A DNA stretch of 64,000 bases from Candidatus Binatia bacterium. Lineage in GTDB: Bacteria; Desulfobacterota; Binatia; UBA9968; JAJDTQ01. Positions 1 through 64,000 of the stretch are shown here, one piece after another; the first letter of the stretch is position 1; every line of letters begins with the position of its first letter. The DNA lies in contig OX638375.1 in NCBI GenBank assembly GCA_951813575.1, positions 1,813,042-1,877,041 of the forward strand. The letters run 5' to 3'. A program made the position numbers and the translations under genes. The notes under the pieces are model-generated. The model had not been told where the DNA came from. It was given only the letters and a program-made list of their open reading frames with translations, and made no database searches.

Positions 1-196
1 CTCCCCTGAGCCGCGGGTGGGGTGAGGTACCGCCCGAGGCATGGATGATGGACGAGAGCAGGTTCACGATGGAGCCGCCCCGGTAGTCGGGGAAGTGGAA
101 CCCCGCGTCTTGCAGGCCGTCCAGGATGCCGGCACCGTCTTTCCGGGGCGGCTTCGATGGCGTGCCGGCGAGCTCTGGCGAAACGTTATCGACCAT
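1..196 (-). CDS. 5' part of a possible alkaline phosphatase/phosphodiesterase-family protein, cut by the window edge
   Basis: An open frame starts with ATG at 196 on the minus strand and runs off the left edge after about 65 codons. Its N-terminal part contains FHFPDYRGGSIVNLLSSI, which I associate with the start of bacterial type I phosphodiesterase/alkaline-phosphatase-superfamily proteins; this is recall, not a search. The nucleophile and metal-site motifs would lie outside the window, so function cannot be confirmed. No strong Shine-Dalgarno sequence precedes 196. The frame stays open further upstream (to about 300) without an ATG, so the start is provisional. Confidence 0.45.
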   Translation of the reverse strand, partial: MVDNVSPELAGTPSKPPRKDGAGILDGLQDAGFHFPDYRGGSIVNLLSSIIHASGGTSPHPRLRG

Positions 197-342
197 GGAG
201 ACCGGATACCCTTTCCGGCGTTCGGAGTCGGCCGGCGGATAGAGAAGATAGAATAGGGAGAACCCCGAAACAACCGCCCTTGACGCACCGAGAAGGAATT
301 TGAGATGAGAAAAGGGAACTCGGAGCCAAGGGAGGGGCGGCC

Positions 343-1161
343 ATGGTCATTCGTGAAACAGGTGACGGTTCAACCTACGTGAGCACACAGGAAGAACACG
401 CCGAGCTGTCGGCGCAGTTCGCGGCCCACTGGGGCAACCACCGGTTCGCCCAGCTCCGGCCCTACGACACCCTGGTTTTTGCCACCACGTACCACGACAG
501 CGGCTACCGCGAGTGGGAAGGGATGCCTCGGATGGACATCGAGAAAGGCCGTCCCTACGGGCACCGCGAGAGGATCCCGGGGTTCGAGGACACGGAACTG
601 AAGGCCTACCGGCGAAACGTGGAATGGGTCCGCGGCCACGACCTCTACGCCGGCCTGCTCGTCTCCATGCATCGCACCGGCCTGTGGCGCGGGCGCTACG
701 ACGTCCTGACCCGTCCCAAGCCGAGAATCCGCGACTTGAGCGACGGGGTACAGGTCGTGCTCGGCGAGCTCGAGACCCAGCAGAAACAGGATAAGGCCGC
801 GCTCGCCGCCGGCAACGCCGGGTTCGAAGACGAGCTGTGGATCAATTACCGCATGCTCCAGCTCTTCGACCTGCTGTCGCTCTATTTCTGTTGCGACGGC
901 TACGGCGACGGCGCCTTCAAGGAAGAATGCCTCGCGCCCATCCCCGCCGGCTACTCGCCCGACGGCGGAGTCGAGCTTCGCATCACGCCGAACACCGACG
1001 GGTCCGTGAAGATGGATCCCTACCCCTTCGATGTCGCGCCGCTCCGGGTCGCCGTGCGCACGCGCCGGATGCAGCCCGGCTCGTACTCGTCAGAGACCGA
1101 CTGCCGGGAAGCCTACTACAAGACGCCTGCCACACTGCTCCACTTCGATATCACCGACTGA
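343..1161 (+). CDS. DUF3891 family protein
   Basis: A 272-residue soluble protein with no signal peptide or membrane segment. Near the N-terminus is QEEHAELSAQFAAHWG, followed by an HD-like YHDSGYREWE element and later LFDLLSLYFCC. These are features I associate with DUF3891, an uncharacterised family of about 250-280 residues. Conserved His/Asp pairs hint at a metal-dependent hydrolase fold, but no reaction is established. The ATG at 343 follows a GGAGGGGCGGCC stretch that serves as ribosome-binding site. It stands alone, facing a decayed gene. Confidence 0.7.
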   Translation: MVIRETGDGSTYVSTQEEHAELSAQFAAHWGNHRFAQLRPYDTLVFATTYHDSGYREWEGMPRMDIEKGRPYGHRERIPGFEDTELKAYRRNVEWVRGHDLYAGLLVSMHRTGLWRGRYDVLTRPKPRIRDLSDGVQVVLGELETQQKQDKAALAAGNAGFEDELWINYRMLQLFDLLSLYFCCDGYGDGAFKEECLAPIPAGYSPDGGVELRITPNTDGSVKMDPYPFDVAPLRVAVRTRRMQPGSYSSETDCREAYYKTPATLLHFDITD

Positions 1162-1343
1162 AGGGCACGGCCGAACACAGCTGCTGGTCCGGCCGTATCC
1201 CCACTGCCCGGCCTCTCGCCCGGGAGTACGAGTCTAGCCTGGAACACAAGTCGCGAATCCTTGCGGGCAGTCGCAAGGGTCGAAGGAAGGAGCAAATCGC
1301 TGGAAACCCACGGGTTATGGCATCCTGGATCCGTTTGAGAACG

Positions 1344-1610
1344 TCAACTGCCGTAGAGTTGGACGAATTTTCGGGCCGCCCGCGTGGCCCTAACCTCAAT
1401 ATCCGCTTCACCCGGCGCGTCTACCACGCCAAGCAGTCGTCGTGTCTGGAGGTCTCCCAGCAACAGTCCGGCGAAGGTGTCGACGGCCTCATCCGGGTCC
1501 TCGACATGGAGGAGGCCGTGCGCGTTGCACTGCTCCAGGTACCGGACGAAGGTGTGGTGAATCGAATCGTTTCCGCCGGTAGTCCCACCTTCAGGAGCCG
1601 GGTTGCGAAC
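1344..1610 (-). pseudogene. C-terminal remnant of a TetR/AcrR-family regulator
   Basis: Downstream of the ThDP enzyme and in the same frame after its stop codon, the minus strand encodes about 85 residues ending YGS and TGA (1344-1346). The segment reads FVRYLEQCNAHGLLHV, then DPDEAVDTFAGLLLGDLQ and TRAARKFVQLYGS. This matches the ligand-binding C-terminal part of TetR regulators (AefR type). The N-terminal helix-turn-helix is absent and there is no credible start, because TGA at 1611-1613 lies directly upstream in frame. It is best read as a gene fragment left by deletion or rearrangement. Confidence 0.55.
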
Positions 1611-3311
1611 TCATGGCCGTTTTGCCTGAGAGAGCCGGTCCGCTTTCACCGTCTCCTTTCTGCGGGGCTCCGGAAACACATCCGGCGTGCACAAGACATC
1701 CACCAGCACGGGTTGGGTCTTGCCCACGCGTAGCGCCTCGGCGAAGGCGTCCTCGAGTTCGGACGGTTCGGTGACTCGGATGCCGGCAGCGCCGAAGAGG
1801 CGGGCGTATTGGTCGAAAGGCGGGTTGCCGATGGCGTCCCCGATGTAGCGCTCGTCGTAGTAGAACTTCTGGTAGGCACGCTCGGAACCGTAGTTGAAGT
1901 TGTTGAGGATTATGCAGGTCGTGGGGATGCCTTCGCGCACGGCGGTCTCCAACTCGGCGCCGTTGTACAGGAAAGACCCGTCGCCGCTGAGGGTGACTAC
2001 CGGGCGCTTGGGGGCGGCGAGCTTGGCGCCAAGGCCCACGGGGTAGCCGATGCCGATGGCGGCGAGTCCCTGGGGCGCCAGCAGGCTCCTGGGGCGCTCG
2101 AAGGTCTGGTACTCGTAGACGTAGCCGGGGCCGACGCCGGCATCGAGGGTAACGATGGCATCCTTGGGCAGCACCTTGCGCAAGGCGGCGTGGGCGCGCC
2201 GGGGATCCAGCGGGCGGCTGTTGTAGCCGGCCGCCTTGTTTCGATGCCGTTCCTGCGCAGACCTTACCTTCGCGGCTTTGTTCCGCCAGCCCGGGCGGCT
2301 GACTCCTTTCCTCTTGATCGACCGCAGGAGGGCCTTCAGAGCGGTCCGGGCGTCGGCCTGGATGCCCACCTGCGCCGGGTAGACCCGCCCGATGTTGTTC
2401 CGGTCCTGGGCAATGTGGATCAGCTTGGTTCCCGGCGCGAAAAAATCCGGACGCCAGAACGTGGTCGTGTGACCCAGGCTAGTGCCCACCGCCAGCACCA
2501 GGTCGGCCTCCTTGAAGAGGGCCTGGGCCTCGGGCAGCGCCCCCCTGCCGAGAGTGCCGAGGTAAAGCGGATACGAGTACGGCGCCACGTCGTCCCTGCC
2601 GGTCGAAGACATGACCGGGGCCTCGAGGCGCTTCGACAACGCGACGATCTCGTCGCTGGCCTCGGACCACAGGACCCCGCCGCCGGCCAGCAGCACCGGG
2701 CGGCGCGCCTTCTCCAAGAGCCGCACGGCCGCCGCCACGGCCGCCGCCTCGGGGGCGGGCGCCGCTACCTGGCCGTGAATCAGCCCGCCCATGTCCGGCA
2801 GCTCCACGGTCTCGTTCAGGACATCCCGGGGAAGATCCAGATGCACGGGCCCGGGTACCCCCGTCATGGTGCGTTGATACGCTTCCCACGTCAGCGCCGC
2901 CGCCAACTCGGGCTTGCGCACCTGCACCGACCACTTGACCACGGGCCGGAAGATGGCTTGCTGGTCGATCTCCTGGCTCGAATCCCGGAACATGTCCTTC
3001 ATCATCGGCGCGCCGGTGACGACCAGCACCGGGCTCTGGGCGTGGTAAGCGTTGGCCACCCCGGTCAACAGGTTGGTGGCGCCCGGGCCGTTGGTGGCGA
3101 TGCACACTCCCGGCCGTCCGGCGATACGACCGTAGCCGTCGGCCATCAGGGCGGCGGCCTGCTCGTGGCGGGTGGACAGGAACCGGATGTCATCCCGACC
3201 ATACATGCCGTCGAGGATCTCCAGCATGCACGACCCCACGACGCCGATCACCTTGCGCACGCCGAGTTGCGCCAAAACTTCCGCGACTGCATGTCCCGCG
3301 GTCATTTGCAT
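1611..3311 (-). CDS. Thiamine-diphosphate-binding enzyme, acetolactate synthase large-subunit-like
   Basis: A 566-residue protein with the three-domain ThDP fold. The N-terminal PYR domain has the catalytic Glu50 in TRHEQAAALMADGYGR. A central Rossmann-like domain follows, then a C-terminal PP domain with the GDGS...NN diphosphate/Mg motif. Length fits the acetolactate synthase/oxalyl-CoA decarboxylase/sulfoacetaldehyde acetyltransferase superfamily. No IlvN small subunit is adjacent, so a catabolic 2-oxoacid role is as likely as branched-chain amino acid synthesis. The start is ATG 3311, with AGGAGG about 9 nt upstream; the frame is open far upstream but without coding character. It is divergent from the Fe-S gene at 3522. 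A paralogue lies at 32201-33880. Confidence 0.8.
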   Translation of the reverse strand: MQMTAGHAVAEVLAQLGVRKVIGVVGSCMLEILDGMYGRDDIRFLSTRHEQAAALMADGYGRIAGRPGVCIATNGPGATNLLTGVANAYHAQSPVLVVTGAPMMKDMFRDSSQEIDQQAIFRPVVKWSVQVRKPELAAALTWEAYQRTMTGVPGPVHLDLPRDVLNETVELPDMGGLIHGQVAAPAPEAAAVAAAVRLLEKARRPVLLAGGGVLWSEASDEIVALSKRLEAPVMSSTGRDDVAPYSYPLYLGTLGRGALPEAQALFKEADLVLAVGTSLGHTTTFWRPDFFAPGTKLIHIAQDRNNIGRVYPAQVGIQADARTALKALLRSIKRKGVSRPGWRNKAAKVRSAQERHRNKAAGYNSRPLDPRRAHAALRKVLPKDAIVTLDAGVGPGYVYEYQTFERPRSLLAPQGLAAIGIGYPVGLGAKLAAPKRPVVTLSGDGSFLYNGAELETAVREGIPTTCIILNNFNYGSERAYQKFYYDERYIGDAIGNPPFDQYARLFGAAGIRVTEPSELEDAFAEALRVGKTQPVLVDVLCTPDVFPEPRRKETVKADRLSQAKRP

Positions 3312-3521
3312 GATGTCTTTCCTCCGGTTGTTCCGAGCGCCAAGCGGCACGCGCGGTGCTATCTCGGAACCGTAAAGGAGGCATGCGGGCAACACAAGGG
3401 CAGCGTCATACCGACGCGAAGGTAACATGGAATCCGCCGGACACGTCTGGTAAGATTCGTGCTGTCGCGAACCGGGTCCGTTCCGGTTTCGTGCAAGCCT
3501 CCCCCAGAGAGGAGCGAACAC

Positions 3522-4532
3522 ATGGAGCCCAGCGGCATTATATTCACCGAACGCCGGGAGCAGCCTGTCAAGCAGTGGCCGTTCCCGGACAAGAAAGTGG
3601 GCGCCACCACCAAGGCTAAACGCCATCCGCAGACCCGGCGTTTCATGTTCATGCGAGAGGACCACGACAGCCGCAACCTGCACGACGGTCCGGTCAATCC
3701 CGACCGCCTGGAGACCAAGGACTGGGCCGGGGTGACCCGCACGATGAAGAAAGTGGCGCTGGACATGGGGGCCGAAATCGTCGGCGTGGCGCCCATCGAC
3801 GAGTTCGACTACGTGCGCGGCACCAAGCCGCCGGAAGGACACAGGGTCGCCATCTCCTTCGCCATCCACATGGACTTCGAGGAGATGAAGCGGCTGGGGC
3901 CCCTGGCGCAGATGGAGGTGCACAAGGTCTACTACCTGCTGTCGGACGTCTCCGTCCGGCTGGCCCAGTACATCCGCTCCTACGGCTACCATGCGGTCGG
4001 GTATCCCAACGAGGGCGACATTCTCTTCATTCCGGTGGCGTGGAAGGCCGGCCTCGGCGAGCTCGGGCGTCACGGCTCCCTCATCACCAAGAAATACGGC
4101 CCGAGCGTGCGGCTGGGCGCGGTGACCACCGAGATGCCGCTGATTCCCGAGGCTCAGCCGGCCAACTACGGCTTCGACGACTTCTGTCTGCGCTGCAACG
4201 CATGCACGAACCTGTGTCCCGGCGACGCCATCGTGCCCCAGAAGCAGGACATCTTCGGCATCCTGCGCTGGCACGTGGACACGCCGCAGTGCCGGCCCTT
4301 CTTCGAGCAGTACGAGGGCTGCAAGATCTGCCTGACGGTCTGCCCCATCAACGCCCAGACCCATGTGGCGCCCATGTACAAGAACCTGATGAAGGGACTT
4401 ATGCGGCGCAAGATCCCCATCCGGCAACTCATCGACGAGTGGCGGACGGAGGGCTTTCAGGAGGCCGAGGAGTTCGGCGAGGGTTGGGTTCCGGAGTTCG
4501 AGGACGACGGATCGGACGACGGCAAGGAGTAG
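3522..4532 (+). CDS. 4Fe-4S ferredoxin-type protein related to reductive dehalogenase/QueG iron-sulfur domains
   Basis: A 336-residue protein. After a variable N-terminus, the middle contains IPVAWKAGLGELGRHG and a nearby GAVTTEMPL, a pattern shared by reductive-dehalogenase-like and QueG-type proteins. Two 4Fe-4S motifs follow: CLRCNACTNLCPG, and GCKICLTVCPIN with an earlier Cys. There is no Tat signal and no obvious corrinoid-binding domain, so it is not a classical respiratory dehalogenase. The ATG at 3522 is chosen over an upstream in-frame start because AGAGAGGAG lies 7-8 nt before it. The NIPSNAP gene follows 41 nt downstream, probably in the same transcript. Confidence 0.7.
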   Translation: MEPSGIIFTERREQPVKQWPFPDKKVGATTKAKRHPQTRRFMFMREDHDSRNLHDGPVNPDRLETKDWAGVTRTMKKVALDMGAEIVGVAPIDEFDYVRGTKPPEGHRVAISFAIHMDFEEMKRLGPLAQMEVHKVYYLLSDVSVRLAQYIRSYGYHAVGYPNEGDILFIPVAWKAGLGELGRHGSLITKKYGPSVRLGAVTTEMPLIPEAQPANYGFDDFCLRCNACTNLCPGDAIVPQKQDIFGILRWHVDTPQCRPFFEQYEGCKICLTVCPINAQTHVAPMYKNLMKGLMRRKIPIRQLIDEWRTEGFQEAEEFGEGWVPEFEDDGSDDGKE

Positions 4533-4573
4533 CGCCGGCAGGACCCGGTACCGCCAACGTCAAAGGAGATTTC

Positions 4574-4894
4574 ATGTTTTTCGAACTGCGCCAGTACAAG
4601 ACCAAGCCCGGCCAACGCGACGCCTGGGTCAAGACCATGGAAGAGAAGATCCTTCCGTTCCATGCCGCCAACGGCGTGGTGGTTTCCGGCAGCTTCACCG
4701 GCCGGGACGACGACGACACCTACGTCTGGCTGCGCCGCTTCGACAGCCAGGAGCAGAAGGAAGCCTTCGCCAAGACCATCGCGGAGAGCGACTACCGGAA
4801 GAACGAAGTGGTTCCCGACATCCAGGCCATGCTGGACCGGGAGGCCATGGTGGTCACGGCGCTCGAAGCCACCGCGCTGTCGGTCATCAACTGA
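4574..4894 (+). CDS. NIPSNAP family protein
   Basis: A 106-residue protein starting MFFELRQYKTKPGQRDAW, the typical opening of the NIPSNAP ferredoxin-like (dimeric alpha-beta barrel) domain, with YVWLRRFDSQEQ in the middle. The molecular role of the family in bacteria is not settled; members often sit beside catabolic enzymes. AAAGGAG lies 7 nt before the ATG at 4574. It is likely co-transcribed with the Fe-S protein upstream and converges on the MmgE/PrpD gene, with only 15 nt between them. Confidence 0.8.
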   Translation: MFFELRQYKTKPGQRDAWVKTMEEKILPFHAANGVVVSGSFTGRDDDDTYVWLRRFDSQEQKEAFAKTIAESDYRKNEVVPDIQAMLDREAMVVTALEATALSVIN

Positions 4895-4909
4895 GAAGTT
4901 CCCGGCCGG

Positions 4910-6268
4910 TCACTTCGACCCGCCCAGAAGTTCGCAAAGTTCGCGGATGTTCTCCACGCCCTCCAGGGCGTCGATGAGGTCGGCGACTTGCCCGACCTGC
5001 TCAGGGTCCAGCGCCCTGCTCGCGCAGGTATCGAACTTGTCCCGCAGCTCCGCCGCGGTCAGGGGCCTTTCGGGCCTGCCCCGTGAGTGGTCCACCCGCC
5101 GGCGCAACTCGCCGCCATCCTTGAGACGGACCGTGACATCGGCGGGGCGGGCGCCGTCCGCGGTTTCCACGAGGCCGTCGTCCAGCTCCATGACGATGCT
5201 TGCCGCGATGCCCCGGATGGCGGGGTCCGCCGCGGCTTCGTCCGTGAACGTATCCAGAACCAGCGCCCCGTCGGCGAGGGCCCTCGCCAGGATGTAGGGC
5301 ATGCTGAACTTGGACTCGATGCCGTTGGCCGGCAGCGCGTTCATGATCCGGTCGAAGACCTGGGAGGTCACGCCCACCCGCATGGAATCCACTTGATCCG
5401 GCCGTAGACCTTCCTGACGCAACTCCAGCACGGCGTCCACGGCCGAGTGGGTCAGACCGCCGCAGGGATACGGCTTGACGCTGATGCCGATGCCGGTGAG
5501 ATCGAAGGTACGGCCGAGACTCTCGAAAGCGGTGACGTCGCAGTCGAGCCCGCGCGCGAAACAGTCGAACAGCCCCTTCCCCTCCTCCAGGGTCGCCGGA
5601 CTGGAGGTGAACCCCTGCCCGGCCAGACGCGCCGCCATCACGCCGTTCTGAGCCGCCAGCCCCGAGTGGAGCGGTTTGGTCATGGTGGCGAAGTTCCACA
5701 CCATCCCCGATGCCATGGAAGCGGCAATGCCGAGGGCGTTGCGCGTGGGGGCGGCGTCCAGACCCGCCAGCCTCGCGCAGCAGGCCGCCGCCCCCACGGT
5801 GCCGATACTGGATGTGGCGTGCCAGTGAGCCGCGGTGGAAAGCCGGGGCATGGATCGCGCCAGCCGCGACACCACCTCGAAACCCGTGACGTAGGCCGCC
5901 AGCGCGGCGCGGCCGCTCGCACCCAGAGTCTCGCCCATGGTCAGGACCGCGGGAATCAGGCCGGCCGTGGGCTGACCCATGAGGTAGCTGTGATCGAAGT
6001 CCAGGGCGTGGGCCGAGGTGCCGTTGCACAGCGCGGCCAACATGGGCGAGGTCCTGAAACCCTGCCCGATGACCGTGGCCTCGCCAGCGCTGGACTCCTG
6101 TCTCGCCAGCGCGGCGCAGATCCGGGCACTGTCCTCGTCCGAGCCCGCCAGCGCCACCCCGACGCAGTCCAGGAACGCCGCCTTGGCCGCCGCGACGACG
6201 TCTGCGGGCGGCTTGTCGAAATCACTGTCGACGACGAATGCCGCGATCTTGTCTGCAAGCCCGTCCAT
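4910..6268 (-). CDS. MmgE/PrpD family protein
   Basis: A 452-residue protein of typical family length. The helical N-terminal domain carries NGTSAHALDFDHSYL, the hallmark MmgE/PrpD region, followed by GQPTAGLIPAVLTMGE. Family members include 2-methylcitrate dehydratase (PrpD), cis-aconitate decarboxylase and iminodisuccinate epimerase. Methylcitrate synthase and methylisocitrate lyase are absent nearby, so the substrate is unknown, and a dehydratase or epimerase in the local catabolic repertoire is inferred. The start ATG 6268 has AAAGGAAC about 9 nt upstream. A REP-like palindrome lies in the interval just upstream of the gene. Confidence 0.8.
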   Translation of the reverse strand: MDGLADKIAAFVVDSDFDKPPADVVAAAKAAFLDCVGVALAGSDEDSARICAALARQESSAGEATVIGQGFRTSPMLAALCNGTSAHALDFDHSYLMGQPTAGLIPAVLTMGETLGASGRAALAAYVTGFEVVSRLARSMPRLSTAAHWHATSSIGTVGAAACCARLAGLDAAPTRNALGIAASMASGMVWNFATMTKPLHSGLAAQNGVMAARLAGQGFTSSPATLEEGKGLFDCFARGLDCDVTAFESLGRTFDLTGIGISVKPYPCGGLTHSAVDAVLELRQEGLRPDQVDSMRVGVTSQVFDRIMNALPANGIESKFSMPYILARALADGALVLDTFTDEAAADPAIRGIAASIVMELDDGLVETADGARPADVTVRLKDGGELRRRVDHSRGRPERPLTAAELRDKFDTCASRALDPEQVGQVADLIDALEGVENIRELCELLGGSK

Positions 6269-6310
6269 TCCTTGTTCCTTTCAAGGGACACCGGCCGCCC
6301 CACGCCCCGC

Positions 6311-6338
6311 CTGGATTCCCGCTTGCGCGGGAATGACG
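6311..6338. repeat. REP-like palindrome (family A)
   Basis: An imperfect hairpin with arms ATTCCCGC and GCGGGAAT, flanked by CTGG and GACG. Near-identical copies occur at 51430-51457 and 51504-51531, and a diverged one at about 30845-30873. It lies in the space between two genes. Confidence 0.75.
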
Positions 6339-6412
6339 GTTTTTCGGGCGTCGGTGCCCGTCTCGCACCAACGGCGGATCGTGTGGTGGCCGGCGATCAG
6401 GGGCAGCGATCG

Positions 6413-6709
6413 TCACAGCCAGCCGAGAAGGCGGAACAGCCCCGGCCGGTCGGTGAATTCGTCGATGGGGAGACGCTCCAAATACAGAACTCCCTCGGCC
6501 GTTACCGGCGGGACGTGGGATCGCGCCGCGTATGAACCGCCGGCGTCGGTCAGAGTGAATCCGTTGTTCGAGAGGTCCACGAACCCTAGCTCGGACAGTT
6601 CTTGCAGGACCGCGCGGTCTGCTTCATCGAAGCTCAACTCGATGTCCCCTGCCCTGAACGCGCGCACCAACCCGGCCAGCAACGCTACGGCTTTGGGATC
6701 GTGGGCCAA
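6413..6709 (-). CDS. Small hypothetical protein, possible winged-helix fold
   Basis: A 98-residue soluble protein. The centre reads LQELSELGFVDLSNNGFTLT followed by DAG, reminiscent of the recognition helix and beta-wing of winged helix proteins, but I do not recognise a family. The start at 6709 lies only 7 nt beyond the stop of the QmcA-like gene, so it is probably the third gene of an nfeD-qmcA transcript. Protein-like composition and tight spacing support a real gene. Confidence 0.55.
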   Translation of the reverse strand: MAHDPKAVALLAGLVRAFRAGDIELSFDEADRAVLQELSELGFVDLSNNGFTLTDAGGSYAARSHVPPVTAEGVLYLERLPIDEFTDRPGLFRLLGWL

Positions 6710-6716
6710 ACGATCC

Positions 6717-7676
6717 CTACGCGTTCTGACCCGGATCCTGGTTCCCCCGCCTCGTGGTGTGGCCCAGGACGGTCGTGGCCGCGCTGATCATGGATGTGAT
6801 GTCGCTGAGATTCGCCGGGACGATGAGCGTGTTGCCTTCCTTGGCGAGGTTGCCGAAACGCTCGAGGTAGTTCTCCGCCACCCGTAGTTGCATGGCCTTG
6901 TCACCACCGTCCGTGCCCAGGGCCTCGGCCACCTTCTTCAACCCTTCGGCGGTGGCTCCGGCCACCGCCAGAATGGCCGAGGCCTCGCCTTCGGCCTCGT
7001 TGATCTGCCGCTGCTTGGCCGCTTCCGAAGCCTTGATGACCTGCTGCTTTTCGCCTTCGGCCTCGTTGATCTTGGCGTCCCGTTCGCCCTCCGACGACAG
7101 CACGGTGGCGCGCTTCTCCCGCTCCGCGCGCATCTGCTTCTCCATGGCGGAGAGCACGTCCGACGGCGGGTTGATGTTCTTGATCTCGTAACGGAGGACC
7201 TTCACGCCCCAGGGATCCGACGCCTTGTCGAGCTCCTCGACCACCCTCAGGTTGATGTGCCCCCGCTCCTCGAAGGTCTTGTCCAGCTCGATCTTGCCGA
7301 TCTCGCTACGCAGCGTGGTCTGGGCGAGCTGGGAGATGGCGAAGAGGTAGTTGCCGATGCCGTAGGACGCTCTTGCCGGGTCCACGACCTGAAGGTAGAG
7401 AACGCCGTCCACCCCCACCTGGACGTTGTCCGAGGTGATGCAGATCTGCTCCTCGATATCCAGGGCGTGCTCCTTGAGGCTGTGCCGGTAGGCGACACGC
7501 TCCATGAACGGCACCAGGATGTTGAATCCCGGGTTGAGCGTTCGCGAGAACTTTCCGAGATTTTCGATAACGTAGGCGTTCTGCTGAGGCACCACCACCG
7601 CCGTCTTCAGCAACACCACGAGCACCACGATGGCGAGCACGCCAGTCGTGACCAAGAAACCCAAATTCCCTTCCAT
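6717..7676 (-). CDS. qmcA: SPFH/band-7 membrane protein, QmcA (stomatin/paraslipin) family
   Basis: A 319-residue protein. An N-terminal membrane segment (about residues 7-25) is followed by VVPQQNAYVIENLGKFSRTL and the SPFH domain, then a long charged coiled coil rich in Glu, Arg and Ala (EGERDAKINEAEGEKQQ). This is the layout of QmcA/paraslipin scaffolds that form large membrane-associated assemblies. Its ATG directly abuts the TAA stop of the upstream NfeD gene, with no spacer, implying translational coupling. This pairing mirrors qmcA-ybbJ in E. coli. Confidence 0.9.
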   Translation of the reverse strand: MEGNLGFLVTTGVLAIVVLVVLLKTAVVVPQQNAYVIENLGKFSRTLNPGFNILVPFMERVAYRHSLKEHALDIEEQICITSDNVQVGVDGVLYLQVVDPARASYGIGNYLFAISQLAQTTLRSEIGKIELDKTFEERGHINLRVVEELDKASDPWGVKVLRYEIKNINPPSDVLSAMEKQMRAEREKRATVLSSEGERDAKINEAEGEKQQVIKASEAAKQRQINEAEGEASAILAVAGATAEGLKKVAEALGTDGGDKAMQLRVAENYLERFGNLAKEGNTLIVPANLSDITSMISAATTVLGHTTRRGNQDPGQNA

Positions 7677-8144
7677 TTATCTTCCTTCCTCGGATTCGTT
7701 CACCCTGTCGTCCGCCAGCCCCTCGATGGAAAGATCCAGGCTGTCTCTTCCGACCACCCGGGCACGGGCGCCCGCCATGATCGGCGCCTGGCCCACGTTG
7801 ACCGCGGTCCACTGCGTGCCTTGCAAGGTGACCCGGGTCTGTCCGCCGGGAGGAACGTCTTCGCCCACCGATACGATCCGACCCGCCACGGTGTACTCGA
7901 AACCCGGCAGCCCGCCGCGAATCCGGTCGTAGAGCTTCCCTCGAAACCACACCATGGACATGACCGCAAGAACCGCAAACACCAACAACTGGCCCGAGAC
8001 GGGCAGCTCCACTCCCGCCAGGTCGATGATCCCCACGCAAACCGCGGCGGCGCCGACGAATACGAGATAGAACGCGGCGTCGACGGCCGTGAGCTCCACA
8101 CCCATCAAGATGATCCCAACACTCAACCAACCCCACCAAGGCAT
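7677..8144 (-). CDS. NfeD family membrane protein
   Basis: A 155-residue protein with about three N-terminal transmembrane segments (residues 1-70) and a C-terminal OB-fold-like domain (GRIVSVGEDVPPGGQTRV, then VNVGQAPIMAGARARVVG). This is the short NfeD/YbbJ form that accompanies SPFH proteins and is thought to anchor or regulate them. It is the first gene of the nfeD-qmcA-hypothetical unit. It is divergent from the gene at 8297, and the 152-nt interval probably holds both promoters. Confidence 0.88.
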   Translation of the reverse strand: MPWWGWLSVGIILMGVELTAVDAAFYLVFVGAAAVCVGIIDLAGVELPVSGQLLVFAVLAVMSMVWFRGKLYDRIRGGLPGFEYTVAGRIVSVGEDVPPGGQTRVTLQGTQWTAVNVGQAPIMAGARARVVGRDSLDLSIEGLADDRVNESEEGR

Positions 8145-8296
8145 GTCCCTACTCCTGCACGTTGGGCTGTTCCCGGCCTTCTCGCCACTTGCTTCCTTGA
8201 CCCGCCACGACAGCCGCTACCGGTATTGGCTTACCCCAACGATACGAGTATGCTCGTTTACAGGGGCCGGATCAATCCCGCCAAGGAGGTGCTGCC

Positions 8297-9067
8297 GTGA
8301 CGTCACCGGATCCATTCATCGACGAGTTGTGGGAATATGCAAACCAGGTGCCAATGGTGGAGCATCCCTGGTTCAAGGGCATCGTGGACCACCGGTGGAC
8401 CCGCGAACAGATCGTTCTCGGAGAGGTACAGCACTATCTCCGGGTGCGCACCAACCCCATCTACTTCGGCTACATCGCGGTCAATGCGGTATCGAACCGG
8501 GAACAGGGGCTGATGGACGTGGTGCTGGAGAACTTCATGGAGGAGCTGTCCGGGGATCGCACCCACGTGGACATCATGTACCAGTTCCTGGAAGGGGCCG
8601 GCATCTCACGCGAGGACGCCGACAACGCCGAGCCCACCCCCGGGACGCTGGCGGCCATCGAGATGATCATCGGCTGCTGCCAGCGACGGTCCGCCTTGGA
8701 GGGGGTAGCCATGCTCGCCTTCGTGGAGAGCCAGCACGGCGGACGCGACGGCGCGGCCGCCCAGGTCTACAAGGAGCTCGTGGGGCACTACGGCTTTTCG
8801 GAACGACAGGTGGAAACGTACCGCATCCACGCGGATCAGGACGTGGGACACGGCGCCCGGCAGATTGAGACCATCTGCCAGGCCGCCACGGATCCGGAAA
8901 CGCGAGAGAAGATCCGGCGCGCCGTCAAGCTCGGCGTCACCGCGTTCACCCTGGAATGGGACGGCCACGTCCAGGCCATGACCGGCCGGCGAGATTTCTG
9001 GGCGGGCGTCCGGCCCCTCGACCCGCGTCAGTCCGAGGCGGGCCTGTCGAAGGTGCGGCAGGCGTAA
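8297..9067 (+). CDS. Heme-oxygenase-fold TenA/PqqC-like protein
   Basis: A 256-residue all-helical protein. It contains YLRVRTNPIYFGYIAVNA, EELSGDRTHVDIMYQFL and a late FTLEWDGHVQAM, consistent with the TenA/PqqC/iron-containing redox (HDO) superfamily. Several His, Glu and Asp residues lie at the places where such enzymes bind a di-iron centre or cofactor. PqqC partners are absent, so PQQ synthesis is not implied. Translation starts at GTG 8297, decided by a perfect AAGGAGGT six nt upstream. Confidence 0.72.
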   Translation: MTSPDPFIDELWEYANQVPMVEHPWFKGIVDHRWTREQIVLGEVQHYLRVRTNPIYFGYIAVNAVSNREQGLMDVVLENFMEELSGDRTHVDIMYQFLEGAGISREDADNAEPTPGTLAAIEMIIGCCQRRSALEGVAMLAFVESQHGGRDGAAAQVYKELVGHYGFSERQVETYRIHADQDVGHGARQIETICQAATDPETREKIRRAVKLGVTAFTLEWDGHVQAMTGRRDFWAGVRPLDPRQSEAGLSKVRQA

Positions 9068-9145
9068 GAAGCCTGGATCCCCACCCCGTACTTGATACGG
9101 GGCCGGGATGACGATGGCGCCCGGGATGACGGTGTGGTCGTCCGG

Positions 9146-9361
9146 CTAGATCGGCCAGTCGTCCGGCAGCGGCGCGCGCAGCTTCAGGTACTCCGAATCC
9201 TCGCCACAGGTTTCCCGGACGCGCTTCAGCGTCGCGACGAGGTCGTCGAGTTCCATGTCAAGCGTGTTGGAGACCATACCCGCGGTCTCTTCGAAGCCGA
9301 GGCCTCAATTGCCGTATCAGCCGCCCATGCGCTTGAAAATGTATTTTTCCCGTTCGGTCAT
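9146..9361 (-). CDS. Candidate small selenoprotein with two in-frame UGA codons (U-Y-G-N-U)
   Basis: From ATG 9361 the minus strand reads MTEREKYIFKRMGG, TGA (9317-9319), Tyr-Gly-Asn, TGA (9305-9307), then GLGFEETAGMVSNTLDM and on to LRAPLPDDWPI and a TAG at 9146-9148. Reading both UGAs as selenocysteine gives a compact 71-residue protein with a U-x3-U redox-like motif flanked by glycines. GGAG lies a few nt before the ATG. A 6-bp stem-loop (9270-9289) starts 15 nt after the second UGA, and its loop lies about 21 nt from the second and 33 nt from the first UGA. Another selenoprotein lies 3.5 kb away. The family is unknown to me. The alternative is a pseudogene with two TGA mutations. Confidence 0.6.
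9270..9289 (-). promoter_or_regulatory. Candidate bacterial SECIS stem-loop
   Basis: On the minus strand a perfect 6-bp stem, GAGACC pairing with GGTCTC, encloses an 8-nt loop GCGGGTAT that begins with G. The distances to both upstream UGAs fall in the 16-37 nt UGA-to-loop range used for bacterial SECIS prediction, so one element could serve both codons. Confidence 0.5.
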
Positions 9362-9461
9362 GCTCTCCTCTCAGAGCCAGCAAAACACTTGACATCCCAT
9401 TCGGGTGTTGTCCCGCACGGTGTCATTCCGTCGTCAGTCATCAACATTTGGACACCGTCTC

Positions 9462-9899
9462 TTAGCACTCGGGCTCGGAAAAGCCCACACGCTGAGCCGT
9501 CACGAGCTCGGTCTCGGCCACGGGCGCGCCGTCGGCCGTAAAGCGAACGGTCATGCGAGCCAGTATCCTCCAACGGGCCTTTCGCCATTCCGCCGTGGTG
9601 ATCAGGAACGCATTCTCGACCACATCACCGTGGTTACCGTTGCAGGCTACCACGGCCTCGAGATGCGTGCTGCCCGAGGGTGCGACCTGGACCTCCACGA
9701 GCTCCATGAGGCCGCTGCGGAACTGCCCGTGCGGGAACCGCGCGTCCAGAAACCGTATCCCGGCGGACGTGAGGTTGACCATGCGCCAGCCCATGCGCCA
9801 ACCCGCCCCATGCCGTGCGCAAGATGCCTGTGCCACGCGGACCCGCGGTTCGCTGTCCGCGTCGCGAGGGGCATGGGCCTGTCCCTCGTCATCTTTCAC
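9462..9899 (-). CDS. Hypothetical protein
   Basis: A 145-residue soluble protein I do not recognise. The C-terminal half has good protein character: EAVVACNGNHGDVVENAFLI, then WRILARMTVRFTADG and VTAQRVGFSEPEC. The N-terminal 40 residues are charged and low-complexity, so the true start might be internal. GGGAGG lies about 10 nt before ATG 9899. It reads toward the candidate two-UGA selenoprotein with a 100-nt gap, so co-transcription is possible. Confidence 0.5.
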   Translation of the reverse strand: MKDDEGQAHAPRDADSEPRVRVAQASCARHGAGWRMGWRMVNLTSAGIRFLDARFPHGQFRSGLMELVEVQVAPSGSTHLEAVVACNGNHGDVVENAFLITTAEWRKARWRILARMTVRFTADGAPVAETELVTAQRVGFSEPEC

Positions 9900-9987
9900 A
9901 CTGAGTCTCCCTCCCCTTTCGTACCCAGGACACTAAGACAACGCAGGTTATCTCGACCTGACAGCCTCCATAAGAGACCGCAACACG

Positions 9988-10197
9988 TTATAGGAGACCG
10001 TCAGCGAGCAGTATTGCTCCAAGCACCAAGGGCAACACTGTGTACGCAAGGACGTGAACCGCAAGCCCGACTTTCTCTCCCCACTGCTTTTTCATGGGCT
10101 CAAGTTTCCAGAGGTGGTTCGGTGCAAATATTCTAGCGAACAGCGTATAGAGTCCGAACGCGACCACCATTACACCGAGGATGATATCGAAATCCAT
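9988..10197 (-). CDS. Small two-helix membrane protein
   Basis: A 69-residue protein with two hydrophobic helices: DIILGVMVVAFGLYTLFARI near the N-terminus and HVLAYTVLPLVLGAILLADG at the C-terminus. They are joined by a basic loop (LWKLEPMKKQWGEKVG). ATG 10197 is preferred over one 24 nt upstream because AAGGAGG lies about 8 nt before it. It follows the UbiD gene by about 30 nt and is probably in its transcript. Function unknown. Confidence 0.65.
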   Translation of the reverse strand: MDFDIILGVMVVAFGLYTLFARIFAPNHLWKLEPMKKQWGEKVGLAVHVLAYTVLPLVLGAILLADGLL

Positions 10198-10227
10198 AGG
10201 GACATCCTCCTTGCGCGCCATTGCCGC

Positions 10228-11592
10228 CTAACCCTTCGCCCGCCGGTGGCGGTACTCGGCCACGGCGATGCGATCGGGGAACTCGATGTCGTCGTTGCGG
10301 CAGGCGTCGATGATGAGCTTCGAGCCCCAATCCTTGCCCGGATGCACAGGGTCCAGACGGCTGCCCTTGACGCGGTCGATGATGGAGATGTCGGTGGCGG
10401 CGTCCACCCGGGTGGCCACGGCCCAGAGCACCTCTTCCTCGTCGTACACGTCGATGTCTGCGTCCACCACCACCACGTGCTTGATGAGCTCCGAGCCCGT
10501 GAACGCCGCCATGGCCGCGAGCTTGGCCTCGCCCTCGCAGCGTTTGTCGATGCTGATGTAGCAGTGGAACCGGCCAGCGCCGCTCAGGGGCAGACACACG
10601 GAGCTCACGGTGGGCACCACCGCCTGGACCTTGCGGTAGATGCTGCCTTCCTTGGGGACGGCGCCCAGCAGACGGTGGTCCCGGTGGCCGGCCAGGATGT
10701 CCATGCACCAGGCGTCGCGGCGATGGGTGATGGCGGTGACCTCCACCACCGGCGACTTGCCGGGGTTTCCGTACAGGCCGGTGAAGTCCCCGAACGGTCC
10801 TTCCACTTCCCGCTGGTGCGGCAGCACCCGGCCCTCGATGACCATCTCCGCGTCCGCGGGCACCATCAGCTCGTCGCCGAAGGTCTCGGACGGCACCAGC
10901 CGCAACGGCTCGCCCATGAGCCCGCCGATGCTCTCGTACTCGTCCTCGGCGATGCCGTTGAGGATGCAGTTGCCGAGGTAGTAGGCCGGGTGGTGCCCGA
11001 CGACACAGGCCACCGGCAGCGCTTCGCCGCGCTCTTCCGCGCGCATGAAGTAGTCCCACAGGTGCCGGCGCTCGAAGAACATCACCAGGTGGTTCGGGTC
11101 GCGCACGTAACAGCGGTGGAAGGACGAGTTGTAGACGCCGGTATCCGGGTCCCTGGCGCACCAGGTCATGGTGAGGTAGGGACCCAAGTCGGCGACGTGG
11201 TGTGTCAACACCGGGAGGAAATAGAGGTTGGGGTCCATCCTGACCTGCTTCACCGGGGCGTCGGCGGCGTTCACGACCACGGGCTTCTCCCGCCGGGCCT
11301 CACGCGCCTGAAACTCCAGCATCAGCTCCCGGCCGGCCTGCTCGGGCGGCAGGCCCAGGGCCACCGCACAGGCGGCGCGGGACGCGAACACGTTCATCAA
11401 AAGCGGAAACTCCGAAGGCTCACCGCTCAGATTGTCGACGTTGGAGAAGAGCACCAGCGGCTCCCGCTTCTGCTTCTCCAGGTCGGCGATCATTGCGCAA
11501 ACTTCCAGACGGATGTCGTGCTTGTCCGCGACCTCCAGCAACCGCTCGGGGGCGAGGCGCCTGACGGACTCCATGTACGTTCTCAGATCCAT
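10228..11592 (-). CDS. UbiD family (prenylated-FMN-dependent) decarboxylase
   Basis: A 454-residue protein. The core shows SSFHRCYVRDPNHLVMFFER, the downstream HQREVEGPFGDFTG with the conserved Arg and Glu residues of the R-E-E catalytic set, and a dimer-forming C-terminal region with VVVVDADIDVYDEEEVLWAV. UbiD enzymes catalyse reversible decarboxylation of aromatic or alpha,beta-unsaturated acids with prFMN. The prFMN maker UbiX is not in the window. Without a ubiquinone operon nearby, a catabolic (aromatic or phenolic acid) role is more likely than ubiquinone synthesis. Confidence 0.88.
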   Translation of the reverse strand: MDLRTYMESVRRLAPERLLEVADKHDIRLEVCAMIADLEKQKREPLVLFSNVDNLSGEPSEFPLLMNVFASRAACAVALGLPPEQAGRELMLEFQAREARREKPVVVNAADAPVKQVRMDPNLYFLPVLTHHVADLGPYLTMTWCARDPDTGVYNSSFHRCYVRDPNHLVMFFERRHLWDYFMRAEERGEALPVACVVGHHPAYYLGNCILNGIAEDEYESIGGLMGEPLRLVPSETFGDELMVPADAEMVIEGRVLPHQREVEGPFGDFTGLYGNPGKSPVVEVTAITHRRDAWCMDILAGHRDHRLLGAVPKEGSIYRKVQAVVPTVSSVCLPLSGAGRFHCYISIDKRCEGEAKLAAMAAFTGSELIKHVVVVDADIDVYDEEEVLWAVATRVDAATDISIIDRVKGSRLDPVHPGKDWGSKLIIDACRNDDIEFPDRIAVAEYRHRRAKG

Positions 11593-11802
11593 CGCCCAAG
11601 TTTACGGTCGGGGCCTGTGCCCGTCAATCTTGGCCAAGAGCGGCAGGGCTCCGCGCCGGGCGGAATCGCAGTCCAAGTGTCGGATTACGCTTCGCTAGTC
11701 CGACCTGCGGGGGCGGTTCCGTTGCAATCCCCGGGCGAAAGTAACAAGCTTTGGTGCTGGCCCAGCGACTCCCCACGGATAAGCTGCGGCGGTCTCCGGC
11801 CC

Positions 11803-12774
11803 ATGAGCACCACCACCCACAAGCGCGAGTCCGAGGTTTGGCTGACCGTGCCGGAGGCACTCGACGGCAAACGGCTGGACACGGCCCTGGCGGTCTTGTT
11901 GCCCGACTACTCGCGTTCAAGGCTCCAGCGATTCATCCAGGAGGGACATGTCCGGGTCGACGGCCGCGCGCCGGAGTGCTCCGACAAGGTGCTGACGGGG
12001 GCGACAGTCGCGCTGGAGGTTCCGGAACCCGCGGAGGTTTCCTGGAAGGCGCAGCCCATACCCCTGGAGATCGTCCACGAGGACACGGCGCTACTCGTCA
12101 TAAACAAGCCTCCCGGCATGGTAGTCCATCCCGGGGCGGGCAATCCCGAAGGGACCCTTCTCAACGCCGTCATGCACCACACGCCCGGGCTCGCCGCCGT
12201 ACCCCGGGCGGGCATCGTTCACCGGCTGGACAAGGACACGTCGGGCCTGTTGGTGGTGGCCAAGACCGACGCCGTCCGCCTGCGGCTGGTGCGGGAGCTG
12301 CAGGCGCGCCGCATCAAGCGGGAATATCTGGCGCTGGTCCGGGGGATCGTTCGCGCCGGCGGCTCCGTCGCCGCCCCTATCGGCCGTCACCCCGTCCATC
12401 GAACCCGCATGTCGGTACAACAACGCGGCAAGGAAGCCACCAGCCACTACAGCGTGAAGGCCGCGTACCGCGGCCACACCTTGCTGCGGGTGCGGCTGGA
12501 ATCCGGGCGCACGCACCAGATCCGGGTGCACATGGCGCACATCGGACACCCGGTAGTGGGCGACCCGGTCTACGGCGGACGCGGCGCGGCCGGGAACAAG
12601 GGCCAGGGACCCGGGCTCACGGACTTGTTGCATCGTTTTCGGCGGCAGGCCCTGCACGCGGAACGGCTCGGGCTTCGCCACCCGGAGACCGGCGAAGCTC
12701 TGGAATGGACCGCGCCCGTGCCCGACGACATGCGGACGCTCCTGGAAGCCCTGGAGGAAGACGCCCGCGGCTGA
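11803..12774 (+). CDS. rluD: RluA/RluD-family 23S rRNA pseudouridine synthase
   Basis: A 323-residue protein with an N-terminal S4 RNA-binding domain (about residues 30-80, RLQRFIQEGHVRVDG), then the RluA-type catalytic domain with IVHRLDKDTSGLLVVAKT, whose Asp is the catalytic nucleophile. LESGRTHQIRVHMAHIGHPV follows, a signature of this class. It isomerises uridines in 23S rRNA (helix 69 for RluD). The ATG at 11803 gives the normal length; the frame is open much further upstream, but that part is antisense to UbiD and not coding. The 210 nt between the UbiD start and this gene hold nothing recognisable. Confidence 0.9.
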   Translation: MSTTTHKRESEVWLTVPEALDGKRLDTALAVLLPDYSRSRLQRFIQEGHVRVDGRAPECSDKVLTGATVALEVPEPAEVSWKAQPIPLEIVHEDTALLVINKPPGMVVHPGAGNPEGTLLNAVMHHTPGLAAVPRAGIVHRLDKDTSGLLVVAKTDAVRLRLVRELQARRIKREYLALVRGIVRAGGSVAAPIGRHPVHRTRMSVQQRGKEATSHYSVKAAYRGHTLLRVRLESGRTHQIRVHMAHIGHPVVGDPVYGGRGAAGNKGQGPGLTDLLHRFRRQALHAERLGLRHPETGEALEWTAPVPDDMRTLLEALEEDARG

Positions 12775-12895
12775 CCCGCCACGCGGCCCGCCGAGAGCTC
12801 CGAGACGGACCGATGTAGACCCGTTTGCCCCGTTCGTAGTAGATTCGGTGCCGAGTCGAAGAGTTGCGACAACCCACAAGACAAGGAGCCCAGGA

Positions 12896-13600
12896 ATGGA
12901 CCAGCCAAACAGCGCATACAACTACGAAACCTTCAGCCGATCGGAGAGCTCGGCCAAGGCCGGCGAGTTCGCCAGGCGCCCGCGGGCGGGAGAGGAGGCC
13001 CCCGACTTCAGCCTCCCGACCCTCGCGGGCGAAACCGTCCGGCTTTCCGGGTTCAAGCGCAGCAAACACGTGCTGCTGGAGTTCGGCAGCATCACCTGAC
13101 CGCCGTTCGTGGGCGAGGTCTCGCCCCTGAACGAGATGTACCGGAACTACCGCGACAAGGGCTTCGAGTTCCTGACGATCTACGTGCGTGAACCCCATCC
13201 CGGAGAGCACTACGGTCCGCACAAGGACTTTGACCAGAAGCTCGAATACGCCCGCCAGTGCCGGGACCAGGACGGCATCGAGAACCCCCTGCTGGTGGAC
13301 GACCTGGAAGGCACGGTCCATCAGCTCTACGGCGTCCTCCCCAACATGGTCTACATCGTCAGCAAGGAGGGACGCATCGTCTACAAGGCCATGTGGACCG
13401 ACCATGAGGAGATCCGGGTAGTGCTGGAGAACCTGGTCATGGCCGACGAGCTGCGCGCCCAGGGCGTGCGCCTGAAGCCCTCCCTCACCGAGAAGATCAA
13501 CTTCATCCCCGCCCAGTACGCCGGCGGCCTCCGCGAGAAGGTCTTCGACCGGGCGGGGCCGAAGGCCTGGCAGGACTACCGGGGGACGTTCGGGGCGTAG
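12896..13600 (+). CDS. Iodothyronine-deiodinase-like thioredoxin-fold selenoprotein (UGA = Sec68)
   Basis: One 234-residue protein is obtained when the in-frame TGA at 13097-13099 is read as selenocysteine. The context LLEFGSIT-U-PPFVGEVS matches the deiodinase active-site signature FGSCTUPPF. The second hallmark, YVREPHPGEHYGPH, corresponds to YI-EAHPSDGW of deiodinases. The N-terminal APDFSLPTLAGETVRLSG and C-terminal PNMVYIVSKEGRIVYKAMW are peroxiredoxin/thioredoxin-like. A SECIS hairpin with a GGUC loop lies 11 nt after the UGA. AAGGAG precedes ATG 12896. Bacterial members probably act in thiol peroxide or halogen chemistry; the substrate is unknown. Frame continuity on both sides argues against a pseudogene. 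Confidence 0.88.
13111..13126 (+). promoter_or_regulatory. Bacterial SECIS element of the deiodinase-like gene
   Basis: The sequence GGGCGAGGTCTCGCCC forms a perfect 6-bp stem with a GGTC loop, closed by A-T. It starts 11 nt after the UGA, with the loop 17 nt downstream. Both the spacing and the AGGUCU apex match the E. coli fdhF SECIS that binds SelB. Confidence 0.82.
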
Positions 13601-13634
13601 CGCTGCCGACGATTTTGATTCCCCAGGACGACAC

Positions 13635-13672
13635 GATTACGCTCTTGAGTAATTTTACTCAAGAGCGTAATC
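13635..13672. promoter_or_regulatory. Perfect 18-bp palindrome upstream of a DUF4143 ATPase gene (operator-like)
   Basis: The arms GATTACGCTCTTGAGTAA and its exact reverse complement are separated by TT. The palindrome ends 7 nt before ATG 13680 and takes the place of a Shine-Dalgarno sequence. A different long palindrome occupies the same position at the other DUF4143 ATPase gene (49335-49389). Autoregulation or attachment-site function is inferred. Confidence 0.7.
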
Positions 13673-13679
13673 TGTCTCT

Positions 13680-14945
13680 ATGGCCCTCTACGAGCGCAAG
13701 CAACTCGGCACCCTCCTCGAACGTCTTGACGAGACTCCCCGGACTTTGATCTTTGTCGCCGGGCCACGGCAGGTCGGCAAGACCACGCTCATCGAGCAGG
13801 CGAAGAAAGCGCTGGACCGGGAATTGCTCCTGGTTCGCGTCGACCAACCCGATCCACGACCATTGCAGCCGTTCACGGAACTACTCGGCACGACATCCGC
13901 CGCCACTCCGGTTGCCGTACCGAGGGAACCCGATACCACGTGGCTTGTCGATGTCTGGCAACGTGCCCGTTCACTCGCCGACTTGTCCGAGGAGGGTTGC
14001 GTGCTTGCCCTTGACGAGATTCAGAAAATCCCTAGATGGTCGGAAGCGGTTAAGGGGCTCTGGGACGCTGATCGTTACGAACGGCGACGCCTCCACGTAA
14101 TACTGTCGGGCTCCTCACCACTCTTGATGCAGCGCGGTCTGACGGAAAGCCTGGCCGGGCGCTTCGAGATGATCGGCCTCAAACACTGGTCCTTCGCCGA
14201 AATGTCTCAAGCGTTCGGCCTGACCGTGTCGGAGTACGTTTACTTCGGCGGTTATCCTGGCGCGTTGGCGTATGTCGATGATCACGTTCGTTGGCACGAC
14301 TACATATTTCGAGCATTGGTGGAGCCCAACATCGAGCGCGACATCCTCGCCATGCAACGCGTGGACAAGCCCGCGTTGCTGAAGCAGTTGTTCGAGGTGG
14401 GCGCCACATCCTCCGGGCAAATCCTGTCCTACACCAAGATGCTCGGCCAACTCCAGGACGCCGGCAACACCACGACTCTGGCCCGCTATCTGGACCTCCT
14501 TGAGAGAGTCGGGCTGTTGGCGGGCCTAAGAAACTACACCGGCGGGATCTATCGCCGACGGGCATCGAGCCCGAAACTGAACGTCCTCAACACCGGATTG
14601 ATGTCGGCTTTCTCCGGTTACACCTTCGAGCAGGCACAGGCGGACCGGACATTCTGGGGCCGTTTGGTCGAGAGTGCGGTTGGCGCACACTTGTGGAACA
14701 CGGCCACGGGACCGAGCCGTCTTTGGTACTGGCGTCAAGACGGATCAGAAGTCGACTTCGTGCTTCAACGGGGACCCCGCTTGGTAGCCTTCGAGGTGAA
14801 GAGCCACAAGGATCAGGCTGACCGCCGAGGGCTGACCGAGTTTCGGGAACGGTTCCACCCGGTGCAAGCCGTGGTGGTAGGCGGCGATGGCATGGCGCTG
14901 GAGGAGTTTCTGTCGGTTCCGGCAGATGACTGGTTCAAGACGTGA
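13680..14945 (+). CDS. DUF4143/AAA_14 ATP-binding protein
   Basis: A 421-residue protein. The N-terminal AAA domain has Walker A GPRQVGKTT (about residues 28-36), Walker B CVLALDEIQKI and sensor VILSGSSPLLMQRG. The C-terminal DUF4143 region includes FFG-type YFGGYPGALA, a winged-helix-like segment and VDFVLQRGPRLVAFEVKSHK, a PD-(D/E)XK-like D...E-x-K arrangement. The family is widespread, mobile and of unclear function. A perfect palindrome lies just upstream and no ribosome-binding site is visible, so a leaderless transcript is possible. Its stop codon overlaps the start of the giant NTPase gene by one base (TGATG), so the two are coupled. Confidence 0.85.
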   Translation: MALYERKQLGTLLERLDETPRTLIFVAGPRQVGKTTLIEQAKKALDRELLLVRVDQPDPRPLQPFTELLGTTSAATPVAVPREPDTTWLVDVWQRARSLADLSEEGCVLALDEIQKIPRWSEAVKGLWDADRYERRRLHVILSGSSPLLMQRGLTESLAGRFEMIGLKHWSFAEMSQAFGLTVSEYVYFGGYPGALAYVDDHVRWHDYIFRALVEPNIERDILAMQRVDKPALLKQLFEVGATSSGQILSYTKMLGQLQDAGNTTTLARYLDLLERVGLLAGLRNYTGGIYRRRASSPKLNVLNTGLMSAFSGYTFEQAQADRTFWGRLVESAVGAHLWNTATGPSRLWYWRQDGSEVDFVLQRGPRLVAFEVKSHKDQADRRGLTEFRERFHPVQAVVVGGDGMALEEFLSVPADDWFKT

Positions 14946-17900
14946 TGGACAAGCCGGTTGAACGCACCTGCACCGAAGTGCTCGACGGGAATGGAGAAGT
15001 CCGTGGCGCCGAATCGCGGCCCTTGGCGGCGTTCCGCGATTGCGGGGCCTATGTGCTGCTTGGAGCGCCCGGCGCCGGCAAGACGGAATCCTTCAAGCAG
15101 GAGGCTGAGGCCGGAGGCTATTGCGACGTTCGCGATTTCATCGACCTCAACGCAAAGCGCTGGGACCAAGCCAATACCCTGTTCATCGACGGACTCGACG
15201 AGATGCGCGTTACAGCGCCCGACCGGCGCACGCCACTAACTGAGATCCGGGGGAAGCTAGACGCCTTGGGTCAACCACGGTTCCGGCTCTCGTGTCGTGA
15301 AGCAGACTGGTTCGGTGCACCGGACCGAACGCGGCTTGAATCGGTCTCGCCGGACGGGGCTGTCAAAGTCCTGCGTCTGGACCCTCTTTCAGAGACGAAC
15401 ATCCGCGACATACTGGACAGTGAAGGTGTGGAAGATATCGACCACTTCGTTAACGAAGCGAGAGGCCGCGGACTCGGGACGCTGCTCTCGAACCCACACA
15501 CCCTGAAGTTGTTGGCGGCCGCCGTTGCCGCCGGCAAATGGCCGACGACGCGAACGGAGACGTTCGAGGCCGCATGCCTAACCCTCGTTCGCGAAGCCAA
15601 TAAGGAACATCTCCAGGCCGCTCCACAGCGTTCCGACTCGGAAATGCTCCGGACCGTGGGAGGGCTTTGCGCGGTGCAACTGTTGTCAGGCCAAGCAGGG
15701 TATCGTCTGCCCATCAGGACGGACGACGTCGACGACTACATCGACCTGCGCGGCATTCCGGAACCAGGGCAGGAAATCTTGCTCGCGGCACTGCGACGCA
15801 CGGGGGTGTTCAATGTCACCGACGGGCTGGCCACGCCGATCCACCGGCACATCGCTGAGTTTCTTGCCGGCCGATACCTGTCGGCTCTGGTTGACGACCC
15901 CCTTTCGGTGCGGCGGGTTCTTGCCCTTCTCACCGGCGACGACGGCCGTCCCATATCAGCAATGCGTGGGTTAAGCGCGTGGTTCGCCGCGCATTGCAAG
16001 GCGGTCCGCGGTGAGATCATGGAGCGGGATCCGCTGGGCACGGTCCTGTATGGTGACATCAGAGATTTCACCGTGGGCGAGAAACGTTACTTACTACGCT
16101 GTCTGGAACATGACGCGGAGCGAGACCCCCAGGTGTTTGGCGCATTGCATGAACTGGATTCGCGTTGGCAAGACCTCGCCACACCGGAAATGGAGGAGAC
16201 ATTCAGGGAGATTTTGACAAGCAGGGCGGGAAGCCAAGGAAAGCAAACGGTAGCTCTGGCCGTCCTCAGGTCCCTCAAGCGCAATGCCGTCGTTCCCGGC
16301 GTCATCCCCCTCTTGCTGGATGTCGTTAGAGACGGCGGGTGTTGGCCTGCCATCAGGGACGCAGCGTTCGAAGCGTATGTACGGCAGTCCCGCGACGAAG
16401 AGGACACCCAGGGTCACTTGAAGACCTTGTTGGCCGAAGTTTACGAAGAGGTCGTGCCGGACCCACTAGATGACCTGCTCGGCCTCCTTCTGAGTAAACT
16501 GTACCCGGAGATGGTCCCGCCTTCCGAGGTTGGACGATATTTGCGCGAGCGAACGAGTGCGGTGTTTGCACGGTACGCTGCGTTCTGGGGCTACGATGTT
16601 ATCGAGCAGTCCACGGACCCCAACCAACTTGCCGGAGTCCTGGATTCGTTGGTCGAGCGATTCGAGGGCCTGGAGAAAACCCGAGGCCACCAGCCTTTGT
16701 CCTACTGGCTGCGGACGATCCCGGCCAGGGTCCTCGCGGCTTATCTCAAGCGCTCGTCCAAGGTTTGTCACAAAAGGCTGTTTGTCTGGCTCGGCCTTGC
16801 AGCCAAGGAAGCCAGCCACGACGCGAGAGCCACCATTCGTGTATGGCTCAGCGAACATCCATCGTCCTACAAGGCAGTGGTGCGCTTGGCGGCGGACCGT
16901 TTTTCGGACTCGTCGGAGTTGCACCTCCAGGTGTACAGACGCCTGTTCTCCGCGGCGGAGCCGTCGGACTTCGAGGCATGGTGTCTTAGGGAAGCCGCCA
17001 AGACGGAAACCAACACGCTGGCAGCAACCGAGTTCTTCCTGGAAAAGGCTGCCGGCGCAGTGCCTACCGGAAACACGTCTGACGAGGTCGCGGAGAAACG
17101 CCTAGAGTACGACCCGGACTTGTTGGCCAGCTACCGGAAGCGACAGCAACAGAAAGCACAAGACATTGCGGAGTTCACTTCCCGGTCGGCCGAACGGAAA
17201 AGGCAGCGTGAAGCCGAAGCCCGACAGCAACGGACAGAATGGTGCCAACTGGTTAACGATCAACGAACCGCCCTGGGTGAGAACCAAGCGGCTCCTGCCC
17301 TCTTGCACCAGTTGGCGGCTACGTACCTCGGCTGGTTCGTGGACGTAGAAGGAGCCGACGGACACTCCCGGCTCCGAAACCTGCTGGGTGACGACACCTT
17401 GGTGGACATCGTGATCGACGCTATACGGGCATCGACAACAAGGGCGGATTTGCCTGACGTGGCCACAATCTTCCGTCTGAGGGACGAAGGCAAACAACAT
17501 TCACTGATGCTGCCGGTTCTGGTGGGACTCATCGAGAGTTCCTCGCCTTGTCCCGGCACGGCACCGCTCGATGAGCAGGGCATGCAGCGGGCGCTGGCTC
17601 TTCGATTCAATGCGCCCGACCTCTGGAACCAAGAACCGAATTGGTTCCGGCCGGTGCTACAGGCTCGCCCGGAGTTGGTAGCCGATGTCCTGATCCGTTC
17701 CGTGCATGCCGATCTGCACCGGGGGTCGAGTTCGGCTCTGGGTCTCTACGAAGTGGTGCACGATCAAGACTACCAACGGGTTGCCGACCTTGCAGTGGTG
17801 CCCCTGCTCAAATCGTTCCCGACTCGTCACAAGGTAGAGCAACTACACGTGCTGAAAATGTTGCTCCATGCAGCCCGGCGTCGTGTCGACCGCCGCGAGT

Positions 17901-18991
17901 TACTGCGAATCGTAGAGGACAAGTTGGCCCGTCGTAGCATGGACTCGGCACAACAGATTTACTGGATCTGTGCCGGCCTACTGACGAAGCCGGCTCTCTT
18001 CACAGACCGGTTGCGAGAAAAGCTCACCGGGCGTAGCAACGAACGGCGTGTAAAGCGCGTTGCGGAATTCCTTTGCGATTGCGACATGATGTCCATCGAG
18101 GCGATCGACGTCGTCGCGCTGGAGATGCTCATCGAGTCCCTTGGCAACTCCTACCGGCCCATTGGTTGGGCCGACGACGATTCCGAAGCAGGGGGCAGCG
18201 TGGCAAGGAATCCCGAGTACAAGGGCCGGATCGTTGATTCGCTCCTCAAGGCGCTTGCTACAAAACCGTCCCACGACGCCACGGACGCACTCCAACGCCT
18301 ATCCGAGAACCGTTCGTTGAAACCATGGCGCCTCAGACTGCAAGACGCGGCCGGCAGGCAGCGCGACGTTCGCCGCGAAGCCAACTTCCGCTACCCGACG
18401 GTCCAACAGGTAGTGGAAACCCTTGGTAACCGCCGCCCTGCAAGTCCAACCGACTTGGCAGCGCTCACGGTGGATGTCCTGGTCGATTTGGCTGGCGAGA
18501 TACGCGACGGGAACACCTCGGACTGGCGACAGTATTGGAATTTAGACTCAAACAAGCGGGCCCAGGACTCCAGGCACGAAGACGCCTGTCGAGATACACT
18601 GCTGTCCGACATGAGACAAAGATTGGCACCGACGGGCGTCGAGGCTCAGCCCGAAGGAACTTACGCCGACGACAAGAGAGCGGACATCCGCGTCTCATCC
18701 GACGGCTTCAACGTGCCGATCGAGATCAAGAAGAGCACGCACGACGATCTGTGGAAGGCCATCCGCGATCAGTTGATCGCCAAGTACACGCGCGATCCTA
18801 ACTCCGACGGCTACGGCATCTATCTCGTGTTCTGGTTCGGCCCCGACCGATGCAAGCGGCCACCAACCGGCCCGTCACCGCAAACCCCCGACACCCTTCG
18901 CGACCAACTCCTCGCCGCGGCCGACCTGTCTCCCGAGGAGCGCCGCAAGATCTCCGTCTGCGTCATCGACGTGTCGAAGCCGGAGTCGTGA
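14945..18991 (+). CDS. Giant NACHT-like NTPase with helical-repeat body and C-terminal PD-(D/E)XK-like nuclease
   Basis: A 1348-residue protein. Walker A GAPGAGKT spans residues 40-47 and Walker B TLFIDGLDE 78-86, followed by SCREADWFG and an RLDPLSETNI segment typical of NACHT/STAND NTPases. Residues about 330-1200 are alpha-helical and repeat-like (HEAT/TPR-type by appearance), with a charged coiled-coil stretch near residues 720-760. The C-terminus carries Asp1247, then PIEIKKS with Glu1260 and Lys1262: a D-x12-E-x-K nuclease core. The plan (NTPase switch, sensor-like solenoid, nuclease effector) resembles antiphage STAND proteins, but the effector is C-terminal. It is coupled to the DUF4143 gene. 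Codon use looks less GC-biased than in its neighbours. Defence function is inferred. Confidence 0.78.
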   Translation: MDKPVERTCTEVLDGNGEVRGAESRPLAAFRDCGAYVLLGAPGAGKTESFKQEAEAGGYCDVRDFIDLNAKRWDQANTLFIDGLDEMRVTAPDRRTPLTEIRGKLDALGQPRFRLSCREADWFGAPDRTRLESVSPDGAVKVLRLDPLSETNIRDILDSEGVEDIDHFVNEARGRGLGTLLSNPHTLKLLAAAVAAGKWPTTRTETFEAACLTLVREANKEHLQAAPQRSDSEMLRTVGGLCAVQLLSGQAGYRLPIRTDDVDDYIDLRGIPEPGQEILLAALRRTGVFNVTDGLATPIHRHIAEFLAGRYLSALVDDPLSVRRVLALLTGDDGRPISAMRGLSAWFAAHCKAVRGEIMERDPLGTVLYGDIRDFTVGEKRYLLRCLEHDAERDPQVFGALHELDSRWQDLATPEMEETFREILTSRAGSQGKQTVALAVLRSLKRNAVVPGVIPLLLDVVRDGGCWPAIRDAAFEAYVRQSRDEEDTQGHLKTLLAEVYEEVVPDPLDDLLGLLLSKLYPEMVPPSEVGRYLRERTSAVFARYAAFWGYDVIEQSTDPNQLAGVLDSLVERFEGLEKTRGHQPLSYWLRTIPARVLAAYLKRSSKVCHKRLFVWLGLAAKEASHDARATIRVWLSEHPSSYKAVVRLAADRFSDSSELHLQVYRRLFSAAEPSDFEAWCLREAAKTETNTLAATEFFLEKAAGAVPTGNTSDEVAEKRLEYDPDLLASYRKRQQQKAQDIAEFTSRSAERKRQREAEARQQRTEWCQLVNDQRTALGENQAAPALLHQLAATYLGWFVDVEGADGHSRLRNLLGDDTLVDIVIDAIRASTTRADLPDVATIFRLRDEGKQHSLMLPVLVGLIESSSPCPGTAPLDEQGMQRALALRFNAPDLWNQEPNWFRPVLQARPELVADVLIRSVHADLHRGSSSALGLYEVVHDQDYQRVADLAVVPLLKSFPTRHKVEQLHVLKMLLHAARRRVDRRELLRIVEDKLARRSMDSAQQIYWICAGLLTKPALFTDRLREKLTGRSNERRVKRVAEFLCDCDMMSIEAIDVVALEMLIESLGNSYRPIGWADDDSEAGGSVARNPEYKGRIVDSLLKALATKPSHDATDALQRLSENRSLKPWRLRLQDAAGRQRDVRREANFRYPTVQQVVETLGNRRPASPTDLAALTVDVLVDLAGEIRDGNTSDWRQYWNLDSNKRAQDSRHEDACRDTLLSDMRQRLAPTGVEAQPEGTYADDKRADIRVSSDGFNVPIEIKKSTHDDLWKAIRDQLIAKYTRDPNSDGYGIYLVFWFGPDRCKRPPTGPSPQTPDTLRDQLLAAADLSPEERRKISVCVIDVSKPES

Positions 18992-19008
18992 TCTGGTAGC
19001 ATGCCGGC

Positions 19009-21345
19009 ATGACCGAGAAAATCCGCACCTACTGCGCCATGAGCAAGTCCCGCTGCGGGGTGGTGGCGACGGTGGAGGACGGTCGCTTCGTGCGGCTGGA
19101 GCCCGACGCGGACCATCCCAACCGGGGCATCTGCATCAAGGGGCAGGCGGCGCCGGAGTTGGTTTACGACCCGGAGCGGCTGCGCTATCCGCTGCGCCGC
19201 ACCACTCCCAAGAGCGATCCCGACCCGCGCTGGGAGCGGGTGGGCTGGGACGAGGCGATGGAGGAAGTCGCGCGCCGGCTGACGGAGTTGCGGGAACGCC
19301 ACGGCGCGGAGTCGGTGGCCTTCTACCGGGGGGCGTCGGGAGGCAGCGCATCGGCGGAGTACGAGCCGTGGCTGATCCGCTTCGCCAGCCTGCTCGGCAG
19401 TCCCAATACCGTCTCCACCGGGCACATCTGCAGTTGGCACAAGGACAACGGCTCCCGCTACACCTACGGCACCGGCATCCCCAACCCGGACTTCGAGAAC
19501 ACCGCCTGCATCCTGCTGTGGGGGCACAACCCCAACGCCTCCTGGCCCACTCAGGCCATCCGGATCTCCGCTGCCCGCAAGCGCGGCGCCAAGCTCATCG
19601 TCATCGATCCCCGGGCCATCCCCCTGACACGAAAGGCCGACGTGTGGCTCAAAGTGCGCCCCGGCACCGACGGGCTGCTGGCCCTGAGCTTCCTCAACGT
19701 GATGTTGGCGGAGAAGCTTTACGACCAGGACTTCCTTCGTGACTGGACCAATGCCCGGCTTTTGGTGCGGGACAGCTCGGGCGAGATGCTGACTCAGGAC
19801 GCAGTGACGGCCGGGGGCTCGCCGGACCTCTACGGCGTATGGGACGCGTCGGCTAACGGGCTCACGTTCCATGACCCGGCACATGCCACGGCGGCATCGC
19901 CACCGGCGCTGGAAGGGTCATTCGAGGTGCGGCTCTCAAGCGGCGCGACGGAGCGGGTCACTCCCGTGTTCGAACTGATGAAACAGCACCTGAGTAGGTA
20001 CACACCCGAGGCCACGGCGGACACGACCGGTATCGAACCGGACCTGGTGCGCAAGGCGGTGCGCCTCTTCTGCACCACGCCGCCAGCCTGCTACTACAGC
20101 TACAACGGCCTGGAGCAGCACGCCAACGCCATGCAGACCAACCGCGCCGTGTGCCTGTTCTACAGCCTCACCGGGAACCTCGACCGTCCCGGCGGCAACG
20201 TCCGGTTCGCCAAAACTCCGGTCAACGGCATGGACGGGCGCAAGTTTCTCTCCGGGGAGCAGGAACGAAAAAGGCTCGGCCTTGACGCCCGTCCCCTGGG
20301 ACCCGTCGCCACCGGCCGGGTGCAGGCCTACGAGGTGTATCGCGCCGTGCTCGAAGGCAAGCCCTACCCCGTCAAGGGTTTCCTGAGCTTCGGCGGCGAC
20401 ATCATCATGGCCAACGGGAACACGCTCCAGGGACGGCGCGCGCTCCAGCAACTGGACCTGTACGTGCAGACCGACTTCTATGAGACCCCGGCGGCGCGTT
20501 ATGCCGACTTCCTCCTGCCCGCGGCGACGTCATGGGAGGACTGGCACGTGAAGGGCTCCTTCGACCAGGGGGCCGCCACCAGCACCTGGTTGCAGTACCG
20601 GGCGCCGGTGGTGGAACCGCAGTTCGAGTCCCGTTCCGACGCCGACATCCTCTTCGACCTGGCGGGAAGGATGGGCTTCGACGAGCAGTTCTGGCACGGC
20701 GACCGGGAGGCGGCGCTGGACTATATGCTGGAGCCGTCCGGGGTTACCGTGGCCGAGTTGAAGGACCGCCCCGGCGGTTTGTCCGTGCCCCGGGAAACGC
20801 GCTTCCGGAAGTACCGGGAGAAAGGATTCGACACCCGCTCCGGCCTGGTGGAGATCTACTCGCTCCCGTTTCAGGAACAGGGCTATGCGCCGCTGCCGGA
20901 CTACAACCCGAGCGAAACCGGTTTCGGCGCGGACGTCGTGCGGGACTTTCCGCTCACCCTGACCACCGCCAAGGCCATCAACTTCTGCCACGGACAGCAC
21001 CGGTCGGTGCCGTCGCTCCGGGCCAAGACCCCGGAGCCGCTGGTGGAGATCCATCCCGAGGATGCCGCCGATCTCGGCATCCTGCCGCGGGCGCCGGTAC
21101 GGGTGGAGACGAAGGTCGCCGCCGTCACCATGAAGGCGCAACTGAATCCCGAGCTTCCCCGCAAGGTCGTGCGGGTCATGCACGGCTGGTGGCAGGGCTG
21201 CCCCGACCTCGGTCTGCCAGGCTATGACCCCTTCAGCGCCGAGGGCGCCAACATCAATCTCGTCATCGACAACGACGTCATCGATCCCATCACCGGCTCG
21301 GTGCCGCACCGCTCCTATCCGTGCCGTCTCCGTGCCGCGGGGTAG
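19009..21345 (+). CDS. Molybdopterin-dependent oxidoreductase (DMSO reductase superfamily)
   Basis: A 778-residue single-subunit-type enzyme. The N-terminus has TYCAMSKSRCG and GICIKG, the usual place of a 4Fe-4S cluster. The body has GHICSWHKDNGSRYTYG, where Cys is the probable Mo ligand, and a C-terminal molydopterin dinucleotide-binding domain (PLTLTTAKAINFCHGQHRSV). There is no Tat signal, so it acts in the cytoplasm. The second cluster Cys appears replaced by Ser (C-A-M-S instead of C-x-x-C), so the cluster may be altered or absent. The substrate is unknown. It begins only 17 nt after the nuclease gene, suggesting the accessory cassette was inserted directly upstream. Confidence 0.85.
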   Translation: MTEKIRTYCAMSKSRCGVVATVEDGRFVRLEPDADHPNRGICIKGQAAPELVYDPERLRYPLRRTTPKSDPDPRWERVGWDEAMEEVARRLTELRERHGAESVAFYRGASGGSASAEYEPWLIRFASLLGSPNTVSTGHICSWHKDNGSRYTYGTGIPNPDFENTACILLWGHNPNASWPTQAIRISAARKRGAKLIVIDPRAIPLTRKADVWLKVRPGTDGLLALSFLNVMLAEKLYDQDFLRDWTNARLLVRDSSGEMLTQDAVTAGGSPDLYGVWDASANGLTFHDPAHATAASPPALEGSFEVRLSSGATERVTPVFELMKQHLSRYTPEATADTTGIEPDLVRKAVRLFCTTPPACYYSYNGLEQHANAMQTNRAVCLFYSLTGNLDRPGGNVRFAKTPVNGMDGRKFLSGEQERKRLGLDARPLGPVATGRVQAYEVYRAVLEGKPYPVKGFLSFGGDIIMANGNTLQGRRALQQLDLYVQTDFYETPAARYADFLLPAATSWEDWHVKGSFDQGAATSTWLQYRAPVVEPQFESRSDADILFDLAGRMGFDEQFWHGDREAALDYMLEPSGVTVAELKDRPGGLSVPRETRFRKYREKGFDTRSGLVEIYSLPFQEQGYAPLPDYNPSETGFGADVVRDFPLTLTTAKAINFCHGQHRSVPSLRAKTPEPLVEIHPEDAADLGILPRAPVRVETKVAAVTMKAQLNPELPRKVVRVMHGWWQGCPDLGLPGYDPFSAEGANINLVIDNDVIDPITGSVPHRSYPCRLRAAG

Positions 21346-21430
21346 CCCGGCGGCCGAAAGAATGCTCTCATTGTCCTGTGCGCCCGTTTTCGACGCAGTC
21401 TTGCAACACAGGAAGAAAGGATAACCTCTG

Positions 21431-21862
21431 GTGATGCCCCTACGGACCCCAAGGGCCGCCATGGCCGCGGCCGGGCTGTTCGCCCTGGGCCTGTTCGCCA
21501 CCCAGTTGTTCCCGCATACGTCGGAGGTCCACGGCCAGGAAGCCATGAAGGGCCGGCCGGCGGTCAAGTACGTCGTCTCGGTGGACTATCCGGTCGACGG
21601 CAAGGACCGGTATATCGCCTGGGTGCGAAGCGTGGCCGAAGACCTCAAGGCCCCCGCCGAAGTCAGACGTATCACCTCCTACGACGACTACTACGGCGAG
21701 TCTCCGCACCGCGTCGTCGAGTTCGAGTTCGACAGCATCGAGGACGCGGGGAGATACTGGGCGGACAAGAGGGTCCGCGCCGTGTTCGAGGACCTGACGA
21801 ACTACGGCCTGAACGCGAAAGTGCAGATGTTGCTGCTGCGCAGCGACTACGCGCCCAAGTAG
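21431..21862 (+). CDS. Secreted ABM-like (dimeric alpha-beta barrel) small protein
   Basis: A 143-residue protein. An N-terminal signal peptide (basic MPLRTPR, then a hydrophobic AAAGLFALGLFATQLF core) ends near HGQEA. The mature part, VSVDYPVDGKDRYIAWVRSV then VVEFEFDSIEDAGRYW, looks like a ferredoxin-like ABM/EthD fold. The GTG at 21431 or ATG at 21434 could start translation, with AAAGG 10-13 nt upstream. It is 85 nt after the molybdoenzyme and on the same strand. Function unknown. Confidence 0.65.
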   Translation: MMPLRTPRAAMAAAGLFALGLFATQLFPHTSEVHGQEAMKGRPAVKYVVSVDYPVDGKDRYIAWVRSVAEDLKAPAEVRRITSYDDYYGESPHRVVEFEFDSIEDAGRYWADKRVRAVFEDLTNYGLNAKVQMLLLRSDYAPK

Positions 21863-21871
21863 CCTCGTCGC

Positions 21872-22144
21872 TCAGAACGGCAGGCTGTGTTTCCTGCCGG
21901 TGTTGCAGGGTTTGCAACTGGGGACCACGTTGCCCCTGGTGCTCTTGCCGCCGCGGACGACGGGCACGAGATGATCCATCGTCAACTCGCGAGGCGGGAA
22001 CCGTTCGCCGCAGTGGGCGCATACCCCCCTGCTCGTCCGGTTCTTCCACCACTGGCTGTTGCGGAGCTCCCGGGCCTTGTGGCGTTCCCGGCGGATGTCT
22101 TCTTCGGTCACCGGAACGATGAAGGAGTCGGGGTCCGGGACCAT
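21872..22144 (-). CDS. HNH endonuclease domain protein
   Basis: A 90-residue protein made of a basic N-terminal helix and an HNH domain: CAHCGERFPPRELTMDHLVP, then RGGKSTRGNVVPSCKPCN. Paired CxxC motifs bind structural zinc, and Asp-His plus Asn-His equivalents form the beta-beta-alpha metal site. Small stand-alone HNH proteins can be nicking enzymes, but many are of unknown role. Its start lies one base after the stop of the small membrane gene at 22146, so the two are coupled. Confidence 0.85.
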   Translation of the reverse strand: MVPDPDSFIVPVTEEDIRRERHKARELRNSQWWKNRTSRGVCAHCGERFPPRELTMDHLVPVVRGGKSTRGNVVPSCKPCNTGRKHSLPF

Positions 22145-22145
22145 C

Positions 22146-22337
22146 TCACAGCACCTTGTTCTTCAGGGTCCTGAAGTAGACCGCGAAGCCCACGGCGACG
22201 CCGAGGTACAGCAGGCTCCGGGCCAGCGCCCAGCCCTCGCCGGCGCCGAAGTAGTTGGTCAGCTCCCACCCGCTGAAGAAGATGAAGAAGACGATGGACG
22301 TCCCGATGAGTATCTTGTGGGCGGTGATCAGTCGCAT
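22146..22337 (-). CDS. Small two-helix membrane protein
   Basis: A 63-residue protein with two hydrophobic segments (ILIGTSIVFFIFFSGWELTN and ALARSLLYLGVAVGFAVYF) and a basic C-terminus (RTLKNKVL). No family is recognised. It is the first gene of a two-gene unit with the HNH protein, spaced by one base. Confidence 0.65.
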   Translation of the reverse strand: MRLITAHKILIGTSIVFFIFFSGWELTNYFGAGEGWALARSLLYLGVAVGFAVYFRTLKNKVL

Positions 22338-22423
22338 GGGTCAAACGTTCCGCTAAGAGTCTAACGTCGCCTGTCTATTTCTAGTAGATTTCGGGTAGTT
22401 CCAACAACCGCCAAGGAGAGACC

Positions 22424-22804
22424 ATGTCCATGGAAGTGATTCATACCAACAAGGCGCCCGACGCCATCGGCCCGTACGAGCAGGCGATCAAGGCCAACGG
22501 CTTCGTCTACACCGCGGGACAGATCGGGCTGGAGCCGGGAACCGGCGAGCTCGTGGCGGGGGGCGTGGAAGAACAGGCGCGCCGGGTGCTCGACAACGTC
22601 ACCGCGGTGCTGGAAGCGGCCGGCGCCTCGTGGGGCCAGGTCGTCAAGACCACCATCTACCTGACCGACATGGGCAACTTCGCCGCCGTCAACACCATCT
22701 ACGAAGGGTACCTGGGGTCGGCCAAACCCGCCCGCACCACGGTGGCGGTGGCGGGCCTGCCGAAAGGGGCGCTGGTGGAAGTGGACGTGGTGGCCCTGGC
22801 CTGA
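22424..22804 (+). CDS. ridA: RidA family enamine/imine deaminase
   Basis: A 126-residue protein, the standard RidA length. It contains APDAIGPYEQAIKANGFVYT, GQIGLEPGTGEL and the C-terminal signature PARTTVAVAGLPKGALVEVD, whose Arg binds the carboxylate of the substrate. It hydrolyses reactive 2-aminoacrylate-type enamines released by PLP enzymes. AAGGAGAG lies about 5 nt before ATG 22424. It converges with the epimerase gene, with 2 nt between stops. Confidence 0.92.
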   Translation: MSMEVIHTNKAPDAIGPYEQAIKANGFVYTAGQIGLEPGTGELVAGGVEEQARRVLDNVTAVLEAAGASWGQVVKTTIYLTDMGNFAAVNTIYEGYLGSAKPARTTVAVAGLPKGALVEVDVVALA

Positions 22805-22806
22805 AA

Positions 22807-23670
22807 TCACGTTTTCGGGGAACCGTCCGGGTTGAGGTAGTCCCGCCAGACGTGGGCGGCCGTGAAACCGAGGACCTTCCCCGCCTTGGTGACGTCGAGA
22901 CCTCCCCAGTGGCCTGAATAGCCTTCCTTGATTTGGGTGCCGGGGATGTATCTCCGGACCAGTTCGTCCGTGGGCTCCGGATAGCGGCTCGTGGGTGCGG
23001 CGATGTTGAAGACATGGTGTCCTGAAAGTGGCGCCTCCAAGGCCAGCCGACATGCCACGGCGGCGTCGCGTGCGTCCACGTAGCTCCAGAACGTTCCCAT
23101 CCTGACCCCGGGGTCTGCCCAGCGGCGCGGCAACTCCCGGTAAGCGGGGTCGAAGTTCACTCCGCTGAATCGAAGGCTCACCATCGTAACGTCGCTATAT
23201 CTGGTGCAGGAATCGGCCAACTGCTCGCCGAACACCTTCGACAGCGCGTAGGGGTCCTGGGGCCGGCACGGATGAGCCTCGTCCAGAGGCAGGTACTCCG
23301 GCGCCCAGATCTTCGGGGCGTAGAGGAAGCCGTAGGCGGCGATGCTCGAAGCGCACACGACGCGCGGGACGCCCAGGTCCACGACGGCCTTGAGCACGTT
23401 GTAGGTTGCGGTGACGTTGTTGCTGAAGGTCTCGCAGTCGGGCGCCAGGTTGGGGGCCTGGTAAGCGCCCAGATGGATGGCGGCGTCAGCGCCTGTGAGG
23501 GCCTCGTAGAGATCGCCGGAGCGGCGCAGGTCGCACAACCAGGAGTCGCACAGCTTCGCGGGCGGCGGCACGATGTCCAGGCTCAGGACCTCGTAGCCGT
23601 GTTCCATCAGGTGGCTGATGGCGTGCTGACCCAGGCGGCCGCTGCCGCCGGTCACTACGACCCTTGGCAT
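22807..23670 (-). CDS. NAD(P)-dependent epimerase/dehydratase (extended SDR)
   Basis: A 287-residue extended short-chain dehydrogenase with nucleotide motif TGGSGRLG at residues 7-14, Ser in VVCASSIAAYG and the catalytic YALSK pair. The substrate-binding region (DPAYRELPRRW, SYVDARDAAVA) resembles uronate dehydrogenase or sugar-nucleotide epimerases. The start overlaps the 3' end of the Rieske oxygenase gene by 16 nt, so it belongs to the operon running from 25804 down to 22807. Confidence 0.82.
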   Translation of the reverse strand: MPRVVVTGGSGRLGQHAISHLMEHGYEVLSLDIVPPPAKLCDSWLCDLRRSGDLYEALTGADAAIHLGAYQAPNLAPDCETFSNNVTATYNVLKAVVDLGVPRVVCASSIAAYGFLYAPKIWAPEYLPLDEAHPCRPQDPYALSKVFGEQLADSCTRYSDVTMVSLRFSGVNFDPAYRELPRRWADPGVRMGTFWSYVDARDAAVACRLALEAPLSGHHVFNIAAPTSRYPEPTDELVRRYIPGTQIKEGYSGHWGGLDVTKAGKVLGFTAAHVWRDYLNPDGSPKT

Positions 23671-24914
23671 CTGGGCCTCACCCCCACGAACGAATCCAGC
23701 TTCACCAGACCCTCGGCGTTCTCCTTCAACCGCAACGCCTTGGGCTCCTTGCCCGCCGCCACGGCGTCGATGGCGTCCCGGATCATCCGGCGCAGCATGA
23801 TGATTCCCCGGTCGGAGGTGCCCAGCCGTTCGTCCCGCTCGCCCAGCAGCCGCTGGGTCCCCTGGGTGACGATGTCCTCCTGCCGGATGTTGCCGCGGAA
23901 GGGCATCAGCGGCCGCTTGTCGTAGGGTTTGACGTCGCCCTTGGGGTTCTCCCGTTTCCGCATCTTCCCCAGCCGGTCGAAGATGTCCGGGTCGGGGCCG
24001 GTGTAGTAGTCCACGGTGAACAGCATGAAGTGGTCGTCGTCGTTGGGGGTGAGGAACATGAAGTGCTCGTAGTTGGAGCCCACCTTCTCCAGCACTTCCG
24101 GCTCCACCCGCGCGTGCACGAACTCCGTATCCCCCACCTGGAGGATGCTCGGCAGCCCCAGGCTCATCTCGTCCACGAACTCTGTGCCCTCCACCCGGCC
24201 CGGCTTGGACATGACCATCTTCATGCCGTAAGGGGTCTCCACCGGCTCGTAGGCCGGCGGGCTCTTGGCGCTGAAAAACGAACCGCCCCAGGTCTGCTCA
24301 CCGTAGGCGCTCCGGCTGTGGAGGATCCACACGTGGCAGGGGTCGGCGCTGTTCTCGTAGAAGTTGAACCAGTTGTAGGCGAAGTGCCGGGTGCTCTCCA
24401 CCAGCCGCTGCCCGCCGTGGTCCACGAGCGGGGAGTAGTTGGGGAGCGGCGGAGGATTGGCGGGGTCCGGACCCAGGTACGCGAAGATCAACCCTCCCAG
24501 GCTCCGCACCGGGTACGCCGGATGCTTCACCTTGGCGCAGAAGGCGGTCTCCAGCGGCTCGGACGGCTGTTCCAGGCAGTTGCCCGCGACGTCGTAGAGC
24601 CAGCCGTGGTAGGGGCAGCGGATGCCGCGCTCCTCGATGTCGCCGTATTCGAGAGACGAGCCCCGGTGGGAGCAGCTTTGGCCGATGAAACCCAACCGCC
24701 CCTGGCCGTCACGGAAGAGCACCAGGTCCTCGCCCAGCACCCGCACCGCGTGCGGGACGTCGTGCAACTCCGCCTCGGTGCCCACTGCGAGCCAGTAGCG
24801 CCGCAGCCACTCCCCGCCCGGCGTGCCGCGCCCCACGCGCGGGATGTCCTTGTTGGTGCTTCGGAAGGTTTTCACGGGACGACCTCGGACCGGTTCGGAC
24901 ACGGACGCGGGCAT
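23655..24914 (-). CDS. Rieske non-heme iron oxygenase, alpha-subunit type
   Basis: A 419-residue protein. The N-terminal Rieske domain has CSHRGSSLEYGD and CPYHGW (two Cys, two His for the 2Fe-2S cluster). The catalytic domain has NWFNFYENSADPCHVWILH, whose Asp and His residues form the mononuclear iron site. This is the phthalate/vanillate-oxygenase-like single-component class, which hydroxylates or O-demethylates aromatics using a separate reductase not seen here. The ATG at 24914 overlaps the stop of the upstream aldolase by one base. Operon context (aldolase, oxygenase, epimerase) suggests catabolism of a carboxylated ring compound. Confidence 0.88.
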   Translation of the reverse strand: MPASVSEPVRGRPVKTFRSTNKDIPRVGRGTPGGEWLRRYWLAVGTEAELHDVPHAVRVLGEDLVLFRDGQGRLGFIGQSCSHRGSSLEYGDIEERGIRCPYHGWLYDVAGNCLEQPSEPLETAFCAKVKHPAYPVRSLGGLIFAYLGPDPANPPPLPNYSPLVDHGGQRLVESTRHFAYNWFNFYENSADPCHVWILHSRSAYGEQTWGGSFFSAKSPPAYEPVETPYGMKMVMSKPGRVEGTEFVDEMSLGLPSILQVGDTEFVHARVEPEVLEKVGSNYEHFMFLTPNDDDHFMLFTVDYYTGPDPDIFDRLGKMRKRENPKGDVKPYDKRPLMPFRGNIRQEDIVTQGTQRLLGERDERLGTSDRGIIMLRRMIRDAIDAVAAGKEPKALRLKENAEGLVKLDSFVGVRPRCQGS

Positions 24915-25804
24915 CAATCCAGAAGGCCGCCGCGGCTCAGCTCCCGGTGCACCGAGTCCCGCGCCTCCGGCGGCAACGGTTTGGTCTCCCACTTGGGGAA
25001 GCGCTTGATGTCGAATCCGCGCATCCGGTACATCTCGGCCACCACGGCCCGGCCGTGGCGCTTGATCTGTCCGATGATGACCGCGGTGACGTCGTTGACG
25101 CGGTGCTGCAGTTGCACCGCCTGCCCGTAGTCCTCCCGCTCCAGGGCGCGCCACAGCTCCACGCACAATTCGGGAAGGCAGCTCGTGGGCGGATTGATCA
25201 TGCCGGCCACCCCGAACGGCACCAGTCCGAAGATGTCCGCGTTGCCGGTGAACACCGACACGTCCGGCGGGAACAGCCGCACGTAGTCCAGCATGGCGCC
25301 GGCGCCGTAGGCCACCTTGATGCCGCGGATGGTGGGGATCTCTTCCTTCATGCGCTGCGCGAAGGGCGGCGCGATGGAGATGCCGGAGTACTTGGGGTTC
25401 TCGTAGATGAAGATGGGCAGCGGCACGGCGTCGGCCACCGCCCGGAAATGGGCCATGAGCTCGTACTCCGAGTGGTCGGAGTAATAGTAGGGCGGGATCA
25501 CGCCGATGCCGTCGACGCCGTGCTCGGCGGCATGCCGCGCCAGCTCGACGGTGCTTTCCGCGTCCGCGGTCCCCACGTGCACGATGAGGGGGGCGCGCTC
25601 GGCGTTCTGATCGACGGCGATCTCCGCGGTGCGCTTGCGCTCGGCCATGGACATGGCCGGTCCCTGCCCCGAGGAACCCAGCATGAACAACCCCTGGACC
25701 CCGGCGCCGACATAGAAGTCCACGAGCTTCCGGAGCATCGGCTCGTCCACCGTTCCGTCGTGCTCGAACGGCGTGATGACCGGAATGACGATGCCCTTGA
25801 TCAT
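24914..25804 (-). CDS. DapA/NanA-family class I aldolase (dihydrodipicolinate-synthase-like)
   Basis: A 296-residue TIM-barrel lyase. It has GSSGQGPAMS where DHDPS has GSTGE, the Tyr of FIYENPKYSG and the Schiff-base Lys in IRGIKVAYG. The true lysine-pathway dapA is at 50217-51095, so this copy is a catabolic aldolase or dehydratase acting on pyruvate-derived keto acids. It is first in the operon with the Rieske oxygenase and epimerase. The probable promoter lies in the 52-nt gap to the AMDase-like gene. Confidence 0.82.
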   Translation of the reverse strand: MIKGIVIPVITPFEHDGTVDEPMLRKLVDFYVGAGVQGLFMLGSSGQGPAMSMAERKRTAEIAVDQNAERAPLIVHVGTADAESTVELARHAAEHGVDGIGVIPPYYYSDHSEYELMAHFRAVADAVPLPIFIYENPKYSGISIAPPFAQRMKEEIPTIRGIKVAYGAGAMLDYVRLFPPDVSVFTGNADIFGLVPFGVAGMINPPTSCLPELCVELWRALEREDYGQAVQLQHRVNDVTAVIIGQIKRHGRAVVAEMYRMRGFDIKRFPKWETKPLPPEARDSVHRELSRGGLLD

Positions 25805-25856
25805 GGTCCTGTTCCTCCGTGGTCACCCACGACATAGCCCCCGGCGATTGCCGCCG

Positions 25857-26579
25857 TCAAGCAGCCAGCAGGCGCATGAGCCGGCCGTAGCCGTCGATCC
25901 TCTCGCGCATGCTGATGGCCTTGAAGGCCACATAGAGCTGCGAGGTCATGTTGGCGATGACCGGCAGCCCGAGGTCGGTCTCGATGTCCTCGATGACGTC
26001 CACCACCGGGAAATTGGCGCAGGGGATGTAGATTCCGTCCGGGTTGTCCGCTTCCCTCACTGCCCGCTTGGCGGCCTGGTAGATATCTCCCACCGAGACG
26101 ATGCTGGAAGTCGTGAAGTCCGTCCCAAGGGAAACCAGCGACGACGCCTCGAACCCCCATGCCTTGAGATAGCTCACCACCTTCTCGTTCAGGTCGGGCG
26201 GATAGGGGTCGACCACGGCCAGGCGCGAAACCCCAAGGTCCCTGAACGCGTCCAGGGCGGCGACGATGCTGGTGGTGCAGGGCACCCCGGTGATGGTCTC
26301 GAGCTGTTGGATGAGCTTCGTCTCGAATCCCTTGCCCTGGCTCAGCACAAGGGGCGAACCGCCGTGGATGATGAAGTCGCAGGAGCGCCGCTCAAGCTCG
26401 TGGGCGCACGCCTCCACCTGCTTCAGCGCTTCCTTGTACGCCTCCTCCTTCCAGCCGGCGACCATGCACGCGACGCCGATCAAGCCGATCCCGTCCGGCG
26501 CGATGCGGTAGAAGTCGTAGGCGTTGAGCTCGATGACGGAGGGGGAGATGTAGCCTATTCTGGCGCGGTAGCCGAACAT
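25857..26579 (-). CDS. Asp/Glu racemase-superfamily protein, arylmalonate decarboxylase/maleate isomerase-like
   Basis: A 240-residue protein. The C-terminal catalytic Cys is present (YIPCANFPVVDVIEDIE). At the place of the first racemase Cys the sequence is IIHGGSPLVLSQG, i.e. Gly-Ser instead of Cys. One-Cys enzymes of this kind decarboxylate aryl- or alkylmalonates, whereas maleate isomerases and racemases keep two Cys. The decarboxylase assignment is inference. It is probably transcribed with the downstream aldolase operon and the upstream amidohydrolase. Confidence 0.72.
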   Translation of the reverse strand: MFGYRARIGYISPSVIELNAYDFYRIAPDGIGLIGVACMVAGWKEEAYKEALKQVEACAHELERRSCDFIIHGGSPLVLSQGKGFETKLIQQLETITGVPCTTSIVAALDAFRDLGVSRLAVVDPYPPDLNEKVVSYLKAWGFEASSLVSLGTDFTTSSIVSVGDIYQAAKRAVREADNPDGIYIPCANFPVVDVIEDIETDLGLPVIANMTSQLYVAFKAISMRERIDGYGRLMRLLAA

Positions 26580-26618
26580 GCGCTGCTCCTTTCGTAGAGG
26601 TGACCAGACGAACCGGAC

Positions 26619-28139
26619 TCAACCGGCGTCGTTGAACTTGTAAAACGGCTCCACCGGATGCTCTTCGTGCGATTCGAGGAACTCCCTGACCCGCGGGAGA
26701 AGCCGCGCGTCGACCCCTCCGGCCTTCCTTCGAGGCGCCGGGGTGATCTTCCGCTTGACCTCCTTCAGGAATGCCTTCTCGTCCAGACGCACGTGCTTCC
26801 CGCCGCGATAGAGGATCTCGCCGTCCACCATGACGGTGTCCACGGCCCCTGCCCCGCCACGGTAGATCAGCGCGTCCACCGGCGACTGATGTCTCGCAAG
26901 ATACGGCTCCACGATGGGCCGCGAGTCCACCAGCACCAGGTCCGCCCGCTTTCCCGGTTCCAGGGTTCCGCTCCCGCCCCAACCCAGGATGTCCGCCCCG
27001 CCCGCGGTGGCCGCCCGGAAGATGTCGGCCAGCGGCATCAGGCCAGGACCCGCGCCGGGAATACGCTGGAGGTTGGCGGCCAGGCGCATCTCCTGCAACA
27101 TGTCCGGCCGGTCGTTCAGCGGGCTGCTGTCGAGCCCCATGCCCAGCCGGACCCCGGCGGCATGGAAGTGCATCAGCGGGGCAATGCCGCTACGCAGGCG
27201 CAGGTTGGAACTCGGGTTGTGCACCAACGCGGCGCCCTTGGCGGCCGTGGTCGCGATGTCCCGGCGGTTAAGCCACACACCGTGGGCCAGGCTTACATCC
27301 GGCTTCAGGAAGTCCAGATCCGCCAGCCACTGCACCGCGCTCCTGCCGTATTCCCGCAGAAAGTACGAACGCTGGTACTTGGTCTCCAGCACGTGGATCT
27401 GGATCCCCAGTCCGTGCTCGCTGGCCTCTCGCCGGATGGCGCGCAACAGCTCCTCCGTGCACCATTGGGGCCCCGCCGGGGTGAGGAACAGCCGCGCCCG
27501 GCCGCCGTCCCCGCCCAATTCTCCGGCGAGCCGGCGGGCCACCCGGAAATAGTCGTCCGGCGCCGCGGTGCGGGCCGTGCTGTAGCGCTCCATCGCCTGA
27601 TCCCGCAAAGACGCCGGCAGCGACGCCAGGAACTCCTCGTCGCCGTACACGATGTGATTGCGGTTGCGGATGTCGAGTCCGAAGGACACGCGCATGCCGG
27701 CATCGCGGTAGGCCCGCAGCCGTTCATTGACGCCGGCCTCGTAGGTGTCGGGCGAGCTGCTGGAGTTGTAGTGCAGGCACGTGGTGATGCCCGACTCGAT
27801 CATGGTCTTGCAGGCGTAGAGGACGTCCAGATAGGGGTCCAGACCGGCCCGGGCGTCGCCCGCGAACCGGGAGATCTCGAAGCAGTCGTCCATGCCTCCG
27901 AGCTGAAAATCCGTCAGCCCCTTGCCGTGCTGGTGGGCGTTGACGAAGCCCGGAATCACCCAGTACCGTGACGATCCCACCACGGTGGCGTTGGGGTACG
28001 CGGGCTTGAGGTCGCGATACGGGCCCACCTCGACAACGTCGCGACCCGACACCACCACGGCCCCGTTACGGATCACCCCCTGAGTGCCGTACCGCGGCTG
28101 CATGGTAACCACGAACTTTCCTCGAACGAGATAGTCCAT
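26619..28139 (-). CDS. Amidohydrolase, cytosine deaminase/chlorohydrolase (TrzA/AtzA) type
   Basis: A 506-residue metal-dependent hydrolase. The HxH motif is in PGFVNAHQHGKG, followed by IQIHVLETK, VSLAHGVWL and GMGLDSSPLND (metal Asp), and a C-terminal composite domain TLEPGKRADLVLVDSRP. This pattern is that of the subtype III amidohydrolases that deaminate or dechlorinate heterocycles, or act on guanine or S-adenosylhomocysteine. ATG 28139 is preferred, with AGGGGG upstream, over an in-frame ATG at 28166. A MITE-like element lies about 70 nt upstream of the start. Confidence 0.85.
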   Translation of the reverse strand: MDYLVRGKFVVTMQPRYGTQGVIRNGAVVVSGRDVVEVGPYRDLKPAYPNATVVGSSRYWVIPGFVNAHQHGKGLTDFQLGGMDDCFEISRFAGDARAGLDPYLDVLYACKTMIESGITTCLHYNSSSSPDTYEAGVNERLRAYRDAGMRVSFGLDIRNRNHIVYGDEEFLASLPASLRDQAMERYSTARTAAPDDYFRVARRLAGELGGDGGRARLFLTPAGPQWCTEELLRAIRREASEHGLGIQIHVLETKYQRSYFLREYGRSAVQWLADLDFLKPDVSLAHGVWLNRRDIATTAAKGAALVHNPSSNLRLRSGIAPLMHFHAAGVRLGMGLDSSPLNDRPDMLQEMRLAANLQRIPGAGPGLMPLADIFRAATAGGADILGWGGSGTLEPGKRADLVLVDSRPIVEPYLARHQSPVDALIYRGGAGAVDTVMVDGEILYRGGKHVRLDEKAFLKEVKRKITPAPRRKAGGVDARLLPRVREFLESHEEHPVEPFYKFNDAG

Positions 28140-28206
28140 TTGACACCCCCTGGTCTTGTATCTCACTACGCGTGACCATGGCGGGACCGGACGTCGGTCC
28201 GTGCCC

Positions 28207-28369
28207 TAGTGTTGTGTCTCACAAATAGGTTTACAAATCTGCTGGTCTTTTTCGCCGTCGGCTGCGTTGCTCTTCCTCGCGTGGTGCCCGCCACTGCTCG
28301 TCATCGCGCCTTGCCGACAACAAAAAATCCTGCGCATCTTTGCAATCCTATTTGTGAGACACAACACTA
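28207..28369. mobile_element. MITE-like TA-ended inverted-repeat element, copy 1
   Basis: A 163-bp non-coding element. Terminal inverted repeats of about 24 bp (TAGTGTTGTGTCTCACAAAT plus AGG) match perfectly at both ends, inside CTAG. TA ends fit IS630/Tc1-mariner-type insertion. The interior is shared, in opposite orientation, with the copy at 56756-56962. Its right end supplies the TAG stop of the amidohydrolase gene at 28367. No transposase is encoded here. Confidence 0.8.
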
Positions 28370-29365
28370 GTCCTCAAGTCCGAGAAACCGCCGGCAATTG
28401 CCCGACGACACCCACTCGCGCTCCTCGGCGGTAAGCTTCAGCTCATTGAACTCGTCGTCCGGAGACTGTTCCCGGAACATGAACGGATAGTCGGAGCCGA
28501 TGACCACCTGGCTCGCGCCGACGGTGTCGATGAGATAGCGCACCGTGCGGTTGTCGAAGAAGACGTCGTCATAGAAGAACATGCGGGCGTACTCGGAGGG
28601 CTTCCGGGGCATGAGCGCGTGGAAGTTGGGGTTCCTGTGCCAGGCGTTCTCCAGCCGCGGCAGGAGCTGGGTGAAGGTGCCGCCGCCGTGGCTGAAGCAC
28701 AGCTTGAGCTGCGGGCACGCCTCCATAAGGCCGCCGGTGACCATGGAAGCGATGGTCAGGGCGCCTTCGAGGGGAAAGGCCACGATGTTCTCGATGAACG
28801 GCGGTCCCACCACCCGGTCCATGAAGGTGGCGTGCTGGGCATGCACGAAGACGGGTACGTCCAACTCCTCGGCGGCCTTGAAGAAGGGCAGGAACTCGGG
28901 CTCGCCCAGGCTCTTGCCGTTGACGTTGCTCAGCAGCTCGACGCCGTGAAGACCCAGGGACTTGACCCGCTGGAGCTCTGCCGCGGCGAGGTCCACGTGC
29001 TGCATCGGCACCGAGCCGAGGGCGTAGAAACGGTCCGGCGCCTGGTCCACCATGCGCATTTCGACCTCGTTCAGATAACGCGCAAGGTCGAGTCCGTCCC
29101 GGGGCTCGAGCCGGTAGGCCAGGAGCTCCGGCATGGGCGACAACACCTGGCGGTCCACCGCGTAGTCCGCCTCCGCCATCTCCCGCAGGCGCCGCGGCAC
29201 CGACCAGCAGCGGTCCAGCACGGTGCGGAAGTTCCGGCCCGCGATCATGACGTTGGCCGTCTCCGGCCCGGTGTGGTCCATGGACGGCCACCGGTTCCCG
29301 GCGGCGCGAGCGCCCACCGGAGGAAAGTGTTCGGGGACGATGTGGGTATGAACGTCGATGACCAT
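28367..29365 (-). CDS. Amidohydrolase-2 family (ACMSD-like) hydrolase/decarboxylase
   Basis: A 332-residue TIM-barrel protein starting MVIDVHTHIVPEHFPP with the HxH metal motif. It continues with VPVFVHAQHATFMD, CFSHGGGTFTQLLPR and VIGSDYPFMF, the standard ACMSD/amidohydrolase-2 signature of a mononuclear zinc enzyme. Substrates in this family are carboxylated aromatics or their ring-cleavage products (decarboxylation) or lactones. The stop TAG is formed by the terminal TAG of a MITE-like element, so the original C-terminus was essentially kept. The MFS transporter gene lies upstream on the same strand. Confidence 0.87.
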   Translation of the reverse strand: MVIDVHTHIVPEHFPPVGARAAGNRWPSMDHTGPETANVMIAGRNFRTVLDRCWSVPRRLREMAEADYAVDRQVLSPMPELLAYRLEPRDGLDLARYLNEVEMRMVDQAPDRFYALGSVPMQHVDLAAAELQRVKSLGLHGVELLSNVNGKSLGEPEFLPFFKAAEELDVPVFVHAQHATFMDRVVGPPFIENIVAFPLEGALTIASMVTGGLMEACPQLKLCFSHGGGTFTQLLPRLENAWHRNPNFHALMPRKPSEYARMFFYDDVFFDNRTVRYLIDTVGASQVVIGSDYPFMFREQSPDDEFNELKLTAEEREWVSSGNCRRFLGLED

Positions 29366-29431
29366 GAAGGAAACTCCTGATTGGCGATTGACGCGCGAGT
29401 TACAAACTTCGATCCGGGAGTCGGGGTCAGG

Positions 29432-30721
29432 TTACGCGGCATCGGGCTGGGACGGGGCGATGATGAACAGACTCAGGAACCCGGATATCACCAGCGTCAC
29501 GGCGAACAGCGCGAAGGAAAGCGTATAGCTGCCCAGCCAATCGAAGAGAAAGCCGAAGAACGGCGGCCCCAGCGCGGCGAACCCGTGGATCAACAGAAAA
29601 CCGAGGCCGCGGATGCTGCCCATGGACAGCCGTCCGAAGAACCGCGCCCACATCAGGTCGGGCAGCACCATGTTACCACCGAGCCCGACCCCGTAAAAGA
29701 AGAACCCGGTGTATACCAGAGCCAGCGAGTCGGACGTGATCGCCAGGGTCAGGCCGGCCGCCTGGATCAGGAACTTGACCAGGGTGGCACGGCGCACGTC
29801 CACCCGCTCGGCGATCAGGCCCCAGGCCAGCGGCGAGCCGAGCTGGGTCAATGCGATGATTCCCATGATCCCGGCCGCGCCGTGGGCCGAGTAACCGAGG
29901 TCCGTGACATAGGGGAACACATGCAGGTTGAGGCCGGTGACGCCGACGGAAGACACACCGAATACGGCGACGATGAGCCAGAAGGCGCGGGTCCGCAGCC
30001 CGGCCTTCCGGCTCCAGATCCGGTCCTCGGCGGCGGCCGGCGCAAGCGGCCGCGCCGCCTCACGCTGGGCCACAACCTCGGGATGCAACCCGTCGGGATG
30101 GAGCCCCATGTCCTCGGGCGAGCGCCGGATGTAGATCAGCGCCGGGGCCACGAGCAGCACGGTCAACGCACCGAAAAGCGCCCAGGTGTGACGCCAGCCC
30201 AGCGACACCAGAAGCGACGCCACCAGGAACGGCATGACGATCTTGGCGAACCCGATCCCCATGCTGGAGAACGCGATGGCGCGGCCACGCTTCTGGATGA
30301 ACCAACGGCAGATCATGACGTTGATCACCATGTAACCCAGCAGGGCATCGCCCACGGTCACCAAAGTCCAGCGCACCAGCACGAAGTGCCAGAAGACCTC
30401 GACCTGACTCAGGATGAGATAGCCCACCGCCGCCACCAACGCTCCCGCGGTCACGAGCCATCGGCTGCCGTGCCGGTCCACCAGCGTCCCCACGACGGGC
30501 GCCATGGACGCGCTGATGAGCCCCTCGCCCGAGCGCAGCAGCGAGAAGACGCCACGGGACACGCCCAGATCCGCGGTAAGGGGCTTGAGAAAGATACTGA
30601 GGGTGCTGGCCAGGGCGAAGGAGGAGGTGACGTTGGCGATGAACCCGACGGCGACGATGTACCAGCCGTAGTAGATCCGGCCCGATGCATGGACGCGCCG
30701 CGTTGAACCGCCTGTGATCAC
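29432..30721 (-). CDS. MFS transporter (oxalate/formate antiporter-like)
   Basis: A 429-residue polytopic protein with about 12 hydrophobic segments. After YYGWYIVAVGFIANVTSSFA comes the loop-2/3 motif GTLVDRHGSRWLV of the major facilitator superfamily, repeated in weaker form in the second half (LIAERVDVRRATL). Such carriers often import mono- or dicarboxylates. Next to an amidohydrolase and decarboxylase-like enzymes it probably supplies their substrate; that is inference. The 66-nt gap to the amidohydrolase suggests one transcript. Confidence 0.85.
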   Translation of the reverse strand: MITGGSTRRVHASGRIYYGWYIVAVGFIANVTSSFALASTLSIFLKPLTADLGVSRGVFSLLRSGEGLISASMAPVVGTLVDRHGSRWLVTAGALVAAVGYLILSQVEVFWHFVLVRWTLVTVGDALLGYMVINVMICRWFIQKRGRAIAFSSMGIGFAKIVMPFLVASLLVSLGWRHTWALFGALTVLLVAPALIYIRRSPEDMGLHPDGLHPEVVAQREAARPLAPAAAEDRIWSRKAGLRTRAFWLIVAVFGVSSVGVTGLNLHVFPYVTDLGYSAHGAAGIMGIIALTQLGSPLAWGLIAERVDVRRATLVKFLIQAAGLTLAITSDSLALVYTGFFFYGVGLGGNMVLPDLMWARFFGRLSMGSIRGLGFLLIHGFAALGPPFFGFLFDWLGSYTLSFALFAVTLVISGFLSLFIIAPSQPDAA

Positions 30722-30900
30722 CTGTCACGGGTAGCAGGGTTTGCCGGTGATGAAAAGCACGCCTCACCGGCCGCCCGGGAACAAATGGAACTGCCGGCGG
30801 GTTGTGGTATAGAGTGGTGCGGACAGGGCGGCGACACCTCGCAGCGTCATTCTGGCGAAAGCCGGAATCCAGCGGCGGGGACAGGCGGAAAGGAAGAATC

Positions 30901-31812
30901 ATGCGTGTATTGATTACCGGGGCCGGCCTGATCGGCTCCCACGTGGCGGCGGAGTTGAGCTCGCGGGGGGACGAGGTGACGTTTTTCGACGTGGTGCCGA
31001 AACCGGAATACGTCCAGCACGTGACCGGCAAGGACCTGCCGCTGATTCGAGGCGACATCTGCGACCTGGCCGCGCTGATGGACGCCTTTCTGACTGTCCG
31101 GCCCGAGTGTGTCATCCACTTGGCCGCGTCGGTCGGGGAGTCCAACATTCCCAACCTTTACGCCGGCTTCCAGGTCAATCTCGGGGCCACTCTCAACGTG
31201 GCGGAAGCGGTCCGGCTGGCCGGCGTGCGCCGGCTGGTTCACGCCAGCACCCAAGCGGTGTATCAGGACGCCGATGCCGGCGAACTGCTCCGGGAAGACT
31301 CGCCCCAGGACGGCCGCGGCCGGGTGTACAACGCCTCGAAGGTGGCGTGCGAGCACGTGCTCAGGACCTATGCCGCCAGACAAGCGTTCGAGTTGGTGAT
31401 GTTGCGATTCGCCGGGGTGTACGGTTACCGGGCGGTAGCCGGGGGCCCGGGGGTGGCCGTGCAGGAGGCCGTGTGGGCCGCCATGGCCGGGGATGCGGCG
31501 GTGCTCAACGCCTATGAAACCGTGGACTTCGTCTACGTCAAGGACCTCGCCGACGGCATCGCCCGGGCTGCGCACACGGCCCCGTTGTCCCACGATGTCT
31601 ACAACCTCGGCAGCGGCACCCTCACCACGGTGGAGGACGTGGAGGCGGCGCTCCACGCGATCTTCCCGGACGTCCGCCTGAGCCGGGGGACGCTTACGCC
31701 GGCGCGGCCACGGATGGACATCACCCGGGCGCATGCGGAACTGGGATACGCGCCCGAGTACAAGCTGGAGGCGGGCCTGCGCGACTACATTGCGGAGTTG
31801 AACCGGGAGTGA
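30901..31812 (+). CDS. NAD-dependent epimerase/dehydratase (extended SDR)
   Basis: A 303-residue SDR. The nucleotide motif TGAGLIGSH follows MRVLI, then [19 protein letters not shown] and the catalytic YNASK. The C-terminal part ([29 protein letters not shown]) is typical of sugar-nucleotide epimerases. AAAGGAAG precedes ATG 30901. It is a distant paralogue of the SDR at 22807 but shares only family features. A diverged REP-like palindrome lies between it and the divergent MFS gene; the 179-nt interval otherwise holds nothing recognisable. Confidence 0.82.
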
Positions 31813-31870
31813 CGGAGCAGGAGCAGCACCCGGCAGGTGGTCGCCCCGTCGGACCGTCTCCCGTCGGACC

Positions 31871-31965
31871 GTCACCCCGGGGCTTGACCCGGGGTCCAGA
31901 GGCGGTGGTGAGGGAGGGTCGCTTGTCGCCGCCCCGCCTGGACCCCGGGTCAAGCCCGGGGTGAC
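31871..31965. repeat. Inverted pair of REP-like palindromes (family B)
   Basis: Two copies of a 28-29 bp unit, GTCACCCCGGGGCTTGACCC plus GGGGTCCAG (31871-31899) and its inverse (31938-31965), face each other across 38 bp. Each unit is itself a hairpin (CCCGGG core around GGTCAAGC). A related unit is inserted inside the MITE copy at 56.8 kb. Confidence 0.75.
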
Positions 31966-32146
31966 GTGGAGGGGTGCCGGGGTGACGTGGAGGGGTGCCG
32001 GGGTGACGTGGAGGGGTGCCGGGGTGACCTGGAGGGGCGCCGGGGTCCCGGATGGAGTCCGGGGGGCGGATGGAGTCCGGGGGGCGGATGGAGTCCGGGG
32101 GGCGGATGGAGTCCGGGGGGCGGATGGAGTCCGGGGGGCGGATGGA
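31961..32146. repeat. Two abutting minisatellites (21-bp x 4, 18-bp x 5)
   Basis: Four tandem 21-bp units (GTGACGTGGAGGGGTGCCGG plus G; the fourth has two changes) occupy 31961-32044. After a 12-bp partial unit, five exact 18-bp units (GTCCGGGGGGCGGATGGA) occupy 32057-32146. The array begins at the GTGAC end of the REP-like copy at 31938-31965. Long open frames through it are repeat artefacts. Confidence 0.85.
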
Positions 32147-32200
32147 GTCCGGGGGTCCGGGTGGAGTCCGGGGTGACCGGCAAACGGGGCGCGCGCCCTG

Positions 32201-33880
32201 TTACGCCACGCTCCGCGTGGCGGCGGCCTCCGTCAGCGTCGTGGTGGGCGAAACGTACTCCAGGTCCGTGAGCACCTCGATGAGGGCGGGGCCGGGGGCT
32301 TCCAGGGCCTGCTTCAACGCCGGCAGGAACGCTTCGTCGCGGCTGACCTTGATTCCCAGGGCGCCGTAGCCGTTCCCCAGAGCCGCAAAGTCCGGGTTGA
32401 CCAGGTCGGTGCCGTAGTTCCGGCCCGGATACTGGGCCTCCTGGTCCATGCGGATAGTGCCGAAGGAGCCGTTGGCGTACACCATCACGATGATCTTCAC
32501 GCCGTACTGGCGGGCGGTGGCGATCTCCTGTCCGGTCATCAGGAAGCCGCCGTCGCCCACGTGGGCGATGACGGTCCGCTCCGGATGGGCCAGCCTGGCG
32601 GCCACCGCGCCGGGGACCCCCGTGCCCATGCTGCCCAGGTTGGGGACGATGTAGGAATCGGCGTGGTCGAATTCGAGGTAACGCTGCACCCAGCCGCCGA
32701 AGCTCCCCGCGTCGTGGGTGTGGATGGTATCCGGCGGGACGGTGGCCTTGATCTCCGCCATCACCCGTTCCATGGACACGCCGCCGGTGGGACGTTCCGG
32801 GGGCGTCGCGTACCGCCGCTGCCGGGCGTGGTAGTCGGCGATCCAGGCGGCCCGGGCCTCGTTGGGACCGGGACTGTCGTGCTCCAGTGCCGCCGCTAGT
32901 GCCTGCCTCGGATCCGCGACCAAGGCCAGGTCCGGACGGAAGTTCTGCCCTATATTGCCAGCGTCGGCGTCGATCTGAATGGTCGCGAGCCCCGGATGGG
33001 GCAGCGTGTAACCGCTGGAAACCTGCTGATTGAACCGGCACCCCACGATCAGCAGGAGGTCGGCTTCGTCCCGCACGATCTGCTTTGCATGATTGTTGCG
33101 GCTGCCGAGATTCCCCGCGTAGTGGGGATGCGTGTTCGGGAACGCGTCCTGGCGCTTGAACGCGCTCAGCACCGGCAGTTGGAACTTCTCGGCGAAGGCC
33201 ACGAGCTCCTCGTGGGCGCGGGCATATTGAGTGCCCGAACCCGCCAGCAACACCGGCTTCTCCGCCCGGTTGACCCGTTCCACCATGTCCCGGACCAGCT
33301 CCGGGTCGGGGCTGGGACGCACCGCGGGATACGGCTCCACCATGGTGATGTCCGCCTCCTCCTCCAGCATGTCCCTGGGGAGCGAGACCACCACCGGCCC
33401 CGGACGGCCCGACCGCGCCACGTGGAACGCCCGGGCCATGATGCGCGGCACCTCCCGCGGGTCGTTGATCTCGATGACCCACTTGGCGATGCTGCCGAAG
33501 AAATGCGTGTAGTCGATCTCCTGGCCGGACTCCCGGCCCCGGTGCGCCCGCGCCACCTGCCCTATGAGCAGGATCAACGGGGTCGAGTCGTACTTGGCCA
33601 GGTGCACCCCGATGCTGGCGTTGGTGGCGCCGGGGCCGCGCGTGACCATGCACACGCCCGGCGTGCGGGTGGTCTTGCCGTAGGCCTCGGCCATGAGGCA
33701 GGCGCTGCCCTCGTGCCGGTTGGTGATGAGGGTGATCTCGGGTACGTCCCTCAACCCGTCCAGCAGGGCGATGTAGCTCTCGCCCGGCACGGAGAAGGCG
33801 TGGCGCACGCCTTCGTTGCGTAGCGACCACGCGACCGCGTGGCCTCCCGACATCCTGCGGCTCTTTTGATCGACGCTCAC
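32201..33880 (-). CDS. Thiamine-diphosphate-binding enzyme, acetolactate synthase-like (second copy)
   Basis: A 559-residue ThDP enzyme. Catalytic Glu57 lies in TNRHEGSACLMAEAYGK. GPGATNASIGVHLAKYDSTP follows, and the PP domain carries HVGDGGFLMTGQE with the downstream ANGSFGTI cofactor segment. Low similarity to the copy at 1611-3311 beyond family motifs suggests a different substrate; oxalyl-CoA decarboxylase, benzoylformate decarboxylase and sulfoacetaldehyde acetyltransferase are alternatives. No regulatory subunit is adjacent. Its 3' end lies 55 bp from the minisatellite array. Confidence 0.8.
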   Translation of the reverse strand: MSVDQKSRRMSGGHAVAWSLRNEGVRHAFSVPGESYIALLDGLRDVPEITLITNRHEGSACLMAEAYGKTTRTPGVCMVTRGPGATNASIGVHLAKYDSTPLILLIGQVARAHRGRESGQEIDYTHFFGSIAKWVIEINDPREVPRIMARAFHVARSGRPGPVVVSLPRDMLEEEADITMVEPYPAVRPSPDPELVRDMVERVNRAEKPVLLAGSGTQYARAHEELVAFAEKFQLPVLSAFKRQDAFPNTHPHYAGNLGSRNNHAKQIVRDEADLLLIVGCRFNQQVSSGYTLPHPGLATIQIDADAGNIGQNFRPDLALVADPRQALAAALEHDSPGPNEARAAWIADYHARQRRYATPPERPTGGVSMERVMAEIKATVPPDTIHTHDAGSFGGWVQRYLEFDHADSYIVPNLGSMGTGVPGAVAARLAHPERTVIAHVGDGGFLMTGQEIATARQYGVKIIVMVYANGSFGTIRMDQEAQYPGRNYGTDLVNPDFAALGNGYGALGIKVSRDEAFLPALKQALEAPGPALIEVLTDLEYVSPTTTLTEAAATRSVA

Positions 33881-34252
33881 CGGTTCACCCCCGACCTTTC
33901 CCGGAATTCACGGTTTGGTGCATTCGAGGCCGGGCTTTCGGTGTCATGGAATTCATGGCCGTCCTCCTTGTCGTGCGTCACGCGTTGAATCCCCTAACGC
34001 ATTTGTTGTCGTGGGGCAAGGAACGGTCCGTATCGTTCCCGTCGGGTGTCCGCTTCCGTTGACCGGGGCTTCTGTCTTCGAATTAGCGACCGGTTGATCC
34101 GACGCCCCGGTTTCGCTTAAGGAATCCATACAATGGCGTCCACGGTGTCTTCACCCCGATGTATTTCATCCACGCCCGAAAACCGGATTGGCGGCCGGCC
34201 AGCCCTCTTCCGTTGACTGTGCCAATGGTTTCCAACTATTGAATAGACCATC
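33881..34252. other. Intergenic region, no gene seen
   Basis: A 372-bp gap between divergent genes (ThDP enzyme minus, MMPL exporter plus). No ORF with protein character on either strand and no clear hairpin or repeat. Both promoters must lie here but none is obvious. Confidence 0.5.
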
Positions 34253-36541
34253 ATGCACTCCGCCTTCCTGGACCGCTACATCGAGTTCATGTTGCGCCGC
34301 CGTTGGCTGGTCCTGGCGTCGTCCGTGACGGTCATGCTGGTTCTGACGGCCGGCCTCCAGTTCATCAACATCTCCAACGACTGGCGCGACATGCTGGACG
34401 AGGACAATCCTCAACTGGTTGCGTACGACGCCCTGGAAGATACCTATACGGCCACCAATGCAGCGTTGATCGCGGTGGCGCCCAAGGGGGGCTCGGTCTT
34501 CACCCGCGAGGCCCTCGGCGCCATCGAGGAGTTGACCGAGGCCGCGTGGGAGGTGCCCTGGTCCAGCCGGGTCGATTCCCTCACCAACTACAACCACAGC
34601 GAGTCGGTGGAGGACGACCTGAACGTCGAGCGGCTCGTGGACGGCGCCGAATCGCTCAGCGATGAAGACCTCGCGCGGATCAGGAAGATTGCGCTAGCCG
34701 AGCCCAGCGTCGCGGGCCGTCTCGTCTCCCACGACGGGCGCGTTGCCGGACTGGTGATCAGCTTCACCCTGCCCGAGCATTCGGACGCCGCCGAGATCCA
34801 GACTTACCACTATCTCCGCGGCCTCTTGGACAAGGCCCGGGCAGCCCATCCGGATATCGCCTATCACGTTACCGGCAATGTCTTCGTGAACCAGGTCCTG
34901 ACCGAGGCGGCCCAGGACGATATGGGGATTCTCGCGCCCGCCGCCTTCCTCGTCATCGTGGCCGTTGGCGCCTTTCTTCTGCGCTCCCTGTTCGGCACGC
35001 TGGGCATCATCATTCTGCTCATCTTCATCGTCGCCTCGACCATGGGCATCATCGGCTGGACCGGGCTGGTGCTCAACGCCGCCAATTCCGGCATTCCCCT
35101 TATCATCATGACCCTCGCCATCTGCGATTCGGTCCACATCATCGGGACCGTCAACTCCGGCATGAGCCAGGGTCTGGACCGGGACGCGGCCATCGCCGAA
35201 TCGCTGCGGGACAATGCATGGCCGGTATTCCTCACGACGGCCACGACGATGATCGGGTTCCTCAGCATGAACGCCTCGGACTCGCCGCCTTTCCGGATCC
35301 TCGGCAACCTGGTGGCCGTCGGCATGCTGGTGGCCTACGTGTATTCCATGACACTTCTGCCGGCGTTGCTGTCGGTACTGCCGTTGCGCGCGCGTGCGGC
35401 ACGCGCCGGGGGTTCCGCTTTCTTCCAACGCCTCGGCGCTTTCGTGGTGGCCCGCCGCACGCTCCTGCTCTGGTCCGTAACCGCCGTGGCCGTCGCCCTG
35501 GTGGCCGGCGTGCCCCGCGTCGAGCTGACGGACAACTGGACCACTCATTTGGACAAGCGTTACGAGTTCCGGCGCGATACGGACTTCGTCATCGAGAACC
35601 TGAGCGGCGTGGAAACCCTGGAATACAGCCTGAACGCCGGGCGTGACGGCGGCATCACCGATCCTGCCTATCTGCGCAAGGTCGACGCTTTCGCCGAGTG
35701 GTACCGCGCCCAGCCGGAAGTGGCGCATGTCCAGGTGTTCTCGGACATCATGAAGCGCCTCAACAAGAACATGCACGGCGACGACCCGGCCTTCTACCGG
35801 CTGCCCGAAGACTCCCGGCTTGCCGCGCAGTATCTGCTGCTCTACGAGCTTTCGGTTCCCTTCGGCATGGACCTCAACAACCGTATCAACATCGCCAAGT
35901 CCGCGACGCGCATGACCGTCACGCTCCGCAGACTGAAATCCGAGGAACTGCGCGCACTCGAAGTGCGCGGTCAGGATTGGCTCCGCGGCAACGCGCCCGA
36001 CCTGGCGAACGAGGCATCGGGGTACAGCCTCGTCTTCGCCCATCTGGCCATACGGAATACTCTGAGCATGTTGTGGGGGACGGTCACCGGCATGATCGTC
36101 ATTTCGCTGATCCTGATCGCGATTTTCAGAAGCGTGCGCTTCGGCCTCATCAGCCTCGTGCCCAACCTCATCCCATCGGCCATGGCGTTCGGCGTGTGGG
36201 GCTATCTGTACAGCGAGGTGGGGCCGGCCGGATCCCTCGTCACCGCCATCGCCTTCGGCACCGTCGTCGACGATACGATTCACATCATGGCCAAGTATCT
36301 GAAGGCGCGTCGCGAGGGCCTTCCCTCGCCCGAGGCGGTGCGCTACGCCTTCAATTCGGTGGGTAGTGCGTGTTTCATCACGACCATGATGCTGGTGCTG
36401 GGCTTCCTGGTGTTCGCCACGTCGGGATTCGCCATCAGTTGGATGCTCGGCCTGCTGGTTGCGCTCACCCTCGGCTTCGCGCTGGTCCTCGATCTGCTGT
36501 TCCTTCCGCCCCTGCTGATGGCCATCGACCGGAATACCTGA
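34253..36541 (+). CDS. RND superfamily exporter, MMPL/HpnN-like
   Basis: A 762-residue protein with the RND plan: an N-terminal TM helix (WLVLASSVTVMLVLTAGL), a periplasmic domain, a TM bundle (about residues 220-375), a second periplasmic domain and a second TM bundle. The conserved DSVHIIGT and FGTVVDDTIHIMAKYL segments carry the Asp residues of the proton relay. MMPL/HpnN proteins move lipids such as hopanoids or mycolates across the envelope. It is the first gene of a run with an FAD oxidase 3 nt downstream. No clear ribosome-binding site precedes ATG 34253. Confidence 0.85.
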   Translation: MHSAFLDRYIEFMLRRRWLVLASSVTVMLVLTAGLQFINISNDWRDMLDEDNPQLVAYDALEDTYTATNAALIAVAPKGGSVFTREALGAIEELTEAAWEVPWSSRVDSLTNYNHSESVEDDLNVERLVDGAESLSDEDLARIRKIALAEPSVAGRLVSHDGRVAGLVISFTLPEHSDAAEIQTYHYLRGLLDKARAAHPDIAYHVTGNVFVNQVLTEAAQDDMGILAPAAFLVIVAVGAFLLRSLFGTLGIIILLIFIVASTMGIIGWTGLVLNAANSGIPLIIMTLAICDSVHIIGTVNSGMSQGLDRDAAIAESLRDNAWPVFLTTATTMIGFLSMNASDSPPFRILGNLVAVGMLVAYVYSMTLLPALLSVLPLRARAARAGGSAFFQRLGAFVVARRTLLLWSVTAVAVALVAGVPRVELTDNWTTHLDKRYEFRRDTDFVIENLSGVETLEYSLNAGRDGGITDPAYLRKVDAFAEWYRAQPEVAHVQVFSDIMKRLNKNMHGDDPAFYRLPEDSRLAAQYLLLYELSVPFGMDLNNRINIAKSATRMTVTLRRLKSEELRALEVRGQDWLRGNAPDLANEASGYSLVFAHLAIRNTLSMLWGTVTGMIVISLILIAIFRSVRFGLISLVPNLIPSAMAFGVWGYLYSEVGPAGSLVTAIAFGTVVDDTIHIMAKYLKARREGLPSPEAVRYAFNSVGSACFITTMMLVLGFLVFATSGFAISWMLGLLVALTLGFALVLDLLFLPPLLMAIDRNT

Positions 36542-36544
36542 TCA

Positions 36545-37933
36545 GTGGCCGTAAGTGCCGGGGAGACAGAAACCTTGCCCCGACGAATTGCGATTGTTGG
36601 TGGAGGCGTGTCGGGTCTGGGCGCCGCATGGGCGCTCCATCGTCACCCGGACCGGTTTGACTTCCGGCTGTTCGAGGCCCAGGAACGGATCGGCGGCAAT
36701 GCCGTCACCGTCGACATGCCCCAGGACGACGGCGGCTCCATTCCCTTCGACATTTCCGTCACCGCCTGCATCCCGTCGGTATATCAACACATCATGCTGT
36801 TGATGGAGCGGTTCGGCATCGGCCTCGTCGATACCCGGTTCAGCTACAGCGTGAAGTATGGCGACGGCGTCTACGCCCACGATTTCGATTCGGACATCAG
36901 GGATCAACTGCAATCCGAGATCCGGAAGTTCCAACGGCTCCTGAGGTGTCTGCATCGGTTCGGCCGGCTGACCCGTTCCCGGTCGAAACTGCTGAATGCC
37001 CTCAACCCGTTCAACTACGTCAGCATGGGGACGGTCCTGAATCTGGGAGGATTCTCCGGGGACTTCCGATACAAGATCCTGAAACCCATGTTCATCAACT
37101 TCGTGCTGGCAACGAACATATTCGACATGCCCGCGGCGCTCTTCGCGAGGTATCTCGAGTTCTTCGACATCGAGACCGCCACGCCCATGCAGACGTGGGA
37201 CCAGGGAACGCGACGCATCTACGAGAACCTGTCGGCCGCCTTTCAGGACAGGATCTGCCTGAACAGGCCGGTCCGAAAGGTGTACCGGCAGGCGTCCGGT
37301 GTCGTGGTGGAGGACGATGACGGTGTCCGGGAGACGTTCGACGAAGTGGTCTTCGCGTGCAACGCGGACCAGACGCTGGAGATTCTCGATGAGCCCACGT
37401 TTCTGGAACGCTATATTCTGTCGTCCATACGTTACGACAACGAGATCCATCACCTCGCTATCGTCCACTCCGACGCCTCGGTGCTTCCGGACAACGAAGT
37501 GAGGCCCCTGTCAACGCGCAGCAATCATATAGAACAGTACGGTGCAAGACCGGACAACTATGCGATCACGTACATCATGCACAACCAGCAACCCTGGGCC
37601 AAAGGGTCCGACAAGCCTTGCCTGGTGACCTACAACCCGGTCAGTCCCATCAACGAACGACAGATCCTCGAGAGGCGTTCGTTCCGGCACATCGTCCATG
37701 ACGTGCGCCACGTTGCACTGCTCGTCAACTTGTTCCGCTTCATTCAGGGCAGGCGGCGAACGTGGCACTGCGGCGCCCACACGCTGGTCAACAGCCAGGA
37801 GACCTGTCTCGTTACCGGGCTCGCCGCCGCAAGACAACTCGGCGCGGACTACCCCTTCGACGATCCCGAGGCCAAGCGGTGGTTCAACTATTACGGGAGC
37901 ATCCTGTACGGCCGGCGATTCAGGAGGGCGTAG
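36545..37933 (+). CDS. FAD-dependent amine-oxidase-like protein (COG2907 type)
   Basis: About 452-462 residues. The dinucleotide motif RIAIVGGGVSGLGAAWAL is followed by LFEAQERIGGNAVTVD, as in flavin amine oxidases and phytoene-desaturase-like proteins. Near the C-terminus TGLAAARQLGADYPF closes the FAD site. The closest group I know is the predicted NAD/FAD-binding proteins (COG2907) often linked to unusual fatty-acid modification. GTG 36545 opens the frame, but TTG 36575, 11 nt after GGGGAG, is an equally good start. It follows the exporter by 3 nt, so it is co-transcribed, and overlaps the convergent Rieske gene by 14 nt. Confidence 0.75.
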   Translation: MAVSAGETETLPRRIAIVGGGVSGLGAAWALHRHPDRFDFRLFEAQERIGGNAVTVDMPQDDGGSIPFDISVTACIPSVYQHIMLLMERFGIGLVDTRFSYSVKYGDGVYAHDFDSDIRDQLQSEIRKFQRLLRCLHRFGRLTRSRSKLLNALNPFNYVSMGTVLNLGGFSGDFRYKILKPMFINFVLATNIFDMPAALFARYLEFFDIETATPMQTWDQGTRRIYENLSAAFQDRICLNRPVRKVYRQASGVVVEDDDGVRETFDEVVFACNADQTLEILDEPTFLERYILSSIRYDNEIHHLAIVHSDASVLPDNEVRPLSTRSNHIEQYGARPDNYAITYIMHNQQPWAKGSDKPCLVTYNPVSPINERQILERRSFRHIVHDVRHVALLVNLFRFIQGRRRTWHCGAHTLVNSQETCLVTGLAAARQLGADYPFDDPEAKRWFNYYGSILYGRRFRRA

Positions 37934-38972
37934 CGTTGGAGCCGTCGGAGTCGCACGGATCGGGATAGAACTGGGCGCAGTAGCGCCTGAAGGGCATGAT
38001 CTTCCCGTCGGAACGGGAGAGGCGCGGGCGCGATCGATATTGCTTGCGGCTCCAGATGACCACGTCCTGCAGGACGTCACGCTGTTGCTGGGACACCATG
38101 AACCGGTTCATGATGGGGGCGCGCCATCCCACCGGGAGGAACCCCAGGCCTGCGATCTTCCGCGCCGGCTTGCGTATCTCGCGCACCTGCGAGACCAACG
38201 ACATGTCGATGAGCGTGCCGTCCACCGGCGTCGCCAGCACCCACAGGCGCGCATCCATGCCGACGGAGCGTTCGCGGATTTCCACGAACGAGTAACCCAG
38301 CCCGAAGACGTGGGTGGTGACCGAGGTGTCGAAGGTGAGGGTCGCGACCCCGGCGATGGTTCGCTTCGTCTTGAAGTCGAAGCAACTCTCGAGGCAGGGA
38401 CCGTCCACGGACAGTTCCCGGACGGGGTTCACGTCTTCGTAGCCGTGGACGTAGCGCAAGTGCGCAAAATCCACCGAGTTCTCCGACGTCTCCTGGGGAT
38501 GGCCGGGGAAGCGGAGGGTCTTGATCGCGAATCCGGTCCAGCCGGCCTGGTCCGGCGGCTCCGGGGGCAGGCTCCATTGCGGCTCCCGCCCCCCGAGCCC
38601 CCACCAGGCGAAAATCAGCCCCAGAATTTCCCTGGTCTCGAAGACCCGCAACTTCGCGGTCCTGGGTGGAGGGGCAAAGGGAGTGGCGACGCACTGACCG
38701 GTTGCATCGTATTCGTAGCCATGGAAAGGGCAAACGAGCCGGCCATCGCGCACGCACCCTCCCGCGGCAGGTCCGAGGTCGGAGCCCAGGTGCGGGCAAA
38801 CCGATTCCGCAACACAGGCGCGACCGTCTTCCTCACACCAGACGACGACGTTCTCACCCATCCATGTCTTTTGGACAAGTCCGGCCTTCAGCACGGCCTG
38901 GCGGGTTGCTACGAAGTACCAACCCTCGGGGAACGGGGAAGGCAAAGTGGCGTTCGTGGCCTCCGTCCTCAT
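37920..38972 (-). CDS. Rieske non-heme iron oxygenase
   Basis: A 350-residue oxygenase with Rieske motif CPHLGSDLGPAAGG then CPFHGYEYD and a catalytic segment TSENSVDFAHLRYVHGYE holding the iron-ligand His and Asp residues. The shape (short, with ENSVDFAHF-type motif) resembles KshA and the cholesterol C7-desaturase group more than ring-dihydroxylating dioxygenases; this is by eye. An external reductase is needed and not present. It is divergent from the P450 fusion at 39060, sharing an 87-nt control region. A sterol- or terpenoid-like lipid substrate is inferred from neighbours. Confidence 0.83.
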   Translation of the reverse strand: MRTEATNATLPSPFPEGWYFVATRQAVLKAGLVQKTWMGENVVVWCEEDGRACVAESVCPHLGSDLGPAAGGCVRDGRLVCPFHGYEYDATGQCVATPFAPPPRTAKLRVFETREILGLIFAWWGLGGREPQWSLPPEPPDQAGWTGFAIKTLRFPGHPQETSENSVDFAHLRYVHGYEDVNPVRELSVDGPCLESCFDFKTKRTIAGVATLTFDTSVTTHVFGLGYSFVEIRERSVGMDARLWVLATPVDGTLIDMSLVSQVREIRKPARKIAGLGFLPVGWRAPIMNRFMVSQQQRDVLQDVVIWSRKQYRSRPRLSRSDGKIMPFRRYCAQFYPDPCDSDGSNATPS

Positions 38973-39012
38973 CTAAGTGGATTTGTACCACTGTCGTGCC
39001 CGCTGTGCTAGA

Positions 39013-39032
39013 ATTGATAACAAGATTGATAA
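39013..39032. promoter_or_regulatory. Direct repeat ATTGATAA x2 in the divergent control region
   Basis: Two ATTGATAA copies with 12-bp period lie 27 bp upstream of the P450-fusion start, in an AT-rich stretch between divergent genes. They could be a regulator half-site pair or part of a promoter. Confidence 0.3.
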
Positions 39033-39059
39033 GGTTTGTTCGCGTCAGGAGGGGAGACG

Positions 39060-41087
39060 ATGACTCTCTCGACAGACGGCATGGCGACCCGGCAACTGAG
39101 TTTGCCCGAGGAGCTTCTGTTGATGCTCCTCAACGGAGATTCCGGCTACTTTCACCAAGTGCCCGGGTGGGACCTGAACTGCGCCGCCGTCGGCGCGGTG
39201 CTCGCGGAGCTGTCGCTCGTATCCCGCATCGACACCGATATGGAGTCCATGATTCTCCTGGACCGGACGGAGGTGGGCGACCCCGTCCTCGACCCCATCC
39301 TCAAGGAGATCGCCGAAGATCCGGTCCAACGGAACGCGCGGTACTGGATCGAACGGCTCGCTCCACGGGCGGACTCGATCGTGGACATGACGCTGGACCG
39401 TCTTGTCGACATGAAAATCCTGGAGCACCACGAGGGCGACTTCTGGACGTTTTCTCAAACGGCCGGCCAAACCGACCCGACCGCCGGAAACGGAGAAAGC
39501 ACGGCGGTGGAATTCGTGACATCGCGCATCACGAAGGTGATCTTCCAGAATGAGATTCCCATCCCGAGAGACGTCATCATCGTCGGCCTGCTCAATACGT
39601 GCGACGTCCTGCGCTTCATATTCCAGCTCGATGACGAGTCCGAGGCGCGTATCGAGGTCATCTGCCAGTTGGAATTGATCGGCCGTTCCATCGCCGAGGC
39701 GGTGGCCCACAACCTTGCCGGCCCGTTGCTTCGCCGTTCCCACTTGACAAAGAAAATCCCGGCGGTCCCGCTGCGCAAGATCCTGCTCAACCCGCATATC
39801 CGCACGGGCAACATTCCCGCGGTCTTCGCGGACCTTGCGCAAGAGTACGGCCCGGTGTTCAAGATCCGCCCGCCGTTCAGGAAGCCCATGATCTTCCTGG
39901 CCGGGCCCGAGACAAACCACTGGACTCAGAAGCGCGGGCGCATGTACCTGAGAGCCAAGGACTATTTTTCCGACTTCGAGAAGGTCTACGGCGCCAATGG
40001 AGTACTGCCCTCCCTGGATGGCGCCGATCATTTCCGCCTTCGCAGGTCCATGGCGCCGGCGTATTCTCGCGGCAGACTCGAAGGGCAACTGGACCAACTC
40101 TACCATCATGCCCGAAAGTACATGGCGAACTGGACGGTTGGAGACACCTTCTCCGCCACGAGCCTGTGCCGGCGAATGATCAACGCGCAGATCTCGCCAC
40201 TCTCCGTGGGCGTCGATACGCAGGACATCATCGACGACCTGATGACGTACAAGGAGCGCGCTCTCACCACTCACATCGTGAAGGCCCTGCCCAAGTTCAT
40301 GTTGAGCACTCCGGGAATGAAGCGCCGGGCCAAAGCCGTCGACACTTTGCTTGCACGGATCCAGAGTGTCCATACCTCCGCCCAGCGGGCCGGCGCCCCA
40401 CGGGATCTTGCGGATGACCTGCTGAGCCTGCACGCGAGCGATCCCCAGTTCGTCCCCGAATCGAACCTGCGTTTCGCCCTTTCCGCGGCGCTGATCGCCA
40501 GCGTGTATCTTGGCGATGCGTTCAGCTTCACGGTCTACGCCATGGCGTCGCATCCCGAGATCTACGGCAGGATCCGGAGTGAAGCCGACGCCCTGTTCGA
40601 TGGCGGCGATCCGGATAGTGAGGCCTTCGCCCCATCCGCCATCGACGTGACCCACCGGTTCCTCATGGAGTGCCTGCGCGTGTACCCGATCGTCCCGATG
40701 TCCATTCGAAACGTCATGAATACGTGCGTGGTGGAGGACTACGAACTGCCGGTGGGGTCCCAGATCTTCATCGCCCAGACCGCCACGCATTACATGAGCG
40801 ACGTTTTCCCGGACCCCTTCACGTTCGACATCGACCGTTATCTTCCTTCGCGCAATGAGCACCACAGTCCCGGGTACGCCCCGTACGGGCTGGGCACGCA
40901 CACGTGTCTCGGCTCCCGGTGGTTGGAACTGCAACTGGCCGTCAACGTGCTGATGCTGGCCCACTACTTCACGATCGAGGTGGCCCCCGCGGACTTCAAG
41001 CTCCGGTTCAATCCCCTTCCGTCGATGAAGCCCAGCAAGAAGCTGCAATTCCGCGTCTCCGAACAGAGGCGTGAAATTCGCGCCTGA
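39060..41087 (+). CDS. GPP34 (GOLPH3-like)-cytochrome P450 fusion protein
   Basis: A 675-residue protein of two domains. Residues about 12-215 match the GPP34/GOLPH3 pattern: LSLPEELLLMLLN, AVLAELSLVSRI, TEVGDPVLDPILKEIAE, LDRLVDMKILE and NTCDVLRFIF. Residues about 240-675 are a P450: ExxR at E537-R540 (MECLRVYP) and heme loop YGLGTHTCLG with thiolate Cys616. GPP34 binds phosphoinositides in eukaryotes; in bacteria its ligand is unknown, but lipid or membrane binding is plausible. The I-helix (SVYLGDAFSF) lacks a canonical acid-Thr pair, which may mean atypical oxygen activation. AGGAGGGG precedes ATG 39060. One uninterrupted frame. Confidence 0.85.
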   Translation: MTLSTDGMATRQLSLPEELLLMLLNGDSGYFHQVPGWDLNCAAVGAVLAELSLVSRIDTDMESMILLDRTEVGDPVLDPILKEIAEDPVQRNARYWIERLAPRADSIVDMTLDRLVDMKILEHHEGDFWTFSQTAGQTDPTAGNGESTAVEFVTSRITKVIFQNEIPIPRDVIIVGLLNTCDVLRFIFQLDDESEARIEVICQLELIGRSIAEAVAHNLAGPLLRRSHLTKKIPAVPLRKILLNPHIRTGNIPAVFADLAQEYGPVFKIRPPFRKPMIFLAGPETNHWTQKRGRMYLRAKDYFSDFEKVYGANGVLPSLDGADHFRLRRSMAPAYSRGRLEGQLDQLYHHARKYMANWTVGDTFSATSLCRRMINAQISPLSVGVDTQDIIDDLMTYKERALTTHIVKALPKFMLSTPGMKRRAKAVDTLLARIQSVHTSAQRAGAPRDLADDLLSLHASDPQFVPESNLRFALSAALIASVYLGDAFSFTVYAMASHPEIYGRIRSEADALFDGGDPDSEAFAPSAIDVTHRFLMECLRVYPIVPMSIRNVMNTCVVEDYELPVGSQIFIAQTATHYMSDVFPDPFTFDIDRYLPSRNEHHSPGYAPYGLGTHTCLGSRWLELQLAVNVLMLAHYFTIEVAPADFKLRFNPLPSMKPSKKLQFRVSEQRREIRA

Positions 41088-41150
41088 CGCGTCATCGCCG
41101 CTTCCCCACACCTGGATCCCGCGACGTTCGCCCAATCGAAAGGAAGCAAC

Positions 41151-41834
41151 ATGCCGGATGGAATCGAACAGCTCAACGAGGATGTCATCGCGGCCGCCAG
41201 GATCCTCAGCCGTGAGGGACTGGTGCAGGGATTCGGACACGTGAGCGCGCGGATTCCGGACTCGGACCTGTTCGTGATCACGCCGCGGGTCGCCCTGGAA
41301 CTGGTGGAGCCCGGACAACTGGTGGTGGTCAATCTCCAGGGTCAGGTGCTGGAGGCGCCGGCGCCGGCATCCTTCGAGACCGCGCTCCACACGGCCATCT
41401 TCAACGCCCGGCCCGACGTCAACGCCATCACGCGGATACACGCGAGAACCGCCAACATGTTCTCGGTGACGGACACCCCCCTGGAGGCGGTGCACAACCA
41501 CGGCAGCTTCTTTAGCGGCGGCGTGCCGGTATTCAGGACCATCGACCTCATCTCCACCCGCGAGCTGGGCGAGGGCGCGGCTGCGGCGCTGGGCGATGCG
41601 GCCGCCGTGCTGTTGCAGGGGAACGGCCAGGCCACCGTGGGGAGGACCATGCCGGAAGCGGTGATGATGGCCATCTACCTGGAGGAAGCGGCGCAGGTGC
41701 TCTATGGCGCCATGCAGATAGGCACGCCGCGTTTCCTTCCCCGGGAAGCCGCGGGCTCCCGGCAGAAGGAGGCTCTGCCGCCGCCGGACATGGAACGCGC
41801 CTGGAACTTCTTCAAGAGCCGGGTAGGGATGTAG
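41151..41834 (+). CDS. Class II aldolase/adducin-family protein with altered metal site
   Basis: A 227-residue protein. SREGLVQGFGHVSARIPDSD and SFETALHTAIFNARPDVNAI mark the class II aldolase/adducin fold, with the Glu of the metal/catalytic site retained. The usual HxH reads R-I-H (ITRIHARTANMFS), and the late His of N/H-H-G is Asn (LLQGNGQATVG), so two of three zinc His are missing. It may bind another metal, or be non-enzymatic like adducin. It follows the P450 fusion by 63 nt on the same strand and ends at a strong terminator. Confidence 0.75.
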   Translation: MPDGIEQLNEDVIAAARILSREGLVQGFGHVSARIPDSDLFVITPRVALELVEPGQLVVVNLQGQVLEAPAPASFETALHTAIFNARPDVNAITRIHARTANMFSVTDTPLEAVHNHGSFFSGGVPVFRTIDLISTRELGEGAAAALGDAAAVLLQGNGQATVGRTMPEAVMMAIYLEEAAQVLYGAMQIGTPRFLPREAAGSRQKEALPPPDMERAWNFFKSRVGM

Positions 41835-41856
41835 CCGTTTGACGTTTCCGAAACAG

Positions 41857-41892
41857 AAACGCCATGCCGGCGACAACGTCGGCATGGCGTTT
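41857..41892. terminator. Bidirectional hairpin terminator
   Basis: A perfect 13-bp stem, AAACGCCATGCCG with its complement, and a 10-nt loop between convergent genes. It has T-runs on the plus side and A-runs on the other, so it can stop both transcripts. Confidence 0.8.
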
Positions 41893-41914
41893 TGACTTCA
41901 AACGGTTCCCGGGA

Positions 41915-42622
41915 TCAGCCGGCGAACTCGATGTCGAGCTTGGCGGTCTCCCCAGCCTTGACCTCGACTTCCTTGGTCTGTGTGCCGAGCTTCTCGTGCC
42001 AGATCTGTACCTGGTACTTGCCGGCCGGCACGTCGGTGAGGCTGAACGCGCCGTCCTCGCCGGTGACGCCGTAGTAGGGGTTGCCGGCCACGAAGATCCA
42101 GCCGCTCATCCAGCCGTGGACGTCGCACTTGACCTCCATGATCTCGGGCTTGTCGAACTTCACCTTCAGCTTCTTCTTGAACTTGGGCTGCGCCCGGTTC
42201 ATGGGCTTGTTGACCTTGCTGTAGGTGTGGATGTTGTGCAGCACCTTGTCCGGATTGAGAATGGTTACGTCGGCGCCGGCGGCGACGGCCAGGACATGCG
42301 GCTGATAGACGCAACCGTTCTGGTCGAGGGTGACCGCTTTCTTCTCCAGCTTCTTGCCGCCCTTGACCTCGGCGATGTACACCACCACGTTCGCCAGCTT
42401 GCCGTCCTTGACCACCAGGGATTCGTCGAACTTGGGCGACTTGTCACAGCGCTTCTTGTCCTTGGTGACCTTGAGCTTTTTCGGCTTCGGGACGTCACCC
42501 TTGAACATGACGGCGCCTGAGATGGTTCCGCCGGCGGCCGCGGCCCCCTGATAGGCGCCAAATGCCAGCGTGACGGTCATTATGAGCGCCGGTACGACGA
42601 GCGATGAAAACCTGCGGTTCAT
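41915..42622 (-). CDS. Exported cupredoxin-like protein with C-terminal carboxypeptidase-regulatory-like domain
   Basis: A 235-residue protein. A signal peptide (hydrophobic VVPALIMTVTLAFGA) ends near AAAAGG. The central domain has LHNIHTYSK and CDVHGWMSG, giving His, Cys, His and Met in the order of a type 1 copper site. A beta-sandwich domain follows (GEDGAFSLTDVPAGKYQVQI). It is probably a periplasmic electron carrier. It lies directly downstream of the octaheme cytochrome/bc genes (39 nt to that stop), so it could carry electrons to or from that complex; this is inference. Confidence 0.75.
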   Translation of the reverse strand: MNRRFSSLVVPALIMTVTLAFGAYQGAAAAGGTISGAVMFKGDVPKPKKLKVTKDKKRCDKSPKFDESLVVKDGKLANVVVYIAEVKGGKKLEKKAVTLDQNGCVYQPHVLAVAAGADVTILNPDKVLHNIHTYSKVNKPMNRAQPKFKKKLKVKFDKPEIMEVKCDVHGWMSGWIFVAGNPYYGVTGEDGAFSLTDVPAGKYQVQIWHEKLGTQTKEVEVKAGETAKLDIEFAG

Positions 42623-42661
42623 GGCGATCTCCCCTCTTTGCGTATGGGTTCTGGTTTCAGG

Positions 42662-45388
42662 TTAGCCCTGTTTGTTGGCTTCCTCAACACCTTCCTTGCC
42701 CGGCTCCATAACCTCCCCTTCGGCCTTGGCCGTGGCGGCGGGCTTCAAGCCGAGCGTCATGATGTAGTCGGTCAGCGCCTCGATCTGTTTCTTCTCGTCC
42801 CCGTCGAGAATGTCCTCCGGTCCGCCCGGGTAGAAGGACGGCATCTTGGTTCCCGGCTGGAGCTTCTGCGGATCCAGGATCCACTTCTCGATCCAGTCCG
42901 GGTTCAGCCGCTGGCGCGCCAGGTTCAGGTCCGGCGCCCAGTCCTCCACCGGCCCTTCGGGCTTCTTGTCGCCCTGCACGTGGCAGCTCCCGCATTCGAA
43001 GTAGTCGTCGGAGAACAACGTCGCGCCGGCCTTCAGGTAACCCGTGGGCACCTGTGCCTCGTCAACGTGGACGTAGGGGATTTCCACCTCGGAAAGCCCC
43101 ACGAAATAGTTCACGAACGTGTCCGCATGGGGCCCGTCGAAGCCGAAGGTGGGCATGCGGACCTTGAGCCACGGCCGGATGGGGGTCTCCGGGTTCTGCA
43201 GGAAGCCGAACAGCCAGTTGGCCTGGACCTTCTCCCCCTCGCCGTTGAGCGGCGGCGGCGCCAGGGTTGGGTTCTCTTCGTAGTACTTGCCAACGTGCCC
43301 GCCCTCGCCATTGATGACGTGGCAGCCGACGCAGTTGTACTCCTGGACCATGCGCCGTCCGGCGGAGATCTGCCGAGCCCGCTTGGAGTGATCCGCCTTG
43401 AAGGCCACGGGCACTTTCCGCTCCACGAAACCGTGCAGCAGCACGCGCAGGGCCTTGATGTCTTCCTCGGGCAGGTCGAAGTGGGGCATCAACTGCTCGA
43501 CCCGCTCGGTGGCGTACACCCGCGGATTGTCGATCTTGTTGAAGGTCCAGTCCTTCCAGGTGTGCTTGATGCTGGTGTCGTTGCCGAAGAACAGCTCCTC
43601 CAGCGGCTTGGAGCCGAAAGTCGTCAGCTCGACGCCGATCCGGGACTCCTTCTCCATCCCCGGGATGTCGTGGCAGCCGGCACAGCCGTACTTCCGCACC
43701 AACTTCTCGCCCTTGGCGATGTTGGCGGGCTGCTCCAGACGGGCCGCCACCTCGGGGTTGGGCTCGGGCTTCGTGCCCAGCGTCATCAGGTAGGCGGTGA
43801 GCGCCAGTGCCTCGTCTTCGGTCAGCCTCAGGCTCGGCATCCGGGTGTCCGGGTTGTAGCCCTTGGGGTTCCGCAGCCAGTTGTAGGTCCAGCGAGGGTT
43901 CGCCTTGGCGGCGATGTCCTTCAGGTTCGGCACCAGATCCTTGCCGGCGACGCGGGTGGTGAACTCACCCTCGGCCAGTCCGTGGCATCCCAGGCACCCC
44001 ACCGAGCGGGCCAGCTCCTTGCCCTTCTCCACCATGGCCGCGTCGCCCGGCCGGTACCCTTCGGGCATGGGAGACTGCTTGAGCCACTCCTCGGCTTCCT
44101 TCCTGGACGCCGCCCACAGGTAGGATGCCGCCGCCAGCGCCTCGTCTTCCTTGAAATAGAAATGCGGCATGCGGGTATCGGGCCGGAACTCGCGCGGGTT
44201 CAGGATCCACTGCACCATCCAGGCAGGATCCACCTTGGCGCGGACCTTTCTGAGGCTGGGGCCGACCTTGGGAATGTCGCCGTAACCTTCCACCAGGTGG
44301 CAGCCGGTGCATCCAACCTGCTCGAAGATCCGCTGCCCCCGCGCCACCACCCCGGCACCCTCGAGGCCGGCGACGTTGAGATGGCAGGTAACGCAGTTGG
44401 CCTGCACGTCGTTGCCCTCGAACAGCGGATGCTCCCAGAACTTAACGTTGCCGTGGGCCTGTGCCAGGCTGTTGACCGCCTCTCCCTGCCCTTCGTGGCA
44501 AGTGGTGCAGCCGAAAAAGCGCGGCGGATGGGCGGCATCGCTGAGGAACACCGTACGTTTCGGATGGGTGGTGAGAGGCTGCGGCAGGTCTTCGAAGCCG
44601 GCCCGGTTGATGGCGATGTGGCACGACTGGCAGCGGTCCACCCGGTCCACCTGCTGGTCGAAGTTGTTGCGGTCGAAGTCCTTGAGCACCACCTGCTCGA
44701 TCTTGGGGACCTTGTAGAGGGTGAACTGCGGGAAGCCCTCGGGGCCGACGGTGACGGTGGCGTTGTCCATCTGCCGCTGCCACTTCCGCTTGTCGCCTTC
44801 CAGCTCGTAGAGCTGTTCATCGATCTTTTTGACGCCGCCCTGGACTTCCCCGATCTCCGTCTTGACGTCGGCGCGTTTCTTCCGCGCGGCTTCCAGGGCC
44901 GGCTCGAGGGCGCGTTGCTGGGCTAGCAGCTCCTGGATGTGACGGCGGTACGGGCCCGCGTCCTGTCCCAACTGGACGGCGTGGTCGAACTCGTACCAGG
45001 CCTCGTCCAACTCGCTCTTGACGAACTTGACCTCCTGGTCCGCGTCGAAGTACTCCACCTCGACCCGCTGCTGAAGCTCCCTGAGCTCCGCGAGCCGGGC
45101 GCCCTTCTCGCCGCTCTCGAGGCTCTCAACCTCGGCGGCTCGTTGCTTCACCAACTCCGCGTACTTCGGATCCGCGTTCAGCCGCTCCTGCTCCTTGGCC
45201 AACGCCGCCGCGGCGCGCTCGTAGTCGGTCTGGATGAACTCCGCCTGGTGTATCTTCCACACCCGCCTGGTGATGTTGTCGTCGAACACCGCCCACAAGG
45301 ACACCACCACCAGCAGGATGGAGCCTACGAAAAAGACCGTCCCGTAGGATTTCTTTTCTTCGTTGGGATCTACGCCACGAACCGCCAT
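42662..45388 (-). CDS. Octaheme c-type cytochrome, membrane-anchored, of the bc-type complex
   Basis: A 908-residue protein. One N-terminal TM helix (YGTVFFVGSILLVVVSLWAV) is followed by a long coiled coil (about residues 45-190) and eight CxxCH heme motifs: CQSCH, CTTCH, CVTCH, CTGCH, CLGCH, CAGCH, CVGCH, CGSCH. Repeated blocks (LNPREFRPDTRMPHF, LRNPKGYNPDTRMPS) show tandem duplication of a mono-heme cytochrome module with Met ligands. It takes the place of cytochrome c1 in a quinol:cytochrome c oxidoreductase, and the coiled coil may set the distance from the membrane. GGGAGA precedes ATG 45388. It is in one operon with the cytochrome b genes. Confidence 0.88.
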   Translation of the reverse strand: MAVRGVDPNEEKKSYGTVFFVGSILLVVVSLWAVFDDNITRRVWKIHQAEFIQTDYERAAAALAKEQERLNADPKYAELVKQRAAEVESLESGEKGARLAELRELQQRVEVEYFDADQEVKFVKSELDEAWYEFDHAVQLGQDAGPYRRHIQELLAQQRALEPALEAARKKRADVKTEIGEVQGGVKKIDEQLYELEGDKRKWQRQMDNATVTVGPEGFPQFTLYKVPKIEQVVLKDFDRNNFDQQVDRVDRCQSCHIAINRAGFEDLPQPLTTHPKRTVFLSDAAHPPRFFGCTTCHEGQGEAVNSLAQAHGNVKFWEHPLFEGNDVQANCVTCHLNVAGLEGAGVVARGQRIFEQVGCTGCHLVEGYGDIPKVGPSLRKVRAKVDPAWMVQWILNPREFRPDTRMPHFYFKEDEALAAASYLWAASRKEAEEWLKQSPMPEGYRPGDAAMVEKGKELARSVGCLGCHGLAEGEFTTRVAGKDLVPNLKDIAAKANPRWTYNWLRNPKGYNPDTRMPSLRLTEDEALALTAYLMTLGTKPEPNPEVAARLEQPANIAKGEKLVRKYGCAGCHDIPGMEKESRIGVELTTFGSKPLEELFFGNDTSIKHTWKDWTFNKIDNPRVYATERVEQLMPHFDLPEEDIKALRVLLHGFVERKVPVAFKADHSKRARQISAGRRMVQEYNCVGCHVINGEGGHVGKYYEENPTLAPPPLNGEGEKVQANWLFGFLQNPETPIRPWLKVRMPTFGFDGPHADTFVNYFVGLSEVEIPYVHVDEAQVPTGYLKAGATLFSDDYFECGSCHVQGDKKPEGPVEDWAPDLNLARQRLNPDWIEKWILDPQKLQPGTKMPSFYPGGPEDILDGDEKKQIEALTDYIMTLGLKPAATAKAEGEVMEPGKEGVEEANKQG

Positions 45389-45434
45389 TCATTCTCCCTT
45401 ACAGCACGCAGAGAATCTCTACCTTACCGTCGTG

Positions 45435-45602
45435 TCAGGCCGCCTTGCTCTCCAACAGGCGCCCAAGCGAGAACACCGCCACGCCGATGAGGGTCATGAT
45501 GATCTCCTCGGCCATGGCTATGCCCTGGAAGATGCCCACGAACAACGTGAAACCCACGGCGGCAAGGCCCAGGGCCTGAACGAGCTTGGCTACATAGAAC
45601 AT
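45435..45602 (-). CDS. 55-residue membrane protein of the bc operon
   Basis: Starting at ATG 45602, overlapping the TGA of the cytochrome b C-terminal gene by one base, the frame encodes 55 residues: MFYVAKLVQALGLAAVGFTL, then two hydrophobic stretches (to IAMAEEIIMTLIGVAVFSLG) and RLLESKAA, TGA at 45435. The one-base overlap, hydrophobicity and position between subunit genes support a small structural subunit of the complex. No known family is recognised. Confidence 0.65.
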   Translation of the reverse strand: MFYVAKLVQALGLAAVGFTLFVGIFQGIAMAEEIIMTLIGVAVFSLGRLLESKAA

Positions 45603-46372
45603 CAGATATTAAGCCACGGGGTGACCATGATGTACTTGATGTTGAACACCAGCCGCAGGAACATCTTGACCGGAAGCGCCATCATGGTGATGAACAGAAA
45701 GGACGTGATGGCGAAGCGGACGGCGCCCCACCGGACCATGAACTCCTTGCCCTTGATCCAGATAACCCACTTGTAGAACAGCCACGTCGAGACCACGAAG
45801 TAGAGCAGCACCAGGAAGAGTCCGAAGCCCGCCTGGACCCAGTAGTCCCGCAGGCCCACCAGGTAGGGCAGATCCACGTTGGTGAGGGCCACCACCTTGT
45901 GGGGGTCCCACCGCTGCCAGGGCCAGAACAGGTTCCACCCCGGCCCGCGGAAGAACGTCCCGATGATGATCGTGACCACCCAGAGGACGTGGAAGCCGAT
46001 GAAGAAGGTCAGGAGCTCCCACTTGCGTTCCTTGAACGTGTAGTAGCCGTTGCCCTTGACGTTGATGTCGATGAAGGGGATCACCATGAGGCCGATGATG
46101 ATGAAGGTCGGCAGCACCACCCCGGCGTACCACGGATCGAAGTAGACGAGCATCTCCTGCAACCCGAGGAAATACCACGGCGCCTTGGAGGGGTTGGGGG
46201 TGCGGGCCGGGTTGGCGGGCTCCTCCAGCGGCGCGTCCACCAGCAGCGACCACAGCGTCATGGCCACCATCACGAAGATGGTCACCAGGAACTCGCCACG
46301 CACCAGATGCGGCCACGTGTGAATCTTGTCGTCGACGACGATCGTCCGGCTTCTTTCCTCGGCCTCAGCCAT
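45602..46372 (-). CDS. Cytochrome b C-terminal subunit (PetD/subunit-IV-like)
   Basis: A 256-residue membrane protein with about four to five TM helices. NPSKAPWYFLGLQEML is the quinol-oxidation (Qo) loop with the WYFLG core of the PEWY region, followed by LPTFIIIGLMVIPFID. The C-terminus (GFGLFLVLLYFVVSTW) adds helices relative to PetD. Together with the 46418-47188 gene it forms a split cytochrome b. It lies 45 nt after that gene and overlaps the 55-aa gene by one base. Confidence 0.88.
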   Translation of the reverse strand: MAEAEERSRTIVVDDKIHTWPHLVRGEFLVTIFVMVAMTLWSLLVDAPLEEPANPARTPNPSKAPWYFLGLQEMLVYFDPWYAGVVLPTFIIIGLMVIPFIDINVKGNGYYTFKERKWELLTFFIGFHVLWVVTIIIGTFFRGPGWNLFWPWQRWDPHKVVALTNVDLPYLVGLRDYWVQAGFGLFLVLLYFVVSTWLFYKWVIWIKGKEFMVRWGAVRFAITSFLFITMMALPVKMFLRLVFNIKYIMVTPWLNI

Positions 46373-46417
46373 ACGATGGCACCCTTTCCCTTAGCGATGA
46401 AACCCGTGCCGACGCAG

Positions 46418-47188
46418 CTAGAGCGGAGGGCCGGAGAAGCCGTCGCGGCGGATGCGCCAGAAGTGCACGGCCATGAGCAGGCTGGCCACCAGCGGGATGA
46501 AGATGCAGTGGAGAATGTAGAACCGCAGCAGCGTGTGCGGACCGATGTCGCCGCCGCCGAACAGGAACGCTCGCGCATCGTATATCGGATTGGCGCCGAC
46601 GAACTCCGCGAAGGGTCCCTCATGCCCCAACAGGGGCGTGGCCCGCGCCATGTTGGAGCCCACGGTGACGGCCCAGATGGCGAGTTGGTCCCACGGCAGC
46701 AGGTAGCCGGTAAAGCTCAGCAGCAGGGTCAGCACCAGCAGCAGCACGCCGACGATCCAGTTGAACTCACGCGGCGGCTTGTAGGAGCCCGTGAGGAAGA
46801 CCCGGAACATGTGCAGCCACACGAAGATGACCATGGCATGGGCCGCCCAGCGGTGCATGTTCCGCATCAGCATGCCGAAGGGCATGTCGAACTCCAGGTA
46901 CTTCATGTCCGCGTAGGCGTATTGCGGCACCGGCCGGTAGTAGAACATGAGGTAGATGCCGGTGATCACCGTGAGCAGGAACATGAGGAAGGTCAGACCC
47001 CCCATGCACCAGGTGAAGCGCATGCGCACCGCGTGCCTGCGGACCTTGGCGGGATGCAGGTGCATCCACACGTTGCCCGTGACCATGAGCACGCGGTTGC
47101 GCGGCGTGTCCTCATAGCCGTGCCGGAAGATCGACTTCCAGACCTGACTCTCGACGATATCCTTCTTGATCTGTTCCAGGTTGATCAT
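46418..47188 (-). CDS. Cytochrome b N-terminal subunit (b6-like)
   Basis: A 256-residue heme protein with four TM helices. The bis-His pairs are seen in NMHRWAAHAMVIFVWLHMFR (helix B) and in the helix near YILHCIFIPLVASLLMAVHF (helix D), and the Qo glycine loop in GYLLPWDQLAIWAVTVGSN. This is the split b6-type arrangement binding hemes bL and bH. ATG 47188 is chosen; a TTG 12 nt upstream would overlap the Rieske stop. It is co-transcribed downstream of the Rieske gene with an 8-nt gap. Confidence 0.9.
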   Translation of the reverse strand: MINLEQIKKDIVESQVWKSIFRHGYEDTPRNRVLMVTGNVWMHLHPAKVRRHAVRMRFTWCMGGLTFLMFLLTVITGIYLMFYYRPVPQYAYADMKYLEFDMPFGMLMRNMHRWAAHAMVIFVWLHMFRVFLTGSYKPPREFNWIVGVLLLVLTLLLSFTGYLLPWDQLAIWAVTVGSNMARATPLLGHEGPFAEFVGANPIYDARAFLFGGGDIGPHTLLRFYILHCIFIPLVASLLMAVHFWRIRRDGFSGPPL

Positions 47189-47196
47189 GGTCCGTC

Positions 47197-47721
47197 TCAA
47201 ACCTTGAGGATGCTGTTGGGATGCTGCTCATCCGGTTCCCCGCCCGGCGCCATGCGGAACTTCCTGGCCTTGTCCACCACGAGCTGGCCGTCTTCCGCCA
47301 CGGCGATCTCGAAGCGGTCCAGCGGCCGGGGCGCCGGCCCCTCGAAGTTCAGCCCCGACTTGAAGAAGCCGCTGCCGTGACAGGGGCACTTGAACTTGCT
47401 TTCGGCGGAGAGCCAGCGCGGCGTGCACCCGAGGTGGGTGCACTCGGAGGAGACCGCGTAGAAGCCCACATCCTCGCGTACGATCCACACGCGGAAGTCC
47501 TTCTTGAACTTCTCGCTCACCTCGCCGATGGCGTAGTCGGACGGAAAGCCGGCCTTGAACGTGGTGGGCGGCGTGAAGAGCACCCGCGGAAACGCCGACC
47601 GCATGAAGCCGAAGAGGGAGACCAGGGAGAACGCCCCGAACCCCAGCCAGCCAAGGCGGCCGAAGAAGTCCCTGCGGCTCCAGATGCCTCGCTTTATTTC
47701 CCGTTTTTCGTTCGTAGCCAT
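47197..47721 (-). CDS. Rieske iron-sulfur protein of the bc complex
   Basis: A 174-residue protein. A Tat-like N-terminus (SRRDFFGRLGW) runs into a membrane anchor (GFGAFSLVSLFGF). The 2Fe-2S motifs are CTHLGC and CPCHGSGF, with GPAPRPLDRFEI closing the cluster-binding domain. It transfers electrons from quinol at the Qo site to the cytochrome c subunit. It sits second in the operon, after a small TM protein and 7 nt before it in transcription order. Confidence 0.92.
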   Translation of the reverse strand: MATNEKREIKRGIWSRRDFFGRLGWLGFGAFSLVSLFGFMRSAFPRVLFTPPTTFKAGFPSDYAIGEVSEKFKKDFRVWIVREDVGFYAVSSECTHLGCTPRWLSAESKFKCPCHGSGFFKSGLNFEGPAPRPLDRFEIAVAEDGQLVVDKARKFRMAPGGEPDEQHPNSILKV

Positions 47722-47728
47722 CGCGTCC

Positions 47729-48079
47729 CTACTTCTTCTTGAACCAGCTTATCACAGCGCCCCACACGATGAAGAACAGGCCCCCGGCCATCAGTGCCAG
47801 ACCGACAGGCCCGAACACGAATGAAAGGCCCGCCCCCAACACGAAAAACAACACGCCCGCGCCCAGAGGATTCATGGGCGCCGGGGCGGACCCGCTCGCT
47901 GCCTGCTGTGGTTCCTCGCCCCGGATCAACTCCTCACGCACAAGCGAAAAGGCGAGTTCCTTCAGATCCTCCCGATTCTCGGGCTCGACGGAACGGATCA
48001 ACCGGCCGATACGCTCGGCCAGCCGTTCGACTTCCGCTTCCGTCGACTCAGAGTCGGATGTTGGAGTTTCTGAAGCCAC
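47729..48079 (-). CDS. Small membrane protein heading the bc operon
   Basis: A 116-residue protein with an acidic, helical N-terminal half (EVERLAERIGRLIRSVEPEN) and a C-terminal hairpin of two hydrophobic helices (GAGVLFFVLGAGLSFVF and GLALMAGGLFFIVWGAVISW) ending in KKK. The family is not recognised. Its position immediately before the Rieske gene suggests an assembly factor or accessory subunit. Confidence 0.65.
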   Translation of the reverse strand: MASETPTSDSESTEAEVERLAERIGRLIRSVEPENREDLKELAFSLVREELIRGEEPQQAASGSAPAPMNPLGAGVLFFVLGAGLSFVFGPVGLALMAGGLFFIVWGAVISWFKKK

Positions 48080-48094
48080 TGAGAATAGAAAAAG

Positions 48095-48123
48095 TGATTA
48101 ATATAAGCAGTTCCGGATGTCAA
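48095..48123 (-). promoter_or_regulatory. Probable sigma-70-type promoter of the bc operon
   Basis: On the minus strand TTGACA (48118-48123) is followed at 14-17 nt by the AT-rich TATATTAATCA, in the only AT-rich stretch of the area, just upstream of the operon's first start codon. The -10 match is imperfect. Confidence 0.4.
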
Positions 48124-48167
48124 CAGAGTAGCACAAAACCTGAGCTTCCCAAGTCACCCTCCGGCCC

Positions 48168-49331
48168 TCAATTCCCGGTGAACACCGGGTCGCCGCGACT
48201 CAACGTCTCCAACGGCACCGCCTCGACCCGGTCGGAGAGCGGAAACCGCCGGGTGCCGGGGTACAATATCGCCACCCGCGCCAATCCGATGTCCGTCAAC
48301 GCGTTTCGGATCGATGGGGTCACCCTGGGCGCGTCGGCGAACTTGCACTCGATGCCGTAGAGGGTATCGCCCCGCCGAAGGACCAAGTCGATCTCCGCCC
48401 CCTGGTGAGTCGCCCAGAAGAACGCCTCGTCGTGGGCCTCCGTCGACAACACCTGCTCGATGACGAAGCCTTCCCACGACGCGCCCATCCGCGGGTGGGT
48501 GAGCAGGGCTTTCTCGGTCGTAATGCCGAGCAACTGGTGCAGAAGACCGGAGTCGCGAATATAGATTTTCGGCGCCTTCACCTGACGCTTTCTGATGTTG
48601 GCAAACCAGGGCCGCAACTGGCGCACCATCATGGCATCGGTAAGCGCATCGAGGTAACGCGCCACAACGGCGGGGCGGACCCCCAGCGCGCGCGCTGGTT
48701 CCGCGGCGTTCCAGGTCTGACCGTGGCAATGAGCCAGCATGGCCCAGAAACGCCCCACGGCGACAGCCGGCGCGCTGACGCCCCACTGCGGAAAGTCCCT
48801 CTCCAGAAGAGTCTGGATGTACTCGCGGCGCCATGCCACGCTGTCCTCCTCACGCTCGGCGAGAAAGGACCGGGGCAACCCGCCGCGACGCCACAGCCCG
48901 GCGAGAGCGTCACTTGAATGGTGCGCCGCCTCATTCGCCATGAAGCCGCCGAGGAGCACCCGCTCCGTGCGGCCGGCAAGGCTTTCGGACGTCTGGCGAA
49001 GCAGCCCTCCGGATGCGCTCCCCAGGACCAGGAATCTGGCCGGCGATGGAGTCCGATCCACCAACACCCGCAATGCGGGAAACAACTCCGGCCTGAGTTG
49101 CACCTCGTCGATGACGACCAAGCCGCGCAAGGGTTCCAGGGCCGTCATGGGCTCGTCGAGCCGGCCCAGGCTGGCCGGAGACTCCAGGTCGAAGTAATTG
49201 ACTGAATCGGGGTCGAGGAACTGACGCGCGAGCGTCGTCTTCCCACACTGGCGAGGACCCGCCAGCACCACGACGGATGCGCGACCCAGTGCGGTACGGA
49301 TCGCCTCGAAAGACCTACGGCGAATCAACAT
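48168..49331 (-). CDS. DUF4143/AAA_14 ATP-binding protein (second copy, stand-alone)
   Basis: A 387-residue protein. Walker A GPRQCGKTT lies near residue 25, Walker B LVVIDEVQLRPELF, sensor LVLGSASGGLLRQ, and the DUF4143 region has YIRDSGLLHQLLGI then a nuclease-like EIDLVLRRGDTLYGIECKFA. It has the same architecture as the gene at 13680 but is clearly diverged and has no large partner gene. ATG 49331 is taken as start; the frame upstream runs into a 19-bp palindrome that directly abuts it, and no Shine-Dalgarno is visible. Function unknown. Confidence 0.83.
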   Translation of the reverse strand: MLIRRRSFEAIRTALGRASVVVLAGPRQCGKTTLARQFLDPDSVNYFDLESPASLGRLDEPMTALEPLRGLVVIDEVQLRPELFPALRVLVDRTPSPARFLVLGSASGGLLRQTSESLAGRTERVLLGGFMANEAAHHSSDALAGLWRRGGLPRSFLAEREEDSVAWRREYIQTLLERDFPQWGVSAPAVAVGRFWAMLAHCHGQTWNAAEPARALGVRPAVVARYLDALTDAMMVRQLRPWFANIRKRQVKAPKIYIRDSGLLHQLLGITTEKALLTHPRMGASWEGFVIEQVLSTEAHDEAFFWATHQGAEIDLVLRRGDTLYGIECKFADAPRVTPSIRNALTDIGLARVAILYPGTRRFPLSDRVEAVPLETLSRGDPVFTGN

Positions 49332-49334
49332 GAC

Positions 49335-49389
49335 GCCAGGATACCATGAAAATAGCACTTAACATAGATGATTTTCATGGTATCCTGGC
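49335..49389. promoter_or_regulatory. Perfect 19-bp inverted repeat upstream of the second DUF4143 ATPase gene
   Basis: The arms GCCAGGATACCATGAAAAT (49335-49353) and its exact complement (49371-49389) flank a 17-bp AT-rich spacer. The proximal arm ends 3 nt from the start codon at 49331. The sequence is unrelated to the palindrome at 13635, but the position relative to the gene is equivalent. Confidence 0.7.
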
Positions 49390-49401
49390 TGTAAGCGAGC
49401 T

Positions 49402-50220
49402 TCACACCCGCTCGCGTGCAAGTCCCAGCACGTCCTGCATGCCGTAAAGGCCGTTTTCCTTTCCCGCCACCCACTGGGCCGCCCGGATGGCGCCGCGCCC
49501 AAAAGCTTCGCGGCTGTGGGCTCGGTGGACCAACTCGATGCGCTCGCCGATGCCGCCGAACATCACGGTGTGCTCGCCCGCGATGTCCCCGGCCCTGACG
49601 GAAAGGAGGCCGATGTCGCTCTTCTTTCGCTCGCCAATCCCGCTACGGCCCTCGACGCCCACCCGTTCCAGCCTGCGTCCCAGGGCGTCGCCCGCGGCCC
49701 GGGCCAGAGCCAGGGCGGTGCCGCTGGGCGCGTCCTTCTTGAACCGGTGGTGTGCCTCCACGATCTCCACGTCGTAGGCGTCGCCCAGGCTGCGCGCCAC
49801 CTGGCCCACCAGGCCCAGCAGCAGGTTCACCCCGAGGCTCATGTTGGGAGCGAGGACGGTAGCCGTCCTGGCCGCCAAGGCGCGTATCTGCCTGAGCTGC
49901 CTGGCATTGAATCCCGTGGTGCCGATGACGATGGGGGTGGCGGTCTTGGCCGCGGCTTTCACATGGGCGACGGAAGCCTCGGGCGTGGTCATGTCGACGA
50001 TGACACGCCCTTCTCCCGCCGACGGCTCGATGCCGTCGGCGATCTCGACGCCCAGACGGCCGGCGCCGGCCACCTCCCCGGCGTCCTGTCCCAGCCGCGG
50101 GCTGCCGGGCCGGTCCACGGCCCCCGCGAGGGTGACGCCCGGAGTCTCCCGGATCAGGCGGACCAGCACGCCGCCCATCCTTCCTCCCGGTCCACAAACG
50201 ATGAGGCCCAGTTCGCTCAT
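49402..50220 (-). CDS. dapB: 4-hydroxy-tetrahydrodipicolinate reductase
   Basis: A 272-residue enzyme. The nucleotide motif CGPGGRMGG is at the N-terminus, IGTTGF in the middle, and the substrate/catalytic loop is VEAHHRFKKDAPSGTALALA with the His-His and Lys of DapB. It reduces HTPA to tetrahydrodipicolinate in the diaminopimelate/lysine pathway. It overlaps the dapA stop by 4 nt and is the last gene of the lysine block. Confidence 0.95.
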   Translation of the reverse strand: MSELGLIVCGPGGRMGGVLVRLIRETPGVTLAGAVDRPGSPRLGQDAGEVAGAGRLGVEIADGIEPSAGEGRVIVDMTTPEASVAHVKAAAKTATPIVIGTTGFNARQLRQIRALAARTATVLAPNMSLGVNLLLGLVGQVARSLGDAYDVEIVEAHHRFKKDAPSGTALALARAAGDALGRRLERVGVEGRSGIGERKKSDIGLLSVRAGDIAGEHTVMFGGIGERIELVHRAHSREAFGRGAIRAAQWVAGKENGLYGMQDVLGLARERV

Positions 50221-51095
50221 GGGTCAATCAGGCCGTAGTCCACCATGGCGCCCTTCAGCCGCTTCAGGTTCGGTTCGGTCATGGGAGTCAGCGGCAGGCG
50301 AATCTCCGGGCCGCACCTACCCATGGCGGCCAAACCGGCCTTCACCGGGATGGGGTTGGTCTCGCTGAAGAGGCATCGGATCAAGGGCATCAGCTCGAAC
50401 TGGATCCGGCGGCCGGTGGCCCAGTCGTCCCGCAGGCAGGCTTCGGTGAGGTCGGCCATGGCCCGTGGCGCCACGTTGCCGGTGGTGGTGATGACGCCCT
50501 TGCCGCCCAGGGTCATGAGCGAGTAGACCAGCGAATCCTCGCCGGAATACACCGCCAGGGAATCGCCGCACAGCCGGATGACGTCGATGGCCTGGTCCAC
50601 CGAGCCCGTGGCCTCCTTCACGCCGGCGATGTTGCCGACCTCGGCCAGCCGCGCCAGGGTCTCCGGTTCCATCTTCGAGGCCGTCCGGCCCGGGATGTTG
50701 TAGACGATGAGCGGGATGCCTACGTGGTCGGCCACCGCCCGGTAGTGGTGATAGATGCCTTCCTGGGTGGGCTTGTTGTAGTAGGGCGAGATCAGCAACG
50801 CGCCGTCGGCGCCCGACTTCTCCGCCGCCCGGGTCAGCTCCATGGCCTCGCGGGTGGAGTTGGAGCCGGTGCCGGCGATGACCGGGACCCGCTGCCTTGC
50901 GGCCCGTACCACCGCGTCGATGACCGCGTGATGCTCGTCATGGTCCAGGGTGGCCGATTCTCCGGTGGAGCCGCACGGCACCAGCGCGTGGGTGCCCTGC
51001 TCGATCTGGAACTCCACCAGCGCCTCCAGCGACGCGTAGTCCACGCCGCCGTCCTTGAACGGCGTCACCATGGCGGTCATCGATCCGGTAAACAT
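50217..51095 (-). CDS. dapA: 4-hydroxy-tetrahydrodipicolinate synthase
   Basis: A 292-residue class I aldolase. GSTGESATL binds pyruvate, YNIPGRTASKM supplies the Tyr and Arg of the proton relay, and Lys in AGVKEATGS forms the Schiff base. It condenses pyruvate with aspartate semialdehyde. Position between dapF and dapB confirms the biosynthetic role, in contrast with the catabolic paralogue at 24914. The ~490-bp gap upstream toward dapF is filled with repeats. Confidence 0.95.
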   Translation of the reverse strand: MFTGSMTAMVTPFKDGGVDYASLEALVEFQIEQGTHALVPCGSTGESATLDHDEHHAVIDAVVRAARQRVPVIAGTGSNSTREAMELTRAAEKSGADGALLISPYYNKPTQEGIYHHYRAVADHVGIPLIVYNIPGRTASKMEPETLARLAEVGNIAGVKEATGSVDQAIDVIRLCGDSLAVYSGEDSLVYSLMTLGGKGVITTTGNVAPRAMADLTEACLRDDWATGRRIQFELMPLIRCLFSETNPIPVKAGLAAMGRCGPEIRLPLTPMTEPNLKRLKGAMVDYGLIDP

Positions 51096-51218
51096 GTCAC
51101 CCTCCTACAAACAGATACGAATGCCCAGCGAGACTCCACAACCGTCAATCCGGCGACACAGGCTGTGTCAAAACACCACTTCCCAGCGACGAAAGGCCAA
51201 ACCGCAATTCCCGCACCC

Positions 51219-51426
51219 TCCCATCGTTCCCGCACCCTCCCATCGTTCCCGCACCTCCTCCCATCGTTCCCGCACCTCCTCCCATCGTTCCCGCACCTCC
51301 TCCCATCGTTCCCGCACCTCCTCCCATCGTTCCCGCACCTCCTCCCATCGTTCCCGCACCTCCTCCCATCGTTCCCGCACCTCCTCCCATCGTTCCCGCA
51401 CCTCCTCCCATCGTTCCCGCACCTCC
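51219..51426. repeat. Minisatellite of 21-bp units (nine perfect copies plus a 19-bp variant)
   Basis: The unit TCCCATCGTTCCCGCACCTCC repeats nine times without change from 51238 to 51426, preceded by a 19-bp variant. The array ends at a family A REP-like palindrome (51430), and the unit resembles its left end (CCCGTCATTCCCGC). There are no unique spacers, so it is not a CRISPR. Confidence 0.9.
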
Positions 51427-51429
51427 TCC

Positions 51430-51531
51430 CGTCATTCCCGCGAAAGCGGGAATCCAGGAGGGGCGAGGCGGGGAAACGCCGCTGCAGCGCCCCTCCGCCG
51501 CCCCTGGATTCCCGCTTTCGCGGGAATGACG
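51430..51531. repeat. Inverted pair of REP-like palindromes (family A)
   Basis: CGTCATTCCCGCGAAAGCGG plus GAATCCAG (51430-51457) and its inverse (51504-51531) face each other across 46 bp, so the region can also form one large hairpin. Partial copies (GCGGGAATGACG) follow to about 51570. Confidence 0.8.
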
Positions 51532-51589
51532 GGAGGGTGCGGGAATGACGGGAGGAAGTGCGGGAATGACGATTCGGGGGTCGTGCCGG

Positions 51590-52411
51590 TCAGACGCGGA
51601 CGCTGCCCTGGAACACCTCCTGTGCCGGGCCGGTCATGTAGACCCGGCCGTCGTCCGCCCAGTGGATATCCAGGTCGCCGCCGATAAGGTGTACCGTTAT
51701 CTTCCTCCCGGTCCTTTCGGTCAAGGCGCCGGCCACCCCCACGGCGCTGGCGCCGGTGCCGCAGGCCCAGGTCTCGCCAGCGCCGCGCTCCCACACCCGC
51801 ATCCGCACCTCGCCCGGCCCCACTACCTGGACGAACTCGGTGTTGACCCGGTTGGGGAAGAAGGCGTGGTTCTCGAAGCGGGGGCCCAGGCGGGGCAGGT
51901 CCAACCCGTCCACGTCGTCAACGTAGAGCACGCAGTGGGGGTTGCCCATGGACACGCAGGTGATCGAATACTCGACGCCGTCGACGGTGAGCGGCCGGTT
52001 GACGATGCGGCCGTCGGCGTCCACCGGGATGTCCCGCCCTTCGAGCACGGGCCGGCCCATGTCCACCTCGACCCGGTCGCCCTTGAGCCGCGGCCGGATG
52101 ATGCCGGCGAGGGTGTCCACCTCGATCTCCCGCTTCCCGGTCAGGCCGTGCTCGTACACGTACTTGGCGAAGCAGCGGATGCCGTTGCCGCACATCTCCA
52201 CCTCGCCGCCGTCGGCGTTGTAGATCTCCATCCGGAAGTCCGCCGAATCCGACGGCCTGATGGTGAGCAGTTGATCCGCGCCCACGCCGAAACGGCGGTG
52301 GCACAGGTTCCTGGCGATGTCGGCCAGACCCGCGGGCTGGGCCTCCATACAGTCCAGCACCACGAAGTCGTTGCCGCAGCCGTGCATCTTGGTAAACGTG
52401 ATCTCGCTCAT
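51590..52411 (-). CDS. dapF: Diaminopimelate epimerase
   Basis: A 273-residue protein. FTKMHGCGNDFVVLD is the N-terminal signature; MCGNGIRCFAKY carries the first catalytic Cys and ETWACGTGASAVG the second. It interconverts LL- and meso-diaminopimelate. ATG 52411 gives the normal length, and the lysA stop lies 7 nt upstream. It is followed by the repeat-filled gap before dapA. Confidence 0.95.
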   Translation of the reverse strand: MSEITFTKMHGCGNDFVVLDCMEAQPAGLADIARNLCHRRFGVGADQLLTIRPSDSADFRMEIYNADGGEVEMCGNGIRCFAKYVYEHGLTGKREIEVDTLAGIIRPRLKGDRVEVDMGRPVLEGRDIPVDADGRIVNRPLTVDGVEYSITCVSMGNPHCVLYVDDVDGLDLPRLGPRFENHAFFPNRVNTEFVQVVGPGEVRMRVWERGAGETWACGTGASAVGVAGALTERTGRKITVHLIGGDLDIHWADDGRVYMTGPAQEVFQGSVRV

Positions 52412-52418
52412 GGGCTCC

Positions 52419-53687
52419 TCACAGCATGGCCGGGATCTTCTCGCCCGCCACAAGGCCCTCCAGGGTCTCCCGTTCCCGGACCACGGCGAACTCCTTGCCG
52501 TCCACCAGCACCTCCGCCGCCCTGGGCCGGGTGTTGTAGTTGGACGCCATGGTAAAGCCGTACGCGCCCGCGCTCATCACCGCCATGAGATCCCCCGGGA
52601 CGGGCGTCTGGATGCTGCGGTCCTGGGCCAGGAAATCGCCGCTCTCGCAGATGGGGCCGACCACGTCCGCGGTCATGGACCCGGCCTCGCGCCGGTCCAC
52701 CGGCCGCAGGCCCTGAAACGCGCCGTAGAGAGAGGGGCGGATGAGGTCGTTCATGGCGCCGTCCACCACCACGAAGTTCTTGGCCTCGGTGCGCTTGAGA
52801 TAGAGCACCCGGGTGACCAGGATGCCGGCGTTTCCCACCATCGACCGGCCCGGCTCCAGCACCAGGGTCACGTCCAGGCCCCGGACCCCCTGCATGAGCG
52901 CCTTGGCGTAGTCGCCCGCATCCGGCGGCTCCTCGTCGTCGTAGCGGATGCCGAGGCCGCCGCCCAGGTCCACGTAGCGGATGTCCGCCCCTTCCCGCCG
53001 GAGCACCTCGACGAAGGCCCGGACACGCTCTGCGGCGTCCGCGAAGGGCGACGTCGAGGTGAGCTGGGAGCCGATGTGGCAGTCCACTCCCACCACCTCC
53101 AGGTTGGACAGGGCGATGGCGCGCCGGTAGGCCTCGGCCGCGGGGTCGATGGCGATGCCGAACTTGCTCTTCTTCATGCCGGTGGAAATGTAGGGGTGCG
53201 TCTGCGGGTCGACGTCGGGATTGATGCGGAAGCTCACCGGCGCCGTCACGCCCATGCTCCCCGCCACCTGGTTCAGCGCCTCCATCTCCTGCTCGGACTC
53301 GACGTTGAACATCAGGATGCCGGAGCGCAGCGCGTACTCCATCTCGTCCCGCGTCTTGCCCACGCCCGAGAAGACCACCTTGCGCGGGTCGGCGCCGGCC
53401 TTGAGCACCCGGAAGAGCTCGCCGCCGGAAACGATGTCGAAGCCCGAGCCTTCGTTCACGAAGGCGCGCAGCACCGCGAGGTTGGAGTTCGCCTTGACCG
53501 AGAAGCACACGAGATGCCGGCTTCCGGCGAAAGCCTGGTCGAAGCCCCGGAAGGCGTCACGCAACCGGGCAAGGCTGTACACGTACACCGGCGTCCCCAC
53601 CGCGTCGACGACATCCCTGACCGGCACGTCTTCGCAGTACAGCGTGTCGTTCCTGTGCGTGAAGCGATCCTCTACCGTTGGCGCCAT
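52419..53687 (-). CDS. lysA: Diaminopimelate decarboxylase
   Basis: A 422-residue fold-type III PLP enzyme. SVKANSNLAVL carries the PLP Lys, LGGGLGIRY and EPGRSMVGNAG bind phosphate, and CESGDFLAQDR has the catalytic Cys of the partner site. It converts meso-DAP to lysine. The start overlaps the 3' end of the lipoprotein gene by 16 nt, so it is in the arg-lys operon. Confidence 0.95.
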   Translation of the reverse strand: MAPTVEDRFTHRNDTLYCEDVPVRDVVDAVGTPVYVYSLARLRDAFRGFDQAFAGSRHLVCFSVKANSNLAVLRAFVNEGSGFDIVSGGELFRVLKAGADPRKVVFSGVGKTRDEMEYALRSGILMFNVESEQEMEALNQVAGSMGVTAPVSFRINPDVDPQTHPYISTGMKKSKFGIAIDPAAEAYRRAIALSNLEVVGVDCHIGSQLTSTSPFADAAERVRAFVEVLRREGADIRYVDLGGGLGIRYDDEEPPDAGDYAKALMQGVRGLDVTLVLEPGRSMVGNAGILVTRVLYLKRTEAKNFVVVDGAMNDLIRPSLYGAFQGLRPVDRREAGSMTADVVGPICESGDFLAQDRSIQTPVPGDLMAVMSAGAYGFTMASNYNTRPRAAEVLVDGKEFAVVRERETLEGLVAGEKIPAML

Positions 53688-54151
53688 ACGATGCTGACCT
53701 CATTGGACGGCCTGCTGAGGGAGCCGTCGGACAACCGGACCCGGACCCGGTACCGGTACACCGTGCCGGTACGGAGCTCGGTATCCGTAAACCCGTAATC
53801 GGACTGCTTGAAGAAGCGGCCCTCGTCTTCCACGTTGATGACCGCCCGCTCGCTGTAGGCGGCGCGGCAGTCCGGACAGTCCGCCGCGGTGCTCTTGCGG
53901 TACACCACGAACGCCTCCAGGTCCGTGAGCGGCTGGCCGTCGAGAGCCTTGCGGGGATGCGACCAGCCCAGGCGGATGCTGCGGTCCTCCAGCAAGAGCT
54001 TCAGGTCGCTGATGGCTACGGGCATCACCAGCTCCGGCGCCCGGGGGGAGCCCTTCTTGCCGCAACCGCCCGCCAGTGTTGCCACAAGCAGGAGCAGGCA
54101 AAGGATGGAGCGGAACGAAACGCCGGCGCAGCGGAGTCGAAGGACCATCAT
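53672..54151 (-). CDS. Lipoprotein with LptM-like N-terminus and fibronectin type III-like domain
   Basis: A 159-residue protein. The type II signal peptide (LCLLLLVATLAGGCGKKG) has a lipobox Cys followed by GKKGSPRAPE, like LptM (YifL), which in E. coli also precedes dapF. A beta-sandwich follows (IRLGWSHPRKALDG, YRYRVRVRLSDGSLSRPSNE), looking like one FN3 domain, with a CPDC pair inside. LptM helps LptD maturation; whether this longer version does so is inference. It overlaps the argH stop by 4 nt (ATGA). Confidence 0.75.
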   Translation of the reverse strand: MMVLRLRCAGVSFRSILCLLLLVATLAGGCGKKGSPRAPELVMPVAISDLKLLLEDRSIRLGWSHPRKALDGQPLTDLEAFVVYRKSTAADCPDCRAAYSERAVINVEDEGRFFKQSDYGFTDTELRTGTVYRYRVRVRLSDGSLSRPSNEVSIVWRQR

Positions 54152-55521
54152 ACCCCCAGTTTCTTCAGGCGCCGGCGCACGTTGGCGGAGGCGGTGCCGC
54201 CGGGGGCGCGCCGGCGCTCGACGCCGGCCCGGACGGTCAGGATCTTGTAGACGTCCGCGCCGATGCCCGGACAGTAGCCCCGGAGCTCGTCCAGGGACAG
54301 TTCCTGCAGCTTTTGCCCGGTGTCGATGCAGTGGCGCACCAACCGGCCCACCACGTCGTGGGCGGCGCGGAAGCTGAGGCCCCGGCCCGCCAGGTAGTCC
54401 GCCAGGTCGGTGGCGTTCATGAAGCCTTCCTCCGCCGCGGCCAGCATCCGCTCGCTCCGCACCCGCAGGCCGTTCAGCAGCTCCCGGGCCATGAGCAGGC
54501 ACGCCGACACCGTGTCGACGGTGTCGAACAGGGGCTCCTTGTCTTCCTGGAGGTCACGGTTATAGGCCAGCGGCAGCCCCTTCATGATGGTCAGCAGCGC
54601 GTTGAGGTGGCCGTACACCCGCCCGGTCTTGCCGCGGATCAGCTCGGCCACGTCGGGGTTCTTCTTCTGCGGCATCATCGAGCTGCCCGTGCAGAAGCCG
54701 TCCGGCAACTCGATGAAGCCGAACTCCTCGCTGGACCACAGGATCAGCTCGTCCGCCATGCGGCTCAGATGGACGAACAGGATGGCGGACGCCGACAGGA
54801 ACTCCAGCACGAAATCCCGGTCGCTGACGGCGTCGATGCTGTTCTCCGAGAGGCGCGGGAAACCCAGCAGCTCGGCCACATAGGCCCGGTCGATGGGGAA
54901 GCTCGTGCCCGCCAGCGCCCCGGAGCCCAGGGGCAAGACGTCGGTTTCGGCCCGGCAGTGGCGGTAGCGGCTCTTGTCCCGCTCGAACATCTCCACGTAG
55001 GCCAGCAGGTGGTGCGCGAAGAGCACGGGCTGGGCCCGCTGGAGGTGGGTGTAGCCGGGCATCAGCACGCCCTCGTTACGCCTGGCCGCGCCTCCGAGGG
55101 CCTTTTGCAGGGCTTCGAGGTCCCCCAGGATGCCGTCGAGGGCCTCCCGCAGGTAGAGGCGCATGTCCAGGCTGACCTGGTCGTTGCGGCTCCGGGCGGT
55201 GTGCAGCTTCTCGCCCACGGCGCCGACCTTCTCGGTGAGCCGCCGCTCGATGTTCATGTGGATGTCTTCGTCGGCGACGCTGTAGGGGAACGCCCCGCTC
55301 TCGATCTCTTTCCGCACCGCCCGCAGCCCGGCGACGATCTTGCGGGCGTCGCCGGCGGGGATGATGCCCTGCTTGCCGAGCATGCGGGCATGGGCGATGC
55401 TGCCGTCGATGTCGTGCCGGTAGAGGCGCCGGTCCACGTCGATGGACGCGGTGAAGGCCACCACGGAATCCGCGGTGGAGCCGGCGAACCGGCCGCCCCA
55501 TAGCTGTTTCTTCCTGGCCAT
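54148..55521 (-). CDS. argH: Argininosuccinate lyase
   Basis: A 457-residue fumarase-superfamily enzyme with the signature GSSMMPQKKNPD and the upstream TARSRNDQVSLDMRLYLRE. It cleaves argininosuccinate to arginine and fumarate. It lies 9 nt downstream of argG in transcription order and is coupled to the lipoprotein gene. Confidence 0.96.
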   Translation of the reverse strand: MARKKQLWGGRFAGSTADSVVAFTASIDVDRRLYRHDIDGSIAHARMLGKQGIIPAGDARKIVAGLRAVRKEIESGAFPYSVADEDIHMNIERRLTEKVGAVGEKLHTARSRNDQVSLDMRLYLREALDGILGDLEALQKALGGAARRNEGVLMPGYTHLQRAQPVLFAHHLLAYVEMFERDKSRYRHCRAETDVLPLGSGALAGTSFPIDRAYVAELLGFPRLSENSIDAVSDRDFVLEFLSASAILFVHLSRMADELILWSSEEFGFIELPDGFCTGSSMMPQKKNPDVAELIRGKTGRVYGHLNALLTIMKGLPLAYNRDLQEDKEPLFDTVDTVSACLLMARELLNGLRVRSERMLAAAEEGFMNATDLADYLAGRGLSFRAAHDVVGRLVRHCIDTGQKLQELSLDELRGYCPGIGADVYKILTVRAGVERRRAPGGTASANVRRRLKKLGV

Positions 55522-55530
55522 GTCGGTTGG

Positions 55531-56730
<1,200 letters not shown>

Positions 56731-56755
56731 GAAACTCCCCGTCGATGGTTCAAAC

Positions 56756-56962
56756 TAGTGTCGTGTCCCACGTAAATGTTGACAAAGATGCGCAGGATTT
56801 TTCGTTGTCGGCAAGGCGCGATGACGAGCAGTGGCGGTACCACGCGAGGAAGACCCCGGGTCAAGCTTGCCCCGGGCCTGACCCGGGGCCCGGGGTGACC
56901 AACGCAGCCGACGACGAAAAAGACCAGCAGATTTGTCAACATTTACGTGAGACACGACACTA
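56756..56962. mobile_element. MITE-like TA-ended inverted-repeat element, copy 2, with nested REP-like insert
   Basis: A 207-bp non-coding element whose ends are inverted repeats (TAGTGTCGTGTC, then Y-CACGTAAATGTTGACAAA). The interior matches the reverse complement of copy 1, except for a 46-bp CCCGGG-rich insert at 56853-56898 related to REP family B. It lies between argF and argG, and its right end supplies the TAG stop of argF. Confidence 0.8.
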
Positions 56963-57880
56963 CGTTCCCGCGGCCAGGCACCAGACCATCAGCGCCTTCT
57001 GGGCGTGAAGGCGGTTCTCCGCCTGGTCGAACACCACCGAATGGCGGCCTTCGATGACCTCGTCGGTGATCTCCTGGCCGCGGTGCGCCGGCAGGCAGTG
57101 CATCACCGCCACGTCGTCCCCGGCCCGGGCCACCAGCTCTCCGTTGACCTGGAAGGCGGCGAAGGCCCGTTCCCGGTCCCCGGCTTCCGCTTCCTGGCCC
57201 ATGCTCGCCCACACGTCGGTATAGATGGCGTCGGCGCCGCTCACGGCCGCCGCCGGATCATGGGTGACCGCCACCTCCGCGCCCGCGGCCACCGCCGAGT
57301 CGAAGATCTCCCTGTCGGGCTCGAAACCCTCGGGACAGGCCAGCGTAAACCGGAACGGCAGCTTTTCCGCCGCCAGCAGCCAGGAATGCACGACGTTGTT
57401 GCCGTCCCCCACGAACACCACGTGGAGTCCTTCGAGGGCACCCTTGCACTCCTGCAAGGTGAGGAGGTCCGCCAGCACCTGGCACGGGTGGTACAGGTCG
57501 GACAGCGCGTTGATCACCGGCACCGAACCGAAAGCCGCCATCTCCGCCACGATGTCCTGGGCGAAGGTCCGCACCGCGAGGATGTCCACCAGGCGGCTCA
57601 ACACCCGCACGCAGTCGGCCGGGGTCTCCCGCTCGCCGAGCTGCACCTCGTCCGGCCCCAGGAACAGCGCGCTGCCTCCCAGCTCGGTCATGCCGATGTC
57701 GAAGGTGGCCCGGGTCCTGAGGCTGGGCTTCTGGAACACCAGGGCCAGCTTTTTACCGGCCAGAAGCGGCCGCAGATGCCCTTCCGCGCGCTCCCGCTTG
57801 AGGGCGGCGGCCAGGGAAAGCACCTCGTCCAGATCCGCCCGGGCGAGGTCCCGCAACGTCAATACGTCCCGCTTCTTCAT
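56960..57880 (-). CDS. argF: Ornithine carbamoyltransferase
   Basis: A 306-residue enzyme with the carbamoyl-phosphate motif FQKPSLRTRATFD, the DLYHPCQVLADLLT segment and the ornithine-site HCLPAHRG. It makes citrulline. ATG 57880 follows the argD stop by 5 nt. The TAG stop is the terminal TAG of a MITE-like element. Confidence 0.96.
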   Translation of the reverse strand: MKKRDVLTLRDLARADLDEVLSLAAALKRERAEGHLRPLLAGKKLALVFQKPSLRTRATFDIGMTELGGSALFLGPDEVQLGERETPADCVRVLSRLVDILAVRTFAQDIVAEMAAFGSVPVINALSDLYHPCQVLADLLTLQECKGALEGLHVVFVGDGNNVVHSWLLAAEKLPFRFTLACPEGFEPDREIFDSAVAAGAEVAVTHDPAAAVSGADAIYTDVWASMGQEAEAGDRERAFAAFQVNGELVARAGDDVAVMHCLPAHRGQEITDEVIEGRHSVVFDQAENRLHAQKALMVWCLAAGT

Positions 57881-57885
57881 CACCG

Positions 57886-59073
57886 TCACGCCCGTTCCAG
57901 CACCCGCTCCAGAATCTCCAGCGCCTCGTCCACCTCGGCCTTCTCGATGGTCAACGGCGGCACCATGCGGAGCACGTTGGCGCCCGCCAGCACCACCAGC
58001 AGGCCTTCCTTCATGCATTCCTGGACCAGGGGTCCGCACTCGCGGTCCATTTCCATGCCCAGGAGGAGCCCCTTGCCGCGCACTTCCCGGATGAAGCCGA
58101 AGCGCCCCGCCAGCGCCTCCAGCCCCTGGCGCAACAGGCCGCCGACCTCCTCGCAGTGCTCCACCAGGCCGGTTTCCAGAATCGTCTCCATCACCGCCAG
58201 CCCGGCCCGGCACACCACCGGATTGCCGCCGAAGGTGGAGGCGTGGGAGCCCGGCGGAAAGCTCTTCGCCACCTCCTCCCGCGCCAGCATGGCGCCCAGG
58301 GGAAGGCCGCCGCCCAATGCCTTGGCCAGGGTCATGACGTCGGGCTCGACGCCGAAGTGCTCGTAGCCGAAGAGCCGGCCGGTGCGTCCCATGCCCACCT
58401 GGACCTCGTCGAATATCAGCAGCAGGCCCTTGTCGTCGCAGAGCTGCCGCAACCCGCGCATGTAGGACACGTCCGGCACCACCACGCCGCCCTCGCCCTG
58501 GATGGGCTCCACCAGGATCGCCGCGGTGCGCCCGTCCACCGCGTCCTCCGCCGCGTCCAGGTCGTTGAACGGGATGTAGCGAAACCCCGACGGCAACGGA
58601 TCGTAGCCGAGCCGGATCTTCTCCTGGCCGGTGGCGGTCAGGGTGGCCAGGGTGCGCCCGTGGAACGAGTTGAGGGCGGTGATGACCTCGGTCCTGCCGC
58701 CGGCCTGCTCGGAGCCGTAGCGCCGCGCCAGCTTGATGGCGGCCTCGTTGGCCTCGGCGCCGCTGTTGCAGAAGAACACCCGGTCGGCGAAGGAATGCTC
58801 GCAGAGCGCCTTGGCGAGCCGGGCCTGGGGCTCGATGTGGTAGAGGTTGGAGACGTGGATCAGGCTCCGCACCTGCTCGGACACGGCCTTGGCCACGGCC
58901 GGGTGGCAGTGGCCAAGGCTGTTGACCGCGATGCCGGCGACGAAGTCCAGGTATGGCTTGCCGTCCGCGTCCCACACCCGCGTCCCTTCCCCCCTCACCA
59001 GCGCGATGGGGAAGCGCGCGTATGTGTTCATCACGTGTGCTTCGGTCAACTGTTGTGTTTCAAGGTTCGACAT
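57886..59073 (-). CDS. argD: Acetylornithine aminotransferase
   Basis: A 395-residue class III PLP aminotransferase. FCNSGAEANEAAIKLARRYG binds PLP phosphate, LLIFDEVQVGMGRTG has the PLP Asp, and MTLAKALGGGLPLGAM the Schiff-base Lys. It converts N-acetylglutamate semialdehyde to N-acetylornithine and may also serve in the DAP pathway. ATG 59073 is used; a GTG 18 nt upstream is possible, and no strong ribosome-binding site distinguishes them. Confidence 0.94.
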   Translation of the reverse strand: MSNLETQQLTEAHVMNTYARFPIALVRGEGTRVWDADGKPYLDFVAGIAVNSLGHCHPAVAKAVSEQVRSLIHVSNLYHIEPQARLAKALCEHSFADRVFFCNSGAEANEAAIKLARRYGSEQAGGRTEVITALNSFHGRTLATLTATGQEKIRLGYDPLPSGFRYIPFNDLDAAEDAVDGRTAAILVEPIQGEGGVVVPDVSYMRGLRQLCDDKGLLLIFDEVQVGMGRTGRLFGYEHFGVEPDVMTLAKALGGGLPLGAMLAREEVAKSFPPGSHASTFGGNPVVCRAGLAVMETILETGLVEHCEEVGGLLRQGLEALAGRFGFIREVRGKGLLLGMEMDRECGPLVQECMKEGLLVVLAGANVLRMVPPLTIEKAEVDEALEILERVLERA

Positions 59074-59112
59074 GATGCATCCATCGGGCACGGGCGTGGC
59101 TGTAACCCGCCC

Positions 59113-59994
59113 CTACGAATCTCGGACCACCTCGGTCCCCACTCCCCGTTCGGTGAAGATCTCCAGCAGGACGGCGTGTCGGTCCCGGCCGTCGATGATG
59201 TGGGTCTTGACCACGCCTCCGTTGAGGGCGTCCACGCAGCACTCGACCTTGGGGATCATGCCCGAGGAGATCACGTCCCGTTCGATGAGATCGGCGGACT
59301 GGGAGATGGTGAGGGTGCTGATCAGCCCCCCCTCGCGGTCCCGCACCCCTTCCACGTCGGTGAGCAGGATGAGCTTCTCCGCGCCGAGTGCGGCGGCCAC
59401 CCTCCCCGCCACCAGGTCGGCGTTGATGTTGTAGGTCTCTCCGCTCTCGCCCACGCCCACCGGCGCGATGACCGGGATGAACTTGCCGTCCAGGGAGCGG
59501 ATCACCGTGGGGTCCACCCGGACGATCTCCCCCACCATGCCGATGTCGATGATCTCCGTGCTCTCCCCGTCGCCCGGCACGGCCACGTTCATCTTGCGCG
59601 CCAGGATGAGCTGGCCGTCCTTGCCGCTGAGGCCCACGGCGGCGGCGCCGTGCTGGTTGACGAGCGCGACGATCTCCTTGTTGACCTTGCCCACCAGCAC
59701 CATCTCGATGATGTCGATGGTCTCCGAATCGGTGACCCGCATGCCGCGCACGTAGCGGCTCTCGATGCCCATCTTCCCCAGCGTCTCGTTGATCTGGGGG
59801 CCGCCGCCGTGCACCACCACCACGTTGATGCCCACGTACTTGAGCAGCACGACGTCCTGGGCGAAGCTCTGCTTGAGGGCCTCGTCCACCATGGCCGCGC
59901 CGCCGTACTTGACCACGAACGTCTTGCCGAAAAAACGCTTGATGAACGGAAGCGCTTCCAGCAGGACTTCCGCCTTGCCTATGAAATCATCCAC
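59113..59994 (-). CDS. argB: Acetylglutamate kinase
   Basis: A 293-residue amino-acid kinase. [13 protein letters not shown] is the N-terminal phosphate site, [11 protein letters not shown] the glutamate site, and [12 protein letters not shown] the C-terminal nucleotide region. An N-terminal helix ([20 protein letters not shown]) is of the kind found in arginine-inhibited hexameric enzymes, suggesting feedback control. It is 23 nt downstream of hslU. Confidence 0.95.
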
Positions 59995-60017
59995 TTCAGG
60001 CTACTCCGCAACGGGGG

Positions 60018-61409
<1,392 letters not shown>

Positions 61410-61469
61410 GTCATCCGTCGTGAGAGGCCGCCGGCACGCGCCCGTCGGGCGCGTGATACCCGCGCGGGA

Positions 61470-62006
61470 TCAGGGCAGCTCCTCGATGGTCAGCTTGTCG
61501 TTCGTGTAGACGCAGATCGCCGCGGCCACCTTCATGGCTTCCTCGGCGATGGCGCGGGCATCGAGCGGACTGTGCCGCACCAGAGCACGCGCGGCCGCCA
61601 GCGCATAGTTGCCGCCCGAGCCGATGGCGATGACGCCGTCGTCCGGCTCCACCACGTCGCCGTTGCCCGACACCACCAGGCAATCCTCCACATCGGCGAC
61701 GATCATCAGCGCTTCCAGCCGCCTGAGCACCTGGTCGGTGCGCCACTCCTTGGCCAGCTCCACCGCCGCCCGCTTGAACACCCCGCCGTGCTTCTCGAGC
61801 TTGCCCTCGAACTTCTCGAACAGCGTGAACGCATCCGCGGTGGCTCCGGCGAACCCCGCGATCACCTTGTCGCCGTAGAGCTTCCGGACCTTGCGGGCGG
61901 TGTGCTTGAGGGCGGTGTCGCCGAGGCTCACCTGGCCGTCGCCGGCGACCACGATCCGGCCCTCATGCCGCACCGCGAGAATGGTGGTTCCGTGAAACGT
62001 CGTCAA
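61470..62006 (-). CDS. hslV: ATP-dependent protease peptidase subunit HslV
   Basis: A 178-residue proteasome-beta-like peptidase. Processing before [10 protein letters not shown] would expose the N-terminal catalytic Thr; GDGQVSLG and the Lys region follow. TTG 62006 is preferred as start because it gives [13 protein letters not shown] of normal length with CGGAG 7 nt upstream; a longer frame to 62069 adds an unconserved extension. Confidence 0.94.
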
Positions 62007-62173
62007 TCGAATCGCTCCGCGAGGACTGCCCGGGCCGGATCGACGGCACGCCCGTCGCCCTGCAAACAAACCGCCAACTGTAACACGAAAACGCGGACTT
62101 CGCAGGCCCTCGCCGCCCGGAAACCGGATTCGGGGGCGGCCCGGACGTCATGTGCGGGCCTCGTGGCGGGCCT

Positions 62174-63091
62174 TCAGGCCCGGGGATGGGCGCGGTCGTA
62201 GACGGCAGTGAGCTGGTCGAGGTTGACGTGGGTGTAGCGCTGGGTGGTGGACAGGCTCACGTGGCCCAGCAGTTCCTGGATCGAGCGCAGGTCCGCGCCC
62301 GCGTTCAGCAGGTGGGTGGCGAAGGTGTGCCGCAGGCCGTGGGGCCCCATGCGCACGGGAATTCCGGCGAGGCGCAGATACTTCTCCACGATCCGGGCGA
62401 CGCTGCGGGTGGTGATCCGGTTGCCGAGGTGGTTCAGGAACACCGGCTCCTCGCCCCGCGCCGCCCGACTCCACCGGCTCCGCTGGTGGTCCGCGTAGTC
62501 CCGCAGCGCGGCCAGCGCAACCTCTCCCACGGGCACGATACGCTCCTTGGACCCCTTGCCGAGGACCCTGAGCACGCCCAGGGAGAAGTCCACGTCGCGC
62601 CAGTCGAGGCCAACGAGCTCGCTGACCCGGACGCCGGACGAATAAAGCACCTCCATGACGGCCCGATCGCGGGCCGGAAGAATACCGTCTCCCGGCAGGC
62701 AACCCAGCACCCGGAACGCCTCATCGACCGAAAGGAAGGTCACAAGCGGGGATTCCTGCTTCGGCGTCGAGAAACCCACCAGCGGATCCCGGTGGATGAC
62801 GCCTTCCCGCAGAAGATAGCGGAAGAACCCCTTCAGGGCGGCCAGCTTCCGGCCGATGGTGCTCTTCTTGCGGCTGTCGTGGAGCGTCTTGAGGTAGCCC
62901 CGGATCCACTGCGTGTCCACGGCTTGCAGCGCGGACGTTCCGGGGCTGCCCAGGTCGAGCCCGTTCTCCTCCAGATACCGGCGCAACCCCTCCACGTCGG
63001 TGAGGTAACCCTTGACCGAATGGGGAGAGAACCGCGCCTGATCCCGCAGGTAGTCGCCGAAGCCGTCGATGTGCCGTGCGAATTCGTCCAT
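62174..63091 (-). CDS. xerC: Tyrosine recombinase XerC
   Basis: A 305-residue integrase-family recombinase. The N-terminal SAM-like core-binding domain (about residues 1-100) is followed by a catalytic domain with Arg in YSSGVRVSELVGL, Lys in GKGSKERIVPVG, HGLRHTFATHLL (His-x2-Arg), GHVSLSTTQRYTH and the Tyr nucleophile. The position next to hslVU is the usual one for chromosomal XerC, which resolves dimers at dif, so it is not a phage integrase. Confidence 0.93.
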   Translation of the reverse strand: MDEFARHIDGFGDYLRDQARFSPHSVKGYLTDVEGLRRYLEENGLDLGSPGTSALQAVDTQWIRGYLKTLHDSRKKSTIGRKLAALKGFFRYLLREGVIHRDPLVGFSTPKQESPLVTFLSVDEAFRVLGCLPGDGILPARDRAVMEVLYSSGVRVSELVGLDWRDVDFSLGVLRVLGKGSKERIVPVGEVALAALRDYADHQRSRWSRAARGEEPVFLNHLGNRITTRSVARIVEKYLRLAGIPVRMGPHGLRHTFATHLLNAGADLRSIQELLGHVSLSTTQRYTHVNLDQLTAVYDRAHPRA

Positions 63092-63105
63092 CGGATACGG
63101 TGGCG

Positions 63106-63149
63106 CGCCCCGCCCGCTTGAAGCGGGCGGGGCGGGTTCGAAACCCGCC
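63106..63149. repeat. Two overlapping GC hairpins (REP-like, family C)
   Basis: A 14-bp perfect stem (CGCCCCGCCCGCTT with its complement, 1-nt gap) overlaps a second hairpin GGCGGGTT-CGA-AACCCGCC. It lies between the isochorismatase stop and the xerC start. A half-copy (AACCCGCCCCTACGA) is at 59104-59118. It may act as a terminator, though without a T-run. Confidence 0.65.
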
Positions 63150-63190
63150 CCTACACCCGGGTGCCGGTGCCGGCCATGGTTGCCGCCGGC

Positions 63191-63910
63191 CTACAGCGCC
63201 GGGGCGTACAGGTTGTCCGCCAGGCCCCGGATGTAGTCGACGGTCTCCTCCAGCGACACCACGTCCGCGTACTTCATGTTCATGTCGAAGAGGTTGATCT
63301 TGTGGGACGACTGGCCGCGGTCGAAGGTGCACTCCTCCACCACGCTGACGCCGTAGTTGTACGAGAACGCGTCGATGACCGAGGCCCGGACGCAGCCGCT
63401 GGTGGTGGTGCCGGCCACCAGCAGGGAGTCCGCGTGGACTTCGTTCAGCATGCTGGTGAGCGGGGTGCCGAAGAAGGCGCTCGGCTTCTGCTTGCGCACC
63501 ACCACCTCGCCTTTTTGAGGCGCGATCTCGGCAACGATCTCGTTGCCCTTCTTCGCCAGCTCTTCGAAGTCCTCGGTGCCGCGGGAGTTCTTGCCGTGCC
63601 AGCGGCCGAAGGCGACGGACTGCTCCTCCCCGTGGCCGGTGGTGTAGAAGATCGGCAGGTGCTTCTTCCGGGCTTCCTCCAGCAGCGTGACGATGTGGTC
63701 CACGCCGACCCACCCCTCCTCGCCGCAACTGTTGCGGAAACGCTTCACGGACTCCAGGATGGGCTCCCGCCGGTCGCCGACGAAGTTGTAGTTCACGTCG
63801 ATGATGAGCACGGCCGGCCTTTGGCCGAACCCCGCCTTGGCGCCGTAGCCCGACAGTGCGAACACTTCCTTGTCACGATCGGTCAGAATATCGTCCCAGG
63901 TATTGCCCAT
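63191..63910 (-). CDS. Isochorismatase-family cysteine hydrolase (N-carbamoylsarcosine amidase-like)
   Basis: A 239-residue alpha-beta hydrolase. The Asp of AVLIIDVNYNF, the Lys of VVRKQKPSAFFGT and the Cys of VAGTTTSGCVRASV form the catalytic triad, and the cis-peptide region precedes TSGC. Size and the N-terminal extension (about 30 residues) fit N-carbamoylsarcosine amidase or maleamate amidohydrolase rather than isochorismatase. AAGGAG precedes ATG 63910. It is separated from xerC by hairpin repeats, so probably its own transcript. Confidence 0.85.
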   Translation of the reverse strand: MGNTWDDILTDRDKEVFALSGYGAKAGFGQRPAVLIIDVNYNFVGDRREPILESVKRFRNSCGEEGWVGVDHIVTLLEEARKKHLPIFYTTGHGEEQSVAFGRWHGKNSRGTEDFEELAKKGNEIVAEIAPQKGEVVVRKQKPSAFFGTPLTSMLNEVHADSLLVAGTTTSGCVRASVIDAFSYNYGVSVVEECTFDRGQSSHKINLFDMNMKYADVVSLEETVDYIRGLADNLYAPAL

Positions 63911-64000
63911 GAGTGACTCCTTCTCTGAATGAGTGCCTGCCGGGCAACTGCCCTGGCAGCCCCGACGCAGGCACGGATCTTGCGATTATTCCCCTTGACG

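Follow-up and report, generated by a model that had tools for sequence, protein, structure and literature searches.

The locus and its genes

A small gene interrupted by two in-frame UGA codons, hereafter the double-Sec gene, lies on the minus strand of the window (the whole 64,000-nucleotide stretch of DNA that was analysed), between a gene for a predicted beta-sandwich protein and a convergent gene for a dimetal oxidase. The genes and features considered here are as follows (L112 and L077 are relatives described below):

8297..9067, plus strand: convergent partner gene for a 256-aa heme-oxygenase-like dimetal oxidase (PF14518)
9146..9361, minus strand: double-Sec gene, 71 codons plus TAG, with U15 and U19 (ATG at 9361-9359, TAG at 9148-9146)
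9270..9289, minus strand: hairpin 2, candidate SECIS, with a 7-bp stem and a 6-nt apical loop, CGGGUA
9291..9308, minus strand: hairpin 1, with UGA2 inside its 5' arm
9305..9307, minus strand: UGA2 (codon 19, Sec19), Cys in L077
9317..9319, minus strand: UGA1 (codon 15, Sec15), Cys in L112 and L077
9462..9899, minus strand: upstream partner gene for a protein of about 130-145 aa that belongs to no Pfam family and has a predicted Ig-like beta-sandwich fold
12848..13600, plus strand: deiodinase-like selenoprotein, UGA at 13097-13099 (FGSITUPPF)

With UGA read as U, the translation of the double-Sec gene is MTEREKYIFKRMGGUYGNUGLGFEETAGMVSNTLDMELDDLVATLKRVRETCGEDSEYLKLRAPLPDDWPI, and a purine-rich AGGAG stands immediately 5' of its ATG. 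The coordinates, sequence and frame given in the earlier note (ribosome-binding site and ATG to TAG, broken only by two TGA codons) are exact; the strand, which that note left unstated, is the minus strand. The gene is overlooked by gene-finding programs because the two UGA "stop" codons interrupt the frame, the first of them as early as codon 15.

Distribution of the family and codons at the two UGA positions

A search of the genomes of the window's class revealed the double-Sec gene in 25 of 148, with identities of 44-97%, and every class member in which both positions are present has TGA twice. Across about 85,000 species genomes, a scan yielded 54 loci. Its query, a single peptide and not a family profile, was the conserved stretch 3' of UGA2, selected so that Sec and Cys forms were caught equally. 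The carriers are metagenome-assembled genomes of "Deltaproteobacteria"/Binatia type and of the Chloroflexota (including SAR202 and Dehalococcoidia), and nearly all members of the family come from such assemblies. Of 400 genomes drawn evenly from the phylum of L077, 18 matched. No relatives were found in the viral collection.

The earlier note had proposed a search for homologues with Cys at either UGA. Among 56 distinct sequences, 54 carry UGA at both positions, one carries TGC/TGA (L112, CxxxU) and one TGT/TGT (L077, CxxxC); none has any further stop codon or residue at either position, so only UGA or Cys was found. The Cys evidence thus comes from two genomes only. One locus at a cut contig end (L062) contains an extra in-frame TAG in its C-terminal part (about 90-95) and represents a pseudogene or an assembly error. 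A weak partial match (L117, G467:C11), which reads GCRNDC and contains an in-frame TAG, was left out of the count; it may be a Cys relative that is distant or has decayed.

Loss of purifying selection, named in the earlier note as an outcome that would refute its proposal, is not seen. In eight close relatives (seven distinct sequences, genus level) dN/dS is mostly 0.1-0.3 over the whole frame, both UGAs included, and in the 90 bases on each side of the frame about 60-80% of sites differ in most pairs. Conservation does not extend past the true stop, for which different members use TAA, TAG or TGA. The shortness of the gene and its two in-frame stop codons might suggest a decayed gene or a chance open frame, a reading to which we give virtually no weight in view of conservation across two phyla, the low dN/dS values and the end of conservation at the true stop.

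Selenocysteine machinery and the reading of UGA

The earlier note had called another gene 3.5 kb away an unmistakable selenoprotein. This gene is deiodinase-like: with its UGA read through, it matches PF00837 with an E-value of 1.1e-14. It bears a hairpin of its own (GGGCGA-GGUC-UCGCCC), which starts about 11 nt past the UGA. The deiodinase-like gene was ruled out as part of the cassette described below, since the conserved neighbours do not include it.

The window's genome also encodes the Sec machinery that the earlier note had recommended looking for: SelA, SelB, SelD and a tRNA-Sec with anticodon TCA are all over the cut-off, and selA, selB and selD are adjacent (G000:C1, about 2,675,632-2,679,930). 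The selD gene contains one in-frame TGA, so that SelD is itself a selenoprotein. Together with the neighbouring deiodinase-like gene, this machinery bears out the supposition that UGA is read as Sec in this organism. SelB was over the cut-off in 14 of the 14 UGA/UGA carriers tested, and SelA, SelD and tRNA-Sec were so in the UGA carriers G526, G152 and G200. In the genome with the Cys/Cys gene (L077), no SelA, SelB, SelD or tRNA-Sec was over the cut-off, and this genome without Sec machinery is a natural control.

Both UGAs are almost certainly read as Sec, a conclusion drawn from sequence comparison; it has not been shown biochemically, and mass spectrometry or selenium labelling is lacking. 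The absence of protein data is the only circumstance that leaves room for the reading of UGA as another amino acid, or for ordinary stop-codon readthrough without Sec. Such a reading is very hard to maintain: UGA is replaced by Cys and not by Trp, Gly or Arg, and the Sec machinery goes along with UGA and is missing from the genome that has Cys instead. Reassignment of UGA was ruled out separately, since UGA also terminates many genes of the family (e.g., L020 and L050), and the genetic code is therefore not reassigned.

The candidate SECIS element and the second hairpin

The consensus of hairpin 2, located 3' of UGA2, is GAGACC[A/G]-CGGGNA-UGGUCUC. By direct count, its loop starts 22 nt past UGA2 and 34 nt past UGA1. 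The published model of the bacterial SECIS comprises a loop of 3-9 nt, a stem of 4-16 bp, a G among the first two nucleotides of the loop, and a distance of 16-37 nt from the UGA (PMC13188914), and hairpin 2 lies within these limits for both UGAs. The SECIS-type stem-loop at suitable distance, as first seen in the sequence, is thus real and fits the published model, and it is under strong constraint, as the following observations indicate.

The stem codons GAG, ACC, ACG and GTC, together with TTC just 5' of them, have a codon entropy of 0.00 bits (48-52 of 52 Sec genes); codons of E, G, S, R and P residues that are equally invariant have about 1-1.9 bits. The sole departure among the stem codons, GTT, belongs to the Cys/Cys gene, in which hairpin 1 is lost too. 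In hairpin 1, the pair at alignment columns 21/26 swaps between G-C and U-A, and that at columns 19/28 occurs as A-U, G-U or G-C. The divergent L116, which reads LESTTGMVA, has C-G in place of the hairpin 2 pair A35-U52, a swap that alters otherwise invariant residues; its hairpin 1 pair 19-28 is G-C, as opposed to A-U or G-U elsewhere, again with residue changes. From the absence of variation in the stem codons and the swaps in L116 we infer that much of the conservation of FEETTGMVS is RNA driven.

Pair counts for the two-hairpin structure exceed those of shuffled and slid controls. Compared with synonymous recoding, the folding energy stands out only moderately (mean z -1.6). The pairs of hairpin 2 are almost perfectly conserved and hence offer little covariation, and the compensatory change comes from one sequence. 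An Rfam scan of the window and a search with SECIS_1 (RF00031) gave no match; the result is uninformative, as SECIS_1 fell below the cut-off in all control genomes too.

As to mechanism, SelB and Sec-tRNA would be directed by the SECIS hairpin embedded in the codons for FEET(T/A)GMVS, which is in accepted distance of both UGAs. It is inferred that the single SECIS loop serves UGA1 as well as UGA2, and that hairpin 1, whose stem contains UGA2, probably assists in placement or pausing and aids UGA1.

Predicted fold of the double-Sec protein

An AlphaFold2 model based on 36 family members is all-helical, with four helices and a mean pLDDT of 92. Sec15 and Sec19 are separated by one helical turn and placed at the C-terminus of helix 1. 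The motif described in the earlier note as glycine-rich and redox active is thus a predicted helix end and not a thioredoxin-type loop, and redox activity has not been shown. No thioredoxin-like beta-alpha fold surrounds the Sec residues in the model, and none was among the top Foldseek matches. Apart from both Sec residues and the residues encoded by the SECIS codons, conservation across the family is found mainly at G14, R62, P66 and P70.

Foldseek returned no significant PDB or viral fold match to the model, the best being a helix-turn-helix of LuxR/GerE type (E 0.6). Because the prediction is all-helical, and the top PDB matches are DNA-binding domains of LuxR/GerE type and of MntR, the protein could be thought of as a DNA-binding regulator, in which a helix-turn-helix combined with a selenol redox or metal sensor would control the neighbouring genes. 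Helix 3 is indeed basic in several members, and the N-terminal T-E-R-E resembles, by our inference, the start of a GerE domain. We nevertheless consider a regulator less likely, though still a live alternative: the E-value of the best fold match is only 0.6, Pfam GerE matches none of 45 members, and helix 3, the would-be DNA reader, is among the least conserved parts of the protein.

In searches of Pfam, NCBIfam (20.0) and PDB, no family match was found for the double-Sec protein. Weak matches to TSCPD, NADPH_Ox, radical SAM and nucleotidyltransferase entries in these databases were rejected as chance, their E-values being poor and their occurrence scattered over members.

The neighbouring beta-sandwich protein and dimetal oxidase

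In nearly every locus, the beta-sandwich gene is situated directly upstream of the double-Sec gene and on the same strand, and the two genes are probably co-transcribed. The predicted Ig-like fold of its product has a pLDDT of 95.6, and the family is characterized by the motifs PHG.F, ENAFLIL and WR.LAR.

Where a locus has enough DNA, the dimetal oxidase gene nearly always lies downstream in convergent orientation; in two loci (L083 and L084) it is on the same strand as the double-Sec gene. With the closest relative set aside, the identity of the oxidases is about 62-76%. Among the 148 class genomes, 27 contain the oxidase, including all 25 that have the selenoprotein. Of the two remaining, one is cut by a contig end; in the other (G126), the 1.9 kb downstream contain no selenoprotein. 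In the Cys/Cys genome, the oxidase gene is on the same contig, about 5.7 kb from the Cys/Cys gene. The base of the oxidase tree is too poorly resolved to date transfers between phyla, and the phylum labels were taken from submitters' titles.

The residues E82/E83, H90, E144, H178, D182 and H185 occur in every oxidase sequence that covers them, and by alignment to CADD they meet the 3-His/3-carboxylate dimetal ligand set of the HDO superfamily. Further residues beyond the usual six ligands are likewise invariant, namely H23, E43, H46, E220, D222 and H224. The oxidase matches CADD/pABA synthase (PDB 1rcw, E 4.5e-12) and BesC (7twa, 4e-4). CADD self-sacrifices an active-site tyrosine, Tyr27 (PMC11965152), whereas all 47 partners that have a residue at the corresponding position of the oxidase carry Phe (Phe26). 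Judging from this substitution, synthesis of pABA by the oxidase is unlikely.

Possible function of the selenol pair

The 71-residue gene is very probably the founding member of an undescribed family of small bacterial double-Sec (UxxxU) proteins, a judgement that concerns its identity and not its job. It encodes a protein predicted to consist of four helices, the first of which has the Sec15/Sec19 pair at its end, and it is linked to the gene of the convergent dimetal oxidase. By inference, the selenol pair most likely serves the oxidase pathway; that it does so by giving electrons or by reducing a product is the role that we favour, with less than even confidence.

Alternatively, the Sec pair could form a metal site, in which case the protein would be a metal carrier that binds a metal ion and delivers it for the oxidase pathway. 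The i, i+4 spacing in the modelled helix would put both selenols on one face, and in the neighbouring oxidase the set of His, Glu and Asp is fully conserved and unusually rich in ligands. Against this inferred role, which we regard as less likely than the redox role, the small protein has no further conserved ligand (His or Cys), and its gene and that of the oxidase are convergent and do not share an operon.

More broadly, and only tentatively, the beta-sandwich, the double-Sec helical protein and the ligand-rich dimetal oxidase module may together constitute a new pathway that depends on O2 or handles metal. The UxxxU pair would then be an obligate selenium partner of the oxidase, and a two-hairpin SECIS would use one recognition loop for two UGAs four codons apart. 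According to a review of heme-oxygenase-like dimetal oxidases, none of the enzymes investigated to date requires a protein effector (PMC13108848). The tight link to the oxidase makes the double-Sec protein a first candidate selenium partner for this group of enzymes.

The analysis adds a well-supported double-Sec family, from uncultured Binatia and Chloroflexota, to the bacterial selenoprotein catalogue. It also provides a compact test case for one SECIS serving two nearby UGAs, for which natural CxxxU and CxxxC versions are on offer, the latter from a genome without Sec machinery.

Comparison with known systems

The family is new, and its double-Sec layout and fold are unusual. The statement in the earlier note that no described family has this motif agrees both with the lack of Pfam, NCBIfam and PDB matches and with a catalogue of 119 prokaryotic selenoprotein families, which contains no UxxxU motif (PMC13188914). 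A search of the literature on UxxxU, on Sec combined with a heme-oxygenase-like diiron protein and on a CX3C selenoprotein found no description.

Two close Sec residues are likewise present in the bacterial metal-binding protein UxxU (NF041115) and the FmdB-type UxxU protein (TIGR02605; both PMC13188914), whereas the spacing here is UxxxU, with no NCBIfam match to either model at E <= 1. In TsoB (NF045694, UxxxxU), also bacterial, two Sec residues again lie a few residues apart; unlike TsoB, which resembles a rhodanese/DsbD fusion, the double-Sec protein has 71 aa, is all helical in prediction and gives no match. With the bacterial SECIS consensus (bSECISearch-type model, PMC13188914 Fig. 2A), hairpin 2 shares the 7-bp stem, the 6-nt loop whose second and third nucleotides are G, and the spacing. 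It differs from that consensus in that one hairpin is in range of two UGAs and is preceded by another hairpin that holds UGA2 in its stem.
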